Source: Pantoea agglomerans
Lineage (GTDB): Bacteria; Pseudomonadota; Gammaproteobacteria; Enterobacterales; Enterobacteriaceae
DNA length: 64,000 bases
Reading direction: 5' to 3'
Assembly (NCBI RefSeq): GCF_021397715.1
Contig: NZ_CP090207.1
Span: 3,658,001 to 3,722,000 of the forward strand
Position numbers and translations under genes: made by a program. The notes under the pieces were generated by a model. The model saw nothing but the letters and a program-made list of their open reading frames with translations, had not been told where the DNA came from and ran no database searches. Within the stretch, counting starts at the first letter, position 1, and every line of letters starts with the position of its first letter. Positions 1 through 64,000 of this stretch are shown here, piece after piece.

Positions 1-1
1 G

Positions 2-748
2 CTGAAGAAAGTAGCTGGCACACTATCATTACTCTCGTGGTTAGTATTTGGGTTAACTTATATAGTACTTCCCCTGGGCTTTGTTTTTACAGGCAGACTT
101 CTGTTTCTTACCTTCATTTTATTAACGCTTGCGGGCGGTATTCTGACTTTTTACGATTTAGAAAAAAATGGAAATCTCTCCTTGCGAAAAATCAGGCTGA
201 CGCTCTGGTTTTTCTTACCGCTCTGTTTTATTTTAACTAATGCACTGGCATCAAGTTACTTTACCCAATTCAGCGCATTGAGTATTTCCTCCGTACCTTA
301 TACTGAATTCATCTGGAAGTTTGTTTTTTCAATTATGGCACTGGCATTGCTGCTCCAGCCGGTAAGCTACCTGATTTTCATTACTCAGGCAGACAAAACC
401 GAAGGCTATCAGACCGCAACGTTAATCGCTTTTTTTCTGGCTGTATCCGTGGTGCTTTTTGCGATTCCACACTGGGGAGCAAACATCCTCTCCTCAGTTT
501 TAGATCACGCAACCCGATTTGAATGGCGTGATGAGGCGAAGTGTGGAAAATTAATAATAAAAAGAGAGGATGAGAGATACTTTGGTTTCAATAGCGACAA
601 ATACACTCTCTATTTCTCTAACCCTGGCTACTGGGGATTTTACGAATTAAATTGTGCTAAAGATAAATATAATAACGATACGTTTCGTCTGACTGCCGTA
701 GATATCGAAACTCGAAAACCCTGGTTTGGAAAAGATAGCGTGCGTTAA
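2..748 (+). CDS. Hypothetical polytopic membrane protein, 5' end outside window
   Basis: The frame that ends at 748 is open back to base 2, so at least 248 residues are visible and the true start lies to the left of the window. An ATG at 182 is internal to this frame and should not be taken as the start. The visible N-terminal half has several hydrophobic stretches (roughly bases 20-150, 190-260, 300-390 and 430-480), suggesting four or more membrane segments. The last 75 residues are hydrophilic, with two cysteines, and probably form a domain outside the membrane. I do not recognise the family. The composition is more AT-rich than the uhp genes next to it, which fits acquired DNA. Confidence 0.6.
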   Translation: MKKVAGTLSLLSWLVFGLTYIVLPLGFVFTGRLLFLTFILLTLAGGILTFYDLEKNGNLSLRKIRLTLWFFLPLCFILTNALASSYFTQFSALSISSVPYTEFIWKFVFSIMALALLLQPVSYLIFITQADKTEGYQTATLIAFFLAVSVVLFAIPHWGANILSSVLDHATRFEWRDEAKCGKLIIKREDERYFGFNSDKYTLYFSNPGYWGFYELNCAKDKYNNDTFRLTAVDIETRKPWFGKDSVR

Positions 749-1012
749 GGACGTTTAGCTCGCTAAAAAATGTGACTGTTTGCCCATATGCCTCGCCGCT
801 GTCTAAGCAGGACCAGAGCAATACGTGACGTTCCCGGGGATCGTTCCGCCAGACAGTTCAGCAACATAGCCGAAAAGGTAAAGTCGTGACGATCGCCCCG
901 ATCCCACCAGGATCAACATCCCGCGACCGCTGGCACGCCAGACTGCTCACGACTTGAACAGCCATGCGCTTATCGCTAAGGTAAGCGCGAATTTTCCCGC
1001 CAGGAACGCATC

Positions 1013-1606
1013 ATGATTACCATCGCGCTTATTGACGATCATCTTATCGTCCGCTCCGGGTTTGCCCAGTTGCTGGGACTGGAACCCGATTTTCAGGTTG
1101 TGGCCGAGTTTGGATCGGGCCGTGAGGCGCTGGCGGGTTTACCGGGACGCGGCGTACAGGTCTGTATCTGCGACATCTCAATGCCCGATCTCTCCGGACT
1201 GGAGCTGCTGAGCCAGCTGCCCGCGGGCTTAGCCACCATCATGCTGTCGGTACACGACAGTCCGGCACTGGTCGAACAGGCGCTTAACGCCGGCGCGCGC
1301 GGTTATCTCTCCAAACGCTGTCGTCCCGATGAGCTGATCGCCGCGGTGCGCACGGTTTCCGCCGGTGGCTGTTACCTGACGCCGGAGATTGCCCTTAAGC
1401 TGGCCGCCGGTCGCCAGGACCCGCTGACCCGCCGCGAACGCCAGGTGGCCGAGAAACTGTCGCAGGGGATGCCGGTAAAAACCATTGCAGCCGAGCTGGG
1501 GCTGTCGCCCAAAACCGTTCACGTTCATCGCGCCAACCTGATGGAAAAACTCGGCGTCAGCAACGACGTCGAGCTGGCGCGCCGCATGTTTGACGGCTGG
1601 CAATGA
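1013..1606 (+). CDS. uhpA: UhpA, response regulator of hexose-phosphate uptake
   Basis: NarL/FixJ-type transcription activator that switches on uhpT when phosphorylated by UhpB. The 197 residues match the usual UhpA length. The receiver domain (about 1-115) shows the acidic pair D8/D9, the phospho-acceptor D54 in CDISMPD and the conserved K101. A LuxR-type helix-turn-helix occupies about 135-195, with [14 protein letters not shown] and the recognition helix [16 protein letters not shown]. The stop overlaps the uhpB start in an ATGA arrangement, so the two are translationally coupled. Its likely target is the inverted-repeat region upstream of uhpT (4388-4422). Identification rests on residue-level resemblance to E. 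coli UhpA and on the complete uhpABCT context. Confidence 0.96.
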
Positions 1607-3003
1607 CGCCGCTTCTGTCGCGGCTGATATCGGTGGCCGCCAGCGTCTGCATCTTCTCGGCGGCCTGGTTCTGCCTGTGGAGCATCAGCCTGCATCTGGT
1701 GGAACGACCCGAGCTGGCGGTGCTGCTGTTTCCGTTTGGCCTGCGGCTGGGGCTGATGCTGCAGTGTCCGCGCGGCTACTGGCCGGTACTGCTGGTCAGC
1801 GAGTGGCTGCTGCTGATCTGGCTGTCGCACGAAGTCGCGCTGGCCCATCTGCCACTGCTGATGCTCGGCGGCGTGCTGACATTGCTGCCGTGGGCCGGTC
1901 AGCAGGAGGTGCTGAACGCCCTGCTGCTGACGCTCACTGGCGGGCTGACGCTGGCTCCGACCTGCCTGGTTATCTGGCACTATCTCACCCGCACCCGCTG
2001 GCAGCCGCTGGGCCCGGCGCTGGTCTCCCAGCCGGTTTACTGGCGCGCCCGGCATCTGATCGGGTATCTGCTGCTGTTTATCATCAGCCTGGGATTGCAG
2101 CTTGGCCTGCCGGCGGAGCTGTCGCGATTTACGCCGTTTTGTCTGGCGCTGCCGATTATCGCGCTGGCGTGGCACTACGGCTGGCAGGGTGCGCTGATCG
2201 CCACCCTGATGAACGCCATTGCCCTGATTGCCAGCCAGACCTGGCACGATCATCCGGTCGATCTACTGCTGTCGCTGCTGGCGCAAAGCCTGACCGGGCT
2301 GCTGCTGGGTGCCGGTATCCAGCGGCTGCGGGAGCTTAATCAGTCGCTGCAGCATGAGCTGGCGCGCAACCGGCGGCTGGCTGAACGTCTGGTGGAAACC
2401 GAAGAGAGCGTACGCCAGGAGGTGGCGCGTGAGCTGCACGATGACATCGGCCAGACCATCACCGCGATCCGTACCCAGGCGGGCATCGTCCAGCGGCTGG
2501 CGCCCGATAATGGCCGGGTGATCCAGAGCGGCGCACACATCGAGCAGCTGTCGCTGGGCGTGTACGATTCGGTGCGGCGGCTGCTGGGACGGTTACGACC
2601 GCGTCAGTTAGACGATCTCTCGCTGGAGCAGGCGGTCCGCTCGCTGATGCGTGAGATGGAACTCGACGATCGCGGCATCGTCAGCCATCTCGACTGGCAC
2701 GTCGATGAGAGCCTGCTCAGCGAAGGCCAGCGCGTCACGCTGTTTCGCGTCTGCCAGGAGGGACTGAACAATATCGTGAAACACGCCAGCGCCCGTGCGG
2801 TAACGCTCAAAGGCTGGCAGCAGGATGAACGGGTGATGCTGGTGATTGAAGATGATGGCTGCGGCCTGCCGTCCGGTTCCGGCCAGCAAGGTTTTGGCCT
2901 GGCCGGGATGCGCGAACGGGTAACCGCGCTGGGCGGCACGCTGGCGATATCCTGTACCCACGGCACCCGCGTCAGCGTCCATTTGCCGCTGCGTACGGTG
3001 TGA
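1603..3003 (+). CDS. uhpB: UhpB, membrane sensor histidine kinase
   Basis: Inner-membrane histidine kinase that, together with UhpC, senses external glucose-6-phosphate and phosphorylates UhpA. The 466 residues begin with about 240 hydrophobic residues forming the multi-span membrane half. A linker follows, then the HisKA_3 dimerisation segment with [16 protein letters not shown], where H279 is the predicted phosphorylation site. The ATP-binding domain shows the N-box [12 protein letters not shown], the DDGCGLP G1 box and the [12 protein letters not shown]2 box. It is somewhat shorter than E. coli UhpB (about 500). The start ATG overlaps the uhpA stop, and the stop TGA lies just upstream of uhpC. 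Confidence 0.95.
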
Positions 3004-3012
3004 GGAGTGAAT

Positions 3013-4341
3013 GTGTTTAGCTTTCTGAAAACCCCGGCCAACGCCACGCCGCTGCAGGATAAAGCGGAGATCGATCGCCGCTATCGCTACTGGCGACGAC
3101 ACATCATGATGACCATCTGGCTGGGCTACGCGCTGTTCTATTTTACCCGCAAAAGTTTCAACGCCGCGGCTCCGGAGATCCTCGCCAGCGGCGTGATGAC
3201 CCGCACCGATATCGGCCTGCTGGCGACGCTGTTTTACATCACCTACGGCCTGTCGAAATTTTTCTCCGGCATCGTCAGCGACCGCTCCAACGCCCGCTAC
3301 TTTATGGGGCTGGGGCTGATTGCCACCGGGGTGGTAAACATCCTGTTCGGCTTCTCCACCTCGCTGTGGGCCTTTGCCCTGCTGTGGGCGGTTAACGCCT
3401 TTTTCCAGGGCTGGGGCGCGCCGGTCTGCGCCCGCCTGCTGACCGCCTGGTATTCGCGTAACGAGCGCGGCGGCTGGTGGGCGTTGTGGAACACCGCGCA
3501 CAACGTCGGCGGCGCCCTGATTCCGATCATGATCGGGGCGGTGGCGCTGCACTACGGCTGGCGCAGCGGGATGATGATGGCGGGCGGATTAGCGATTCTG
3601 GCTGGTCTGTTTCTCTGCTGGCGACTGCGCGATCGGCCTCAGACCGTTGGCCTGCCGGAGGTCGGCGACTGGCGGCAGGATGAGATGGAGACGGCGCAGC
3701 AGCAGGAAGGCGCGGGCCTGAGCCGCAAAGCGATCCTCACCCGCTACGTGCTGCTGAACCCTTACATCTGGCTGCTGGCGCTGTGTTACGTGCTGGTTTA
3801 CGTGGTGCGCGCGGCGATCAACGACTGGGGCAACCTCTATATTTCAGAGACGCTGGGCGTCGATCTGGTGACCGCCAATTCGGCGGTGACGATGTTTGAG
3901 CTGGGCGGGTTTATCGGCGCGCTGGTGGCCGGCTGGGGATCGGACAAGCTGTTTAACGGCAACCGCGGCCCGATGAACCTGATTTTCGCCGCCGGGATCC
4001 TGCTGTCGGTGGGATCGCTGTGGCTGATGCCGTTCACCAGCTACGTGATGCAGACGGCGTGCTTTTTCACCACCGGCTTCTTTGTCTCGGGTCCGCAGAT
4101 GCTGATTGGCATGGCGGCGGCCGAGTGTTCTCACAAGGATGCGGCGGGTGCGGCGACCGGCTTTGTCGGGCTGTTCGCCTATCTTGGCGCATCGCTCTCC
4201 GGCTGGCCGCTGGCGTGGGTGATCGACAGCTGGCACTGGAGCGGCTTCTTTGCGGTGATTGCGATTGCGGCCGGGATCTCCGCGCTGCTGCTGCTGCCGT
4301 TTCTCAATGCGCAGGCACCGCGTCCGGTCGACGAAGCGTGA
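3013..4341 (+). CDS. uhpC: UhpC, hexose-phosphate receptor (MFS)
   Basis: Twelve-span organophosphate:phosphate antiporter-family protein that acts mainly as the glucose-6-phosphate sensor controlling UhpB. The 442 residues follow E. coli UhpC closely along their whole length, including YRYWRRHI, FYFTRKSFN and WNTAHNVGGALIP. I chose the GTG at 3013 as start: AGGAG at 3003-3007 sits five bases upstream, and the product then begins MFSFLKTP, as in E. coli (MLPFLKAP). The in-frame GTG at 3007 would lie inside that ribosome binding site. It is the third gene of uhpABC and is followed by the uhpT promoter region. Confidence 0.94.
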   Translation: MFSFLKTPANATPLQDKAEIDRRYRYWRRHIMMTIWLGYALFYFTRKSFNAAAPEILASGVMTRTDIGLLATLFYITYGLSKFFSGIVSDRSNARYFMGLGLIATGVVNILFGFSTSLWAFALLWAVNAFFQGWGAPVCARLLTAWYSRNERGGWWALWNTAHNVGGALIPIMIGAVALHYGWRSGMMMAGGLAILAGLFLCWRLRDRPQTVGLPEVGDWRQDEMETAQQQEGAGLSRKAILTRYVLLNPYIWLLALCYVLVYVVRAAINDWGNLYISETLGVDLVTANSAVTMFELGGFIGALVAGWGSDKLFNGNRGPMNLIFAAGILLSVGSLWLMPFTSYVMQTACFFTTGFFVSGPQMLIGMAAAECSHKDAAGAATGFVGLFAYLGASLSGWPLAWVIDSWHWSGFFAVIAIAAGISALLLLPFLNAQAPRPVDEA

Positions 4342-4387
4342 TGCGCCTCTCTTTTTTGCCGCATATCGGGCAAAACTAAGACATTTT

Positions 4388-4441
4388 CCTGGTTTCGCCT
4401 GGCGGCTGTCTCAGGCCAGGCGGGCGGCTGATTTTTACAAT
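4388..4441 (+). promoter_or_regulatory. uhpT promoter with putative UhpA sites
   Basis: A -10 box TACAAT lies at 4436-4441. Upstream, CCTGG occurs at 4388-4392 and again at 4398-4402, one helical turn apart, and an inverted copy completes an 8-bp inverted repeat (CGCCTGGC at 4396-4403, GCCAGGCG at 4415-4422). The repeats fall about 30-60 bases before the expected transcription start, matching where UhpA is known to bind in E. coli. No good -35 box is visible, as expected for an activator-dependent promoter. The assignment to UhpA is an inference. Confidence 0.6.
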
Positions 4442-4493
4442 GCCAGCCATTCGCTGCCCGTTGCAGCTTTTCCAACCAGGAGAACCCCCATCC

Positions 4494-5885
4494 ATGCTGG
4501 CCTTTCTTAATCAGGTGCGCAAACCGACCCTGGACCTGCCGCTCGACGAGCGGCGCAAGCTGTGGTTCAGACCCTTTATGCAGTCCTATCTGGTGGTGTT
4601 TATCGGCTACCTGACCATGTATCTGATCCGCAAAAACTTCAACATTGCGCAGAACGACATGATCACCACCTACGGGCTGAGCATGACGCAGCTGGGGATG
4701 ATCGGCCTCGGCTTCTCGATCACCTACGGCGTGGGTAAAACGCTGGTCTCCTATTACGCCGACGGCAAAAACACCAAGCAGTTCCTGCCGTTTATGCTGA
4801 TCCTGTCGGCCATCTGTATGCTCGGCTTCAGCGCCAGCATGGGTACCGGATCGGTCAGCCTGTTTCTGATGATTGCGTTTTATGCTTTAAGCGGATTCTT
4901 CCAGAGTACCGGCGGCTCCTGCAGCTACTCCACCATCACCAAATGGACCCCGCGCCGCAAGCGTGGCACCTATCTGGGAATGTGGAACATCTCGCACAAC
5001 CTCGGCGGTGCCGGTGCGGCCGGCGTGGCGCTGTTTGGTGCCAATTATCTGTTCGACGGCCATGTGATAGGGATGTTTATCTTCCCGTCGATCATCGCGC
5101 TGATTGTTGGCTTTATCGGTCTGCGTTTCGGCAGTGATTCACCGGAGTCCTATGGGCTGGGCAAAGCCGAAGAGCTGTTTGACGAAGTGCTGAGCGAAGA
5201 GGATCAGGAAGCCGAAGATGAGTCGATGACCAAATGGCAGATCTTTGTTGAGTACGTGCTGAAAAACAAAGTGATCTGGCTGCTCTGCTTCGCCAACATC
5301 TTCCTCTATGTGGTGCGCATCGGCATCGATCAGTGGTCAACCGTCTATGCGTTTCAGGAGCTGAAGCTCTCTAAAGAGGTGGCGATTCAGGGCTTTACCC
5401 TGTTTGAGGTCGGCGCGCTGGTCGGCACGCTGCTGTGGGGCTGGTTATCCGATCTGGCCAACGGTCGTCGCGGGCTGGTGGCCTGTGTGGCGCTGGCGCT
5501 GATTATCGCCACGCTGGGGATCTATCAGCATGCCAGCAACCAGTATATCTATCTGGCCTCGCTGTTCGCGCTCGGCTTTCTGGTGTTTGGTCCGCAGCTG
5601 TTAATCGGCGTCGCCGCGGTCGGCTTTGTGCCGAAAAAAGCCATCGGCGCAGCGGATGGCATCAAAGGCACCTTCGCCTATCTGATTGGTGACAGCTTCG
5701 CCAAACTGGGCCTGGGCATGATCGCCGACGGCACGCCGATATTCGGCCTGACCGGCTGGGCCGGCACCTTTGCCGCGCTGGATGCTGCCGCTATCGCCTG
5801 TATCACTCTGATGGCGATGGTAGCGGTAATGGAAGAGCGCAAAATCCGCCGCGAGAAACGGCTGCAGCGGCTGAAGATGGCGTGA
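4494..5885 (+). CDS. uhpT: UhpT, hexose-phosphate:phosphate antiporter
   Basis: Inner-membrane antiporter that takes up glucose-6-phosphate and related sugar phosphates (and fosfomycin) in exchange for inorganic phosphate. The 463 residues equal the E. coli length and are nearly colinear with it: [17 protein letters not shown] at the start, [13 protein letters not shown] in the first span, and [20 protein letters not shown]. The frame extends back to an ATG at 4440, but the start at 4494 is preferred: it follows CCAGGAGAACC and gives the canonical N-terminus. Expression is expected to depend on UhpA acting at the repeats upstream. A strong hairpin follows the gene. Confidence 0.97.
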
Positions 5886-5914
5886 TGTTGGGTTAGTGAT
5901 AAGGTAATCGCAAC

Positions 5915-5963
5915 GGCCAGCGTGGCGGAGAGAAGTGCTCTCTGCTGCGCTGGCCGCTCTTTC
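5915..5963 (+). terminator. Terminator after uhpT
   Basis: The 8-bp arms GGCCAGCG (5915-5922) and CGCTGGCC (5948-5955) enclose an inner GAGAG/CTCTC stem and are followed by GCTCTTTC. It closes the uhp transcription unit. Confidence 0.65.
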
Positions 5964-6028
5964 ATTAAAAGATTAGTTAACAGGGCTGATGCCGCGCAGA
6001 AGCCTGCATTTCACCGGCGCGCCGCTGG

Positions 6029-6049
6029 TTGCTTCACTATGTGAAGCAA
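6029..6049. promoter_or_regulatory. Perfect palindrome upstream of sugar-acid operon (candidate operator)
   Basis: TTGCTTCAC and GTGAAGCAA form a perfect 9-bp inverted repeat around a 3-base spacer, about 130 bases before the symporter start. It is not followed by a T-run on either strand, so it is not a terminator. It is a good candidate operator for the IclR-family regulator at the far end of the cluster, but the regulator-site link is inferred. Confidence 0.5.
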
Positions 6050-6176
6050 AAAAACGATTCAATCTTTGCTCCACCTCACGCAATCCTCGCCCGTTCCGAC
6101 ATGCTCCGCCTAAAGCTCATACGCTCATTCCATCAGCCAACCGATGCACTCATCGTTATCACCTTCAGGAGAGCGT

Positions 6177-7499
6177 ATGGATCATTCAGCCCGCCAGTAC
6201 GGTATTGAGGTCGCGCCGACGACAGTTAAACGTTCGCCCAGACGCACCGCCAAAATTATGATGTCTGCCGGGATAGGTCACTTTATCGAGTGGTTTGACT
6301 TTGGCTTGTACGGCACCCTGGCGGCGATTATCGCCAGCAACTTTTTTGTCAGCGCCGATCCCGCGACCGCACTGTTAAAGTCTTTCGCCGTGTTCGGTTC
6401 CGGCTTTCTTATGCGTCCATTGGGCGGGCTGTTCTTTGGCTCAATGGGCGATCGTCTGGGCCGACGCAAAGTGCTGGTCACGGTGATTGTGATTACCTCA
6501 CTCTCAACTTTTGTGATGGGGATTTTGCCGACCTGGCACCAGGCGGGCATTATCGCCCCTATCCTGCTGGTGATAACCCGGCTGGTGCAGGGCTTTGCGG
6601 CGGGCGGTGAAAGCTCTGGCGTTATCACTTATCTGGCCGAAAGCGCCGCACCGAACCGGCGGGCTACGCTCACCTGCTGGAGCGAAAACTTCAGCTTTAT
6701 GGCCTTTGTTTGTGGCTCAGGGCTGGTACTGCTGCTGACCCATGCGTTAGGCGACGCCGCAATGAACGACTGGGGATGGCGTATTCCCTTCCTGCTTGCC
6801 GCCCCGCTCGGCCTGGGTGGGCTGTATATGCGTCGCAATATGGAAGACTCGGCTGCGTTTCATAAGCTGCAGGCCAGCGGAAAGATCGAGAAATCGCCGC
6901 TGCGTAAGACGCTCAGCTCATCCGGTCGCGCCCTGCTTTTCTGCGTCGGCTTTGTGGTGGTCAAAGCGGTCAGCAGCTGGGTGCTGCAATCCTTTATGCC
7001 GGGCTACCTCTCCACCCACCTGCATTACAGCCGGACCGACGCTTATCTCATCACCACGCTGGGCTTGCTCAGCGTCGCTGTCTGTATGCCGCTTACCGGC
7101 TATCTTTCCGATCGCTGGGGCCGCCGTCCGTTGATGCTGATGGGATGTGGCGGCTTCATTCTGCTCACCTATCCCGCCATGCTGCTGATGACGCAAGGTT
7201 CGGTGATGACGTCGATAGCGGCCATGAGCCTGCTGGGCGTATTTGTCGCCATGTTTAACGGCGGCTGTGGCGCAGCGATGGTGGAGCTGTTTCCCACCGC
7301 GATTCGCTACGGCGGCATTGCCGTCGCCTACAACCTGACGGTGGCGGTGTTTGGTGGCGTCACGCCTCTGGCCTCAGCCAGCCTGATTGCCTGGACCGGA
7401 GATCCGCTCTCTCCCGCCTGGTACGTGATGATCACTGCCCTCGTCTCTTTTATTGCGGTGTGGTTCGCCAAAGAGACCGCCGGCAAAATCCTTGATTAA
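6177..7499 (+). CDS. MHS-family (MFS) metabolite:H+ symporter
   Basis: Twelve-span proton symporter of the metabolite:H+ symporter branch of the major facilitator superfamily, the group that includes ShiA, KgtP and ProP. The family signature IGHFIEWFDFGLYG is in the first span, and FGSMGDRLGRRKVLV is the loop 2-3 motif. The 440-residue length is usual for the family. The ATG at 6177 is preferred because AGGAGAG lies at the right distance; an in-frame ATG at 6144 has no such site. It is the first gene of a five-gene sugar-acid operon, so the substrate is probably an aldonate or related acid. E. coli DgoT belongs to a different MFS branch, so this transporter is not a DgoT orthologue. Confidence 0.88.
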   Translation: MDHSARQYGIEVAPTTVKRSPRRTAKIMMSAGIGHFIEWFDFGLYGTLAAIIASNFFVSADPATALLKSFAVFGSGFLMRPLGGLFFGSMGDRLGRRKVLVTVIVITSLSTFVMGILPTWHQAGIIAPILLVITRLVQGFAAGGESSGVITYLAESAAPNRRATLTCWSENFSFMAFVCGSGLVLLLTHALGDAAMNDWGWRIPFLLAAPLGLGGLYMRRNMEDSAAFHKLQASGKIEKSPLRKTLSSSGRALLFCVGFVVVKAVSSWVLQSFMPGYLSTHLHYSRTDAYLITTLGLLSVAVCMPLTGYLSDRWGRRPLMLMGCGGFILLTYPAMLLMTQGSVMTSIAAMSLLGVFVAMFNGGCGAAMVELFPTAIRYGGIAVAYNLTVAVFGGVTPLASASLIAWTGDPLSPAWYVMITALVSFIAVWFAKETAGKILD

Positions 7500-7516
7500 T
7501 CTGAACCGGAGTTACT

Positions 7517-8680
7517 ATGCAAATCAGTCAGGTTGAATGCTTTCCGCTCAAAGTTGCCGCTGACCAGATCTATCTGGGCGGCAAGGCTGCTGACGATGAA
7601 GCGGATTATTATTACCGTCCTGAATACCGCTGCGTCTATTCCCGCAAGATGGAAACCTGCCTGGTAAAGATTACCACCCGCGACGGCCACGTCGGCTGGG
7701 GCGAGGCGCTGGCACCGGTGGTGCCGCAGGTGATTGCTGAACTGATCAACCAGCTGTTCAGGCCGTTAATTATCGGTCGTTCGCCCTTCGATAGCGCCGT
7801 GCTGAATTCACGCATGTACGATGCGATGCGCGATCGCGGCCATATCACGGGCTACCATATTGATGCGCTGGCCGCCGTAGATATCGCCCTGTGGGATCTT
7901 AAAGGCCAGATCCTCAATTTACCGGTGTATCAACTGCTCGGGGGAGCCTACCGCGAGACCATTCCTTGCTATGTCTCCGGCTTGCCGGAACCGGATCTGG
8001 AATCCCGTGCGCGGCTGGCCAGACGCTGGCAGGAAAAGGGGTTCAATGCCTTTAAGCTGGCATTGGGATATGGCGTCAGCGAAGACATCCACAATGTGAA
8101 AGTTATCCGTGAAGCGCTCGGCCCGGAAGCACAACTGTTCGTTGATGCCCACTGGAATTACAGCGTTGCCGAAGCAAGTGAACTCGCACAGCGCCTGCAT
8201 ACGCTCGGTGTTGGCTTCCTTGAGGCGCCGCTGCTGCCTGAAGATGTTACCGGTCATCGTGAACTGCGCGCCAAAAGCCCGATTGCCATTGCGCTGGGTG
8301 AAACGGAACGCACCCGCTACCAGTTTAAGCCGCTGATTGAGCAACGCGCCGCAGATATTCTGCAACCTGACGTAGGCCGCACCGGGATCAGTGAACTGAT
8401 ACATATCGCCGCGCTGGCGGAAACCTGGAACCTGCGTGTAGCCCCTCATCTCAGCGTGGGTCAGGGTCCGTGTATCGCCGCCTCAATCCATGCCGCTGCT
8501 GCGATACCTAATCTGTTCATGCTTGAGTACCAGCCTCCGGTTTTCAACGTCGCTAATCAGCTACTTAAACAGCCGCTGGTCTGTGAAAAAGGCGCGTATC
8601 AGTTGCCACAGGGTGCCGGACTGGGGATTGAAATCGATGAAGATCGTTTACGCAAACATCTGACGGAGGCAACATGCTAA
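7517..8680 (+). CDS. Enolase-superfamily sugar-acid dehydratase
   Basis: Member of the mandelate racemase/muconate lactonizing subgroup, expected to remove water from a sugar acid to give a 2-keto-3-deoxy acid. The 387 residues contain the capping domain (about 1-125) and the barrel with K180 (FKLAL), the metal ligands D210 (VDAHWN), E236 (LEAPL) and E262 (GETER), the D285/H311 dyad (QPDVG, APHLS) and E337. This pattern suits an aldonate dehydratase, but the active-site surroundings differ clearly from E. coli DgoD, so the substrate cannot be read from sequence. It starts 17 bases after the symporter and overlaps the next gene by 7 bases. Confidence 0.85.
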   Translation: MQISQVECFPLKVAADQIYLGGKAADDEADYYYRPEYRCVYSRKMETCLVKITTRDGHVGWGEALAPVVPQVIAELINQLFRPLIIGRSPFDSAVLNSRMYDAMRDRGHITGYHIDALAAVDIALWDLKGQILNLPVYQLLGGAYRETIPCYVSGLPEPDLESRARLARRWQEKGFNAFKLALGYGVSEDIHNVKVIREALGPEAQLFVDAHWNYSVAEASELAQRLHTLGVGFLEAPLLPEDVTGHRELRAKSPIAIALGETERTRYQFKPLIEQRAADILQPDVGRTGISELIHIAALAETWNLRVAPHLSVGQGPCIAASIHAAAAIPNLFMLEYQPPVFNVANQLLKQPLVCEKGAYQLPQGAGLGIEIDEDRLRKHLTEATC

Positions 8681-9570
8681 AAGGTAACGTACCCATTCTG
8701 GCCACCGCATTTACTGAACAAGGCGAGCTGGATCTTGCCTCGGTTGAACGCCTGGTCCACTTTCTGTTGCAGCAGGGTGTTGATGGCCTGGCGCTGTTTG
8801 GCAACGCCTCTGAAGGTTATGCCCTGACGCAGGATGAGAAGCAGGCGCTTTTTTACTGCGTCAAAAAACAGGTCGGCGATTTGCCTCTGGTTGCGGCGGC
8901 GGGCGGCGCCTCTTCAGCCGTCGCGATTGATGAGATCAACCGGGTACAGCGTTGGGGTGCCGATATCGCCATGGTCAATCCACCCGCCGTGGTTAAACCC
9001 GGCCCGGAAGAACTCTATCGCTTCTGGCGCGATATCTGTCAGGCGTGCAGCATCGATATCATGATTCAGGATGCACCGCTGATGACCGGCGTGACCATGC
9101 CGGTGACGACGCTGGTCCGTGTTTGCGAAGATTTCCCGGCCATTAAGTACATCAAAGTTGAGCAGCCGCCGACGACGCTAAAAATCAGCGCGCTGAAACA
9201 GGCATTAGGCGATCGGGTCGGCCTGTTTGGCGGCCTGAATGCTGGCTTTCTGTTTGAAGAGCTCTGCCGGGGGATAACCGGCACGATGCCCGCCTGCGAA
9301 TTTCCGGACGTGATTAATACCATTCTTCACTGCTGGCATCAGGATCGAAAAGCAGCCCAGAGCCATTTTTACCGTTACCTGCCCTTTCTTCGCTACGGTG
9401 TCCAGCCCGGTATCGGCGTGGCTATTCATAAAACCGTGCTGCACCGGGCGGGGATTTTTGCCAGTGATTACGTCCGCGAACCGGCAAAGAGTCTGGATGA
9501 GATAACCCGTCAGGAGCTGAAGGAACTGACCGATGCACTGCCGCTGGCGGTACTGGCGAGGCCGGCATGA
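8674..9570 (+). CDS. DapA-family (DHDPS/NAL) lyase or dehydratase
   Basis: Class I Schiff-base TIM-barrel enzyme of the dihydrodipicolinate synthase/N-acetylneuraminate lyase family. The 298 residues keep the family length. The Schiff-base lysine is K161 in IKYIKVE, and the substrate loop GNASEGYAL (43-51) is present. The usual catalytic Tyr of the YNxP segment is replaced: the stretch reads IMIQDAPL with Q132 at that place. It overlaps the dehydratase upstream by 7 bases and the kinase downstream by 4 (ATGA), so it is clearly co-translated. It may cleave or dehydrate the 2-keto-3-deoxy acid made by its neighbour, as a branch parallel to DgoK/DgoA. The reaction is not determined. Confidence 0.82.
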   Translation: MLKGNVPILATAFTEQGELDLASVERLVHFLLQQGVDGLALFGNASEGYALTQDEKQALFYCVKKQVGDLPLVAAAGGASSAVAIDEINRVQRWGADIAMVNPPAVVKPGPEELYRFWRDICQACSIDIMIQDAPLMTGVTMPVTTLVRVCEDFPAIKYIKVEQPPTTLKISALKQALGDRVGLFGGLNAGFLFEELCRGITGTMPACEFPDVINTILHCWHQDRKAAQSHFYRYLPFLRYGVQPGIGVAIHKTVLHRAGIFASDYVREPAKSLDEITRQELKELTDALPLAVLARPA

Positions 9571-10460
9571 ACTATATCGCGGTCGACTGGGGCACCAGTA
9601 ATTTTCGGGCGCTGAGCGTACGAGATGGCAGGATGATCAAAACGGTCGAGGCGGACTGCGGCGTCGGTAAATGCCAGCGCGATGCCTTGCCGTTGATATT
9701 GCAGCAGCAACTGTTAAGGCTCGGCGAGGCTTACGATGAACAGCTGCCGGTGATATTGTGCGGCATGATTGGCAGCAATATCGGCCTCGCCGATGCGGGC
9801 TATCTCACTCTACCGCTTAGCTTCAGCGCGCTTTTCGGTAAAGGGCAGCCGCTGCCGGGGATCATCCCGAACCCGGTGAGTCTGCGTCCGGGGATCTGTG
9901 ACCGACGGGTGAATGAAATCTGCCGTGGAGAAGAGATGCAGCTGGCCGGCGGGTTGATGCTCTCTGCTGTGCAGAACTTTGCCGCGGTTGGCACCCACAG
10001 CAAGTGGCTCAGAATCGATCGACAACAGCAGCAGGTGACCCGCTTACAGACGCTGATGACCGGTGAGCTCTATGCGCTATTGCTTAACCATTCGGTGCTG
10101 GGTAAAGGATTGCCCGAGCAATGCTGGTCAGATGAAGCCTTTTTAAGCGGCATTGAAACGGCGCAGACTATTCAGCATCAGCAAACCGATTTGGTTAGCG
10201 AACTATTTCGCTGTCGGGGTCGTTATATCCTTAATGCGCTTGCGGCAGAGGCGGCCTCTGCATGGTTATCCGGATTACTGATCGGCCATGAAGTTTTATT
10301 GGGTGCTACCGGCCCGGAGACCATCTGTTTTATTGGCAGTGAAAGCCTGTTAGCGCATTACCGGCTGGCCTGTGAGGCGCTAAATCAACCGGCAGAATTT
10401 CTGCCTGCGGAAACCGCCTTAATAGCCGGTCTGAATGAGGTATTCCGCCATGACTATTAG
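9567..10460 (+). CDS. dgoK: 2-dehydro-3-deoxygalactonokinase (DgoK)
   Basis: Cytoplasmic kinase of the 2-keto-3-deoxygalactonate kinase family, giving the 6-phosphate that DgoA cleaves. The 297 residues begin with the phosphate-binding AVDWGTSNFRA and contain ILCGMIGSNIG and LMTGELYALL, typical of the actin-like fold of DgoK. The start overlaps the stop of the DapA-family gene (ATGA). An 11-base overlap with dgoA follows. In E. coli, DgoK and DgoA belong to galactonate degradation. Here they sit with a different transporter, dehydratase and regulator, so the substrate may be another aldonate with the same downstream chemistry. Confidence 0.9.
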   Translation: MNYIAVDWGTSNFRALSVRDGRMIKTVEADCGVGKCQRDALPLILQQQLLRLGEAYDEQLPVILCGMIGSNIGLADAGYLTLPLSFSALFGKGQPLPGIIPNPVSLRPGICDRRVNEICRGEEMQLAGGLMLSAVQNFAAVGTHSKWLRIDRQQQQVTRLQTLMTGELYALLLNHSVLGKGLPEQCWSDEAFLSGIETAQTIQHQQTDLVSELFRCRGRYILNALAAEAASAWLSGLLIGHEVLLGATGPETICFIGSESLLAHYRLACEALNQPAEFLPAETALIAGLNEVFRHDY

Positions 10461-11034
10461 CTCACAGGTTATCGCTATATTACGCGGCATTGGTCCGGAA
10501 GAGGTTAATCAACATATCCGCTGCCTGCTGGATAATGACATCAGCCAGGTTGAAATCACCACTAACTCGCCTGACTGGCAATCCAGTATTCAGGGAGCGG
10601 TTAAGCACTTCGGTCCCCGCCTGAATATTGGCGCAGGAACGGTAGTGAATAGCCGCCAGGTCGATGAAAGCCTTGCCGCCGGAGCCCGGTTTATTCTTAC
10701 ACCCAATCTTGATCCGCAGGTGATAGCCGAAGCGAAAAGGCAGAGATTAGCGGTGTATGCCGGAGTGTTTAGCGCCAGCGAAATTTTCCTTGCTGCCGAA
10801 CTGGGTGTGGCGGTGATGAAAATATTTCCGGCCTGCGCATTGCCGATTAATTATCCGCAACTGATCAAAGGCCCGCTCTCTCAGCCGGTCCGGTTTTCAG
10901 CGGTCGGCGGGATAACGGTTGATAATGCGGCTGACTATCTGGTTCATTATGACAGTGTCGGGATAGGTTCGTCGTTATACCGGCCAGGACAGTCGGTTGC
11001 CGAAACGGCGAAGCGCTGTAAACTATTGATTTAG
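10450..11034 (+). CDS. dgoA: 2-dehydro-3-deoxy-6-phosphogalactonate aldolase (DgoA)
   Basis: KDPG/KDPGal-type class I aldolase producing pyruvate and glyceraldehyde-3-phosphate. Landmarks are VIAILRGI at the N-terminus, E35 in VEITTNS, and the Schiff-base K124 in MKIFPA. The 194 residues are close to the family size (E. coli DgoA about 205). The ATG at 10450 is chosen because GAGG lies nine bases upstream and the protein then begins near the conserved AILRGI; an in-frame ATG at 10435 is less likely. It overlaps the end of dgoK, and its last 12 bases overlap the end of the convergent IclR gene. Confidence 0.9.
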   Translation: MTISSQVIAILRGIGPEEVNQHIRCLLDNDISQVEITTNSPDWQSSIQGAVKHFGPRLNIGAGTVVNSRQVDESLAAGARFILTPNLDPQVIAEAKRQRLAVYAGVFSASEIFLAAELGVAVMKIFPACALPINYPQLIKGPLSQPVRFSAVGGITVDNAADYLVHYDSVGIGSSLYRPGQSVAETAKRCKLLI

Positions 11035-11718
11035 AATAGTCAGTGGTTCGCCACTGATTTTTTTCGCGGCAGATATCAGGTACAAACTTAACATCTCAAC
11101 GTCCATCTTTTCACTGTTGATATTAGATAAGGCGATGGCCGCTGGCATGCCGGGAATATTACATGCCAGTCGATAATCATGCTGACCATAGGCTTTCGCG
11201 AACACCTGATGGCGGCGTGCCTGTTCGATATCATTTTTAAGTAGCCGATAATCATGAATACCGATTTGACTGATAATTTCCTCATCACTCATGGCTGATA
11301 ATAATTTGATGCCAATCACCGAGTCATGCACCGGATAGGATTGATAATTCCCGATAGCACGGGCAATGCTTTCTCCTCCGCGTGTATGGATGATATAGAC
11401 CACATTGGTGCCGCTCAGGACGCCGATAACAATAGAAATAGCCGGATTTCCGCTCTCTTCCAGAATGCCGATCACCGCATTATAAAACGCTGAATTATGG
11501 ATAGCGTAGGCCGAGAGACGATGGATACCGATGCCAAGGGTGTATTTGCGCCGCGCATCGCGATGCACCATATCCAGCGCCAGCAGCGTTTTCATCAGGC
11601 GCGTTATTTTGGCCGAGTCGAGCGCCAGTTCACGTCCCATTTCGCGAATGCCTTGAGGCCGGCTCGCTGAAGCGAGCAGCTCCAGGCAGCGGAAAGCGTC
11701 ATAGACGGTACTGTTCAT
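11023..11718 (-). CDS. IclR-family transcriptional regulator
   Basis: The 231 residues have the IclR layout: an N-terminal winged helix-turn-helix (about 1-65, RPQGIREMGRELALDSAKITRLMKTL) and a C-terminal effector-binding domain (about 75-225). It is convergent with, and overlaps, the end of dgoA, so it is transcribed separately towards the operon. It probably controls the sugar-acid operon by binding near its promoter, for example at the palindrome 6029-6049, with the pathway substrate or an intermediate as effector. E. coli uses a GntR-family DgoR for galactonate, so the regulator class differs here. The target and the ligand are inferred. Confidence 0.85.
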   Translation of the reverse strand: MNSTVYDAFRCLELLASASRPQGIREMGRELALDSAKITRLMKTLLALDMVHRDARRKYTLGIGIHRLSAYAIHNSAFYNAVIGILEESGNPAISIVIGVLSGTNVVYIIHTRGGESIARAIGNYQSYPVHDSVIGIKLLSAMSDEEIISQIGIHDYRLLKNDIEQARRHQVFAKAYGQHDYRLACNIPGMPAAIALSNINSEKMDVEMLSLYLISAAKKISGEPLTILNQ

Positions 11719-12594
11719 GATGAGCTCCGGGTCCGGGCGTGAGTCATGCCGTTATTCTCCAGCCTTTGCTGATGCAAGCAACCCGCAATGGTCAGATCTG
11801 GAACCTGTTTCAAATGCTGAGAGGAATGGGGCTTTTAAAGCTGGTTCTGTGAGGAGCGGGTTAGCAACTGAATGATTGGTAAAAGCGCTACGGTTGAGAG
11901 ATCAGCGTTTAGGATGCAAATGAGCATAGGAATTTCGGGATAACGAAATTAGCTAAACCGCCTACAACCCTCTGGAGCTGATTCAATCGACATACGAAGT
12001 GTCAGAGAACACGACCAGACATGCTTTTGTAACGGGTACTGGCCCTGCCAGAAACACTATTATTGCTCCAGACAGGCAGTTGAAAATGAATACTCGCTGA
12101 AAAACTCATCCATCAGTTCTTCGACTTCTCACACATCCAATTACATATCCAGCTCAGCCTCGGATATGATTAATCGTTTCAATTTCTCATTATTGAATGA
12201 TTAAAATCCGCTATTAGTTCTGGATAATGCGGAAATTAATTTCATCCACCATAATTTCCCATTGCATTTCGTTATGTGATTGAAATAACCTAATGAGCCA
12301 TAAGTGTTCTGCCATGGTTTCACAGAAAATAACAAACAGTATTCTGAGACGTTATGGTTGGATACCCTACATAAAACCAGGTTCCGTTTGGTACTTGTGG
12401 CGTATACGTTACAAAATTCCTATAAGCCTGTGCGAAAGATTTTTTAGGTAATCCAGAGAGTTGACGGGTAAAACAATCGTTAATGCTTGTTCTGGTTCTG
12501 AGAGGTTGTAATTGAACGTCTCATTACAACCCTTCAAGTCTTGCCGGATACTTCAGCGCTAAAAGTGAGCTTAATCATCTGTAATCAACATTCT
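11719..12594. other. Gene-poor region with possible gene relics
   Basis: No intact gene is visible in these 876 bases. There is a 7-bp inverted repeat (AATTTCG 11931-11937, CGAAATT 11944-11950). On the minus strand, two overlapping open stretches between about 12320 and 12560 read like coding fragments but lack a convincing start. The region becomes AT-rich towards the Hcp module and looks like eroded accessory DNA. Confidence 0.5.
12320..12523 (-). pseudogene. Possible gene relic upstream of the IclR region
   Basis: On the minus strand one frame is open for about 67 codons, ending at the TGA complementary to 12320-12322, with a protein-like stretch NFVTYTPQVPNGTWFYVGYP. No ATG, GTG or TTG is available at a sensible place. 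A second frame overlapping its upstream part also looks protein-like (LSEPEQALTIVLPVNSLDYL) and ends at a TAA. Together they could be one frameshifted gene next to the Hcp module, perhaps a decayed immunity gene. I do not recognise the family. Confidence 0.25.
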
Positions 12595-13080
12595 TCAGGT
12601 CCGTACATTCCAGTCATCTGTGTACTGCACATTGCCATCAACATAACGCCAGGTGATTTTGTCGTACATCAGGGAAACAGATTCCATATGGTTAACCTGT
12701 AAATTACCGGTCATTTTGGTATTTGGCATTCCCGGATTGATGCCAGTAATTTTTACGCCCTCAATGGTCATAATAAAATAGCACTCTTCCTGTCCCGCAT
12801 AATTAATCCGATACCAGCGAATTTCGGCGCTTTTCAGCGTCTGTCCTGTTGCGACAGCCTTGTAAAGATAAGGGCTGGCACTATCGAATTCTTTTTCAAT
12901 CATCATTGGCGAGTGCGAGCGCTTACCGGTAATTTTACCGTTAGCACTGTCTACCGGAATGTTCAGGCCATGACTAAAACCGACAATTTCAATACTTCCT
13001 TCACGTTCCTGAACATCAACTGAACCTTTGATGTCAGCACCGCCGTCATCTTTGAGCCACATATACGCGGGAACAGGCAT
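12595..13080 (-). CDS. hcp: Hcp (TssD) T6SS tube protein, module 1
   Basis: Hexameric ring protein of the type VI secretion inner tube, also a carrier for small effectors. The 161 residues match the Hcp family: PAYMWLKDDGGADIKGSVDV at the start, EFDSASPYLYKAVATGQTLKSA in the middle, and KITWRYVDGN near the end. It closely resembles the second Hcp at 51397-51876 in the N-terminal half and in the ITW.Y.DGN tail. Here it is the last gene of a three-gene unit, after a Tlde1-like effector and a membrane protein. No T6SS sheath, baseplate or ATPase genes are in the window, so it is an orphan Hcp serving a system encoded elsewhere. Confidence 0.92.
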   Translation of the reverse strand: MPVPAYMWLKDDGGADIKGSVDVQEREGSIEIVGFSHGLNIPVDSANGKITGKRSHSPMMIEKEFDSASPYLYKAVATGQTLKSAEIRWYRINYAGQEECYFIMTIEGVKITGINPGMPNTKMTGNLQVNHMESVSLMYDKITWRYVDGNVQYTDDWNVRT

Positions 13081-13081
13081 T

Positions 13082-13603
13082 TTACAAACTCCTTTTGAAT
13101 GTCATTTTCTTTTTAATTAAGCTGTAGCAGGCAATCGTCAATAGCAGGTTTAAGACTACCAACGTCGCCAGAGTAAATGCTGAAAACATCTCTTCATCTG
13201 GTAAAAAAACGTGATAAGGCAGGCAGCGGAACAGTATCCAAAAAATAAATGTGAACGCGAATATCTTTGCTAATCGGCGTAATGTTGAAAAAGCCCACTC
13301 TTTAACCAGGAAAACCGATCTGGTTTTATGCCTGATGCTCTTGAAAACAGTGAGAGCCGCGCTCATGACAGGAACACCGATCAGTGTGTTTATTAAGAGA
13401 CTAAAGTAAAACTGTAACGCTTCCCAGGGCTCCGGATCAGGCTCACCCAGAATGAAATGGGTAAACCTCTCTGCGCTTTGAAAATCAAATAATGCCGTAA
13501 TTGCATCAACTAAACCATCATAGGGAACAACTTTAGCCACGATCAGCATAATTGCATTAAACAGCGCTATTTTGATAAAAAGATTAAGGGCATGTTTTGC
13601 CAT
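13082..13603 (-). CDS. Polytopic membrane protein, putative immunity to Tlde1-like effector
   Basis: The 173 residues carry about four hydrophobic segments: LFIKIALFNAIMLIVAKVV, FYFSLLINTLIGVPVMSAAL, IFAFTFIFWILF, and TLATLVVLNLLLTIACYSL. It overlaps the end of the effector gene and ends one base before the Hcp start, a position typical of T6SS immunity genes. The ATG at 13603 is preferred over the TTG at 13609 because GAGG sits nine bases before it. It has no resemblance to the lipoprotein at the matching place in the second module. Its role as immunity protein is inferred from gene order only. Confidence 0.6.
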   Translation of the reverse strand: MAKHALNLFIKIALFNAIMLIVAKVVPYDGLVDAITALFDFQSAERFTHFILGEPDPEPWEALQFYFSLLINTLIGVPVMSAALTVFKSIRHKTRSVFLVKEWAFSTLRRLAKIFAFTFIFWILFRCLPYHVFLPDEEMFSAFTLATLVVLNLLLTIACYSLIKKKMTFKRSL

Positions 13604-14099
13604 TGGCAATTACCTCAATCGTTCCGTAGGCCATTAGTTGCTTCATACAAGGAACCGCTATCTTTTGCGTTCTCAGTAATGCGTTACGTAACATGGCATA
13701 ATCAGAGTCATGCGGAAGCGTAATACATCCTTCGGATAGTGCGCCCGGATGCAAACGAAAGTTACCTCGCTTGACGTTCTCTACCCATGTGTAATCATCG
13801 ATCGTCCAATCATCCCGCCATATTGCGAACCATTCGGAATGCCTGAACGTAGCGCCGCTGGCAAAGTGGTTATAAATATCCCTGACACCGGCATTTAATT
13901 GTGATTTGAGCCCTCCCTGAGGGCGATCAACAATCCAGTATTTACCTGCTGGTACAGGCCCCTCTCCGGAAATCATTCCACAGGCTCCACGATTGCGGTA
14001 AGCGCCATTGCCAGAGAACGCTAAGAACGTTCCCACGCCCGGAAAGAATAAGGGTGAGTAGTAAGCATCATTAATTACAAACTTTCCATGTAAAGCCAT
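13584..14099 (-). CDS. Tlde1-like (DUF2778) T6SS effector, module 1
   Basis: Predicted T6SS effector of the L,D-transpeptidase-like Tlde1 group, which damages peptidoglycan in the target periplasm. The signature is in LHPGALSEGCITLP. Numbering from the upstream ATG at 14105, it contains H119, S124 and C127, the His/Cys pair of YkuD-type chemistry; subtract two for the chosen start. Upstream is GEGPVPAGKYWIVDRP, characteristic of the family. The ATG at 14099 is chosen because AAGGG lies six bases before it. No signal peptide is present, as expected for a cargo delivered by Hcp. It is the first gene of the unit effector, membrane protein, hcp. Confidence 0.82.
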   Translation of the reverse strand: MALHGKFVINDAYYSPLFFPGVGTFLAFSGNGAYRNRGACGMISGEGPVPAGKYWIVDRPQGGLKSQLNAGVRDIYNHFASGATFRHSEWFAIWRDDWTIDDYTWVENVKRGNFRLHPGALSEGCITLPHDSDYAMLRNALLRTQKIAVPCMKQLMAYGTIEVIANGKTCP

Positions 14100-14866
14100 A
14101 ATCATCCCTTATTCAGGCTAGTTGATTGATAATGCTACAGGCGATTTTCCAACCTTTATAGTGGAAGTCAGACCCATTGGAAAATTAATGAGGACAAAAG
14201 GGGTAAAGATTTACAATGATTATTATAAGATTGTTATAATTATATCGCTTTTGTTTAACATTCTGAAGGCAATGTTACTTTCATTATCTTTACCCGAGAC
14301 AAACACTCCATATAAGAGCGTTTGTGTAAATGATTTTTCAGGGAAAGATCGAGGAGTGATTATGCTGATTATCATATTTCGAAATTAAGCAAGGGCATGT
14401 CATTCGAACCAATAATATTTACAGTAAACTTTCATGGTAGCCGGTTCAGGAAACTGTGGCGGATGGGCCTGCGACAGGCCAGTAGCGGTAAGTAATAAAA
14501 GTAAGGTGTCAGACAAAGAGTCTGACGCAACGTCGTGCCTGTATTCTGACAGGCTTGTCTTTATCGGCCAGCCGCTATGATGACGTCCGGCTGTGGATGT
14601 TCATTTATTCGGGCACATTCTGAACTTGTGCTTTAGCTCAGACACTTTGACTAACGCCGCGTCTGGCGGCACCCCAACCTTATCTGGCCGATTGAATTTT
14701 GAGATGGATGCGCGCTCCAGCGTTCGCGGATCAGGTACCTGACTTATACCCAAACCCGGTACGGTTGAAAACATATGCAGCACGCTGAGTGACTGAGGTA
14801 CGCCCATTGAACATCCTCGTTTTTAAGAGCATGATCGCAATAATTTTTCACTGCTTACCCTCGATT
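14100..14866. other. Non-coding region between effector module 1 and HNH nuclease gene
   Basis: About 770 bases without a convincing gene. The part next to the effector (to about 14390) is very AT-rich and should hold its promoter. The middle (14466-14593) carries four consecutive small hairpins. The open frames here (for example 14122-14388 plus, 14601-14807 minus) have no ribosome binding site or recognisable product. Confidence 0.5.
14466..14593. repeat. Cluster of four inverted repeats
   Basis: Four hairpins follow each other: GGCCTG/CAGGCC with a 3-base loop (14466-14480), GTCAGAC/GTCTGAC with a 5-base loop (14508-14526), GCCTGT/ACAGGC with a 6-base loop (14537-14554), and CAGCCG/CGGCTG with a 13-base loop (14569-14593). 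No T-runs follow, so they are not ordinary terminators. They could be a structured RNA or a recombination or protein-binding region. Confidence 0.45.
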
Positions 14867-15739
14867 ATGACCTCAGGTAAAACGCTACAAGCCGCTATTT
14901 CCGATGTCGCTGTATGGCGCAAAGGTGACCAATGTGCACCGCACAAGCCTCTTTTGCTCCTCTACGTCTTATCTCAATACAGGAAAGGTCATTCCCGACT
15001 ATTTGATTACGGCAATGAAATTCACGAACCGTTAACCCGATTACTGATCGAGTTTGGTCCTAAAAGACGGGATTACTACCCGAATATGCCTTTCTGGCGC
15101 TTAAGGACTGATGGGTTCTGGACGCTGGAAAACAGCGAGAGTTGCAAACCACGTAAAGGCAACATCCAGCCGACAAAACGAGAATTAATTGAGAATCAGG
15201 TTGCCGGTGGGTTTGATGAGGAGAGTTACCAGACTCTGCAAAAAAATCCAGCCTTAATCGATAAACTGGCACAGCAGATTCTGACTGATCGCTTTCCGGA
15301 AAGCCTGCAGATAAAGCTGGCCGAACTGTTGGGTTTTGATTTAATTACGCTGATGAGAGCACGCGATCCACGTTTTCGCGATTTGATATTGCGGGCTTAT
15401 CACTCTCAATGTGCCATTTGCGGATATGACCTGCGACTGGATGGCGCGCTAGTCGGACTCGAGGCTGCGCATATACGCTGGAAGCAATATGGCGGACCTT
15501 GTGAAGTTAATAACGGGCTGGCGCTCTGCTCCGTACACCACTCTGCATTCGACAAGGGTGCCATCGGCATTGATGAAGATCTCAGGATTCAGATATCAGG
15601 TGGAATCAACCGTAGTCCGATGGTGGAGCAGCTTTTCTGGTCACTTGAGGGGCAAAGACTTCATCTGCCTAAAGATAAAATGCTGTGGCCTGCTGATCAG
15701 TTTATTGAGTGGCATCAGACGCAGGTGTTTAAGGCCTGA
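14867..15739 (+). CDS. SBD-HNH type IV restriction endonuclease (phosphorothioate-dependent type)
   Basis: Likely modification-dependent nuclease. The N-terminal part (about 10-90 from the chosen start) contains VWRKGDQCAPHKPLLLLYVL and YPNMPFWRLR, as in the sulfur-binding domain of ScoMcrA-like enzymes that cut phosphorothioated DNA. The C-terminal HNH domain shows the zinc pair C182/C185 (CAICG), H202 in LEAAHI, N215 in VNNGLALC, and H224/H225 (HHSAFD). The start is uncertain: the frame is open back to a GTG at 14789, with another ATG at 14831; I prefer 14867 (290 residues) because it starts just before the binding domain. It stands upstream of mcrBC in a defence block. No dnd genes are in the window. 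Confidence 0.72.
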   Translation: MTSGKTLQAAISDVAVWRKGDQCAPHKPLLLLYVLSQYRKGHSRLFDYGNEIHEPLTRLLIEFGPKRRDYYPNMPFWRLRTDGFWTLENSESCKPRKGNIQPTKRELIENQVAGGFDEESYQTLQKNPALIDKLAQQILTDRFPESLQIKLAELLGFDLITLMRARDPRFRDLILRAYHSQCAICGYDLRLDGALVGLEAAHIRWKQYGGPCEVNNGLALCSVHHSAFDKGAIGIDEDLRIQISGGINRSPMVEQLFWSLEGQRLHLPKDKMLWPADQFIEWHQTQVFKA

Positions 15740-16165
15740 GAGGCATAAGGGATTCAGCATTTCGATGTAAAGCTGGATAACTATTTCAGTGTATCCTGTG
15801 CCATAAGCCTCACAGATTAAATGAACCCCATTCATCCCGATGATAAATGTGGTCAGATATTGAAGATTCGTTTTGATCAGGGAATGGGGGCGTGATACTG
15901 AGGATTATTTACAGAATAGGGCTGTGAAAGAAGAAGGGTATCAGCAGGAGTTTGGCAACGCCTAGTGGTCATGAGATGCTGTAAGGGATTCGAGAGGGGA
16001 AGAAATACCGACCTTCCCGCAGCGAAAGGAATACTACAAATCCATATACCTTATCGAGAAAAAGTCTTAGGGAGGTATGCAAGCCCGCCCCAGGGATTAA
16101 TACAATGCAGTTAGAACGCATCATCTTAGTCAAAGAATAAGCAATGTCACAGCAGAGGAAAAGTC
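15740..16165. other. Intergenic region before mcrB
   Basis: I see no gene, strong hairpin or repeat in these 426 bases. The mcrB promoter probably lies in the last 150, where a weak TACAAT occurs near 16101. Confidence 0.4.
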
Positions 16166-18244
16166 ATGATGACTCTTGTAGATAGTGTCGAAGCAGGCAA
16201 GCTGACGATCAGTGAATTAATTGGTACCCTGGCGAAAGATAAAGATTACGCAGCTTCTAAGTGGGATCAGCGATACCGCGAATTTACGACCTTGCTACAG
16301 CAAACCTCAACTTTTACTAAGCCTGGAACGGATGATTTGGTCAAACGGCTTTGGTATGAACGTGGCAACGGTATTGCCAGTATTAGCCAGGGTGTTCCGT
16401 CTTTAGCGGAATATCAGCAGAGCCTTCCATTGCTTAGAGAACTAACCGAGCGTATTCGTCAGCAACCGGATGTAGCGACCTACCAATATGTTGGCGATGC
16501 TCTAAAGCAGGCCAAAGATACAGGGCTTCTGAAGCGTATGTATTGGAGTTTGAGAAATCGTGTCTTTGCCGCGTTTTCGCCAGGAACCTGCACCAGTACA
16601 GTAGATGAGAATGCGTTTACTAAAGCGGCAGATTTTCTGAATAAGAAATTCCACCTCGGTTTGGCTCTGAACGGTAATTGGTTGCAGAAAAACCATGAAT
16701 TGAAGCAAGCCATACACGCACATTCTCCCAATGCAGATCCCTATTACGTGAATATGGCTATTTGGCATCTCTATGAATTATTACGCGAGCGCGATAATGA
16801 GCAGAAACAGGAGAGACTATCCAGCATCACATTAACAACCAGTAGTGAGCTCACCGAAATTAAGCCCCTCTCACACTCACCAACTAACGTGATTTACTTT
16901 GGTCCACCAGGAACTGGGAAGACCTTAACGTTGCAGCAAAGGATGAAAGAGTACACTTCTCATGCTGTACCGGCCGATCGTGATGCCTGGCTGGATTCTC
17001 GCCTTGAATCGTTGAACTGGATGCAAGTCATAACCCTGGTACTGCTCGATCTTTGTAAACGAGCAAAAGTTCGCCAAATTATTGAGCATACGTGGTTTCA
17101 ACGTAAGGCATTATTAAATGGTCGTAATGGCAATTTATCGAATACTGCCTGGGCTGCTTTGCAATCCTATACCGTTCCCGAGTCGTTAACCGTTGATTAT
17201 AAGAATCGTCGTGAACCTACCGTATTTAACAAAACAGATAATAGCGAATGGTTGCTAGTTGATTCACAGCTCGAGCAAGTGGAGGATTTGGTAGAACTCT
17301 ACGCCGAACTTAAAAGCGGCCCTAAATCTGCCGAATCCATCCAGAGATTTGCGGTGGTTACTTTCCACCAATCTTACGGCTATGAAGAATTTATTGAGGG
17401 TATCCGCGCTCGCTCTGATGAGAGTGGCAATATCTCTTACCCTATTGAGCCGGGTATCTTTATGCGTCTGTGTCAGCGTGCCAATGCCGATCCAGCACAT
17501 CGCTACGCCATTTTCATTGATGAGATCAATCGCGGCAACATCTCCAAGATCTTTGGCGAGCTGATTTCGCTCATTGAAGTAGACAAGCGTGCAGGTATGT
17601 CCAATGCAATGAGCCTGCAACTGTCTTATAGCGGTGATCACTTCAGTGTACCTGGCAATGTCGACATCATCGGAGCCATGAACACTGCGGATCGTTCTTT
17701 AGCTCTGATGGACACGGCTTTGCGCCGTCGCTTTGACTTTATCGAGATGATGCCTGATCTCTCTTTGCTGAGTGGAAGTAAGGTGAAAGGCATAGAACTC
17801 GAGTCGTTGTTAGAGAAACTCAACAGCCGCATCGAAGCACTTTACGATCGTGAACATACGCTAGGGCATGCGTTCTTTATGCCGGTAAAAAATGCACTCG
17901 ATGCCGGTGATGAAGAAGCTGCGTTTAAACAATTGAAGATCGCATTCCAGAATAAGATCATTCCGCTGTTACAGGAATACTTTTTCGATGACTGGAACAA
18001 GATCAGGCTGGTGCTGGCAGACAACCAGAAACAAGACGACAGCCTGCAATTCGTGATTGAGAAAACCGACGATCTGGATACGCTTTTTGGTAACAATCAT
18101 TCTTTACGACGCCATGATCAGCAATCAACAGCTTACGAGCTCGAAGCATTTGATGAAGAGATCTGGAATATGCCACAGGCTTACCGCGCTATTTATCAGC
18201 CACAGCAGACCACTCTTGATGAGCAGGCTTTAAACCATGGGTGA
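16166..18244 (+). CDS. mcrB: McrB-type AAA+ GTPase of modification-dependent restriction
   Basis: NTP-driven translocase subunit of a McrBC system, which cuts DNA carrying modified cytosines. In 692 residues, the AAA+ core has Walker A GPPGTGKT (246-253), Walker B IFIDEINR (449-456) and the McrB signature MNTADRS with TALRRRF (505-523). The N-terminal 240 residues, which in this family recognise the modified base, do not look like the E. coli McrB DNA-binding domain, so the target modification may differ. An unusually long insert (about 260-395) separates Walker A from the conserved FHQSYGYEEFIEG. The start may be the first or second of two adjacent ATGs (16166 or 16169). It overlaps mcrC by 8 bases. 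Confidence 0.9.
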   Translation: MMTLVDSVEAGKLTISELIGTLAKDKDYAASKWDQRYREFTTLLQQTSTFTKPGTDDLVKRLWYERGNGIASISQGVPSLAEYQQSLPLLRELTERIRQQPDVATYQYVGDALKQAKDTGLLKRMYWSLRNRVFAAFSPGTCTSTVDENAFTKAADFLNKKFHLGLALNGNWLQKNHELKQAIHAHSPNADPYYVNMAIWHLYELLRERDNEQKQERLSSITLTTSSELTEIKPLSHSPTNVIYFGPPGTGKTLTLQQRMKEYTSHAVPADRDAWLDSRLESLNWMQVITLVLLDLCKRAKVRQIIEHTWFQRKALLNGRNGNLSNTAWAALQSYTVPESLTVDYKNRREPTVFNKTDNSEWLLVDSQLEQVEDLVELYAELKSGPKSAESIQRFAVVTFHQSYGYEEFIEGIRARSDESGNISYPIEPGIFMRLCQRANADPAHRYAIFIDEINRGNISKIFGELISLIEVDKRAGMSNAMSLQLSYSGDHFSVPGNVDIIGAMNTADRSLALMDTALRRRFDFIEMMPDLSLLSGSKVKGIELESLLEKLNSRIEALYDREHTLGHAFFMPVKNALDAGDEEAAFKQLKIAFQNKIIPLLQEYFFDDWNKIRLVLADNQKQDDSLQFVIEKTDDLDTLFGNNHSLRRHDQQSTAYELEAFDEEIWNMPQAYRAIYQPQQTTLDEQALNHG

Positions 18245-19523
18245 AGTGATCTCTGTTTTTGAATATGACCTGCTAGGGGGTGGGAAAGCGGCTTCAGTTG
18301 GTGCAAAGCTGGTCCCTCAACAGGTCTTTGATTATTTAGAAGAACTTAGCCTAACAAGTATTCAAGGAAGCCAGTTTCTAAAACTCACCTCCCGCTCAGG
18401 TTTTAAATTGCTTCAGGTGCAAAACTACGCGGGGATGCTTTCAACACCTCACGGTTTCCAACTTGAGATACTACCCAAGGTTGGCAAAAACCTCACAGCT
18501 GCGAGTGCGCGAGAAATATTGCTTACGATGCTAAGCCATCTACCAGGGTTTCGACATATTCAAACCCAGCAGGCCATTCTTCAAGCACAGCGCATGCCTT
18601 TGCTCGAGATTTTTATCAGCCAGTTTTTGCAAAGCGTCAGCCAATTGCTTAAACAAGGTTTACGATCAGACTATGTGAGCAAGCAAGGTAATCTGTCTTT
18701 TATGAAGGGCAAGCTGATGCTTTCCGCGCAGTTGCGGCATAACGTGGTGAATCGTCATAAATTTTGTGTCGATTATGATGACTACATGCCGGATTGTTCA
18801 GCCAATCGGCTCTTACACTCCGCGCTAGATAAGCTACTTAGCCTGAAGCTTTCATCTGAGAATCAACGCTGGCTTTACGAACTGCGCTTTGCTTTCGACG
18901 GTATTCCACTGAGTCGGGATATTGAAAGCGATATAAACAGCCTACGCCTCGAGCGTGGTATGGCTCATTACAGCGAGCCAATGGCCTGGGCGCAGTTGAT
19001 CCTGACAGGAATGAGTCCGAGTACCTTGCAAGGAAACACCAATGCAATTTCACTCCTATTCCCTATGGAAGCGCTATTTGAATCCTTTGTTGCACAAACC
19101 CTCCCCTACGAACTTCCTCCTCACCTTAAAGTTAAACCACAGGCTGCCACTTATTCCCTTGTGAAGCATGGGCTTAACGAATGCTTTAAACTTCGCCCAG
19201 ATTTGTTGATTCAATCGCGCCAGCCGGTTCAAACCAAAATGGTGATGGATACAAAATGGAAGCTGGTGAATAGCAGCCAGCAAAAAAAATCACTCTACGG
19301 ACTAGCACAAGCCGACTTCTATCAAATGTTTGCCTACGGCCAAAAATATCTTGATGGAACTGGTGAAATGTACCTGATCTACCCTGCGCACGATGACTTT
19401 AACCAACCGATACAGCGGCACTTTGCTTTTTCAGAAACTTTAAAATTATGGGTTGTGCCATACCAGATAACAGCAAAGCGTGGGGAGAGAATGATGTGGG
19501 CAAGTCCAAAACATAGAAGCTGA
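18237..19523 (+). CDS. mcrC: McrC-type nuclease subunit
   Basis: Endonuclease partner of McrB. The 428 residues have the family N-terminus (ISVFEYDLL) and a C-terminal PD-(D/E)xK nuclease with D322 in LRPDLLI and D338/K340 in VMDTKWK, the expected spacing. The central part includes LEILPKVGKN, typical of McrC. It overlaps mcrB by 8 bases, showing co-translation. Only 150 bases separate it from hsdM, so the two restriction systems are adjacent but probably separate transcription units. Base composition is more AT-rich than the core genes of the window. Confidence 0.9.
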   Translation: MGEVISVFEYDLLGGGKAASVGAKLVPQQVFDYLEELSLTSIQGSQFLKLTSRSGFKLLQVQNYAGMLSTPHGFQLEILPKVGKNLTAASAREILLTMLSHLPGFRHIQTQQAILQAQRMPLLEIFISQFLQSVSQLLKQGLRSDYVSKQGNLSFMKGKLMLSAQLRHNVVNRHKFCVDYDDYMPDCSANRLLHSALDKLLSLKLSSENQRWLYELRFAFDGIPLSRDIESDINSLRLERGMAHYSEPMAWAQLILTGMSPSTLQGNTNAISLLFPMEALFESFVAQTLPYELPPHLKVKPQAATYSLVKHGLNECFKLRPDLLIQSRQPVQTKMVMDTKWKLVNSSQQKKSLYGLAQADFYQMFAYGQKYLDGTGEMYLIYPAHDDFNQPIQRHFAFSETLKLWVVPYQITAKRGERMMWASPKHRS

Positions 19524-19673
19524 AGATGACTTTCCCTAACATGAATTGACACTGCATGCACCTCACTAGCCCAGACTCGAAAGCCTTGCTACTAGCAAGA
19601 AGCTTTTATCAAACGTACAATCAAACCCTAGAGTAGCCTTTTCAAAAAAGAATCGATTTAAACAGGACTTATA

Positions 19674-22265
19674 GTGAATAAACAGCAGCTTGCGGCAAAA
19701 ATCTGGGAATCAGCCAACCAGATGCGTTCTAAAATTGAAGCCAACGAATACAAAGATTACATACTCGGTTTCATCTTCTACAAATACCTAAGCGACCAGC
19801 TGGTGCAGTTTGTCACCAGACAGGGTATGACGCCCGAAGACATCAAAGCCCTCAATGAAGAAGACGCCGACACCGTTAAATACGTGCAAGACAACCTGGG
19901 CTACTTTATAGCCTACGATAATCTGTTTTCTACATGGATTGATCCAACATCCGAATTTGCTGAATCTAACGTGCGTGATGCGCTCTCCGCCTTTAGCCGT
20001 TTGATTTCGCCAACATACAAAAAACTGTTTGAAGGCATTTTTACCACCTTAGAAACAGGTTTAAGCAAACTGGGTGAAAGTGCTGGCAAACGCACCAAAG
20101 CCATCAGCGATCTACTGCACCTGATCAAAAGCATCCCCATGAACAGTAATCAAGGGTATGACGTCCTGGGTTACATTTACGAATACCTGATTGAAAAATT
20201 TGCCGCCAATGCTGGTAAAAAAGCCGGTGAGTTTTACACGCCTCATGAAGTCTCGGTACTCATGTCAAACATCATCGCCCATGAGTTAAAACACAAAGAT
20301 ACTATTAAAATTTACGACCCCACTTCCGGCTCGGGTTCGTTGCTGATCAATATCGGTGAGGCGTTCGAAAAATATGCTAAAAACAAAGACAGCATCACCT
20401 ATTACGCTCAAGAGTTAAAAGCCAACACCTACAACCTAACCCGTATGAACCTCATCATGCGCGGTATTAAGGCCAGCAACATTAAAACCCGTAATGGCGA
20501 CACCCTGGAAGATGATTGGCCGTATTTTGATGAAAGCGATCCTCAAGGCTCATACTACACCCTGCATGTCGATGCAGTGGTGTCCAACCCGCCTTATTCA
20601 CAAAACTGGGACCCAAGCTTTAAAGACAGCGATCCACGCTATTCACGTTTTGGCCTGGCACCTAAAACCAAAGCCGATTTTGCTTTTTTGCTGCACGACC
20701 TCTACCACCTAAAACCCGATGGCATTATGGCTATTGTACTGCCCCATGGTGTCTTGTTCCGTGGCGGTGAAGAAGGTGAAATTCGCAAGCAACTCATTGA
20801 GCAGAATCACATTGATACGGTTATCGGTTTACCGGCCAATATCTTTTTTGGTACCGGCATTCCTACGGTGATTTTGGTACTCAAGCAAAAACGCCAAAAC
20901 ACTGATGTATTGGTGGTCGATGCCTCTAGGCACTTTATGAAAGAAGGCAAAAACAATAAACTTCAAGCCAGTGATATCAAGCGCATTACTGATGCGGTGA
21001 TTAACCGTGAAAGTATCGACAAGTTCTCGCAACTTGTGAGCAAACAAACCCTGCGCGACAACGGCTACAACCTAAATCTACCGCGCTATGTGGATTCTTC
21101 TGCAGCGGCGCAAAGCTGGGATTTACACGCCACCATGCTCGGCGGCATTCCCAACAGCGAAATTGCCGGGCTACACCTTTTTTGGCAAGCTTTCCCGCTA
21201 TTGCGCGGTACTCTGTTTACGCCAAAATCCCCCGCTTACAGTGAGCTGGCCATTGACAAACAAGACGTCAACGCCAGCATCAGTGAGCACCCGCAAGTAT
21301 CAGCGTTTATCAGCGCCTACAGCCAGGCCTTCAATGGCTTTGATGAACAGCTAAACACCCAGTTAATACAAAACTGGCAAAACGTACAGCGTAACCAACA
21401 AGAAACGGTATTAACTACCGAGCTATTTGCTCGCCTAGCCCCGATTGCCTTAATCGACAAATACCAGGCTTACCAATTTCTAAACAACCAATGGCAAATC
21501 ATCAGCGCCGATTTAGAAATGATGCAAACCGAAGGCTTTGCCGCCACCAGACAAGTTGACCCTAATATCGTAATCAAGAAGAAAGACGGTAAAGACACCG
21601 AAGTACAAGACGGCTGGAAAGGCCACATACTGCCCTTTGATTTAGTGCAACAAACTTACTTAAGTGATGACTTACAGGCTCTGGCAGTTAAAGAAACTCG
21701 CTTGGCGGAAATCGCCAGCACGCTTGAAGAAATTTTAGAATCCCTGACTGAAGAAGAAAAAGAACAAGATACGGTAAAAGAGAGCAAAGACGGCTTTGCC
21801 AATACCGAGTTAAGCAAAGCCGCTAAGGCCTTCATGAAAGAACAAAAAGACAGCAAAGTTAAATTGGCAGAAGAAAGCTATGAAGCCAAAATCATTCGTG
21901 CAAACAAATTAATCGACGAAGAAAAATCCCTGAAAAAAACGGTCAAAGATGCCGTCACTGCCCTGCACTTAAAAACCAAAAAAACTATCGAAGCCTTAAA
22001 CACTGAACAAGTGAATAATCTGCTGCATCTTAAATGGATTGCGCCATTAAGCACCGAACTCGCAGCCATGCCAACCGCCGTGATTAGCCAGCTTACCAGC
22101 CAGATACAAGCCCTTGCTGATAAATATGCCGTCACCTATTCGCAAGTGGCAAATGAGATAAAAACCACAGAGCAAGAACTGGCGGATATTATGGGCGAGC
22201 TCACAGGTAATGAGTTTGATATGCAGGGCTTGACTGAACTCACCAGCTTACTAAAGGGCGAATAA
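19674..22265 (+). CDS. hsdM: HsdM, type I restriction-modification N6-adenine methyltransferase
   Basis: Methyltransferase subunit of a type I system. The N-terminal helical domain starts QQLAAKIWESANQMRSK; the catalytic domain has the AdoMet motif DPTSGSGS (215-222) and NPPY (305-308), the adenine-methylase signature. The start is a GTG. At 863 residues it is far longer than the roughly 500 residues of classical HsdM. The extra C-terminal 380 residues are rich in Glu, Lys and Ala, with likely coiled coils around 650-780. It is followed one base later by hsdS. Lysine codons are mostly AAA, and the whole hsd block is AT-richer than the flanking core genes, suggesting transfer. Confidence 0.94.
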   Translation: MNKQQLAAKIWESANQMRSKIEANEYKDYILGFIFYKYLSDQLVQFVTRQGMTPEDIKALNEEDADTVKYVQDNLGYFIAYDNLFSTWIDPTSEFAESNVRDALSAFSRLISPTYKKLFEGIFTTLETGLSKLGESAGKRTKAISDLLHLIKSIPMNSNQGYDVLGYIYEYLIEKFAANAGKKAGEFYTPHEVSVLMSNIIAHELKHKDTIKIYDPTSGSGSLLINIGEAFEKYAKNKDSITYYAQELKANTYNLTRMNLIMRGIKASNIKTRNGDTLEDDWPYFDESDPQGSYYTLHVDAVVSNPPYSQNWDPSFKDSDPRYSRFGLAPKTKADFAFLLHDLYHLKPDGIMAIVLPHGVLFRGGEEGEIRKQLIEQNHIDTVIGLPANIFFGTGIPTVILVLKQKRQNTDVLVVDASRHFMKEGKNNKLQASDIKRITDAVINRESIDKFSQLVSKQTLRDNGYNLNLPRYVDSSAAAQSWDLHATMLGGIPNSEIAGLHLFWQAFPLLRGTLFTPKSPAYSELAIDKQDVNASISEHPQVSAFISAYSQAFNGFDEQLNTQLIQNWQNVQRNQQETVLTTELFARLAPIALIDKYQAYQFLNNQWQIISADLEMMQTEGFAATRQVDPNIVIKKKDGKDTEVQDGWKGHILPFDLVQQTYLSDDLQALAVKETRLAEIASTLEEILESLTEEEKEQDTVKESKDGFANTELSKAAKAFMKEQKDSKVKLAEESYEAKIIRANKLIDEEKSLKKTVKDAVTALHLKTKKTIEALNTEQVNNLLHLKWIAPLSTELAAMPTAVISQLTSQIQALADKYAVTYSQVANEIKTTEQELADIMGELTGNEFDMQGLTELTSLLKGE

Positions 22266-22266
22266 G

Positions 22267-23493
22267 ATGAGTGTGAATAGCAATACTCCAGAGATTCGCT
22301 TTGAAGTGTTTAGCGGGGAATGGGAGGAGAAGGTATTAGGTGAATTAGCTGAAATTGTTCGTGGCGCCAGTCCTCGCCCGATTGAAGATCCTAAATGGTT
22401 CGATAGTCAATCAAGTGTTGGTTGGTTACGTATTAGAGATGTGACCGAGCAAGATGGCAGGATTCATTATTTAGAGCAGAGAATTTCAAAACTTGGCCAA
22501 GAAAAAACTCGTGTATTACATGAGAAACATCTGCTGTTAAGCATAGCAGCGAGTGTTGGTAAACCTGTAGTTAACTATGTTGAAACAGGAGTTCACGATG
22601 GTTTCTTAATATTCAAAAAACCACTTTTTGAACTTGAGTTTATGTATCAATGGTTAAAATCCTTTGAAGCAAAGTGGCAACAATTTGGCCAGCCCGGAAG
22701 CCAGGTTAACCTTAATTCCGATATTGTTAAAAGTCAGGTCGTAGCAATTCCTACAAATGAAGAACAAACCGCCATCGGCAACTACTTCCAGAAACTCGAC
22801 TCGCTTATCAACCAACACCAACAAAAGCATGATAAACTCAGCAACTTCAAAAAAGCCATGCTGGAAAAAATGTTCCCCAAACAAGGCGAAACTATACCAG
22901 AAATCCGCTTTAAGGGGTTTAGTGAGAAGTGGGAGGAGAAAGGGCTAGGTACTGATGTCGCTGAAATTATAGGGGGCGGTACACCCAGCACGTCAATTTC
23001 TGAATTTTGGGACGGTGATATTGATTGGTATTCACCTACTGAAATTGGAAACAATGTATATGCTGGAGGTAGTCAGAAAAAAATTACCGCTCTAGGTCTG
23101 AAAAGTTCTTCTGCAAAGATACTTCCCGCTGGTAATACGATTCTCTTTACTAGTAGAGCAGGCATAGGCGACATGGCAATTCTTGCTAAACCTGGTGCAA
23201 CTAATCAAGGTTTTCAATCATTTATTGTTAAAGAAGGATTTTCACCCTATTTCATCTATTCAGCCGGCAAACAAATCAAAGAGTTTGCGCTTAAACATGC
23301 ATCTGGCTCCACTTTTTTAGAAATTTCAGGTAAGCAACTTGGGCGCATGAAAATTCTTATGCCTAGCTTAGAGGAACAAACTGCCATCGGTAGCTTTTTC
23401 CAGAAACTCGACAACCTGATCAACCAGCACCAACAACAAATCGCCAAACTTAACAATATCAAGCAGGCCTGCTTAAGTAAAATGTTTGTCTAA
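22267..23493 (+). CDS. hsdS: HsdS, type I specificity subunit
   Basis: DNA-recognition subunit with two target recognition domains in 408 residues. Each half opens with a repeat (PEIRFEVFSGEWEEKVLG near residue 8; PEIRFKGFSEKWEEKGLG near 210) and closes with another (EEQTAIGNYFQKLDSLINQHQQ near 165; EEQTAIGSFFQKLDNLINQHQQ near 370) that forms the conserved coiled-coil spacer. The two recognition domains themselves differ, so the site should be bipartite and asymmetric. It lies one base after hsdM and 14 bases before hsdR. The repeats are direct, so they favour domain exchange or duplication rather than inversion. Confidence 0.94.
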   Translation: MSVNSNTPEIRFEVFSGEWEEKVLGELAEIVRGASPRPIEDPKWFDSQSSVGWLRIRDVTEQDGRIHYLEQRISKLGQEKTRVLHEKHLLLSIAASVGKPVVNYVETGVHDGFLIFKKPLFELEFMYQWLKSFEAKWQQFGQPGSQVNLNSDIVKSQVVAIPTNEEQTAIGNYFQKLDSLINQHQQKHDKLSNFKKAMLEKMFPKQGETIPEIRFKGFSEKWEEKGLGTDVAEIIGGGTPSTSISEFWDGDIDWYSPTEIGNNVYAGGSQKKITALGLKSSSAKILPAGNTILFTSRAGIGDMAILAKPGATNQGFQSFIVKEGFSPYFIYSAGKQIKEFALKHASGSTFLEISGKQLGRMKILMPSLEEQTAIGSFFQKLDNLINQHQQQIAKLNNIKQACLSKMFV

Positions 23494-23507
23494 CAGGGAG
23501 CGCCATC

Positions 23508-26500
23508 ATGATTACCTTTAAAACCGAAGCGAAATTTGAGCAGGCCTTTATTGAAGTACTGACCCATAAAGGCTGGGAAACAGAGATACTCAAAAACAAA
23601 ACCGAAGCGGATTTACTGCAAAACTGGGCAAACATTTTGTTTGAAAACAATCGCCAGCGGGATCGTTTAAACGATGTCCCGCTTACCGCGACTGAAATGC
23701 AGCAAATTATTGAGCAAATCAAAGAGCTTAAAACCCCGCTCAAACTCAACGGTTTAATTAACGGTAAAACCGTGGCGATTAAGCGCGATAACCCAGCCGA
23801 TACCTTGCATATAGGCAAAGAAGTCAGCTTAAAAATATATGATCGCCAGGAAATTGCCGCTGGCCAAAGCCGTTACCAAATAGTGCAGCAGCCTAAATTT
23901 GAACGCAGTAGCCCTTTGCGTAACGACAGACGCGGTGATGTGCTGCTACTGATTAACGGTATGCCGGTGATCCATGTAGAGCTAAAGCGCAGCGGCATTC
24001 CGGTTAGCCAGGCAGTGAACCAAATTGAGAAGTACAGCAAAGAGGGTGTATTTAGCGGCTTACTTTCGCTTATCCAGGTCTATGTGGCAATGGAACCTAA
24101 TGAGACAAAATACTTTGCCAATCCTGGGCTCGACGGCAAGTTTAACCCCGACTATCAATTTAACTGGGCCGATTTTAATAACGAACCCATGAACCACTGG
24201 AAAGACATCGCCTCTACCTTGCTTTCCATCCCTATGGCGCACCAGTTGATTGGCTTTTATACCGTCGCCGACGATACCGACGGCGTGCTTAAGGTAATGC
24301 GAAGTTATCAGTATTACGCTGCTAATGCGATATCTGACAAAGTGGCCAAAACCAACTGGCAACAACTGGGTAGCGCGGCCAATAATCCCGATCGCCTCGG
24401 GGGTTACGTATGGCATACCACAGGTTCGGGTAAAACCATGACCAGCTTTAAATCGGCGCAGTTGATTGCACAATCCAAAGATGCCGATAAAGTGATTTTT
24501 TTAATGGACAGGATTGAGCTGGGCACCCAGTCGCTCGCGGAATACCGCAACTTTGCTGGCGATGGCGAAGACGTTCAAGCCACTGAAAATACTCACGTAC
24601 TGATTACCAAATTAAAAAGCACTGCCCCCGCCGATACCTTAATTGTTAGCTCTATTCAAAAGATGAGTAATATTTTTGAAGCGGTAGACGATGAAGGCGC
24701 GGCCACGAACTCTGCGGATATTGAAAAAATTCGCGCTAAGCGTTTGGTGTTTATTGTCGATGAGGCGCACCGTTCTACCTTTGGCGGCATGCTGATTATT
24801 ATTAAATGTACCTTTCCGCGCGCCTTGTTTTTTGGCTTTACTGGTACACCAATTCAAGAAGACAACGAAAAAAACGGCAATACCACCAGTACCGTATTTG
24901 GCAACGAGCTACACCGCTATAGCATCGCCGATGGCATACGCGATGGCAACGTGCTGGGCTTCGACCCTTACAAAGTTCCAACTTTTAGAGACAGTGATCT
25001 AAGACAAGCGGTAGCGTTAGAGCAAGCCAAAGCCAACACGGTGATGGAGGCCATGGATAACCCAGCCAAAAAGAAAAAATTTAACCACTTTATGAAAGAT
25101 GTACCTATGGCTGGCCATAAAGACGCCACAGGCAAGTACCACAAAGGCATTGAAGACTATGTTCCTAAAAGCCAATATTTAAGCGAAGCTCACCAAGCCA
25201 AAGTGGTGGAAGATATTCTGCATAAATGGGATGTGCTCAGCCAAGGCAATAAATTTCACGCCATTTTGGCCACTAACAGCATTGCTGAAGCCATTGATTA
25301 TTATCGTCGTTTAAAAGCCGCCAAACCTGAACTTAAAGTTTCAGCCCTGTTTGACCCGAACATTGATAATGACGGTAGTGGCGACCGTGACCCCACCTTT
25401 AAAGGCGATGGTCTGGAAGAAATTATGGCCGACTATAACGCGCGTTACGGTCAAGATTTTGATTTTGCCCGCCATGCGGCCTTCAAAAAAGATTTGGCGG
25501 CACGCCTTGCCCATAAAAAGCCCTACGAGCGCATTCATACCGAGCCTTCGAAGCAATTAGATTTATTGATTGTTGTAGATCAAATGCTCACTGGCTTTGA
25601 CTCTAAATGGCTTAACACTTTGTATTTAGACAAAGTGATTAGATACCAAAACATTATTCAAGCGTTCTCACGCACCAATCGTTTATTTGGCCCCGACAAA
25701 CCCCACGGCATCATCCGTTATTACCGCTATCCGCACACCATGGAGAAGCACATTATCGATGCGGTAAAACTGTATTCCGGCGACAGACCTATTGGCTTAT
25801 TTGTTGATAGGTTAGAAAGCAATCTTAAAGCCATGAATGAATTAGTGACTGACATTACAGAGCTGTTTATCAATGCCGGTGTTGATAATTTTGAAAAGCT
25901 GCCAGACGATATAGAAGCCTGTGCCCAATTTGCCAAATTATTTAATACCTTTAGCCAGCACCTGGAAGCGGCTAAAGTACAAGGTCTGCATTGGGAACAG
26001 TCAGCCTATTTCTTTACTGAAAATGATGTAGAACACGAGGTAACGCTGGCCATAGACGAACAAACTTATCTGAGCCTGGTCCTGCGTTACAAAGAGTTGG
26101 CAGGCAAAAGTGATGGTGGTGGCGAAGGTGGCGACAATGTGCCTTTTGATATCAATGGTTATTTAACTGAAGTAGATACTGGCAAAATCGATGCCGACTA
26201 TATGAACAGCCGCTTTGATAAATTTTTAAAAGAGCTGAACATACACCAGGACTCTGCGAGCATTGAAACCACATTAAATGAGCTGCACAAGTCGTTTGCA
26301 TCGCTCACCCAAAACGAACAAAAGTACGCAAAACTCTTCTTGCACGACTTGCAGCGCGGCGATGCGCAGTTAATTGAAGGCCATACTTTCAGAGACTACA
26401 TCAACACCTACAAAGATAACGCTGAAAATGCGCAATTAAACGCAGTTGTTAATGCTCTTGGTTTAGAGAAAGGACTACTCATCGCATTAATGGCTGATAG

Positions 26501-26717
26501 TGTTAATGATAAGAATCTCAACGAGTTTGGTCGCTTTGACGCATTAAAAGATTCCGTAGACAAAGCGAAAGCCAAAGTCTATTTTGAAAAGCAAGATGGC
26601 GTAACCTTACCTCTGTTTAAGCTAAATATTCGCATTGATCAGTTTTTAAAGCAGTTTATCTTTGCGCGAACGAATGATTTCTTAAGTGGCAAAGATGTTG
26701 TTGATGTCGTGACGTGA
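23508..26717 (+). CDS. hsdR: HsdR, type I restriction endonuclease subunit
   Basis: Motor and nuclease subunit of the type I complex, 1069 residues. The N-terminal nuclease domain has the PD-(D/E)xK triad D144, E158 and K160 (GDVLLL, HVELK). The SF2 helicase core follows with Walker A TTGSGKT (304-310), the DEAH box IVDEAH (416-421) and motif III FGFTGTP. The C-terminal part beyond about 870 is the HsdM-binding helical region. A GAGC-containing site precedes the ATG. The coding sequence runs into a CGTGA pentamer repeat, and its TGA stop is provided by the second repeat unit. Confidence 0.94.
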   Translation: MITFKTEAKFEQAFIEVLTHKGWETEILKNKTEADLLQNWANILFENNRQRDRLNDVPLTATEMQQIIEQIKELKTPLKLNGLINGKTVAIKRDNPADTLHIGKEVSLKIYDRQEIAAGQSRYQIVQQPKFERSSPLRNDRRGDVLLLINGMPVIHVELKRSGIPVSQAVNQIEKYSKEGVFSGLLSLIQVYVAMEPNETKYFANPGLDGKFNPDYQFNWADFNNEPMNHWKDIASTLLSIPMAHQLIGFYTVADDTDGVLKVMRSYQYYAANAISDKVAKTNWQQLGSAANNPDRLGGYVWHTTGSGKTMTSFKSAQLIAQSKDADKVIFLMDRIELGTQSLAEYRNFAGDGEDVQATENTHVLITKLKSTAPADTLIVSSIQKMSNIFEAVDDEGAATNSADIEKIRAKRLVFIVDEAHRSTFGGMLIIIKCTFPRALFFGFTGTPIQEDNEKNGNTTSTVFGNELHRYSIADGIRDGNVLGFDPYKVPTFRDSDLRQAVALEQAKANTVMEAMDNPAKKKKFNHFMKDVPMAGHKDATGKYHKGIEDYVPKSQYLSEAHQAKVVEDILHKWDVLSQGNKFHAILATNSIAEAIDYYRRLKAAKPELKVSALFDPNIDNDGSGDRDPTFKGDGLEEIMADYNARYGQDFDFARHAAFKKDLAARLAHKKPYERIHTEPSKQLDLLIVVDQMLTGFDSKWLNTLYLDKVIRYQNIIQAFSRTNRLFGPDKPHGIIRYYRYPHTMEKHIIDAVKLYSGDRPIGLFVDRLESNLKAMNELVTDITELFINAGVDNFEKLPDDIEACAQFAKLFNTFSQHLEAAKVQGLHWEQSAYFFTENDVEHEVTLAIDEQTYLSLVLRYKELAGKSDGGGEGGDNVPFDINGYLTEVDTGKIDADYMNSRFDKFLKELNIHQDSASIETTLNELHKSFASLTQNEQKYAKLFLHDLQRGDAQLIEGHTFRDYINTYKDNAENAQLNAVVNALGLEKGLLIALMADSVNDKNLNEFGRFDALKDSVDKAKAKVYFEKQDGVTLPLFKLNIRIDQFLKQFIFARTNDFLSGKDVVDVVT

Positions 26718-26742
26718 CGTGACGTGACGTGACGTGACGTGA
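26708..26742. repeat. CGTGA pentamer tandem repeat (7 units) over the hsdR stop
   Basis: Seven perfect CGTGA units, followed by CGTGG. The hsdR stop codon (26715-26717) lies in the second unit. Because the reading frame enters the tract at a fixed phase, copy-number change does not alter the protein. Confidence 0.9.
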
Positions 26743-26760
26743 CGTGGCGGATGTTCCTCC

Positions 26761-26804
26761 CTCAGCATAATTCATGCCACACTTATGCTGAGTGTTCTTT
26801 TCTT
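26761..26804 (+). terminator. Terminator of the hsd operon
   Basis: The perfect 10-bp arms CTCAGCATAA (26761-26770) and TTATGCTGAG (26783-26792) are followed by a T-rich tract (TGTTCTTTTCTT). Confidence 0.7.
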
Positions 26805-26894
26805 AAAGGTACTGCATCATAAACTCGATAAAAGTTAATGACCCCGTTATGCGGGATATTTACAACTGTCTGGGCTAAGTTGTGTGTCTGAAAA

Positions 26895-27534
26895 TAGTAA
26901 ATTAGTAAATTAGTAAATTAGTAAATTAGCAAATTAGCAAATTAGCAAATTAGCAAATTAGCAAATTAGTAAATTAGTAAATTATTAAATTATTAAATTA
27001 GTAAATTAGTAAATTAGTAAATTAGTAAATTAGTAAATTAGTAAATTAGTAAATCAGTAAATTAGTAAATTAGTAAATTAGTAAATCAGTAAATCAGTAA
27101 ATCAGTAAATCAGTAAATCAGTAAATCAGTAAATCAGTAAATCAGTAAATCAGTAAATCAGTAAATCAGTAAATCAGTAAATCAGTAAATCAGTAAATCA
27201 GTAAATCAGTAAATCAGTAAATCAGTAAATCAGTAAATCAGTAAATCAGTAAATCAGTAAATCAGTAAATCAGTAAATCAGTAAATCAGTAAATCAGTAA
27301 ATCAGTAAATCAGTAAATCAGTAAATCAGTAAATCAGTAAATCAGTAAATCAGTAAATCAGTAAATCAGTAAATCAGTAAATCAGTAAATCAGTAAATCA
27401 GTAAATCAGTAAATCAGTAAATCAGTAAATCAGTAAATCAGTAAATCAGTAAATCAGTAAATCAGTAAATTAGTAAATTAGTAAATTAGTAAATCAGTAA
27501 ATTAGTAAATTAGTAAATTAGTAAATTAGTAAAA
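26895..27534. repeat. 80-unit octamer tandem array (CAGTAAAT/TAGTAAAT)
   Basis: Eighty contiguous 8-base units without any insertion or deletion over 640 bases. In order: 4 TAGTAAAT, 5 TAGCAAAT, 2 TAGTAAAT, 2 TATTAAAT, 7 TAGTAAAT, 1 CAGTAAAT, 3 TAGTAAAT, 48 identical CAGTAAAT (27087-27470), 3 TAGTAAAT, 1 CAGTAAAT, 3 TAGTAAAT and a terminal TAGTAAAA. All six frames contain stops, so it is non-coding. There are no unique spacers, so it is not a CRISPR array. The homogeneous core with diverged edges suggests recent expansion by slippage. It lies between the type I operon terminator and the integrase relic. Confidence 0.95.
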
Positions 27535-27577
27535 AATAATGCATGTCCAATGCATTTCTTATAGAAAATCTTTTTAA

Positions 27578-28844
27578 TCAGCCCATATTTAATTTAGCAA
27601 AATAAAACGGACTAACCCCCTTCTCACAAATCGCGTCGAGATAATCAGCTCACCATTGCAGCATTAGCCTGCGCTCTCCCAGATGCTCGGCCTTATGAAT
27701 ATAAGCCACACGTACAGAGTTACGCTCCATATGGCTCATCTGCCGCTCTACTGCATCCCTCGACCATAGGACCATAGACCCTACTTAATCAATGAGCTAC
27801 AAGCCATCGTCCTGAAAACATGCCCACATACTTCTTTTTTTGTGTCATAACCCATTACTCGTAGAGCCTTGTTCACCGTGTTCTCACTCATCGGTTTACG
27901 CGGATCGTGATCGCCAACGAAGATCAGCTCTCGGTTCCCATTCATGCTTTTGATCTTTTCCAAAATAGCTAAGGCCTGACGCGACAAGGGAACAAGATGT
28001 GGAGTCCGCATCTTTGAACCACGTTGAGAATGCTTAACACCTTCAAGTGGCTCACGTTCTCCCGGAATCGTCCACATGGCCGTTTCAAAATCTACTTCTG
28101 ACCAGCGGGCAAAATGTAGCTCGCTTGAACGGATGAAAACTAACAAAGTGAGTACCACGGCCAACCTGGTTAACGGTCTGCCGGAATAATGATCAATGCG
28201 ATGAAGTAATTCAGGAATACGGTTAAGTTCTAATGCAGCACGATGCTGTCTTTTCGCCGTAGCAACCGCACCGGCAATCTCCTGCGCGGGGTTGTAATCG
28301 ATTAAGCCACTCTGCACAGCAAAGCGCATAATCGCGGTAGTACGCTGCTGTAAACGGGCGGCGACTTCAAGGGTCCGGATGACTCGACTGCTTTGATGGG
28401 TTCAAGTAGGTCTCGCGTTTTCAGTTCTGCCATGTTCCGCTTACCGATAGCAGTAAAGAGATTATCTTCCAGGCTTTTCAATACACGAGCACTATGCGAT
28501 GCCGACCACTTCTGATTGCTGGCATGCCAGTCTCTGGCGACCACTTCAAACGTTATTGCCTCTTGCTCCAGCTCTACCTTAAGGGCTTCCTTGTTCTCAC
28601 TGGGATCGACGCTGTTTGCTAACAGCTTACGCGCTTCATCCCGGCGCGCTCTGGCATCAGCCAGCGAAACTTCAGGATATTTTCCCAACTCCAGCATCTT
28701 CTCTTTGCCACCAAAGCGATAACGAAGCCGTCAGTATTTAGAACCGCCAGGGTGAACCAGCAACACCATGCCTTAGCCATCAGCCAGTTTATAGGCTTTT
28801 ACTTCAGATCTTTCAGAACGAACCTTCACACCACTTAGAGTCAT
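27578..28844 (-). pseudogene. P4-type tyrosine integrase, multiply inactivated
   Basis: Nearly full-length remains of a phage/island integrase of the P4 family (about 420 codons). Starting from the ATG at 28844-28842 the reading is: a DUF4102-like N-terminus with in-frame stops TAA (28773-28775) and TGA (28732-28734), then YRFGGKEKMLELGKYPEVSLADARARRDEARKLL in its known place, a one-base loss near 28371-28376, the core domain with LVFIRSSELHFARW, a TAG at 27781-27783, an 8-base tandem duplication of GACCATAG (27762-27777), the conserved SRDAVERQMSHMERN segment, and a TGA at 27650-27652. It points away from leuX. With at least six lesions it cannot be functional, so the element is fixed in place. 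Confidence 0.88.
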
Positions 28845-29016
28845 GTCGAGTATCCTTTCGAGGGTTCGCGTGCGTATAAATATAATCGAACGGAGATCAA
28901 CCCGCAGACACACCCACATCAGTTAGTTGATGCAGCTAGAATCAGGTTGGCTTAAGGTAAGTGATTACGGCGACTGAAAAGCGAGGATGTCCCTGCAGTT
29001 ACCAAACCCCAGAAAC

Positions 29017-29041
29017 AAAAAAAGCCACCCGTAGGTGACTT
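29017..29041 (-). terminator. Terminator of tRNA-Leu
   Basis: On the minus strand AGTCACC-TAC-GGGTGGCT (one G-U pair) is followed by seven T residues, just downstream of leuX. Confidence 0.65.
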
Positions 29042-29052
29042 GATTGCATACT

Positions 29053-29137
29053 TGGTGCCGAAGGCCGGACTCGAACCGGCACATCTTTCGATGGTTGATT
29101 TTGAATCAACTGCGTCTACCGATTTCGCCACTTCGGC
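29053..29137 (-). tRNA. leuX: tRNA-Leu(CAA)
   Basis: 85 bases with encoded CCA. The acceptor arms GCCGAAG and CTTCGGC pair perfectly, a variable arm typical of leucine tRNAs is present, and the anticodon loop TTCAAAA gives anticodon CAA. The T-arm GGTTCGAGTCC is intact. leuX is a well-known integration site for islands in enterobacteria; here its 3' end faces a decayed integrase. The tRNA looks complete, as is usual when an island restores the 3' end. Confidence 0.97.
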
Positions 29138-29165
29138 ACTGAAGAGGATGCGGAAAACGTTGGGG

Positions 29166-29193
29166 ATTATACCGTTACGGCCACCATGCGCAA
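29166..29193 (-). promoter_or_regulatory. leuX promoter
   Basis: On the minus strand a TATAAT -10 (29166-29171) lies 16 bases after TTGCGC (29188-29193), with a GC-rich discriminator (CCCC) downstream, about 30 bases before the tRNA. Confidence 0.7.
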
Positions 29194-29571
29194 CACTATT
29201 CATCCGGGTTGTGCATTAAGCGGCGAAAAAAACAGCGTAGCGTGATATTGCGCGCACGGCCATACGTTGGCCCGGTAATTTGTCCGCTGGCTGGCTACTC
29301 GCTGAACAGCACTGCCCTGCTCCTGCAACGATAAATTATGCCGCGTCCGATGTCGTCATACCTATCATGCCCACACGCCCGTTTCATCCCTCTCCATACG
29401 AAAAACTCACAACACCCCCGCTTCCCGCGCGTCCTGCTCCCGAACCCCGTTCTCAATCCCCGATCAACACCCCAAAATAAAAGAGCCAACCTCACGGTTG
29501 ACCCCTTTTGCATGCTCAGCATTGGGCATCAGCGATGCCCATTAGCACTCATTGTTGACAGGATGAGCACC
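29194..29571. other. Intergenic region between leuX and DUF2382 genes
   Basis: No gene is apparent. A minus-strand terminator at 29473-29503 closes the stress-protein pair. The remainder shows nothing I can assign. Confidence 0.45.
29473..29503 (-). terminator. Terminator of the DUF2382 gene pair
   Basis: On the minus strand GTCAACC-GTGA-GGTTGGC is followed by TCTTTTATTTT. Confidence 0.75.
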
Positions 29572-30600
29572 TCAATGCGAATGGTCGTAATCACGCTGTT
29601 TCAGCTTGTTCTCAACCTTGTCTTTCGCTTCGCTGGCTTTCTCACTCACTTTCTCAGTCAGGCCGGCTTTGTGGTCGCGCTCGGTGGCTACGCCTGGCGA
29701 CTGCGTGCCCACACCTGCTGCGGTAGCGGGTTTAACCCCTGCTGCACCGGTTGGTGATAGTTCGTTATCCAGTCCAGCCCGCGCATGGTCGATGTCCACC
29801 TCTTGACGACGTACTGTGTCATTAATGGTCTCGGTACGTTCACTGCCGTCAGTACGCACCACCACTTCTTCTTTCACGTGGGTCGTTTTGTTGATCACCG
29901 GCTGCTCGTGGGTTTCAGCCACTTCGACGGTTTTCTCGGACCAGTCCACTTCACCTGCCAGTGCCGGTTCATTCACCGAACGACGGAAGATGTCAGCGTG
30001 CTGCTCGTGCAGCGAGATATCTTCAGAGACCTGATCCGTCACGGTATAGCGGCGAACCCGGGTCGAACCTTCACTCACCAGACGCTTACCAACTTCAATC
30101 TGCTCTTCGGCCAGGCGCAGAATATCTTCTTCGCTCTCATCACCGGTCAGTGAGGTGCGTCGTGGCTCAACCTGTCGATCCTCAAACTGGCGATCGTTGG
30201 TCTCTCCGGCAAACTGCTTACCGGCGGTCGGATTAATACCTGCTGCAGGTGCGCCGTTCTCCACTGAGCTTTGCATCCGCGATGGCACATCAACCGAGTC
30301 ATGCGAATGCAGAATAGTCATGGCACGCGCCAGCTTCTCTTCTTCGGTGCGCAGCGTCAGTACCACGCCGCCTTTATCCATCGCTCTGGTGTAAACATCC
30401 GCCTGCTCTTTATCAACGGTGTGGCCAAACAGGCGCTGCCAGATGCTCGGGTGCTTAATTGACTGGCCTTCCTGCTGCAAACGTTCTCCACTGATAAGAC
30501 TGATGTCCCGATCAGAAAAGCCTGCTTTCACGAGATTTCTTTTCGCGGCCTCTGCCTGAATCGCAGAATCGAACAGTGTTACGATTTTTTCTTGTGCCAT
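29572..30600 (-). CDS. YsnF/AvaK-type DUF2382 stress protein, long form
   Basis: The 342 residues combine an N-terminal general-stress-like domain (about 1-100; FDSAIQAEAAKRNLVKAGFSD and DKGGVVLTLRT) with a central DUF2382 domain (about 155-275; LRLAEEQIEVGKRLVSEG.TRVRRYTV, INKTTHVKEEVVV) and a charged C-terminal tail with Lys/Glu-rich repeats resembling CsbD or LEA proteins. No signal peptide is seen. The biochemical role of this family is not established; members are linked to general stress. It is the second gene of a pair with another DUF2382 protein 28 bases upstream, and a terminator follows. Confidence 0.8.
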   Translation of the reverse strand: MAQEKIVTLFDSAIQAEAAKRNLVKAGFSDRDISLISGERLQQEGQSIKHPSIWQRLFGHTVDKEQADVYTRAMDKGGVVLTLRTEEEKLARAMTILHSHDSVDVPSRMQSSVENGAPAAGINPTAGKQFAGETNDRQFEDRQVEPRRTSLTGDESEEDILRLAEEQIEVGKRLVSEGSTRVRRYTVTDQVSEDISLHEQHADIFRRSVNEPALAGEVDWSEKTVEVAETHEQPVINKTTHVKEEVVVRTDGSERTETINDTVRRQEVDIDHARAGLDNELSPTGAAGVKPATAAGVGTQSPGVATERDHKAGLTEKVSEKASEAKDKVENKLKQRDYDHSH

Positions 30601-30628
30601 GATAGATTCCTCTCTTGTTAGCTGTTTA

Positions 30629-31024
30629 TTACCGATCGTCGTCTCTCTCTACTTTCGCCTGCTGCTCACGTCGGGTAACCACATCCTGAAAAGGAACGCT
30701 CTCCTGCACTTTTCGGATGTGAATCTCCTCTTTAAGCACCAGTTTTCTGACTACTTCAATCTCTTCTTCTACTACCGGGACAATCAGTACACCGTTCTCT
30801 TCCCTGATTTCGGGCATCGTCTCGACGCGTTGTGCTTTCGCTACATGCTCAACCTCAACCTTCTCCCGGTTAAGCAGCGTACTGATTACCTCGTCATGCT
30901 CGGTTGTGGAACGGGTTACGCGGACATGTCCATCGACAACGGTTTGCTTTGTCAGCGCTATCTGCTCTTCCGCGAGTTTCAGCGTTACCTCAGCATCTTT
31001 ATCGTGTTCTGGCTGCCCCGCCAT
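30629..31024 (-). CDS. DUF2382 stress protein, short form
   Basis: The 131 residues are almost entirely one DUF2382 domain: LKLAEEQIALTKQTVVDGHVRVTRST near the start and EEEIEVVRKLVLKEEIHIRKV in the second half. The protein is highly charged and has no membrane segment or signal peptide. It is first in a two-gene unit with the longer DUF2382 protein; both share the LAEEQI....V..G..RV.R pattern, so they are probably paralogues acting in the same stress response. No catalytic motif is visible and the function is unknown. Confidence 0.75.
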   Translation of the reverse strand: MAGQPEHDKDAEVTLKLAEEQIALTKQTVVDGHVRVTRSTTEHDEVISTLLNREKVEVEHVAKAQRVETMPEIREENGVLIVPVVEEEIEVVRKLVLKEEIHIRKVQESVPFQDVVTRREQQAKVERDDDR

Positions 31025-31584
31025 ATATTCGCTCCCGTTAAATCAATACTTTTAAATAATCGCCACAACTGCCTGACACAGTGATTAAGCATGAACACTC
31101 TCACGAATTTCGCAAGGCGGAATAAAAAATTCATTGCGTAAAAATAGCGGAAAAATGAGTCATGACAGCGTTATTAAAATGCTGAAATGGCAGAGTATAA
31201 CTTTAAGCAATAGATCAAAAAAATCATTAAAACAAACAGTTAAGATCAAATAACTCTAACCAACAATCATAACTGCGCAAAAGCACCTACCTTAAAAATA
31301 AACATTTAAGCCCAGCGGGGAAATTTACCTTAACCAGGAATTATCCTGCGAAAGATAACAATGATATAAATGAATATTTAAAAATATTACAACCGATAAA
31401 ATCATATTATCCTTCTGCGCCAGGCGAAGAGGTAAATAATCTACAAATTATCGAAAACGCTATTTAATCTGAGATTACAGAATATTCCCAAAGGCCTTAT
31501 TAATGGATAAATTCAGGAACTTTCTGCTCGCCAGTGGCTCTTAGCAAGGCTGAAGAGGCCATACAATTACAGACAGAGGTTGAG
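31025..31584. other. AT-rich intergenic region between divergent stress gene pair and yjjA-like gene
   Basis: 560 bases, strongly AT-rich (especially 31140-31480), with no gene or clear hairpin. It should contain the promoters for both flanking units. Confidence 0.5.
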
Positions 31585-32106
31585 ATGAAACAAGCACAAC
31601 GCAGCGCGTGGGGATGGGGATTAGCGGCACTGTTGGTGGCGGGCAGTGCATCAGCCGCCAGCTGGCAGGATCAACTGAGCAGTGCGGCATCGCAGCTCAG
31701 CCAGCAGAACAGCGGAACGAACTCCGGCACCACTACCGGGACCAGCCAGCAGAATGGCGGTCTGTCGCTCTCTTCCCTGACCGGGTTGCTGAACGGTGGC
31801 GACAAAGCGGTCAGCGCTAACAGCATGACCAACGCGGCGGGCGTGATGCAGTATTGCGTCGAGCACAACGTGGTGAAAAACAACGTGCAGTCGGTGAAAG
31901 ATCAGGTGCTGAGCAAGCTCGGCCTGAACACCACCACCGCGCAGGAACAGAAAACTGACTACACCCAGGGCGTCGCGGGCCTGCTGAATACCGGCAACGG
32001 CCAGCAGCTCAACCTGCAGAGCCTGAGCAGCTCGCCGATGGGCGAGAAGCTGAAAACCAAAGCCTGTGACGTGGTGTTAAAACAGGGCAAAAACTTTATC
32101 TCCTGA
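31585..32106 (+). CDS. yjjA: YjjA-like DUF2501 secreted protein
   Basis: Periplasmic or exported protein of the DUF2501 family, 173 residues. The Sec signal peptide is clear (AQRSAWGWGLAALLVAGSASA, cleavage after ASA). A Ser/Gln/Thr/Gly-rich low-complexity segment follows (about 30-65). The conserved C-terminal domain has ANSMTNAAGVMQYCVEHNVV and KTKACDVVLKQGKNFIS, with two cysteines likely forming a disulfide. I start at ATG 31585, which follows GAGGTTGAG and gives the signal peptide; the frame opens further upstream at 31534 (GTG) but that would bury the signal. The function is unknown. Confidence 0.82.
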   Translation: MKQAQRSAWGWGLAALLVAGSASAASWQDQLSSAASQLSQQNSGTNSGTTTGTSQQNGGLSLSSLTGLLNGGDKAVSANSMTNAAGVMQYCVEHNVVKNNVQSVKDQVLSKLGLNTTTAQEQKTDYTQGVAGLLNTGNGQQLNLQSLSSSPMGEKLKTKACDVVLKQGKNFIS

Positions 32107-32262
32107 TAAAGCCGTCGCGCCGCTGACTCCCCTCTTGCATCGACAAAGCGGGGAGCATTGGCCGGTCCAGTCCTCGCTACATTTCACGCTGTGAACCCCG
32201 ACACTCCCTTATCCGCACGTTGAGCGCTATAGTGTTGTTTTGATTTCTACAGGACAGCACGC

Positions 32263-32898
32263 ATGAAAGGCATCAACATCGCACTTTACTTCGACCCCGA
32301 TCGGATTCAGGCCTGCGTTCACGACCAGGACGACAGCTACTTCACCAAAAAATTCGAGTACGACGATGGCGTGATTGAAGAGATCTATCAGTGGCTGGAT
32401 CAGTATGAGCCAAACCGCACTCACATCTGTCTGATAGAAAACGAAACCGCCGAGCTGCTGGCTGACGAACTGGTCGACAGCGGCTTCCGCGTCCACCAGA
32501 TCACCATGCACCAGCTACTGAGCTGGTTCGCCTCCGAGCCACCGGCCACGCCAGACGGCACCCCGATGCGCGCCATGCTGCGCTTCCTGGAAGATGAACA
32601 TCCGCGTGAATATGAATCACGCACGCCGCAAACCGAAGCGCTGATGGAGATGTTTGACGAGCTGGATGCGCTGGAGATGATCGATGATGCGGATGATGAA
32701 GATTCGCTGCCTGCCGACCTGCTGCGCGCGATGAAGAAACACAAAATCACCGCCAGCGCCGCCGCCCAGCGTCTGCTGCCGGATATTAACGAACGTATCC
32801 GTGAGCATCTGATGCAGTATCCGGAACTGATGACGCCCGAAATTCTGCAGGACTTCTTCCCGGAATTAATCGAAGCGCTGGAGCGTCCGAAACACTAA
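32263..32898 (+). CDS. Acidic protein of unknown function with RNase H-like N-terminus (tentative)
   Basis: The 211 residues are very acidic, with a run DDADDEDS near 140. The first 90 residues (INIALYFDPDRIQACVHD, THICLIENETAELLADELVDSGFRVHQI) have the strand-turn-strand rhythm of the RNase H-like N-terminal domain of IS110-type transposases, but no transposase C-terminus follows, and the surroundings are ordinary core genes. The C-terminal part is helical and hydrophilic. No signal peptide or membrane segment. It ends 21 bases before marC and may be co-transcribed with it. I cannot name a family; the IS110 resemblance is only an impression. Confidence 0.7.
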   Translation: MKGINIALYFDPDRIQACVHDQDDSYFTKKFEYDDGVIEEIYQWLDQYEPNRTHICLIENETAELLADELVDSGFRVHQITMHQLLSWFASEPPATPDGTPMRAMLRFLEDEHPREYESRTPQTEALMEMFDELDALEMIDDADDEDSLPADLLRAMKKHKITASAAAQRLLPDINERIREHLMQYPELMTPEILQDFFPELIEALERPKH

Positions 32899-32919
32899 TC
32901 ACTCACGGATGATTTTAAC

Positions 32920-33588
32920 ATGCTGGAGTTAATCAAAGCGGTCAGTCTGGGGCTGGTGGTGCTGTTGCCGCTCGCCAATCCGCTCACTACCGTGGCGCTG
33001 TTTCTTGGCCTCGCGGGTGACATGAACTTCGAGGAGCGCAACCGCCAGGCCAGACAGGCTTCCATCTACGTTTTCGCCATCATGCTGGTGGCGTGGTATG
33101 CCGGTAATGCGGTGCTGGATACCTTCGGCATCTCGATCCCTGGCCTGCGCATTGCCGGCGGGTTAATCGTGGCGTTTATCGGTTTTCGGATGCTGTTTCC
33201 GGCTAAGCCTGCCGGCCATTCTGTCGAAGCAAAGCAGAAACTGGATGAGCTGGAGGAAACCAAAGAGTCGGTGAATATCGCCTTTGTGCCACTGGCGATG
33301 CCAAGCACGGCCGGGCCGGGCACCATTGCGATGATCATCTCTTCCGCCTCGACGGTAAGAAGCGGCATCGATTTTCCGGTCTGGGTGGTGAATACCGCGC
33401 CGGTGCTGACCTTTCTGCTGGTGAGCCTGATTTTATGGATTTCGCTGCGCAGTTCGGGGGCGATCATGAGAATCGTGGGTAAAAGCGGCATTGAGGCGAT
33501 TTCGCGCCTGATGGGATTTTTACTGGTCTGTATGGGCGTGCAGTTCGTGATCAACGGCGTGCTGGAAGTGGTGCGCACTTTCCACTAA
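32920..33588 (+). CDS. marC: MarC inner-membrane protein
   Basis: Six-span inner-membrane protein of the MarC/UPF0056 family, 222 residues. It matches E. coli MarC almost end to end ([75 protein letters not shown]). Despite its name the family has no proven role in antibiotic resistance. In E. coli it is divergent from marRAB; here no mar regulator is next to it, and the preceding gene is the acidic protein at 32263-32898. A bidirectional hairpin follows. Confidence 0.92.
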
Positions 33589-33614
33589 TCATCAATACGC
33601 TAAACATAAATAAA

Positions 33615-33640
33615 GGGTGCCCGTGACCGGGCACCCTTTT
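33615..33640. terminator. Bidirectional terminator between marC and cytochrome gene
   Basis: The perfect 9-bp arms GGGTGCCCG and CGGGCACCC enclose a 4-base loop, with TTTT on the plus side and TTTATTTAT on the minus side, between two convergent genes. Confidence 0.85.
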
Positions 33641-33646
33641 CATCTG

Positions 33647-34909
33647 TTACTTCAGCGTTTTCCGCACTTCAGCAACCTGATCTTTACTCACTTCCGGTGC
33701 CTTGTTGCTCCAGCCCTGACGGATAAAGGTCGCCAGCTTCGCCACCTCTTCATCACTCAGACGCTGACCAAAGCCTGGCATCGCCAGTTTCGACGGCGCT
33801 TTCTCTGTCGATGGCTGCTGCGCACCGGCCAGGATGGTGTGGATTAATCCGGTTGGATCTTTGGCATTCACGATCGTCGCCTGATCCAGCTCCGGGAAGA
33901 TCCCCGGTGCGCCTTTGCCGGTAACAAAGTGGCAGGCGCCACAGTTATCCAGATAGAGCCGCTCGCCTTCGCTCAGGTTCTTCGCCGCGGTCAGCTTCGC
34001 TTCGGTCGCCTGCTGCGCCTGGACGTTATAAGCCTGCAACGGCGGGTTACCGCCGAGGAATTTCAGGTAGGCGGCAATCGCTTTCAGGTCAGCGTCGGTC
34101 ATGTGCGAACTGCTGTGCTCAATCACCGAGGTCATCTCGCCGCCCACCGCCGCTTTATCGTTGCGGCCGGTCTGCAGGTAATCCACGATTTCCTGCTCGC
34201 TCCAGCGCGGCAGCCCGCGCAGTGACGGCACATCCCAGTTATTCAGGCTACCGCCCGCCAGGAATTTGTCATCACCGCTATCCAGCGCTTTCTCGTTCAT
34301 GCCCAGACCGCGCGGCGTATGGCAGCTGCCGCAGTGGCCCAGGCTTTCGACGATGTAAGCACCACGATTGATCTCGGCAGAGGCGCCGCCAATCGGCTGG
34401 AACGGTTTGTCCGAGGTGAACGCCCAGTTCCAGAAGCGCATGCCCCAGCGCTGGCTGAACGGGAAGCTCAGTTTGGTTTCCGGCGGCTGTTCCGCGCTCG
34501 GCTGTACGCCTTTCATAAAGTAGACATACAGCGCGTGCATATCAGCATCGCTGATTTTGGCGTAATCCGGGTATGGCATTGCCGGATAGAGCCGCGATCC
34601 GTCCGGTAATACCCCTTTACGCACCGCATCAGAGAACTCCTGTTCGCTGTAGTTGCCGATGCCGTGGGTTTTATCCGGCGTGATGTTAGTGGAGAAGATA
34701 GTGCCGAGATTCGACTCAATCGCCAGCCCGCCCGAATAGTCCGGTTTGCCTGGTAATGAGTGGCACGCCATGCAATCGCCCAGCCGGGAGAGATATTCAC
34801 CCTGCTTGATCAGTTGCGCCTCATCTTCAGCGTGTGCTGGCAGGGCAAAACCGCTGGCCAACAGCACTGCGTTGGCGAATAAAAAGGATGTCAGTTTCAG
34901 CTTATTCAT
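33647..34909 (-). CDS. Gluconate 2-dehydrogenase-type cytochrome c subunit (tri-heme)
   Basis: Periplasmic or membrane-anchored electron acceptor of a membrane-bound sugar/gluconate dehydrogenase. The 420 residues start with a Sec signal (cleavage near HAEDE) and carry three CxxCH heme motifs at C46 (CMACH), C193 (CGSCH) and C323 (CGACH), the usual tri-heme layout. It passes electrons from the flavoprotein to the quinone pool. It is the last gene of the three-gene operon, four bases after the GMC flavoprotein, and ends at the bidirectional terminator. Membrane gluconate dehydrogenases of this type are common in Pantoea, Erwinia and relatives. Confidence 0.92.
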   Translation of the reverse strand: MNKLKLTSFLFANAVLLASGFALPAHAEDEAQLIKQGEYLSRLGDCMACHSLPGKPDYSGGLAIESNLGTIFSTNITPDKTHGIGNYSEQEFSDAVRKGVLPDGSRLYPAMPYPDYAKISDADMHALYVYFMKGVQPSAEQPPETKLSFPFSQRWGMRFWNWAFTSDKPFQPIGGASAEINRGAYIVESLGHCGSCHTPRGLGMNEKALDSGDDKFLAGGSLNNWDVPSLRGLPRWSEQEIVDYLQTGRNDKAAVGGEMTSVIEHSSSHMTDADLKAIAAYLKFLGGNPPLQAYNVQAQQATEAKLTAAKNLSEGERLYLDNCGACHFVTGKGAPGIFPELDQATIVNAKDPTGLIHTILAGAQQPSTEKAPSKLAMPGFGQRLSDEEVAKLATFIRQGWSNKAPEVSKDQVAEVRKTLK

Positions 34910-34913
34910 GCGC

Positions 34914-36683
34914 TTATGCCTGTACCAGTGGGCCGGGATTTTTCAGATACTGATCTTTGATCGCCTGTGCCGCCATCAGCGTAATAGCGCCGATGGTGTC
35001 GGTCGGGTTCGCCTGGAAGTTCTGCGGGAAGGCGTTGCCGCCCGGCACAAAGACGTTATGCACGTCCCAGCTCTGCAGGTACTTGTTCAGCGCCGAGGTT
35101 TTCGGGTTATCGCCCATCACCGCGCCGCCCACGTTGTGGGTAGAGACATACTTGGTCAGGTCAAAGTCCGCGCCCATCGGCAGGAAGCTCATGCTCATGC
35201 TGTCCGGGTTCAGCTCTTTAGCGATGTTGCCGACGATGCCTTTCAGGTGCTGCTGCAGCTTGAGCTCATTCTCTTTCCAGTTAAAGGTCATGCGCAGCAG
35301 CGGCAGGCCACGATGATCGTTGTAGTTCGGATCGAGATCCAGATAGATATCGCGGTAAGACTGGCAGGTGGTGGTGATACTGATCTTCATTGAATGACCG
35401 TACCACTCTTCCAGTCCCTCTTTGTAACCCAGGCCCCAGGTTGGCGTGCCTTTTGGCAGCGCGGTGCTGATTGGCGTACCGGTCGCCTGGGAGCTGTGGA
35501 TCTTCGCGCCGCCGAGGAAGCCGAGCGATGGGCCGTCGAAGTTGCCTGGCGAGATATCGTTAAACATCTGGCCGGTGGCGCCCGCGGTGGCGTACGGGTT
35601 GAAGTTTTTATCTTTGAAGAACAGGGTTGCGCCGCCGTTCGACAGGAAGGCGTAGTTACGTCCTACTACACCCTCTTCGGTGATCGGGTTATACGGCTTG
35701 CCGATGCCGGAGAGCAGCATCAGACGCACGTTGTAGAGCTGGAAGCTGCTCAGCACCACAATTTTGGCGGGCTGGAAGCACTCATTGCCCTGTGCATCGA
35801 TGTAGATCACCCCTTTCGCGGTTTTCTTATCATCGTTCAGCACTACCTTGATCACTTCCGCGTTCACTTCGTAAGAGAAGTTCGGCATCCGCTTCAGCGA
35901 ATCCATGACCGCGGTTTGTGGCGAGGCTTTGGAGTAGTTGAGGCACGGATATTTACTGCAGTAGCCGCAGTAGTTGCACGGCGCGATCTGGTTGCCGTAC
36001 GGGTTTTTCCACGCGCGTGACACGCAGGCGGACGGGTTCGGGAACGGATGGTAACCGAGCTTTTTCGCCACTTCCTTGAACATCACGTTGTTCAGCGTGT
36101 CATCCAGCGCCGGCAGCGGATAAGGCTCCGAACGCGGTCCTTCAAACGGATCGCCGCCTTCAAGAATCTGGCCGCGCAGGTTGCCGGTGTTACCCGACTG
36201 GCCGCAAATCAGTTCGAATTTGTAGTAGTAAGGCTCGATCTCTTCCCAGCTGAACGGGAAATCCATCACCCGCATATCATCCTGCAGAATGCCTGGCTTG
36301 TACGCCTCATCGACATAAGTCTTGAGTTTGATATCGGTAGGCGTTGGACGGATCAGTACCGCCGTCCAGTGCAGACCAGAACCGCCGACGCCGGTGCCGG
36401 GTGCAAACGCGCCCCATTTACGGGTTGGCAGCGCCGTCTGGCTGCTGTTGTAGCGAACGGTAACCGCCACTTCTGCCGGGGTGGCGAACACTTTGTTGCG
36501 CACCGCGTAGGCGTATTCATCCGCCGGTTTAGGGTAGGCGAACTCGTCGTAATCACGATCGCCGCCGCGCTCCAGCGCGCGCACTTCAAGTCCTGCCAGT
36601 GCCAGTTCGATGCTCATCAGCGAGCCGGCCCAGCCGAGGCCGCAGACGACGACGTCGACTTCTTTTTTAGTAACCTGTGCCAT
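34914..36683 (-). CDS. Gluconate 2-dehydrogenase-type GMC flavoprotein subunit
   Basis: Catalytic FAD subunit of the GMC oxidoreductase family, 589 residues. The dinucleotide-binding VVCGLGWAGSL is at the N-terminus. A cysteine-rich stretch (CNYCGYCSKYPC, about 240) is typical of the large subunit of gluconate/2-ketogluconate dehydrogenases. The C-terminal STHNVGGAVMGDNP and FVPGGNAFPQNFQANPTDTIGA contain the GMC active-site His region. It probably oxidises gluconate or a keto-gluconate on the periplasmic side, exported together with the Tat-signal small subunit. It has no signal of its own. Substrate specificity within the family cannot be decided from sequence. Confidence 0.92.
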   Translation of the reverse strand: MAQVTKKEVDVVVCGLGWAGSLMSIELALAGLEVRALERGGDRDYDEFAYPKPADEYAYAVRNKVFATPAEVAVTVRYNSSQTALPTRKWGAFAPGTGVGGSGLHWTAVLIRPTPTDIKLKTYVDEAYKPGILQDDMRVMDFPFSWEEIEPYYYKFELICGQSGNTGNLRGQILEGGDPFEGPRSEPYPLPALDDTLNNVMFKEVAKKLGYHPFPNPSACVSRAWKNPYGNQIAPCNYCGYCSKYPCLNYSKASPQTAVMDSLKRMPNFSYEVNAEVIKVVLNDDKKTAKGVIYIDAQGNECFQPAKIVVLSSFQLYNVRLMLLSGIGKPYNPITEEGVVGRNYAFLSNGGATLFFKDKNFNPYATAGATGQMFNDISPGNFDGPSLGFLGGAKIHSSQATGTPISTALPKGTPTWGLGYKEGLEEWYGHSMKISITTTCQSYRDIYLDLDPNYNDHRGLPLLRMTFNWKENELKLQQHLKGIVGNIAKELNPDSMSMSFLPMGADFDLTKYVSTHNVGGAVMGDNPKTSALNKYLQSWDVHNVFVPGGNAFPQNFQANPTDTIGAITLMAAQAIKDQYLKNPGPLVQA

Positions 36684-36720
36684 GATAATCCTGTTTCAAA
36701 ACCCTGATTCGGAATGCGTC

Positions 36721-37449
36721 TTACGCGCGCTCGCCTTTAACACTGACCGGACCCAGCGGATACGGAACGTTGTGCTGTTTCACCCATTCGGTGAAGCTGG
36801 CACGCGCGCCCGGGAAGCCGATGGCGATCCAGGCTTTCATGCCTTTATTGCCGCCGTACATCGGGTCCGCGAGGTAACCGTGCTTGGTATCTGAAAGCAG
36901 CTGGCTGAAGAACTGAGACGCCTTGAGGTTGGGTTCGCCCAGCGCCGCAAAGTCGATGTCGTTTTTATTGACCTGGGTCAGCACCGCATCTTTCTCTTCC
37001 AGCGTCAGCGCATGAAACGCTTTCTGGTGAGTGTTCTGCGACCACTGATTAATCAGCCGGATAGCGGTCTGATACATCTGTTGTGGACGGAACGGGATCT
37101 GGTAGCCCATGGTGGCGGGCGCCTGAATATTGAACGGGCCCTGCAGGTAGATTTCGCTGCCAAACTCTTCGCTGTGCAGCTGCTGATCGATAAAGATCGG
37201 CACGTTGGTTTCCAGCGCGCCTGGCGCTTTACCTTTGCCGCCCGCCGGAATCAAACGATCGGTGGCCGCAAGGATAAACTGCCATTCATCGGCAGAGAAA
37301 AAGATGGGTTTATAGTCAGCTAATTCCGGGGCGGCCATCTCTGCAGCCTGGGCGGCAGTGATGCCTTTAAAGACCAGCTCACTTAATGGCAACGCCAGTA
37401 ATGAGCCCAGCAAAAATTTACGCCTGGTGGTGGGTTTTTGTAACAGCAT
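36721..37449 (-). CDS. Gluconate 2-dehydrogenase subunit 3 (gamma), Tat-exported
   Basis: Small subunit of the same dehydrogenase, needed for export and assembly. Starting at ATG 37449 (242 residues) the N-terminus is a twin-arginine signal (TTRRKFLLGSLLALPL). The gluconate_2-dh3 domain follows, with FFSADEWQFILAATDRLIP. The frame opens earlier with a TTG at 37497, but the ATG gives a better-placed Tat motif. It is first in the operon, with the flavoprotein 37 bases downstream, so the folded flavoprotein is likely carried out together with this subunit. Confidence 0.9.
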   Translation of the reverse strand: MLLQKPTTRRKFLLGSLLALPLSELVFKGITAAQAAEMAAPELADYKPIFFSADEWQFILAATDRLIPAGGKGKAPGALETNVPIFIDQQLHSEEFGSEIYLQGPFNIQAPATMGYQIPFRPQQMYQTAIRLINQWSQNTHQKAFHALTLEEKDAVLTQVNKNDIDFAALGEPNLKASQFFSQLLSDTKHGYLADPMYGGNKGMKAWIAIGFPGARASFTEWVKQHNVPYPLGPVSVKGERA

Positions 37450-38152
37450 ATCCGCACGACTCTCATCTGCTAAATACCCGACTGACAGGCTACGCAATCG
37501 TCAGGCTGGCAGCGCGAGCGGCTGGCAGATTGCCAGTCACTTCAGAGAATCAACGCGCACAGCACAGACGTCTGCAGAACCTACAGGGTGGGTATAATAA
37601 TTTTTATGTGAATAACGGAACATATCGGTTAATAACCTGGCAATCTTAGGGATATAGATGTGTCTGAATGTAAAAATTGAATTTGAGATGTGTTTTAGTG
37701 AAAATTTATCATGGTGTTGCGTTGAGGTTACAGGCTGGTAAAAGTTTTAGATCGAGGAAATTTATTCTAAAACCGCACAATCGTCGGGTAAAGGGCGGTT
37801 TTTACCGCGTATCGGCACACTATTATTTTCGGTCAGTCATCATCACGCAGAATAACCGATAAAAAAATATCATACTTCCATACAAGAGAATTATTCTTAT
37901 TGGCAACATTATATTTACTTTGAGTGTCAGACAATCAGATAGCGCGCAAAATGTGATCGGTGGCGCGGAACCGGCGTTATTTAAATAATGCGCAAAATTC
38001 CGTCAGAATAATTACGGTCGGTCACTATCTTTATTTGTTCATTTGCCTGAATCACGCTGGTAATAATTGTGCAAAGCTCAGAACAAACCGGCATTTTGAG
38101 TTTTCTCCACGCCAGATAGAGTAGGTTAATCAACTACTCAGGATAACTCTTT
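37450..38152. other. Intergenic region upstream of the gluconate dehydrogenase operon and the binding-protein gene
   Basis: About 700 bases between divergent genes, AT-rich between 37600 and 38100. I see no gene that I trust and no strong hairpin. It should carry the promoters of both units. Confidence 0.5.
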
Positions 38153-39724
38153 ATGCGTAAAACGCTTCTTTCACTGCTTACCGCCGTGGCGCTGGCTCAC
38201 CCGGTGTACGCCGCCACGCCCGCCGATACGCTGGTGATTGCGGTGCCACTCGATGGCATCATCAGTTTTGATCCGGCGGAAAGTTTCGAAACCATCAGTA
38301 GCAGCAGCCTGCGTAACATTTATCAAACACTGCTGGAGCCGAATCATCAGGACCCGCAGCAGTTATCGCCACTGGCGGCCAGCCGCTGGCAGCCGGGAAA
38401 AACTCCACACAGCCTGGTATTTGATCTCAATCCGCAGGCCCGTTTCGCCAGCGGCAATCCCCTGACGGCCCAGGATGTAGTGTTTTCGTTAACCCGCGCG
38501 GTGAAACTCAATAAGGCACCCTCGTTCATCCTGGGTGAATTTGGCTGGACGCCCGACAACATTGACCAGCAGTTTACGGTGATTAACGACCACCAGCTTG
38601 AGCTGCGCTGGCCGGCACAAATCGGCAGCGATCTGGCACTGCGACTGCTCACCGCGCCCGTCGCCTCGCTGGTCGACAGCAAGCTGGCGCAACAGCATGC
38701 CGCAAACAACGACTACGGCAATGGCTGGCTGAAAACGCATTCCGCCGGTAGTGCCGCCTATGCCATCAAACAGTTTGTGCCGCTGCAGGCGCTGGTGCTG
38801 GAAGCCAATCCCAACAGCACGCAGCCGTCGCACCTGAAACGGGTGCTGCTGAAAGGGGTCGCCGAGCCAGGCACCCGTCGTCTGCTGATCCAGCAGGGTG
38901 ATGTGGATGTCGCCTATCAGCTCGGGCCGGATCAGATCGCCGCGGTGAAAGGCACGAAAGATGTCCGGGTCGATGCCTTCCCTTCCAGCCTGATCTACTA
39001 CCTCGGCTTTAACACCCAAAGCCCGCAGCAACCGGCGTTGGCTAACCCGGCATTGTGGCAGGCGGCGCGCTGGCTGGTCGATTATGACAGCCTGGCGAAT
39101 CAGCTGTTAAAGGGGCAATACCGCATTCATCAGAGCTTTTTGCCGGACGGTTTTGATGGCGCGCTGAACAGCACGCCGTTCCATTACGATCTGAAAAAGG
39201 CGCAGTCGATTCTGCAACAGGCTGGCATCAAGCCTGGCACCCACATTGCCCTGACGGTGGTCAATCAGCCTCCTTACATCGATGTGGCGCAGGCGCTGCA
39301 GGCCAGCTTCGCCAAAGCGGAGGTGAATCTGGATATTCAGCCGGTGGCGGAATCGGAGCTGTGGAGTAAAATGCGCAGCCGCGATTTCCAGGCGATCTTC
39401 TCCTACTGGGGCGCGGACTATGTCGATCCCAACACCAACGCCAGCGCCTTTGCCTATAACGTGCCGGGCGGCGGCAAAACGCTGGCGTGGCGGGTCGGCT
39501 GGAGCATCCCTGAACTCAGCGCCGCCACCCGTGCCGCAGCCGGTGAGAGCGATGCGGTTAAACGTCGCAGCCGTTACCAGCAATTACAGACCCAGGTGCA
39601 GCAGTCATCACCCTTTGTCGTGATGCTGCAGGGCGCGACTCAGGTGGCGGTGCGCAGCAATATCCGCAACGTGCAGCAGGGGATCGGCGTCAGCCTGCTC
39701 AATTTCGAAGACGTGCAGAAGTAA
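38153..39724 (+). CDS. ABC transporter substrate-binding protein, oligopeptide/nickel class (orphan)
   Basis: Periplasmic binding protein of the SBP_bac_5 family (DppA/OppA/NikA class), 523 residues. The Sec signal is MRKTLLSLLTAVALAHPVYA. The family region includes DGIISFDPAESFE, NIYQTLLEP, and the segment LVFDLNPQARFASGNPLTAQDVVFSL. The pairing YYLGFNTQSP (about 285) and SYWGADYVDPN (about 415) are also typical. No permease or ATPase genes are beside it; the gene stands alone between a 700-base intergenic region and its own terminator. It must use a transporter encoded elsewhere. The ligand is unknown. Confidence 0.85.
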   Translation: MRKTLLSLLTAVALAHPVYAATPADTLVIAVPLDGIISFDPAESFETISSSSLRNIYQTLLEPNHQDPQQLSPLAASRWQPGKTPHSLVFDLNPQARFASGNPLTAQDVVFSLTRAVKLNKAPSFILGEFGWTPDNIDQQFTVINDHQLELRWPAQIGSDLALRLLTAPVASLVDSKLAQQHAANNDYGNGWLKTHSAGSAAYAIKQFVPLQALVLEANPNSTQPSHLKRVLLKGVAEPGTRRLLIQQGDVDVAYQLGPDQIAAVKGTKDVRVDAFPSSLIYYLGFNTQSPQQPALANPALWQAARWLVDYDSLANQLLKGQYRIHQSFLPDGFDGALNSTPFHYDLKKAQSILQQAGIKPGTHIALTVVNQPPYIDVAQALQASFAKAEVNLDIQPVAESELWSKMRSRDFQAIFSYWGADYVDPNTNASAFAYNVPGGGKTLAWRVGWSIPELSAATRAAAGESDAVKRRSRYQQLQTQVQQSSPFVVMLQGATQVAVRSNIRNVQQGIGVSLLNFEDVQK

Positions 39725-39727
39725 CCT

Positions 39728-39763
39728 GGCCCGTTGCTCTGCGGAGCAACGGCCTGCTTTTTG
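39728..39763 (+). terminator. Terminator after the binding-protein gene
   Basis: CCGTTGCTC-TGCG-GAGCAACGG is followed by CCTGCTTTTT. Confidence 0.8.
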
Positions 39764-39838
39764 GTGAAAAGTTCTCCGCTTTACCCCGCCCCGCTTGCTA
39801 TTCTTCAGGCATAACCCCTTGCCTGAGAGTGGAAAATC

Positions 39839-41341
39839 ATGACTTCCCCGCTACTGATTGCCCGCACCATCGACGTTCAGCTTGAACTGTTACCGCAAAT
39901 GGCCAATCGCCACGGATTAATTACCGGCGCGACCGGCACCGGTAAAACCGTTACCCTGCAAAAGCTGGCCGAATCGTTCTCGTCGATTGGCGTACCGGTG
40001 TTTATGGCCGATGTGAAAGGCGATCTGACCGGTGTGGCGATGGCGGGCCAGAGCAGCGAAAAACTCCAGCAGCGGCTGGCCAGCATTGGCGTCACCGACT
40101 GGCAGCCGCAAGGCAATCCGGTGATGCTATGGGATATCTTCGGTGAAAAAGGCCATCCGGTGCGGGCGACCGTCTCCGATCTCGGTCCGCTGCTGCTGGC
40201 GCGCTTGCTGAACCTTAATGAAGTCCAGAGCGGCGTACTGCAGATCATTTTCCGCATCGCCGACGATCAGGGCTTACTGCTGCTCGATTTCAAAGATCTG
40301 CGCGCCATGACGCAGTACATCGGCGACAACGCCAAAAATTTTCAGACCCACTACGGCAACATTAACAGCGCCTCGGTCGGGGCGATTCAGCGCGGCTTGC
40401 TGACGCTGGAGCAGCAGGGTGCCGAGCATTTCTTCGGTGAACCGATGCTGGATATCGCCGACTGGATGCGGGTCGACGATCAGGGCAAAGGCTTTATCAA
40501 TATTCTCTCGGCAGAGAAGCTCTATCAGCTGCCGAAACTCTACGCCACCAGCCTGCTGTGGCTGCTCTCTGAGCTGTATGAGCACCTGCCGGAAGCGGGC
40601 GATCCCGATAAGCCGAAGCTGGTATTCTTCTTCGATGAGGCGCATCTGCTGTTTAACGACGCGCCGCCGGTGCTGCTGGAAAAGATCGAACAGGTGATGC
40701 GGCTGATTCGCTCCAAAGGCGTTGGCGTCTGGTTCGTCACCCAGAACCCGGCAGACATTCCGGATCGGGTGCTGGGACAGCTCGGCAATCGGGTACAGCA
40801 CGCCCTGCGCGCCTTTACGCCAAAGGATCAGAAAGCGGTCAAAACGGCCGCCGAAAGTCTGCGCGCTAACCCGGCCTTCAGCAGCGTGGAGGCGATTCAG
40901 GCGCTGGGCACCGGCGAAGCGCTGATCTCTTTTCTCGATGCCAAAGGCAGCCCGTCGGTGGTCCAGCGGGCGATGGTGATTGCGCCCGGATCACGCATGG
41001 GACCGGTAACGGCCGATGAACGTAACGGGCTGATCAACCACTCGCCGCTGTATGGCAAATATGACAGCGAGGTCGATCGCGAATCAGCCTTTGAACGGCT
41101 GCAGCAGGGCTTTCAGGCCAGCGGCGAACAGACCAATGCGCCGCCCGCCAAAGGCAACAGCGTGGCCGTTGATGAGGGCATTCTCGGCGGACTGAAAGAG
41201 ATTCTGTTTGGCCATACCGGGCCACGCGGCGGTAAGCACGATGGCGTAGTGCAGACCATGGCGAAAAGCGCCACCCGCCAGATAACTAACCAGATCATCC
41301 GCGGCGTGCTCGGCAGCCTGCTGGGTGGCCGCCGCCGCTGA
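39839..41341 (+). CDS. yjgR: YjgR, DUF853 HerA-like ATPase
   Basis: Cytoplasmic ATPase of the HerA/FtsK-like superfamily (DUF853), 500 residues. Walker A is GATGTGKT (30-37) in [21 protein letters not shown]; Walker B is [13 protein letters not shown] (about 260). An arginine-rich C-terminus ends GGRRR. E. coli YjgR has the same length and the same start motif. Its cellular role is unknown. It precedes yjiN by 26 bases and may be in one transcription unit with it. Confidence 0.9.
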
Positions 41342-41367
41342 ACAACGCGCTCTGCTAAGATCGGGAT

Positions 41368-42678
41368 ATGGATAAACAACACGAACTGAAACGGACCAAA
41401 CGTCTGGCGCTGCTGCTGCTGTTACTGGCCGCCGCCACCTTCATCATCACCCTGTTTCTGCCGCCCGGCTTCTGGGTCAGCGGCGTGAAAGCGATAGCGG
41501 AAGCGGCGATGGTCGGCGCGCTGGCTGACTGGTTTGCGGTAGTGGCGCTGTTTCGCCGGGTGCCGGTGCCTTTTATCTCGCGTCATACCGCGATTATTCC
41601 GCGCAACAAAGACCGTATCGGTGAGAATCTCGGCCGCTTCGTGCAGGAGAAGTTTCTCGATACCGATTCTCTGCTGAGCCTGATACGCCGTCACGATCCG
41701 TCGCACCTGCTGGCGCAGTGGCTGAATGCGCCCGGCAATGCCGATCGCATCGGGCGGCATCTGCTGCAGGTGATGCGCGGCTTCCTCGATCTGACCGACG
41801 ACACGCGTATTCAGAACTTCATGCGCCGCGCGGTGCATCGCGCTATCGATAAGGTCGATCTGACGCAGACCAGCGCGCTGATCCTGGAGAGCCTGACCAA
41901 AAATAATCGTCATCAGGCGCTGCTGGACGCGGCGATCGAGCAGCTGCTGGCGCTGCTGCATAAGCCCTCAACCCGCGAGTTCATTGCGCAGCAACTGGTG
42001 CGCTGGCTGAAGCGTGAGCATCCGATCAAAGCCAAAATGTTGCCGACCGAGTGGCTGGGCGAGCACAGCGCTGAACTGGTGGCGAACGCGGTCGATTCGC
42101 TGCTGGATGATGTGGCGCTGGATCAGGGGCACGAGCTGCGTCTCGGCTTTAACCGGGCGGTGGAGCGCCTGATCGTTAAACTGCAAACCGACCCGGAGAT
42201 GGCGGAGCGCGCCGAGGTGATCAAGAGCTGGCTGAAAGAGGATGCCACGCTTAATCGCTACATCGGCGAGCTGTGGAACGATATGCGTAACTGGCTGAAA
42301 GCGGACCTCAGCAGCGACGATTCGCGGGTGCAGGAGAAAGTGCGCGGCGCGGCGCTGTGGCTGGGCGAAACCCTGGCTGCCGATCCGGCGCTGCGTGACT
42401 CGATGAACCAGCACCTCGAACAGGCGGCGCGCAGCGTAGCGCCGGAGTTTGCTGGCTTCCTGACGCGCCATATCAGCGACACCGTGAAGAGCTGGGATGC
42501 GCGCGAGATGTCACAGCAAATCGAGCTGAATATCGGCAAAGACCTGCAGTTTATTCGCATCAACGGCACGCTGGTGGGCGGTACCATTGGTCTGATTCTC
42601 TATCTGCTGTCGCAGTTGCCAGCCGCTCTGCCCGCATTGTCTGGCTGGATAACAGGCTGGATAAATAGCGTGGCCTGA
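41368..42678 (+). CDS. yjiN: YjiN, DUF445 inner-membrane protein
   Basis: The 436 residues have one membrane segment at the N-terminus ([20 protein letters not shown]) and another at the C-terminus ([16 protein letters not shown]), with a large helical region between. The DUF445 hallmark [22 protein letters not shown] follows the first span. E. coli YjiN is the close relative. Function is unknown. It starts 26 bases after yjgR on the same strand. Confidence 0.9.
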
Positions 42679-42827
42679 AGCCGCTTTCCGCCGCTGAAAC
42701 AGCGGTTTCCGGAGAGCTCATTCGTAAAGCGATGGAAGCCTGCGCCTGCAGCCAATCATCACCGGCCACCGATGCGCTTTTGCCTCTTTGCGAAAGGCGT
42801 ATGCTTCCTGAGCCGGCAGGTTAAAAA

Positions 42828-42854
42828 CAAAAAGGCCGCTTGCGCGGCCTTTTT
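42828..42854. terminator. Bidirectional terminator between yjiN and lptG
   Basis: AAAAAGGCCGC and GCGGCCTTTTT form a strong symmetrical stem around a short loop, serving the convergent genes. Confidence 0.88.
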
Positions 42855-42870
42855 CAGTTGCGGTGCTCGC

Positions 42871-43947
42871 TTAGCGCCGCTTGATCAGCATAAACAAGCT
42901 GATGGCGAAGAACGCGAAGCTCGGCAATATCGCCCCCAGAATCGGCGGCAAGCCGTAAACCAGGCTGAGCGGGCCGAAAATCTGGTCCAGCACGTAGAAC
43001 AGGAAGCCGAAGCTGATGCCGGTGACTACCCGCACCCCCATCGACACGCTGCGCAGCGGGCCAAAGATAAACGACAGCGCCATCAGCATCATCACCGCCA
43101 CCGACAGCGGCTGGAAGATCTTGCCCCACATATTCAGCAGATAACGCCCGGACTCCTGGCCGCTCTGCTTGAGATATTTGCTGTAGTTATACAGGCCGCG
43201 AATCGACAGCGCGTCCGGATCGAGTGCCACCACGCCGAGTTTGTCCGGCGTCAGGTTGGTTTTCCATTCGCCACTGAGGCTTTGCGAGCCGGTAATCTGC
43301 TTAGGATCGGTCAGGTTTGACTCATCCACCTGCGACAGAATCCAGCGCTTTTTCGCCGCATCCCAGATAGCGGTCGCAGCGAAGCGTACGCTCTGCAGCC
43401 GACGCTGATCGTTGAAGCTGTAAATGCTGACACCATCAATTTCATTGTCGCCTTTGATACGCTCAATGAAGATGAAGTTGTTGCCATCTTTCGCCCACAG
43501 GCCATTTTGCGTCGACACCAGCGCGCCGCCAAACAGCTGCTGCGCCCGGTAGTTACGTGCCATCTGCTCGCCCGAAGGCGCGACAAATTCGCCAATCGCC
43601 ATGGTCAGCAGCACCAGCGGAATCGCGGTTTTCATCACCGACAGCGCCACCTGCATACGGGTGAAACCGGCGGCCTGCATCACCACCAGCTCACTGCGCT
43701 GCGCCAGCGTCCCCAGCCCCAGCAGTGCGCCGAGCAGCGCCGCCATCGGGAAGAAGATTTCAATGTCTTTCGGCACGCTGAGCAGGGTGTAATAACCGGC
43801 GGAGAGCGCGCTGTAGCTGCCCTGGCCGGTTTTACGCAGCTGATCGACGAACTTGATGATGCCGGAGAGCGACACCAGCATGAACAGCGTCAGCATGATG
43901 GTATTGAAGATGGTTTTGCCGATATAGCGGTCAAGTACGCGAAACAT
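42871..43947 (-). CDS. lptG: LptG, lipopolysaccharide export permease
   Basis: One of two permeases of the LptB2FG transporter that extracts LPS from the inner membrane. The 358 residues have three membrane spans at each end around a periplasmic beta-jellyroll domain. It is nearly colinear with E. coli LptG (VLDRYIGKTIF, SVPKDIEIFFPMAALLGALLGLG, FQPLSVAVMMLMALSFIFGPLRS). I start at ATG 43947, which overlaps the lptF stop by one base (TGATG); the longer frame upstream belongs to lptF. The gene is essential in E. coli. Confidence 0.95.
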   Translation of the reverse strand: MFRVLDRYIGKTIFNTIMLTLFMLVSLSGIIKFVDQLRKTGQGSYSALSAGYYTLLSVPKDIEIFFPMAALLGALLGLGTLAQRSELVVMQAAGFTRMQVALSVMKTAIPLVLLTMAIGEFVAPSGEQMARNYRAQQLFGGALVSTQNGLWAKDGNNFIFIERIKGDNEIDGVSIYSFNDQRRLQSVRFAATAIWDAAKKRWILSQVDESNLTDPKQITGSQSLSGEWKTNLTPDKLGVVALDPDALSIRGLYNYSKYLKQSGQESGRYLLNMWGKIFQPLSVAVMMLMALSFIFGPLRSVSMGVRVVTGISFGFLFYVLDQIFGPLSLVYGLPPILGAILPSFAFFAISLFMLIKRR

Positions 43948-45047
43948 CAGACCGATCCTCCGCGTGTGAAGCGGGCACGGACCCGACGCATCGGCACCGT
44001 ATCCCACAGGTTAAGCAGTACCGCCAGCAGCAGATAGCCGATATTCACCACCCACATCCAGACGGCCGGATCGAGCCGCCCTTTCGCCCCGCTCGACTTC
44101 AGCGAGCTTTGCAGCAGGAAGAAGATCAGATAGAGCAGCATCGCAGGCAGCATCGACAGCACCCGGCCCTGACGTGGATTGACCACGCTGAGCGGCACCA
44201 CCATCAGCGCCATCACCAGCACCGAAAACACCAGCGTCAACCGCCAGTGCAGCTCGGCGCGGAAGGTTGGCGAATCGTTGCCGAACAGGCCGGTAAAGCT
44301 CGACTGCTCCGCATCATTCGGGTCCAGCGTCGCCTCTTTGTAGCCGACGCGCGCCTGATAGTTGGTGAAGTCAGTGATGCGGAAGTCGCGCAGCAAGGCG
44401 GTGCCCTCAAAGCGGGTGCCTTTATCCAGCGTCACCACCTGCGAACCGTCTTTATACTGTTCCATATGACCGCTGTCAGCCAGCACCACCGACGGCCGCG
44501 CGTTGCCTTTTGGCCGTAACTGCGCCAGGAACACGTTGCCGAACTGGTTGCCTTTGACATCCTCGATGAACAGTACCGCGTTGCCATCGCTGGAGGTCTG
44601 GAACTGCCCGGCCGCCAGCGCCGCCGTACCTGGATTGGCTTTGGCGTTCTGGGTCACTTCATCCTGATAACGGGATGACCAGGGACCGAGCCAGATGACA
44701 TTCACCGCCGCCACCAGCGAGGTAAACAGCATCAGGACCATCGCCGCCTTGACCAGCACGGCTTTACTCAGGCCGCAGGCGTGCATCACGGTAATTTCAC
44801 TTTCCGTGTAGAGTCGTCCCAGCGTCATCAGGATCGCCAGAAACAGACTCAGGGGCAGTATAAGTTGTGCCATTTCAGGCACACCCAGTCCTAACAGAGT
44901 CAGAACGAGGTTTGTCGGCACTTCGCCATCCACCGCGGCTCCTAAAATCCTGACTAACTTCTGGCAAAAGAAGATTAATAGCAGGATGAAGAGGATAGCC
45001 AGCTGGCTTTTGAGCGTTTCCCGAACCAGATATCTAATGATGATCAC
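43947..45047 (-). CDS. lptF: LptF, lipopolysaccharide export permease
   Basis: Partner of LptG in the LPS exporter, 366 residues with the same three-span, jellyroll, three-span layout. It aligns with E. coli LptF from its first residues (IIIRYLVRETLKSQLAILF) to the end (LNLWDTVPMRR). I place the start at GTG 45047, which corresponds to the E. coli start; the frame is open further upstream to 45167, but those residues are not family-like. It is divergent from pepA and overlaps lptG by one base. Confidence 0.94.
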   Translation of the reverse strand: MIIIRYLVRETLKSQLAILFILLLIFFCQKLVRILGAAVDGEVPTNLVLTLLGLGVPEMAQLILPLSLFLAILMTLGRLYTESEITVMHACGLSKAVLVKAAMVLMLFTSLVAAVNVIWLGPWSSRYQDEVTQNAKANPGTAALAAGQFQTSSDGNAVLFIEDVKGNQFGNVFLAQLRPKGNARPSVVLADSGHMEQYKDGSQVVTLDKGTRFEGTALLRDFRITDFTNYQARVGYKEATLDPNDAEQSSFTGLFGNDSPTFRAELHWRLTLVFSVLVMALMVVPLSVVNPRQGRVLSMLPAMLLYLIFFLLQSSLKSSGAKGRLDPAVWMWVVNIGYLLLAVLLNLWDTVPMRRVRARFTRGGSV

Positions 45048-45300
45048 GCTTAGTACGCCTGTGAAAACTTGTCTTTTTGCAGGAAAATCGCTAGTTTCAA
45101 CGCTTATTTGCCATTTTTCTTCATCAATGGCCGTCATCGTAGCTAAAATTGTATGACAAACGCGCATGGGTGGTGGAAAAACAACATCTTGTCACCCTGA
45201 TTCATTATGACCTCCAGCGGCAGATTGTCATGCTGCCACGATGAATAAATGGGTCATGAGCGCGCTACATTCTAGCGGCAGCAGCGGCCGTTGTCTTTAA

Positions 45301-46827
<1,527 letters not shown>

Positions 46828-46845
46828 TCGCCTCAATGCTGACTA

Positions 46846-46871
46846 CAAGGGCGGATGAGATTCCGCCCTTG
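46846..46871 (+). terminator. Hairpin between pepA and holC
   Basis: The 10-bp arms CAAGGGCGGA and TCCGCCCTTG surround a 6-base loop. No T-run follows, so it may be an attenuating or mRNA-processing hairpin rather than a full terminator. Confidence 0.5.
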
Positions 46872-46891
46872 ATCTTCTGACGAGCAAACTG

Positions 46892-47350
46892 ATGAAAAAC
46901 GCAACCTTCTACGTGCTGGAAACCGATGCACCGAGCGACGGCCTGAGCGCCATTGAAGCGCTGGTGTGCAATCTGGCGGAAACACGCTGGCGGGCCGGAA
47001 AGCGGGTGTTGATCGCCTGTGAAGATGAGCAGCAGGCAATTCGTCTCGACGAAGCACTGTGGCAACGACCGGCAAACGCCTTCGTGCCGCATAACCTTGC
47101 CGGTGAAGGCCCGCGCTACGGCGCGCCGGTTGAACTGGCCTGGCCGCAGCGTCGCGGCAGTTCGCCGCGCGACCTGTTAATTAGCCTGCTGCCACAGTTC
47201 GCAGATTTTGCTACTGCTTTCCATGAAGTGATAGACTTCGTTCCTTACGAAGAATCTCTCAAACAGCTGGCGCGCGACCGCTATAAAGCGTACCGCAGCG
47301 TTGGTTTCCAATTGAATACGGCAACGCCGCCACAGCCGCAAACGACATAG
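46892..47350 (+). CDS. holC: HolC, DNA polymerase III chi subunit
   Basis: Chi subunit of the polymerase III clamp loader, which contacts single-strand binding protein. The 152 residues match E. coli chi (147) throughout: [10 protein letters not shown] at the start, [53 protein letters not shown], and YKAYRSVGF near the end. Valyl-tRNA synthetase begins five bases after its stop, so the two genes are co-transcribed as in E. coli. Confidence 0.96.
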
Positions 47351-47355
47351 CAGAA

Positions 47356-50211
47356 ATGGAAAAGACATATAACCCGCAAGATATCGAGCAGCCGCTTTAC
47401 GAGCATTGGGAAAAGCAGGGCTACTTCAAACCGAATGGCGATACCAGCCAGGAAAGCTTTTGCATCATGATCCCGCCGCCGAACGTCACCGGTAGCTTGC
47501 ACATGGGTCACGCTTTCCAGCAAACCATCATGGATACCATGATTCGTTACCAGCGTATGCAGGGGAAAAATACCCTGTGGCAGGCCGGTACCGACCATGC
47601 GGGCATCGCCACGCAGATGGTGGTTGAACGCAAGATTGCGGCTGAAGAGGGCAAAACGCGCCAGGATTATGGCCGTGATGCGTTCATCGACAAAATCTGG
47701 CAGTGGAAAGCGGAATCCGGCGGCACCATCACCCGTCAGATGCGCCGTCTCGGCAACTCCGTTGACTGGGAGCGCGAGCGCTTCACCATGGACGAAGGGC
47801 TGTCCAATGCGGTGAAAGAGGTGTTCGTCCGCCTCTATAAAGAGAACCTGATTTACCGTGGCAAGCGCCTGGTCAACTGGGACCCTAAACTGCGCACCGC
47901 CATCTCTGACCTGGAAGTGGAAAACCGCGAGAGCAAAGGCTCGATGTGGCACATCCGCTATCCGCTGGCCAACGGCGCGAAAACCGCTGACGGTAAAGAT
48001 TACCTGGTGGTCGCCACCACCCGTCCGGAAACCCTGCTGGGTGATACCGGCGTGGCGGTGAACCCGGAAGATCCGCGCTACAAAGATCTGATTGGCAAAT
48101 TTGTTATGCTGCCGCTGGTGAACCGTCTGATCCCGATTGTTGGCGATGAACATGCTGACATGGAAAAAGGCACCGGCTGCGTCAAAATCACGCCAGCACA
48201 TGACTTTAACGACTACGAAGTCGGTCGTCGTCATAAGCTGCCGATGATCAACATTCTGACCTTTGACGGTGATATCCGCGAGCGCGCCCAGGTGTATGAC
48301 ACCAACGGCGAAGTCAGCGATGCCTGTTCCGATGAGATCCCGGCGGCGTTCCAGAAGATGGAGCGTTTTGCGGCGCGTAAAGCGATTGTCGCAGCCGTTG
48401 ATCAGCTCGGCCTGCTCGAAGAGATCAAACCGCACGACCTGACCGTCCCTTACGGCGACCGTGGCGGCGTGGTCATTGAGCCGATGCTGACTGACCAGTG
48501 GTACGTGCGCACCGCCCCGCTGGCGAAAGTCGCGGTGGAAGCGGTTGAAAACGGCGACATTCAGTTTGTGCCGAAGCAGTACGAAAACATGTACTTCTCC
48601 TGGATGCGTGATATCCAGGACTGGTGTATCTCCCGTCAGCTGTGGTGGGGTCACCGCATTCCGGCGTGGTATGACAACAACGGTCACGTCTACGTCGGCC
48701 GCACCGAAGACGAAGTGCGCGCTGAAAACAACCTGGCCGCCGATGTGGCGCTGCGTCAGGATGATGACGTGCTGGACACCTGGTTCTCCTCAGGCCTGTG
48801 GACTTTCTCGACCCTGGGCTGGCCGGAAAACACCGAAGCGCTGCGCACCTTCCATCCGACCAGCGTGCTGGTGAGCGGCTTCGACATCATCTTCTTCTGG
48901 ATTGCCCGCATGATCATGCTGACCATGCACTTCATCAAAGATGAAGATGGCAAACCGCAGGTGCCGTTTAAAACCGTCTACATGACCGGTCTGATTCGTG
49001 ATGAAGAAGGCCAGAAAATGTCAAAATCCAAGGGCAACGTGATTGACCCGCTGGATATGGTTGACGGTATTTCGCTGGAAGCGCTGCTGGAAAAACGCAC
49101 CGGTAACATGATGCAGCCGCAGCTGGCTGAGAAGATCCGTAAACGCACCGAGAAGCAGTTCCCGAACGGCATTGAGCCGTCAGGCACCGATGCGCTGCGT
49201 TTCACTCTCGCCGCCCTCGCCTCAACCGGTCGCGACATCAACTGGGACATGAAGCGCCTGGAAGGTTATCGCAACTTCTGTAACAAGCTGTGGAACGCCA
49301 GCCGCTTTGTGCTGATGAACACCGAAGATCAGGATTGCGGCCAGAACGGCGGCGAAATGACGCTGTCGCTGGCGGATCGCTGGATTCTGACCGAGTTCAA
49401 CAGCACGGTGAAAGCCTACCGTGACGCGCTGGATAGCTACCGTTTCGATATCGCGGCTAACCTGCTGTATGACTTCACCTGGAACCAGTTCTGTGACTGG
49501 TATCTGGAGCTGACCAAGCCGGTGATGAACAGCGGCAGTGAATCTGAACTGCGCGGCACCCGTCATACGCTGGTTAACGTGCTGGAAGGCTTGCTGCGTC
49601 TGGCGCACCCGATTATTCCGTTTATCACCGAAACCATCTGGCAGCGCGTGAAGGGGCTGAAAAACATCAGCGACGACACCATCATGCTGCAGCCTTTCCC
49701 GCACTACGATGTGGCGAAAGAAGATGCCGAAGCCAAAGCGGATATCGAGTGGATGAAACAGGCGATCGTCGCGGTGCGTAATATTCGTGCTGAGATGAAC
49801 ATTGCGCTGAGCAAACCGCTGGACGTGCTGCTGCGCGACTGCTCACCGGCCGCACTGCGTCGGGTGGAAGCGAACCGTAACTTCCTGTCGCGCCTGGCGC
49901 GTCTGGAAAGCCTGACCATTCTGCCAGCGGGCGAGAAAGGCCCGGTCTCGGTGACCAAGATCGTTGAAGGCGCAGAGCTGCTGATCCCGATGGCGGATCT
50001 GGTGGATAAAACCGCTGAGCTGGAGCGTCTGGCGAAAGAGCTGGTTAAGCTGGATGTGGAAATCGAGAAGATCGAGACCAAGCTGGCGAACGAAGGCTTT
50101 GTCTCCCGCGCTCCGGAAGCGGTCGTGGCGAAAGAGCGTGAACGCGTGGCCGAACTGCAACAATCAAAAGCAAAACTGATTGAACAGCAGGCGGTGATTG
50201 CGGCGCTCTGA
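47356..50211 (+). CDS. valS: ValS, valyl-tRNA synthetase
   Basis: Class I synthetase that charges tRNA-Val, 951 residues as in E. coli. The HIGH-type motif is HMGH (49-52) in [15 protein letters not shown]; the KMSKS loop is at about 554-558 ([14 protein letters not shown]). The editing domain (about 200-370) and the C-terminal coiled coil (about 880-950; [17 protein letters not shown]) are present. It is followed by a strong terminator and then by a T6SS accessory module that is not found at this place in E. coli. Confidence 0.98.
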
Positions 50212-50236
50212 TTGACAGATTGCCCTGCCCTGAACA

Positions 50237-50264
50237 AACCCTGCGCTCGCGCAGGGTTTTTTAT
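50237..50264 (+). terminator. Terminator after valS
   Basis: AACCCTGCGC-TC-GCGCAGGGTT is followed by TTTTATT. Confidence 0.9.
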
Positions 50265-50464
50265 TTATAAATGGTAATAAAGGTAAGCGTTTAGCAAGGT
50301 GCAGACTTAATCACAGAGTAAACCCGGCGACTGTTCTGCCCTGCCCACCTGCCGCAGACAAAAGAACCTGGCTTAGACTAGCGATTTCAGGAATGATGAA
50401 AGACTGGTTATAACGCAAAACGTTGATTAAGTAATAAATCAGGTGTGTTATTTAACAGGCATAA

Positions 50465-50986
50465 TCATTGTTGTGATGAACCGTCCTCCGGCCTCACCTC
50501 GCCTTTTTGACCCGCATAACGCTTTTTTAATACAGCCAGGCATCTTTTTTGCCAGTATCCTCCGGTGGGTAATTTATTAAGTGCGGCACTGGTTAGTATA
50601 AAGTACGCTTCTGTTTCATTCTGGGTGGGTTCAATAAATGGCAGCCCGCATATACTATTAATATTATTTTCATTAACGAACTTCAATACTTCTTCAGGGT
50701 TCTCAGGTAAGGCATAGGCCATAGAGATATTCAAACCTTCCTGAAATGATGTTATCCCTAAGAAGGGTGATTGATTAAGGATGGGATAAAGTGCTATCCA
50801 GCGTGGTCTGCCCTGAGAAAGATATTCAGATATCTGGTCATAATCAACGTCTGAGAGAGGGCTATTGTCGTTATTCATGGAGGCCGTAAGCACTTTATCT
50901 GACAAAACCTGTTCAGCAGATTGAGGGTTTCCTGATGCGCAGGCCACCGCAAACAAGGTTAAGACTACGATAATAAGCCATTTCAT
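50465..50986 (-). CDS. Lipoprotein, putative immunity to Tlde1-like effector of module 2
   Basis: The 173 residues begin with a lipoprotein signal (MKWLIIVVLTLFAVACASG; lipobox VAC). The mature part is hydrophilic, with further cysteines (CGLPF, KRCLAV). Its start overlaps the effector stop by four bases (ATGA), the usual arrangement of an immunity gene. A periplasm-facing lipoprotein suits protection against a peptidoglycan-acting effector. It does not resemble the membrane protein in the matching place in module 1. The role is inferred from position. Confidence 0.65.
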   Translation of the reverse strand: MKWLIIVVLTLFAVACASGNPQSAEQVLSDKVLTASMNNDNSPLSDVDYDQISEYLSQGRPRWIALYPILNQSPFLGITSFQEGLNISMAYALPENPEEVLKFVNENNINSICGLPFIEPTQNETEAYFILTSAALNKLPTGGYWQKRCLAVLKKRYAGQKGEVRPEDGSSQQ

Positions 50987-51345
50987 TTCACGATTAACTC
51001 CCTGTCGCCGCTATCTGCAATGCTCTTCCTGACATTAAAAGAGGCAACAATACAGCCATTGGAGGCAGTACCAAAGCCATTATCTCCATGAATAAGGAAT
51101 CCAGCGCGACCACACATATTATTGCCTGCATAAGGCGTCAGACGGAGAACAAATCGTCCGGCTGTCGGATGCTTTGCCACCGGATGGCCAATCTTATACT
51201 TGCCCGCAGGCAAAGGGCCTTTGTTAACTTCACATGCTAATGCAGGATCGTCTTTGTATCCTTCAGCTCCGGCATATAATGCATCGAATTTATAGACACC
51301 ATCTCGTGTAAAAGATCGCTTTCTCACGTCATAAACCCATGTCAT
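50983..51345 (-). CDS. Tlde1-like (DUF2778) T6SS effector, module 2
   Basis: The 120 residues are a compact L,D-transpeptidase-like domain: the typical GPLPAGKYKIGHP (43-55), then FLIHGDNGFGTASNGCIVAS with H86, S96 and C98 as the likely catalytic set. It is about 50 residues shorter than its counterpart in module 1 and diverged outside the motifs. No signal peptide. A GGAGC site precedes the ATG. It lies between hcp (51 bases upstream) and the lipoprotein gene. Expected to modify or cut peptidoglycan peptides in a target cell, as known for Salmonella Tlde1. Confidence 0.82.
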   Translation of the reverse strand: MTWVYDVRKRSFTRDGVYKFDALYAGAEGYKDDPALACEVNKGPLPAGKYKIGHPVAKHPTAGRFVLRLTPYAGNNMCGRAGFLIHGDNGFGTASNGCIVASFNVRKSIADSGDRELIVK

Positions 51346-51396
51346 ACCTGCTCCTTACAATGACGCAAAGAGGTGCGACGCCATTAAATAGTTGGA

Positions 51397-51876
51397 TTAC
51401 GCGCGTTCCTTCCATGAATCGGAATGCTGAATATTACCATCGCAATACTTCCAGGTGATTTTTTCGTAGCGCAGCGTCACTGACTCAAGATGGTTCATAT
51501 TTTCAATCGATTTAATGTTATGCATAAGTGGGTTAACTGACACCACTTTTACCCCTTCAATGAACATGTTGAAGTACTCTTCCTCCTGGCCTGCATGATT
51601 AATGCGATACCATTTTATTTCAGCTGATTTAAGTGTTTGTCCGGAGGATACTGCCTTGTAGAGATAAGGGCTGGATGAATCAAATTCTTTTTCGAACTCC
51701 AATGCACTGTGAATACGCGTTCCGGTGAGTTTGCCCGTGTGGGGATCAACAGGAATGCTCAACCCATGCATGAAACTAAGAACTTCGATACTTCCTTCCC
51801 GATGCTGAACATCAACTGAACCTTTGATATCTGCGCCGCCATCATCTTTTAACCAGAGGTAAGCTGGAATTGCCAT
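51397..51876 (-). CDS. hcp: Hcp (TssD) T6SS tube protein, module 2
   Basis: The 159-residue Hcp is paralogous to the one at 12595-13080: both share PAY.WLKDDGGADIKGSVDVQ, FDS.SPYLYKAV..GQTLKSAEI and KITW.Y.DGN. The differences cluster between residues 35-65 and in the last 50 residues. Here it is the first gene of hcp, effector, lipoprotein, the reverse placement compared with module 1. An AAGGGATT sequence lies upstream of the ATG. As no structural T6SS genes accompany it, it is an orphan cargo Hcp. Confidence 0.93.
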   Translation of the reverse strand: MAIPAYLWLKDDGGADIKGSVDVQHREGSIEVLSFMHGLSIPVDPHTGKLTGTRIHSALEFEKEFDSSSPYLYKAVSSGQTLKSAEIKWYRINHAGQEEEYFNMFIEGVKVVSVNPLMHNIKSIENMNHLESVTLRYEKITWKYCDGNIQHSDSWKERA

Positions 51877-52177
51877 GAAATTAATCCCTTAAATAGCGTT
51901 AAAGATCTTAACTTACAGCAGTAAACCACTGGAATTTTGATTCAAATCAAATAAAATAAAAGCAGCCAATTAAAAACCTGGATAATTAAGTCAGGGGAAT
52001 AATTATTTATTATTAAATGAACCAGTGACGACAACAGAGAGAATAATTAATTAAATCACCATAAAAAGGATAAATGCACATTTAATGCCTGTGTGAATTA
52101 TCACAAATATTGCTTTTACATGACGATAATGTTATTTCTGGTGTATGTCTAATTGAATTGCACAATCCAATCCCAAC
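51877..52177. other. AT-rich intergenic region between hcp and yjgM
   Basis: 300 bases between divergent genes, strongly AT-rich, without a gene or strong hairpin. It probably holds the promoter of the Hcp module. Confidence 0.5.
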
Positions 52178-52678
52178 ATGATTTCTGACTCTCAGCACCT
52201 CCAGGTGCGGCCGATTACTGCCGCCGACAATCCGCATATTGCCCAGGTAATCCGCGACGTTTCAGCGGAGTTCGGCCTGACGGCGGATAAGGGATACACC
52301 GTATCCGATCCGCAACTTGACCACCTGTTTGAGTTGTACAGCGCCGAACAGAGCGCCTACTGGATTATTGAGGCTGACGGCAAGGTGGTCGGCGGCGGCG
52401 GCGTAGCGCCACTGGCCTGCAGCGCGCCCGATATCTGCGAACTGCAGAAGATGTATTTCCTGCCTGTGGTACGCGGTCAGGGACTGGCGCGCGAGCTGGC
52501 GCTGCGGGCGCTGGATCATGCCCGTCAGCACGGTTTTCGTCGCTGCTACCTCGAAACCACGGCCAGCCTGACCAGAGCGATTAAGCTGTATGAATCGCTG
52601 GGCTTTGAGCATATCGACAGCGCCATGGGCTGTACCGGTCACGTTGACTGTGAAGTGCGAATGCTGAAAAACCTGTAA
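52178..52678 (+). CDS. yjgM: YjgM, GNAT-family N-acetyltransferase
   Basis: The 166 residues are a single GNAT domain that closely resembles E. coli YjgM ([45 protein letters not shown]). The acetyl-CoA loop is RGQGLA (about 108-113). The substrate is not established from sequence. It keeps the E. coli neighbourhood near argI, rraB and valS, and is convergent with miaE. Confidence 0.9.
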
Positions 52679-52732
52679 CCGCTGCGGGCCACTGCACCGT
52701 CAGCCCAGTCTCTTTAGCTGTAACGCTGCGGT

Positions 52733-53494
52733 TCAGAAGGTCGGTACGCCACTGTGAAAACGTAATTCGCCGTCCGGCTCGCTGATCAATCGCGCTTCGG
52801 TTTCGCCAATCGCCCGTACCCGTGGCGCGATATCTTTCGCTGAGATCTGCGCCGCCAGGGTTAAATAGTCCTGATAGTGGCGCGCTTCTGAGCGCAGCAG
52901 TGAGATATAAAACTTCTCCAGCTCGCTATCCAGCCACGGCGCCAGCGCCGCAAACCGCTCGCAGGAGCGCGCTTCAATGTAAGCACCGCAAATCAGCTTA
53001 TCCACCAGCGTCTCCGGCTCATGGGTTGTCACTTCACGCAGCAGGGACTTCGCATAGCGGCTGGAGGTGATCTTCTGATAGACCAATCCGCGCGACTGCA
53101 TAATTTCCCATACCTGATAGAAGTGATGCAGCTCTTCTTTAATCAGCAGCACCATCTTTTCCACCAGCTCATCCGCCCACGGCAGTTCATTGCGGACGAT
53201 GATGCGTTTGGTGAGATTTTTATGGGCATTGATAAAGTCGCTGTCGCTATCTTCGCGGAAGATAAAATCTTCGTACGGTTTCAGCCAGCCGAGGATCGCC
53301 TCACCGCTGGGTTTGTCAGCCACATATTTACGGATCAGCCAGACCGCGGTCTGCGCGGCTTTCAGTTCGCACACCAGGTGATCGGTTAACAGCAGGGTCA
53401 GATTTTCCGGTTTACGCGCCTCATCAATCCAGGCTTGTGGCGTGCGGCAGTGCAGAAACTGATAAATGGGTTCAAGTAAGGGTGCGTAGTTCAT
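52733..53494 (-). CDS. miaE: MiaE, tRNA 2-methylthio-N6-isopentenyladenosine-37 hydroxylase
   Basis: Di-iron monooxygenase that hydroxylates ms2i6A37 to ms2io6A37 in tRNA. The 253 residues form a ferritin-like four-helix bundle with iron-ligand motifs EELHHF (about 134-139) and EARSCERF (about 190) and SEARHYQDYL (about 220). E. coli K-12 lacks miaE; Salmonella and many Erwiniaceae have it at this place next to argI/rraB. It lies between yjgM (convergent) and rraB (same strand). Confidence 0.93.
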   Translation of the reverse strand: MNYAPLLEPIYQFLHCRTPQAWIDEARKPENLTLLLTDHLVCELKAAQTAVWLIRKYVADKPSGEAILGWLKPYEDFIFREDSDSDFINAHKNLTKRIIVRNELPWADELVEKMVLLIKEELHHFYQVWEIMQSRGLVYQKITSSRYAKSLLREVTTHEPETLVDKLICGAYIEARSCERFAALAPWLDSELEKFYISLLRSEARHYQDYLTLAAQISAKDIAPRVRAIGETEARLISEPDGELRFHSGVPTF

Positions 53495-53551
53495 GGTGTT
53501 AAAACAGGGCTGGAAAAGAAGAGAGGCGGAGAATTCCCCGCCCTGCGCGAC

Positions 53552-53971
53552 TTAGTGGCGAATGCCATTATCATCTTCATCGTCGATGGCGTCTTCGTCA
53601 TCTTCATCTTCGGCGTCCGGGTCTTCGAAGTAGGTGCCCCAGCCGTCGTAGTCGACATTGTATTTACCGATCAGGTTCACCAGTTGCTCAACCTGCACAT
53701 CAATCAGCTCTGGCTTCAGCGCCGATTCACTGATGATGTCAACGCACATCACGGTCGTCCCATCTTCCAGCTCCAGCTCTTCCGGCTCGGTCACTTCATA
53801 ACCCAGCTTGAAGGCGTCAACTGCGGCCTTTTCCAGTGAATCGAAGTTGTTGCACGAGAGATGATGCTCGATGGTATAAAGCGCATCGGGATCGCTGCCA
53901 TCCTCCAGCAGCTCTTCAATGATCAGGCGCGTCTCTTCACGCTGCTCTTCCAATAATGCTTCATATGCCAT
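53552..53971 (-). CDS. rraB: RraB, RNase E inhibitor protein B
   Basis: Small acidic regulator that binds RNase E and alters mRNA decay. The 139 residues share the block [20 protein letters not shown] and [14 protein letters not shown] with E. coli RraB, plus [19 protein letters not shown] and an Asp/Glu-rich tail ending in GIRH. I start at ATG 53971, seven bases after AGAGGA; the frame opens earlier at 54004 but that part is not family-like. It is divergent from argI. Confidence 0.94.
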
Positions 53972-54070
53972 AACGATGTCCTCTCTGAGTTCGGCAATAA
54001 ACAATTATTTTCCCACACTGCCTGTCGCGCCACTACACAAAACGAAAAGTTTATTCTCGCCGGGGTTGAA

Positions 54071-54109
54071 AATGCATATTCATACGGTTAGATTGAATTT
54101 TAATTCATT
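54071..54109. promoter_or_regulatory. Tandem ARG boxes (ArgR operator) upstream of argI
   Basis: A perfect ARG-box core TGAATTTTAATTCA lies at 54094-54107 (box 54092-54109). A weaker 18-base box (AATGCATATTCATACGGT, 54071-54088) precedes it with the canonical 3-base spacing. This is the layout bound by the ArgR hexamer with arginine. Confidence 0.85.
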
Positions 54110-54131
54110 TTTATGGTTACCGGAGTGTTGT

Positions 54132-55139
54132 ATGAGTCAGCTGTATCAGCGCCATTTCCTCAGGCTACTGGATTTTACCCCGGCCGAAATTAATTACCTG
54201 CTTACCCTTGCTGCGGAATTAAAACGCGCGAAAAAAAGTGGCAGTGAAGTCCCGACCCTGAAAGGCAAAAATATCGCGCTCATCTTCGAAAAAGACTCGA
54301 CCCGTACCCGATGCTCTTTCGAAGTTGCCGCTTACGATCAGGGTGCTAACGTCACTTATCTCGGTCCGAGCGGCAGCCAGATCGGGCATAAAGAGTCGAT
54401 GCGCGACACCGCGCGGGTACTGGGCCGGATGTATGACGGTATCCAGTATCGCGGTTACGGCCAGGAGCTGGTGGAAACCCTGGCGGAGCACGCTGGCGTG
54501 CCGGTGTGGAATGGACTGACCACGGAGTTTCATCCGACACAGCTGCTGGCCGATCTGCTGACCATGCAGGAGCATCTGCCAGGCAAAACGCTCAGCCAGA
54601 TGACGCTGGTTTACGTCGGCGATGCCCGCAATAACATGGGCAACACCATGCTGGAAGCGGCGGCGCTGGTCGGGCTGGATCTGCGTCTGGTGGCACCGCA
54701 GAGCTGCTGGCCAGAGGCGCAGCTGGTGGAGCAGTGTCGCGACGTGGCGCAGCAGACCGGCGGCAAAATCACCCTCACCGATAACATTGCTGACGGCGTC
54801 AAAGGTGCAGACTTTATCTACACCGACGTCTGGGTGTCGATGGGCGAAGCCAAAGCGGTGTGGGAAGAGCGTATCGCCCTGCTGCGTGACTTTCAGGTTA
54901 ACCGGGCGATGCTCGATCTGACCGGCAATCCGCAGGTGAAATTCCTGCACTGTCTGCCCGCTTTCCATGACGATCAGACCACGCTGGGCCGGCAGATGGC
55001 GGAACAGTACGATCTGCCGAACGGCATGGAAGTGAGTAACGAGGTGTTTGAATCACCGCACAGTATCGTGTTCGATCAGGCGGAAAACCGGATGCACACC
55101 ATCAAAGCGGTGATGGTGGCGACGCTGGGGCAACGCTGA
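54132..55139 (+). CDS. argI: Ornithine carbamoyltransferase (ArgI/ArgF)
   Basis: Trimeric enzyme making citrulline from ornithine and carbamoyl phosphate in arginine synthesis. The 335 residues begin [15 protein letters not shown]; the carbamoyl-phosphate loop is STRTR (56-60), the segment [10 protein letters not shown] follows, and HCLPAFHD marks the ornithine side. The start at 54132 gives the canonical N-terminus; the frame continues upstream through the ARG boxes, which cannot be coding. Repression by ArgR is expected from those boxes. The position beside rraB is as for argI in E. coli. Confidence 0.96.
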
Positions 55140-55237
55140 TGCAGATTCCCGGCGTCTGCCTGTATCAGCCAGGCACGGCAGCCCAATCGCCCCGCTTCGG
55201 GGCCAGCGCAAACGGTTTCCTCGCGCACGATTTTCCC

Positions 55238-55265
55238 TTGCTGCCCGGCAGCGAATGGGTATAAT
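55238..55265 (+). promoter_or_regulatory. pyrLBI promoter
   Basis: TTGCTG (55238-55243) and TATAAT (55260-55265) are separated by 16 bases, upstream of the leader peptide. Confidence 0.75.
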
Positions 55266-55289
55266 GCGCCACAATTTGCCGGAGGAAAT

Positions 55290-55391
55290 ATGCTACAGCG
55301 CAGCGGACAATTTGACGCTCAATCACGCCTGACCACAGGCGGCGCCGCTGTTTCTTTCGGTCATCGACCCGATCTTAAAAAAGCCCCTTAA
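55290..55391 (+). CDS. pyrL: PyrL leader peptide
   Basis: A 33-residue open frame preceded by CCGGAGGAAAT and ending at the TAA inside the terminator loop. Coupled transcription and translation of this leader is known to control pyrBI: at low UTP, RNA polymerase pauses in U-rich stretches, the ribosome catches up and the terminator cannot form. The product (starting MLQRSGQFDA) has fewer Phe codons and a shorter U-rich tract (GTTTCTTTC near 55350) than the E. coli leader. Confidence 0.8.
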   Translation: MLQRSGQFDAQSRLTTGGAAVSFGHRPDLKKAP

Positions 55392-55408
55392 TCAGGGGCT
55401 TTTTTTTG
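55378..55408 (+). terminator. pyrBI attenuator
   Basis: AGCCCCT (55382-55388) and AGGGGCT (55394-55400) form a stem with flanking A-run and eight T residues; the leader stop codon is in the loop. It lies 30 bases before pyrB. Confidence 0.9.
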
Positions 55409-55439
55409 TCCGCAATCCGGCCGCGCAGAGGAGAAAGCT

Positions 55440-56375
55440 ATGGCTAACCCGCTATATCGCAAGCACATTATTTCGATCAACGACCTCAGCCGTGACGAGC
55501 TGGAACTGGTGCTGCATACCGCTGCACAGCTCAAAGCGCACCCGCAGCCGGAGCTGCTGAAGCATAACGTGATCGCCAGCTGCTTTTTTGAAGCCTCGAC
55601 CCGCACCCGGTTGTCGTTTGAGACGGCGATCCATCGTCTCGGCGCATCGGTTGTGGGTTTTGCCGACGGCAGCAATACCTCGCTGGGCAAGAAAGGCGAA
55701 ACCCTGGCCGACACCATCTCCGTGATCAGCACCTATGTTGATGCGATTGTGATGCGTCATCCGCAGGAGGGCGCGGCGCGGCTGGCAACGGAGTTCTCTG
55801 GCGGCATCCCGATTCTCAACGCCGGTGACGGAGCCAACCAGCATCCGACCCAGACGCTGCTCGATCTCTTCACCATTCAGGAGACCCAGAGTCGCCTGAA
55901 CCAGCTCAATGTGGCGATGGTCGGCGACCTGAAATATGGCCGCACCGTGCACTCCCTGACACAGGCGCTGGCGAAGTTTGATGGCAACCGCTTCTTCTTT
56001 ATCGCCCCCGATGCGCTGGCGATGCCGGCTTACATCACCGATATGCTGGATGAGAAAAACATCGCCTGGTCACGGCATGACAGCTTTGAAGAGGTGATGC
56101 CGCAGCTCGATATCCTCTACATGACGCGGGTACAGAAAGAGCGGCTCGATCCGTCGGAGTATGCCAACGTCAAAGCGCAGTTCATTCTGCGGGCCGCCGA
56201 TCTGGCGACGGCGCGTGACAACATGAAGGTGCTGCATCCGCTGCCGCGCATCGACGAAATCACCACCGATGTCGATAAAACCCCCTACGCCTGGTACTTC
56301 CAGCAGGCCGGAAACGGCATCTACGCGCGTCAGGCTCTGCTGGCGCTGGTATTAAACAGCGAACCCGCCCTGTAA
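55440..56375 (+). CDS. pyrB: PyrB, aspartate carbamoyltransferase catalytic chain
   Basis: Catalytic subunit of ATCase, the first committed step of pyrimidine synthesis. The 311 residues match the E. coli chain: carbamoyl-phosphate loop STRTR (53-57), [10 protein letters not shown] near 134, and HPLPRIDEI near 265. The ATG follows GAGGAGAAAGCT. It is followed 12 bases later by pyrI, with which it forms the allosteric holoenzyme, and is controlled by the UTP-sensitive attenuator just upstream. Confidence 0.97.
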
Positions 56376-56387
56376 GGAGATCCTCAG

Positions 56388-56852
56388 ATGACACACGACA
56401 ACAAATTGCAGGTCGAAGCGATCAAGCGCGGCACGGTAATCGACCATATCCCGGCCCAGGTCGGATTCAAACTGCTCTCCCTGTTCCGTCTGACCGAGAC
56501 CGATCAGCGCATCACCATCGGCCTGAATCTGCCGTCAGGCGAGATGGGCCGCAAAGATCTGATCAAGATTGAAAACACCTTTCTGACCGACGACCAGGTC
56601 AACCAGCTGGCGGTCTATGCGCCCCATGCTACGGTCAACCGCATCGACGATTACGAAGTGGTGGCGAAGATCGCCCCGACGCTGCCGGAGCACGTTGAGC
56701 GGGTGCTGACCTGCCCGAACAGCAACTGCATCAGCCGCAGCGAACCGGTCTTCTCCAGTTTTGCGGTGAAGCAGCGCGCCGATGATGTTCATCTGAAGTG
56801 CAAATATTGTGAAAAAGAGTTCGCGCGCCATGTGGTGTTGGGTCACTGGTAA
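56388..56852 (+). CDS. pyrI: PyrI, aspartate carbamoyltransferase regulatory chain
   Basis: Regulatory subunit that binds CTP, UTP and ATP and contacts PyrB through a zinc domain. The 154 residues show the allosteric domain (about 1-100, with [15 protein letters not shown]) and the four zinc cysteines C109, C114, C138 and C141 at the canonical positions. An AAGGAGA site precedes the start. It is the last gene of pyrLBI; ridA begins 72 bases later. Confidence 0.97.
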
Positions 56853-56924
56853 TCGTTCCGGCCGACCCTATAATGGTCAGCACCGGCGGGCTCACCGCCC
56901 TACTGCCTTATTCAAGGAGCAATA

Positions 56925-57311
56925 ATGTCTCGTGAAATCAGTACTGAAAAAGCCCCTGCCGCCATCGGCCCCTATGTTCAGGGTGTCGATCTCGGCAGCA
57001 TGATCATCACCTCCGGTCAGATCCCGGTCGATCCGGCCACCGGCATGGTCGCCGATGACGTGACCGCCCAGGCGCGTCAGTCGCTGGAAAACGTGAAGGC
57101 GATTGTGGAAGCGGCTGGCCTGAAGGTCGGCGATATCGTGAAAACCACGGTATTCGTTAAGGATCTGAACGATTTCGCCACGGTGAATGCAGCCTATGAG
57201 GCATTCTTCACCGAGCATCAGGCGGCATTCCCGGCCCGTTCCTGCGTTGAAGTGGCGCGCCTGCCAAAAGATGTGAAGATTGAAATTGAGGCGATTGCCG
57301 TTCGTCGCTGA
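56925..57311 (+). CDS. ridA: RidA, 2-iminobutanoate/2-iminopropanoate deaminase
   Basis: Trimeric enzyme that hydrolyses reactive enamine/imine intermediates from PLP enzymes such as IlvA. The 128 residues contain the substrate-binding R105 in PARSCVEV and the C-terminal LPKDVKIEIEAIAV typical of RidA. A CAAGGAGC site lies upstream. The pyrI-ridA order is as in E. coli. Confidence 0.96.
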   Translation: MSREISTEKAPAAIGPYVQGVDLGSMIITSGQIPVDPATGMVADDVTAQARQSLENVKAIVEAAGLKVGDIVKTTVFVKDLNDFATVNAAYEAFFTEHQAAFPARSCVEVARLPKDVKIEIEAIAVRR

Positions 57312-57328
57312 GTCACGACGGATGCGTA

Positions 57329-57363
57329 GCCGCCTCGCTGCCTGACGCTGGCAGCGAGGCGGC
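57329..57363. terminator. Long inverted repeat between ridA and lplT
   Basis: A perfect 14-bp stem (GCCGCCTCGCTGCC and its complement) with a 7-base loop lies between convergent genes. T-runs are weak, so its role as bidirectional terminator is likely but not certain. Confidence 0.6.
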
Positions 57364-57368
57364 CAGCC

Positions 57369-58559
57369 TTAGCGTTTAGCCGGTCGCCACAGCCACAGCA
57401 GGGCGATGGCCAGCGCAAACAGCACGCCAAACCCGATGCCGGTAGCGACCGCAGGCGCACCGGCTTTAATCGCCAGCGTATAGAACCCCAGCATCAGCAG
57501 CATCGCGCTGTTCTCACCGAGATTCTGCACCGCAATCGCATTGCCCGAGCCGACGCTCTCTTTACCGCGCGCCTGCAACAGCGCATTCAGCGGCACCACA
57601 AAGAAGCCCCCCAGCGCGCCAATTACCATCAGCAGCAAATAGGCATTCAGCAGCGAATGCTGCAGTGAGAAGACCACCACCATTACGCCAATCAGCACCC
57701 CGGCCGGCATACAGCGACGCACCGTTTCCAGCGTCACCAGCTTCGCCGCTGCCGCCGCACCCAGCACGATACCCATTGCCACCATCGCATTGAGGGTGGT
57801 TGGCGTGGTGTTGTCATGAATGCCCAGCGCCACCGGCACCCAGAGTACCAGCAGGAAACGCAGCGTCACGCCCGCGCCCCAGAACAGGCTGGTGCCGAGC
57901 AGCGAGAAACGCGTTTCGGCATCATGCCAGAGCACCGCCGCCGCCCGGAAGAAACTGCGCAGCATGGCGGCGATCTGCCAGCTTTGCCCCGGACGCGCCG
58001 CCTGCAGTTTCGGGATAAACAGGTTCGCGATAACCGCGACGCCGTAGGTGACCGCGCAGATGCCGAGCGCCGCCAGCAGATGCCAGTCCGCCAGCATCCC
58101 GCCCGCTACTGAGCCGAGCAGGATCGCGGCGATGGTCGACCCTTCCATCAGCCCGTTGGCTTTCACCAGCTTTTCGCCGTGGGTGATTTCACCGAGGATG
58201 CCATATTTGGCCGGTGAGTAGGCCGCAGCACCTATCCCCACCAGGGTATAGCCGAGGAACGGGTTGAAGCCGAAACAGATCGCCAGTGCGCCCAGCAGCT
58301 TCAGGCTGTTGGCGATCATCATCACCCGCCCTTTCGCCATGTTGTCGGCCATCTGCCCGACAAACGGCGCCAGCAGAATGTAGGTGGCGACAAACAGCAT
58401 CTGCAACACCGGCTGGCTCCAGTCGGGATAGAACTGGCTTTTCAGCACCGCCAGCGTAGCAAACAGTAGCGCGTTATCGCCGAAGGCCGAAAAGAACTGG
58501 GCGATAATCACGGCGATCATGCCGCGTGACATCAGCGGCGCATCCCGTTCGATGTTCAT
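57369..58559 (-). CDS. lplT: LplT, lysophospholipid transporter
   Basis: MFS-type flippase that brings lysophosphatidylethanolamine to the inner face for re-acylation by Aas. The 396 residues have twelve predicted spans; the start [26 protein letters not shown] is typical, and [15 protein letters not shown] is a family landmark. Its ATG overlaps the end of aas by four bases, so the pair is translationally coupled, as in E. coli. Confidence 0.94.
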
Positions 58560-60706
58560 GCCTGCTCCTCTTCAGCCAGCTTTTTCAGCGTCACATAATC
58601 CGGTTTACCGCTGCCGAGCTGCGGCAGCTGTTTCATCACCCGGATATCGCGCGGCAGCGCCAGCTCCGGCGCGCCCAGCTCCCGGGCGGCTTTTTGCAGG
58701 CCGTCACGCGCCAGTTCGCCGTCGGTGGTGAACAGCACCAGCGCCTCGCCGCGCTGACCATCCGGCCGCAGCGAGGCGGCATGCTGCTTGTCCGGCGACG
58801 CTTTCAGGGCGATCTGCTCAACGATCTCCAGCGACACCATCTCGCCAGCGATCTTGGCGAAGCGTTTGGCGCGTCCCTGAATCTGGCAGAAGCCTGCCTC
58901 ATCAAAGCTGACGATATCGCCGGTGTCATACCAGCCCGCTTCCTGATTGCCTTCGCCATCATCGGCGACCGGCACTTCCAGCACGCCGGGATTCTCGACC
59001 CGCAGATAGCCTTTCATCACGTTCGGGCCGCGCAGCTGCAGCCGTCCGCCCTGCTCAATGCCCGGCACTGACATCAGTCGCGAATCCATCCCCGGCAGAA
59101 TGCGTCCCACGGTGTGCGCCTTCGCCGCCATCGGCACGTTAATCGCCACCACCGGCGCGCATTCGGTTACGCCGTAGCCTTCGAGGATGCGAATACCATA
59201 TTTTTCCATGTAGATCTGGCGGGTGTTTTCCTGCAGCTTCTCAGCCCCGGCCACCACATAGCGCAGGCGGGCAAAATCATAGGGCGCGGCAAAGCGCGCG
59301 TAGTTACCGAGGAAGGTTGAGGTGCCAAACAGCACGGTGCAGTTTCGGTCGTAGACCAGCTCTGGCACGATGCGGTAGTGCAGCGGGCTGGGATAGAGGA
59401 ACACCTGCGCGCCGGTCATCAGCGGCGTAAACAGGCCAACGGTCAGACCAAAGGCGTGGAACAGCGGCAGCGCCGACATAAAGCGGTCACGCGGGGTGAA
59501 GTCAGCGATGGTGCGGATCTGTTCGACATTCGCCAGCAGGCTTTTATGCGAATGCACCACCCCTTTGGGATGGCCTTCCGAGCCCGAGGTGAACAGCACC
59601 ATCGCCGCATCTTCCGGCTGCTGCGGCAGCTGGGCGCGATGCGGCATCAGCAGATGGGCGACGATCCACAGTTTGTCCTTACTGGTAACGGTATCTTTCA
59701 GATCTTCCAGATAGATCCACTGCACCTCGTCGAGCCCCTGTGGCAGATGCCATAGGTTGCCTTTGTCGAGGAACTGCCGCGACGTGAAGACCGTTTTGAT
59801 CTGCGCCGCAGTCAGTGCCGCCCGCATACCGTTGACGCCCGCGGTGTAGTTCAGCACCGCCGGAACCCGTCCGCGCAGTGATGCGCCGAGAATTGCCGCC
59901 GCCGTGACGGTAGTGTTGGGCAGCAGCAGACCGACCACTTCGCGCGGCTGGCTGTAACGTTCGAGGATGCGGCCCACGCCGAGCGATTTTTTCAGCAGGC
60001 CGTTGTAGCTGTCGGGCTTGAAATTGACATCTTCAATGCAGCGCTTAAAGGCACCGTAGCGTGAACGGGCCGCGAGAAAAGCATCAAACAAAGTTTCACG
60101 CGGGCGCACCGCCATGCGGGCTTCCATCATCACATGATGCAGATGTTCGCCCGCCAGCAGCCGGCGATCGCGCGCCCGTTTCGCTTCCGGCATCGGGATG
60201 CGGGTCGCGGGCAGAATGCTGAGAGTGATGCGCGGAAACAGACGGCGTTTGAATACGCCCGCCAGCCGGCCAAACGGCGTGAACTCCGCCCCTTCTATCC
60301 GCATTGGCACCACGTTCGCGCCAGATCGCGCCGCGACGAAACCGGCGCCGCTGTAGATTTTCATCAGCGATCCGGTGACGGTGATCCGTCCCTCCGGGAA
60401 GATCACCACCGGACGGCCGCTGTCGATCAGCCGCACCAGCTGTTTCAGCGCCATCGGCTTGGTGGGATCGAGCGGCACATAGTCGATAAAGGGTTTAACC
60501 AGCCGCATAAACCAGCTTTCGCTGATAGTCGAATAGACCGCGTAGACCGGCTTAATCGGCAAAAATAGCGCCAGCAATATGCCGTCGAGAAACGACATAT
60601 GGTTCGGCGTGATCAGTACCTTCTGCTTATGCAGTTCGGCGACGTCGCCGCGCAGTTCGACCCGCCATAACAGGCGGAATACCAGACGCAATAGTGTGAA
60701 TACCAT
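58556..60706 (-). CDS. aas: Aas, acyl-ACP synthetase / 2-acylglycerophosphoethanolamine acyltransferase
   Basis: Bifunctional inner-membrane enzyme that re-acylates lysophospholipids with acyl-ACP. The 716 residues have the N-terminal acyltransferase domain with the HX4D motif (H36, D41 in NHMSFLD) and FPEGRI, followed by the AMP-binding synthetase domain with [18 protein letters not shown] (about 375) and [10 protein letters not shown] (about 510). The length fits E. coli Aas (719). It works with lplT downstream. Confidence 0.96.
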
Positions 60707-60787
60707 GCCCGCTCCTTAGCATCGTGAAAAATAGCCCCTCACGATGCAGGATTTGACGCAGTTCGACAACAGAATTATCCACTACGC

Positions 60788-62176
60788 TCAGGGTGCCTGC
60801 CAGCCGCCGCCCAGCGCGGCAATCAGCGCCACGCTGCTGACCCACTGGGTGCTTTGCAGCGTCAGTAAACTCTGTTGTTCGCTCAGGCTGCTGTTTTCGG
60901 TGGTTGCTACATCGAGGTAGTCGATCATCCCGGCCTGATACTGATTGCGCGTCACCCGCGCCGAGGTCTGCGCCGCCACGGCTGCGCGCTGCTGGGCCGC
61001 TATCTCGCCCTGCAGGGTATTGAGTTCCACCAGCTGATCTTCCACCTCCTGCAACGCGGCTAATACCGTCTGACGATAGCTGGCAACGCTGGCATCCCAG
61101 CTGGCGCGTGCCTGATCGACCTGCGCTGAGGTGGCACCAAAGTCGAGCAGCGTGCCGCTCAACTCCGGTCCCAGCGACCAGACGCGGTTCGGCAATGCGA
61201 ACAGCGAATGCAGCGCCGATGAACTGACGCCGCCGCTGGCGCTCAGAGTGAGATCGGGATAGTAACCGGCCACCGCCACGCCCACCGCAGCGTTTGCCGC
61301 TGCCATGTTACGTTCGGCATAGGCGATATCGGGACGGCGCTGCAACAGCTGCCCCGGCAGGCTGGCAGGTATGGCGGGCAGCGTGGCGTTCAGCGGCGCG
61401 GCGGGCAGGCTGAAGTCGGCGGGCGCTTTGCCGACCAGCAGCGCGATGGCGTGCTCCATCTGGGCGCGCTGCCACTGGTAATCCTGCGCCGAGGCGCTGG
61501 CACTCTCCAGCTGCATCTGCGCCTGCGCCTGGGTGGCGAGTGACGCGGTGCCAGCCTGATACTGGTTAGTGATCACCTTCAGGTAGCGCTGATAGGCCGC
61601 CACGCTCTGCTGATAGAGCGCAATTTTCTGGTCCATAAAGCGCAGCTGGAAATAGTCCTGCGCCAGTTCAGACTGCGCGCTCAGGGTGATATTAGCCAGT
61701 TCTGCGGCGCTGGCCGCCGCGCTGGCGCGGTTCTCTTCCAGCGTCCGCCGCAGTTTGCCCCACAGATCCAGCTCCCAGCTGGCGCTGAGTTCCGCCTGAT
61801 GGCTGCTGCTGGTGGTGCGGCTGCTGCCGGTGGTGGCGTGGCTGCCGCTGCGCGTTACGCTGCTGTCATAGCCCAGTGACGGAAACAGCGCGGCGCGTGA
61901 CTCACTCGCCAGCGCCTGCGCCTGACGGTACTGCGCCGCATAATTCGCGACGTTCTGGTTCGAGATGCTCACCTGGCTAAGCAACCCGCTCAGGGTGGCG
62001 TCGTGATAGACCGCCCACCATTCGCCTTTGTTCTGCTGATCCAGTGGCGTCGCGGGCTGCCAGCCTTTGGCCTCTTTATAGTGAACCGGCATCGCCATCG
62101 CGGGACGCTGGTAGTCGGGACCAACAGTACAGCCGCTCAGCAGCAGCATCAGAACAAGCGGGATAACGGGTTTCAT
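60788..62176 (-). CDS. Outer-membrane efflux lipoprotein (TolC-like, NodT family)
   Basis: Trimeric outer-membrane channel partner of an RND pump. From ATG 62176 the 462 residues begin with a lipoprotein signal whose lipobox LLSGC puts the lipidated Cys at residue 16, then the family start TVGPDYQRPAM. The two OEP repeats occupy about 50-250 and 260-455 (RPDIAYAERNMAAANAAVGVA is characteristic). The TTG three bases further upstream overlaps nothing but is less likely. It starts three bases after the RND pump gene, so it belongs to the same operon. Confidence 0.92.
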   Translation of the reverse strand: MKPVIPLVLMLLLSGCTVGPDYQRPAMAMPVHYKEAKGWQPATPLDQQNKGEWWAVYHDATLSGLLSQVSISNQNVANYAAQYRQAQALASESRAALFPSLGYDSSVTRSGSHATTGSSRTTSSSHQAELSASWELDLWGKLRRTLEENRASAAASAAELANITLSAQSELAQDYFQLRFMDQKIALYQQSVAAYQRYLKVITNQYQAGTASLATQAQAQMQLESASASAQDYQWQRAQMEHAIALLVGKAPADFSLPAAPLNATLPAIPASLPGQLLQRRPDIAYAERNMAAANAAVGVAVAGYYPDLTLSASGGVSSSALHSLFALPNRVWSLGPELSGTLLDFGATSAQVDQARASWDASVASYRQTVLAALQEVEDQLVELNTLQGEIAAQQRAAVAAQTSARVTRNQYQAGMIDYLDVATTENSSLSEQQSLLTLQSTQWVSSVALIAALGGGWQAP

Positions 62177-62179
62177 CAA

Positions 62180-64000
62180 TCAGGATTCCGCATGGCGCAG
62201 TCGACGCCATTGACGTTGAGTGGCACGGCTCAGACGATCGAGCCACAGATAAATAACCGGGGTGGTGAACAGGGTCAGCAGCTGGCTGAGCGCCAGACCA
62301 CCCGCGATGGCGATACCGAGCGGACTGCGCAGATCGGCATCGCCGCCGCTGCCCAGCGCCAATGGAAGCGCACCAAAAAAGGCCGCCAGCGTGGTCATCA
62401 TGATCGGCCGGAAGCGCATCAGGCAGGCCTGGGTAATCGCCTGTTGCGGCGTCATGCCCTGCTCTCTTTCGGCGCTGATGGCGAAGTCGATCATCATGAT
62501 GGCGTTCTTTTTCACAATGCCGATCAGCAGGATGATGCCAATCAGCGCGATCACCGTCAGCTGGGTGTTGGTCAGCAGCAGCAGTAGCAGCGCACCGACG
62601 CCCGCCGACGGCAGCGTCGACAGAATGGTCAGCGGATGGATATAGCTCTCATACAGTACGCCGAGCACGATATAGACCGCCGCCAGCGCCGCCAGAATCA
62701 GCCACGGCATCGTGGCGGTGAGCTGAGAAAAGGCCGCCGCCGTCCCGGCAAAACCGGCCTGGATGGTGGCGGGCAGGCCCAGCTTCGCCATCGCCTGCTT
62801 GATCAGGACCTGCGCCTGCTCCAGCGAGACGCCATCATTGAGGTTAAACGCCACGGTGCTGGTGGCGGACTGGCCCTGATGGGTGACGGCCAGCGGCGCG
62901 TTGCCGCCGCTGAAGCGGGTAAAGGCCGACAGCGGAACCCGATCGCCGCTGTCGTTAATCACATACAGCTGTTGCAGCATCGACGGATTGGCGGTGTCGC
63001 TATCCTGCAACGACATCACCACGTGATACTGATTCAGGGTGTGATAAAGCGTGGCGATCTGCCGCTGGCTGAAGGCGTTATTCAGCAAGGTATCCAGCAT
63101 CTGCACGTTGACCCCAAGCCGGGTAGCGCGGTCACGATCGATGGTCAGCTCAACTTCCTGGCCACCGGTCTGTGAATCGGAGTCGACGCTGTTGAGCTGC
63201 GGGATCGCTGCCAGCGCCGCCTGCACTTTCGGCGTCCAGCTGCGCAGCAGATCGAGATCGTCAGCCTGTAAGCTGTACTGGTAGGTGGCATTGGCGCTGC
63301 GTCCGCCTATGTGCAAATCCTGCGCCGCCATCAGGAACATCTGCGCGCCGGGGATCTGGCTGGTTTTGCGGCTCAGCCGGTTGGCCACTTCGGTAGCGGT
63401 GGCGTCACGCTGATCGAAATCTTTCAGCCGGACAAAGAAGTTGGCGCTGTTGCGTGCGCCGAACATCCCGCTGCCCATCGACGACATCACGCTCTCTACT
63501 GCCGGATCGGACTCGATGATTTTGGTGAACATCAGCATCTTTGGCTTCATCGCCTGGAATGAGATGTTCTGGTCAGCGCGTAACGCACCCATCAGCAGCC
63601 CGGTATCCTGATTCGGGAAGAAGCCCTTCTGCACCACCGAATAGAGAAACAGGTTGAGCAGCACCGTCAGCAGCAGGCTGAGCAGCGTGAGTTTCTGATG
63701 GCGCATCACCCACTCCAGCCCGCGCGAATAGGCCGCCAGCAGCCGATTCAGCAGGTTCTCAATTGCCTGGTAGAGCGGGTGCGGCCGCTGCCTGACCGGC
63801 GGTTTCGGTTTCAACAGCCGCGCACAGAGCATCGGCGTCAGGCTGAGAGAGACAAACAGCGAAATCAGCAGCGAGACGGTGAGCGTCACCGCGAATTCGC
63901 GGAACAGCCGCCCGACGATGCTGCCCATCAGCAGGATCGGAATAAACACCGCGATCAGCGACACGGTCATCGACAGCACGGTGAAACTGACCTCCTGCGC
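62180..64000 (-). CDS. RND multidrug efflux permease, MdtC/MuxC type, 5' end outside window
   Basis: C-terminal 606 residues of a proton-driven inner-membrane RND pump; the frame is open through the right edge (AQEVSFTVLSMTVSL), so roughly the first 430 residues are missing. It resembles E. coli MdtC: NQDTGLLMG, DLHIGGRSANATYQY, NNAFSQRQIATLY, LYESYIHPLTILSTLPSAGVGALL and LLIGIVKKNAIMMIDFA, which include the proton-relay region. The outer-membrane lipoprotein follows. A membrane-fusion protein and possibly an MdtB-like partner should lie just beyond the window. Confidence 0.93.
   Translation of the reverse strand, partial: AQEVSFTVLSMTVSLIAVFIPILLMGSIVGRLFREFAVTLTVSLLISLFVSLSLTPMLCARLLKPKPPVRQRPHPLYQAIENLLNRLLAAYSRGLEWVMRHQKLTLLSLLLTVLLNLFLYSVVQKGFFPNQDTGLLMGALRADQNISFQAMKPKMLMFTKIIESDPAVESVMSSMGSGMFGARNSANFFVRLKDFDQRDATATEVANRLSRKTSQIPGAQMFLMAAQDLHIGGRSANATYQYSLQADDLDLLRSWTPKVQAALAAIPQLNSVDSDSQTGGQEVELTIDRDRATRLGVNVQMLDTLLNNAFSQRQIATLYHTLNQYHVVMSLQDSDTANPSMLQQLYVINDSGDRVPLSAFTRFSGGNAPLAVTHQGQSATSTVAFNLNDGVSLEQAQVLIKQAMAKLGLPATIQAGFAGTAAAFSQLTATMPWLILAALAAVYIVLGVLYESYIHPLTILSTLPSAGVGALLLLLLTNTQLTVIALIGIILLIGIVKKNAIMMIDFAISAEREQGMTPQQAITQACLMRFRPIMMTTLAAFFGALPLALGSGGDADLRSPLGIAIAGGLALSQLLTLFTTPVIYLWLDRLSRATQRQWRRLRHAES

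Follow-up and report, generated by a model that had tools for sequence, protein, structure and literature searches.

The block at positions 14867-26717 of the window (the whole stretch of 64,000 nucleotides analyzed here) is very probably a composite defence island at leuX, in which three independently working restriction systems, namely an SBD-HNH nuclease, an McrBC pair, and the Type I system HsdMSR, were assembled in at least two steps. This reading draws on the identities and motifs of the genes, on a junction at 15884-15888, and on the modular distribution of the systems among relatives. A second segment, mcrB-mcrC-hsdM-hsdS-hsdR, lying beside a now-broken integrase, would have been joined at 15884-15888, cutting off a DUF1173 gene; the order of the two steps is one that we infer. 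With pieces separable to within five bases, the island indicates that a stack of defence systems can be patched together and need not be delivered whole.

Genes of the block and their setting

The initial annotation had placed three systems in a row on the same strand, and this layout was confirmed: exact coordinates and family matches were obtained for six open genes, all on the + strand. The first encodes an SBD-HNH nuclease of 290 residues (14867-15739), which scored 449.9 bits against NF045808 (phosphorothioated DNA-binding restriction endonuclease; cut-off 180). Its ATG at 14867 lies inside a longer frame starting at 14789, and the profile covers residues 32-315 of that frame. In a phmmer search of the PDB, the protein matched ScoMcrA and other sulfur-binding domains, and it carries HKPLLLL, PFWRL, and AHI...NNG...HH, the residues expected for SBD and HNH. 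The SBD motif is described in PMC7461809 as HK or HR, then P and several L in succession, together with PF-L-W.

The next two genes encode McrB (692 residues, 16166-18244) and McrC (428 residues, 18237-19523). McrB is an NxxD-type GTPase with an AAA_5 match, Walker A, Walker B, and NxxD motifs (including DEINRGN and MNTAD), and matches to 6ut3, 6ut6, and 6hz4. McrC matched PF10117 with 327 bits and contains a PD-(D/E)xK nuclease motif (RPD...DTK), so that both the GTPase and the nuclease of McrBC are represented. Both proteins stayed far below the cut-offs of the K-12 equivalog models (147 vs 637 bits for McrB, 101 vs 338 bits for McrC); by these scores, they are McrBC-family proteins and not K-12 equivalogs.

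The remaining genes form a Type I system with M, S, and R subunits, N6-methylase motifs, two recognition domains, and a nuclease-motor R. HsdM (863 residues, 19674-22265) is an adenine methyltransferase with an N6_Mtase match and a long C-terminal extension; it scored 338 bits against TIGR00497 (cut-off 242.75), and PADLOC model PDLC03022 spans its residues 1-858. HsdS (408 residues, 22267-23493) matched PF01420 with 138 bits in two stretches, corresponding to the two recognition domains. HsdR (1069 residues, 23508-26717) scored 327 bits against TIGR00348 (cut-off 284.55) and has HSDR_N, SWI2/SNF2, and EcoR124_C domains. The signs for the Type IC (EcoR124-like) subfamily are mixed: the best solved relative of HsdR is the EcoR124 HsdR (2w00), but for HsdM a Streptococcus protein outscored EcoR124 (379 vs 253 bits), and HsdM has 863 residues vs 520. 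Catalytic motifs were found in all five proteins expected to have them, and the homologies of the genes are far beyond chance. The mcrB and mcrC genes overlap by 8 bp, and intervals of 1 and 14 bp separate the hsd genes; the gaps between the systems measure 426 bp (SBD-HNH to McrB) and 150 bp (McrC to HsdM; 19524-19673).

The leuX anchor suggested initially was also found. The tRNA-Leu (caa) gene leuX lies at 29053-29137 on the - strand, adjoined by a tyrosine integrase on the same strand (27781-28697; PF00589, PF22022, PF13356) that is broken into two overlapping open pieces (27781-28329 and 28302-28697). A distance of 2.3 kb separates the block from leuX and the broken integrase. In 1-kb windows, the G+C content was 0.32-0.50 at 12-29 kb, compared with 0.46-0.58 at 8-12 and 29-34 kb. 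When 28901-29137 was compared with the whole window for exact 12-base matches, five isolated ones were returned. Those to the tRNA part fell only outside the island (36063, 46371, and 57170), one match to the non-tRNA part fell within SBD-HNH (15192), and no copy of the leuX end was detected at the far boundary of the island as an attachment-site repeat. A promoter and terminator scan was uninformative, as its 11 promoter-like sites compare with a shuffle mean of 22.0. The host is a Pantoea species; 15 kb of a plasmid-sized contig from its genome match 32 plasmid records, every one of them from Pantoea.

The junction and the distribution of the systems

Two types of match meet between SBD-HNH and McrB. 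The 3′ flank of SBD-HNH (15735-15888) is common to Pantoea G010 with 91% identity, which stops at 15888, and 15884-16171 matches the region upstream of mcrB in Ewingella (83%); the two overlap by ATGGG at 15884-15888. The junction is defined by one relative on each side. In Ewingella, the counterpart forms the end of a DUF1173 gene (447 residues), of which the window retains only the tail (15884-16070, +). G010 showed no SBD-HNH match, and its contig ends about 18 bases past the shared stretch; we take G010 to contain an IS903-like end.

SBD-HNH has close relatives within Pantoea: identities were 91% in G050, 90% in G057, 85% and 92% in G059 (two pieces of a broken gene), and 77.5% in G058. 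The leuX islands of G050, G057, and G059 carry the gene in the same orientation, with distances to leuX of about 18, 35, and 23 kb, respectively; in G058 this distance is 566 kb, so SBD-HNH is not fixed to the site. In a tree of 22 rows, from which the broken G059 copy was left out, the window protein grouped with those of G050 and G057 (99/98) and then with that of G058 (100/100). By these comparisons, the Pantoea leuX island has SBD-HNH among its established genes. None of the four genomes has this McrBC or this HsdMSR near SBD-HNH. A more distant McrBC (45% and 29% identity) is present in the G057 island, and both G057 and G058 have distant HsdM genes. We also noted the T6SS gene tlde1 near SBD-HNH, on the same side in G059 and, broken, on the other side in G057.

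McrB has its closest relatives in other genera, with identities of 92.5% to Enterobacter ENT03, 91% to Buttiauxella, 90% to Erwinia S63, and 89% to E. coli; the values for Pantoea G001 and G052 were 88% and 81%. The McrB tree was poorly resolved (two of 15 inner branches starred), and the affinity outside Pantoea rests on these identities and on one supported group of eight, Erwinia included. McrBC of this clade was also located in leuX islands of Pantoea G001 and G052, where neither this SBD-HNH nor this HsdMSR accompanies it, and of Enterobacter, Buttiauxella, E. coli KSC9, and G399. The gene directly upstream of McrBC encodes SBD-HNH in three cases (E. coli KSC9, E. coli W, and G399); in these linked pairs, McrB is 89% and SBD-HNH 54-55% identical to the window proteins. 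Because the pairs diverge so unequally, SBD-HNH and McrBC appear to have had different histories. SBD-HNH adjoins McrBC in E. coli and G399 too, so the two may instead have shared a history in which SBD-HNH was later replaced.

HsdMSR was found in yet other settings. HsdM and HsdR are 91% and 93% identical to those of Yersinia thracica (L092), 90% (first 786 residues) and 88% to those in a record titled Martelella alba BGMRC 2031 (L073), 86% and 85% to those of G411, and 85% and 89% to those on a Shewanella conjugative plasmid, which carries HsdMSR without SBD-HNH or McrBC. The second half of HsdS is 82-94% like that of Shewanella and the first recognition domain 21-26%; by sequence comparison, recognition domains of HsdS have been exchanged. 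L073 and L092 share with the window the order, with McrC directly upstream of HsdM (mcrC being truncated in L092), as well as the spacer between the two genes and an integrase-like gene 3′ of hsdR, but they have other HsdS recognition domains. No SBD-HNH was seen in either, although L073 begins only 0.3 kb before mcrB. The spacer is homologous in four lineages, namely the window, L073, L092, and E. coli CFSAN018748 (L066), with 75-83% identity over 114-128 bases; in CFSAN018748, HsdM is reduced to a 71-residue stub. Approximately the first 166 bases of hsdM alone were matched in 25 E. coli records (16 chromosomal places and nine on plasmids), two of which were examined in context. Because of the homologous spacer, the common order, and the integrase-like gene after hsdR, McrBC and HsdMSR look like a single travelling unit and may have arrived together.

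Co-occurrence was counted in 20 other SBD-HNH regions, comprising those of all four genus relatives and of 16 of the 17 additional genomes at order level that passed the cut-off (all but G128). This McrBC was found in one region (G399), this HsdMSR in one (G411), and both in none. Among 36 McrC loci, two had this HsdMSR, one had SBD-HNH (on the opposite strand), and none had both. These counts are lower bounds, as contigs end within reach in several loci. More distant Type I genes, with about 23-39% identity, that neighbour SBD-HNH or McrC (e.g. in L046, L056, L070, and L096) did not enter the HsdMSR counts. In the sampled loci, the exact triad does not form a conserved unit. On viral contigs, relatives of SBD-HNH (57-78%) occurred in six loci and relatives of HsdM (51-62%) in 11; when all 17 loci were searched by tblastn, only L158 combined two of the systems, a distant McrBC with HsdMSR. 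Among 5426 E. coli genomes, 294 contain 80% or more of the SBD-HNH-McrBC stretch of KSC9; none contains at least 80% of window positions 14000-29300 or of the window HsdMSR.

Stepwise assembly could also have been accompanied by selection, with SBD-HNH and McrBC kept together for their complementary targets and not merely through a shared hot spot. The adjacency of the two in the window and, in diverged form, in E. coli and G399 points in this direction, as does the recurrence of the pair in the E. coli genomes just mentioned. Nevertheless, we consider selected pairing unlikely: each system was met beside the other in a single sampled locus of either set, in the McrC set on the other strand, and, with leuX serving as a hot spot for both, the pairing can be accounted for by location alone.

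A common arrival of all three systems as one leuX-integrated island, as the initial annotation had proposed, would fit the single strand, the single low-G+C stretch, the one leuX integrase, and the order of SBD-HNH before McrBC, which is also seen in E. coli KSC9, E. coli W, and G399. This explanation is highly improbable. SBD-HNH follows Pantoea, with a much lower likeness to the linked copies than McrB, the junction at 15884-15888 contradicts a single event, and three Pantoea leuX islands have SBD-HNH without this McrBC or HsdMSR. Separate occurrence of the systems in close relatives had been named beforehand as the observation that would speak against one acquisition, and it was largely found: SBD-HNH in G050, G057, and G059, McrBC in G001 and G052, and HsdMSR on the Shewanella plasmid. 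Least credible of all is that all six genes belong to a single system, co-regulated and interacting, in which modification sensors cooperate with the Type I enzyme, because the common strand, the close spacing within mcrBC and within hsdMSR, and the conserved McrC-HsdM junction are set against the gaps between the systems and the occurrence of subsets without the rest.

Possible targets of the three systems

In a composite island with three independently working systems, incoming DNA would meet three unrelated tests. The complementary restriction proposed at the outset is consistent with the protein families for two of the systems, SBD-HNH acting on phosphorothioated DNA and the Type I system on DNA without the host adenine methylation. 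The third, McrBC, may destroy modified DNA (modified cytosine), but no known methylcytosine-binding domain was found in this McrB.

SBD-HNH would bind phosphorothioated DNA by its sulfur-binding domain, probably at GpsAAC/GpsTTC, and the HNH domain would cut nearby. This site is a best guess: identities of 57% and 54% were obtained between the window protein and the two SBD-HNH proteins from E. coli W, and, according to PMC7461809, tested enzymes with only about 28% identity to EcoWI still read GpsAAC/GpsTTC. No DndC was found over the cut-off in the own genome, as expected of a host with a phosphorothioate-dependent nuclease (PMC7461809), although none of 14 control genomes passed this cut-off either. 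HsdMSR would methylate adenine at a bipartite site and cut DNA without that mark. McrBC presumably acts as a GTP-driven translocating nuclease, whose target would be found via an uncharacterised part of McrB.

In a Pfam search of McrB, no DUF3578/ADAM methylcytosine-binding domain was found, and no family was over the cut-off for the N-terminal domain (residues 1-215, 16166-16810), for which AlphaFold2 gave a confident all-helical model (pLDDT 92, pTM 0.89). Foldseek returned no match at E 0.001 or better for this domain (best E 0.46). With VIA-align, DNA glycosylases occupied ranks 1-14, led by MjOgg (Z 6.8 over 160 residues, 4.5 Å), with further glycosylases at Z 5.8 and then 4.2-3.7 and the first unrelated row at Z 3.6; Z values of this kind can arise from a common arrangement. 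In the model, the glycosylase likeness is weak and structural, and sequence comparison lent it no support: hhalign against Nth and MutY profiles gave probabilities below 1% (positive control 100%), the alignment scores were matched by 19, 51, 33, and 4 of 100 shuffles in four tests, and PF00730 was absent from the Pfam matches of McrB at E values up to 1. A profile search of the PDB for a glycosylase by sequence returned designed filaments, a ribosomal protein, and a Mediator subunit, and no glycosylase. Read by eye, the alignment has D147 of the close clade at the position that would match the glycosylase catalytic Asp, and three distant relatives have N or A there. A class-wide search detected the N-terminal domain in two of 369 genomes, the own genome and G600.

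It is conceivable, if doubtful, that the N-terminal domain of this McrB clade is an HhH-GPD glycosylase-like base-flipping domain, i.e. an enzyme turned into a recognition module. If true, it would be a new kind of McrBC specificity domain, a reader of a modified or damaged base, perhaps in phage DNA. Bell and colleagues describe that McrB GTPase domains often have insertions likely to encode specificity domains (PMC11090510). The window McrB has an insertion of about 120 residues after Walker A, which was poorly modelled.

One C5-methyltransferase was found in the own genome, encoded by a 460-residue gene beside a 158-residue gene. We take the former to be Dcm-like and its neighbour to be Vsr-like. 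E. coli K-12 tolerates a Dcm/Vsr set together with its own McrBC.

Relation to known defence loci

The island resembles the immigration control region of E. coli, which comprises hsd, mcrBC, and mrr (PMC12707154), in that Type I and Type IV systems are clustered in a variable locus. Three differences were apparent: (i) the immigration control region sits between yjiA and yjiN, whereas the window island uses the leuX hot spot; (ii) in place of SBD-HNH, it has Mrr or GmrSD as the second modification-dependent enzyme; and (iii) the K-12 McrB has the methylcytosine domain that the window McrB is without. The leuX locus itself is listed as E. coli defence hot spot 37 (PMC12707154), and P4-like satellites are described as using it (PMC10121019). 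According to PMC11090510, the McrBC branch of K-12 is often accompanied by Type I systems. At title and abstract level, no description of this triad or of a glycosylase-like McrB domain was found in the open literature among the matches listed.

The arrangement is known in kind from the leuX island of E. coli W (NC_017635), where SBD-HNH, McrB, and McrC have the same order, strand, and end of the island as in the window. McrB is 89% identical, compared with 54% for SBD-HNH, and the downstream M/S pair differs from this HsdMSR: the row continues after McrC with a hypothetical gene, an HsdM-family methylase, and HsdS, and HerA and a kinase follow further on. This McrBC clade is widespread, being found at leuX in hundreds of further E. 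coli genomes, and its presence in E. coli W, a common laboratory strain, makes its specificity directly testable. E. coli W is also the source strain of EcoWI, which belongs to the same family as the window SBD-HNH (PMC7461809). The mass of 33.4 kDa given there for EcoWI fits the integrase-side SBD-HNH gene of E. coli W (33.41 kDa, vs 33.31 kDa for the other).

McrB alleles and the E. coli W island

In the alignment of McrB proteins, two types of allele were distinguished at residues about 290-370 (numbered by the McrB of the window), within the insertion of about 120 residues that follows Walker A. Both types were distributed across genera in a mixed fashion, a pattern that suggests recombination within mcrB. 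E. coli W is termed restriction-minus in PMC3032704, being described there as without hsdMRS, mcrBC, and mrr, yet the annotation of its leuX island (NC_017635; loci L127 and L128) lists members of the McrB and McrC families, a pair of phosphorothioate-dependent nucleases, and M/S genes in two sets.

HsdM stubs in E. coli

In E. coli CFSAN018748 (L066, 13566-13778) and at another E. coli locus (L107, 7950-8150), HsdM is represented by a short N-terminal stub, after which comes an Eco57I-like methylase. Such stubs occurred at 16 places on chromosomes and 9 on plasmids, a count of E. coli records matching just the start of hsdM, among which these two loci were inspected.

Flanks of the defence genes

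A CGTGA repeat (7.8 perfect copies, 26708-26746) spans the hsdR stop codon; changes in copy number could therefore alter the final residues of HsdR. Between hsdR and the integrase, about 80 copies of the 8-base tandem repeat AAATCAGT occupy 26892-27533. The record titled Martelella alba BGMRC 2031 shares the flanks of this repeat, but the repeat itself is only short there. The leuX integrase (27781-28697) is broken, and the island is thus probably unable to mobilise itself. Adjoining the SBD-HNH gene, genes for Hcp, an unnamed small protein, and Tlde1 (12595-14105, minus strand) constitute type VI secretion system (T6SS) cargo, the latter two with counterparts in the Pantoea relative G059 (tlde1, 89%; small protein, 74%).
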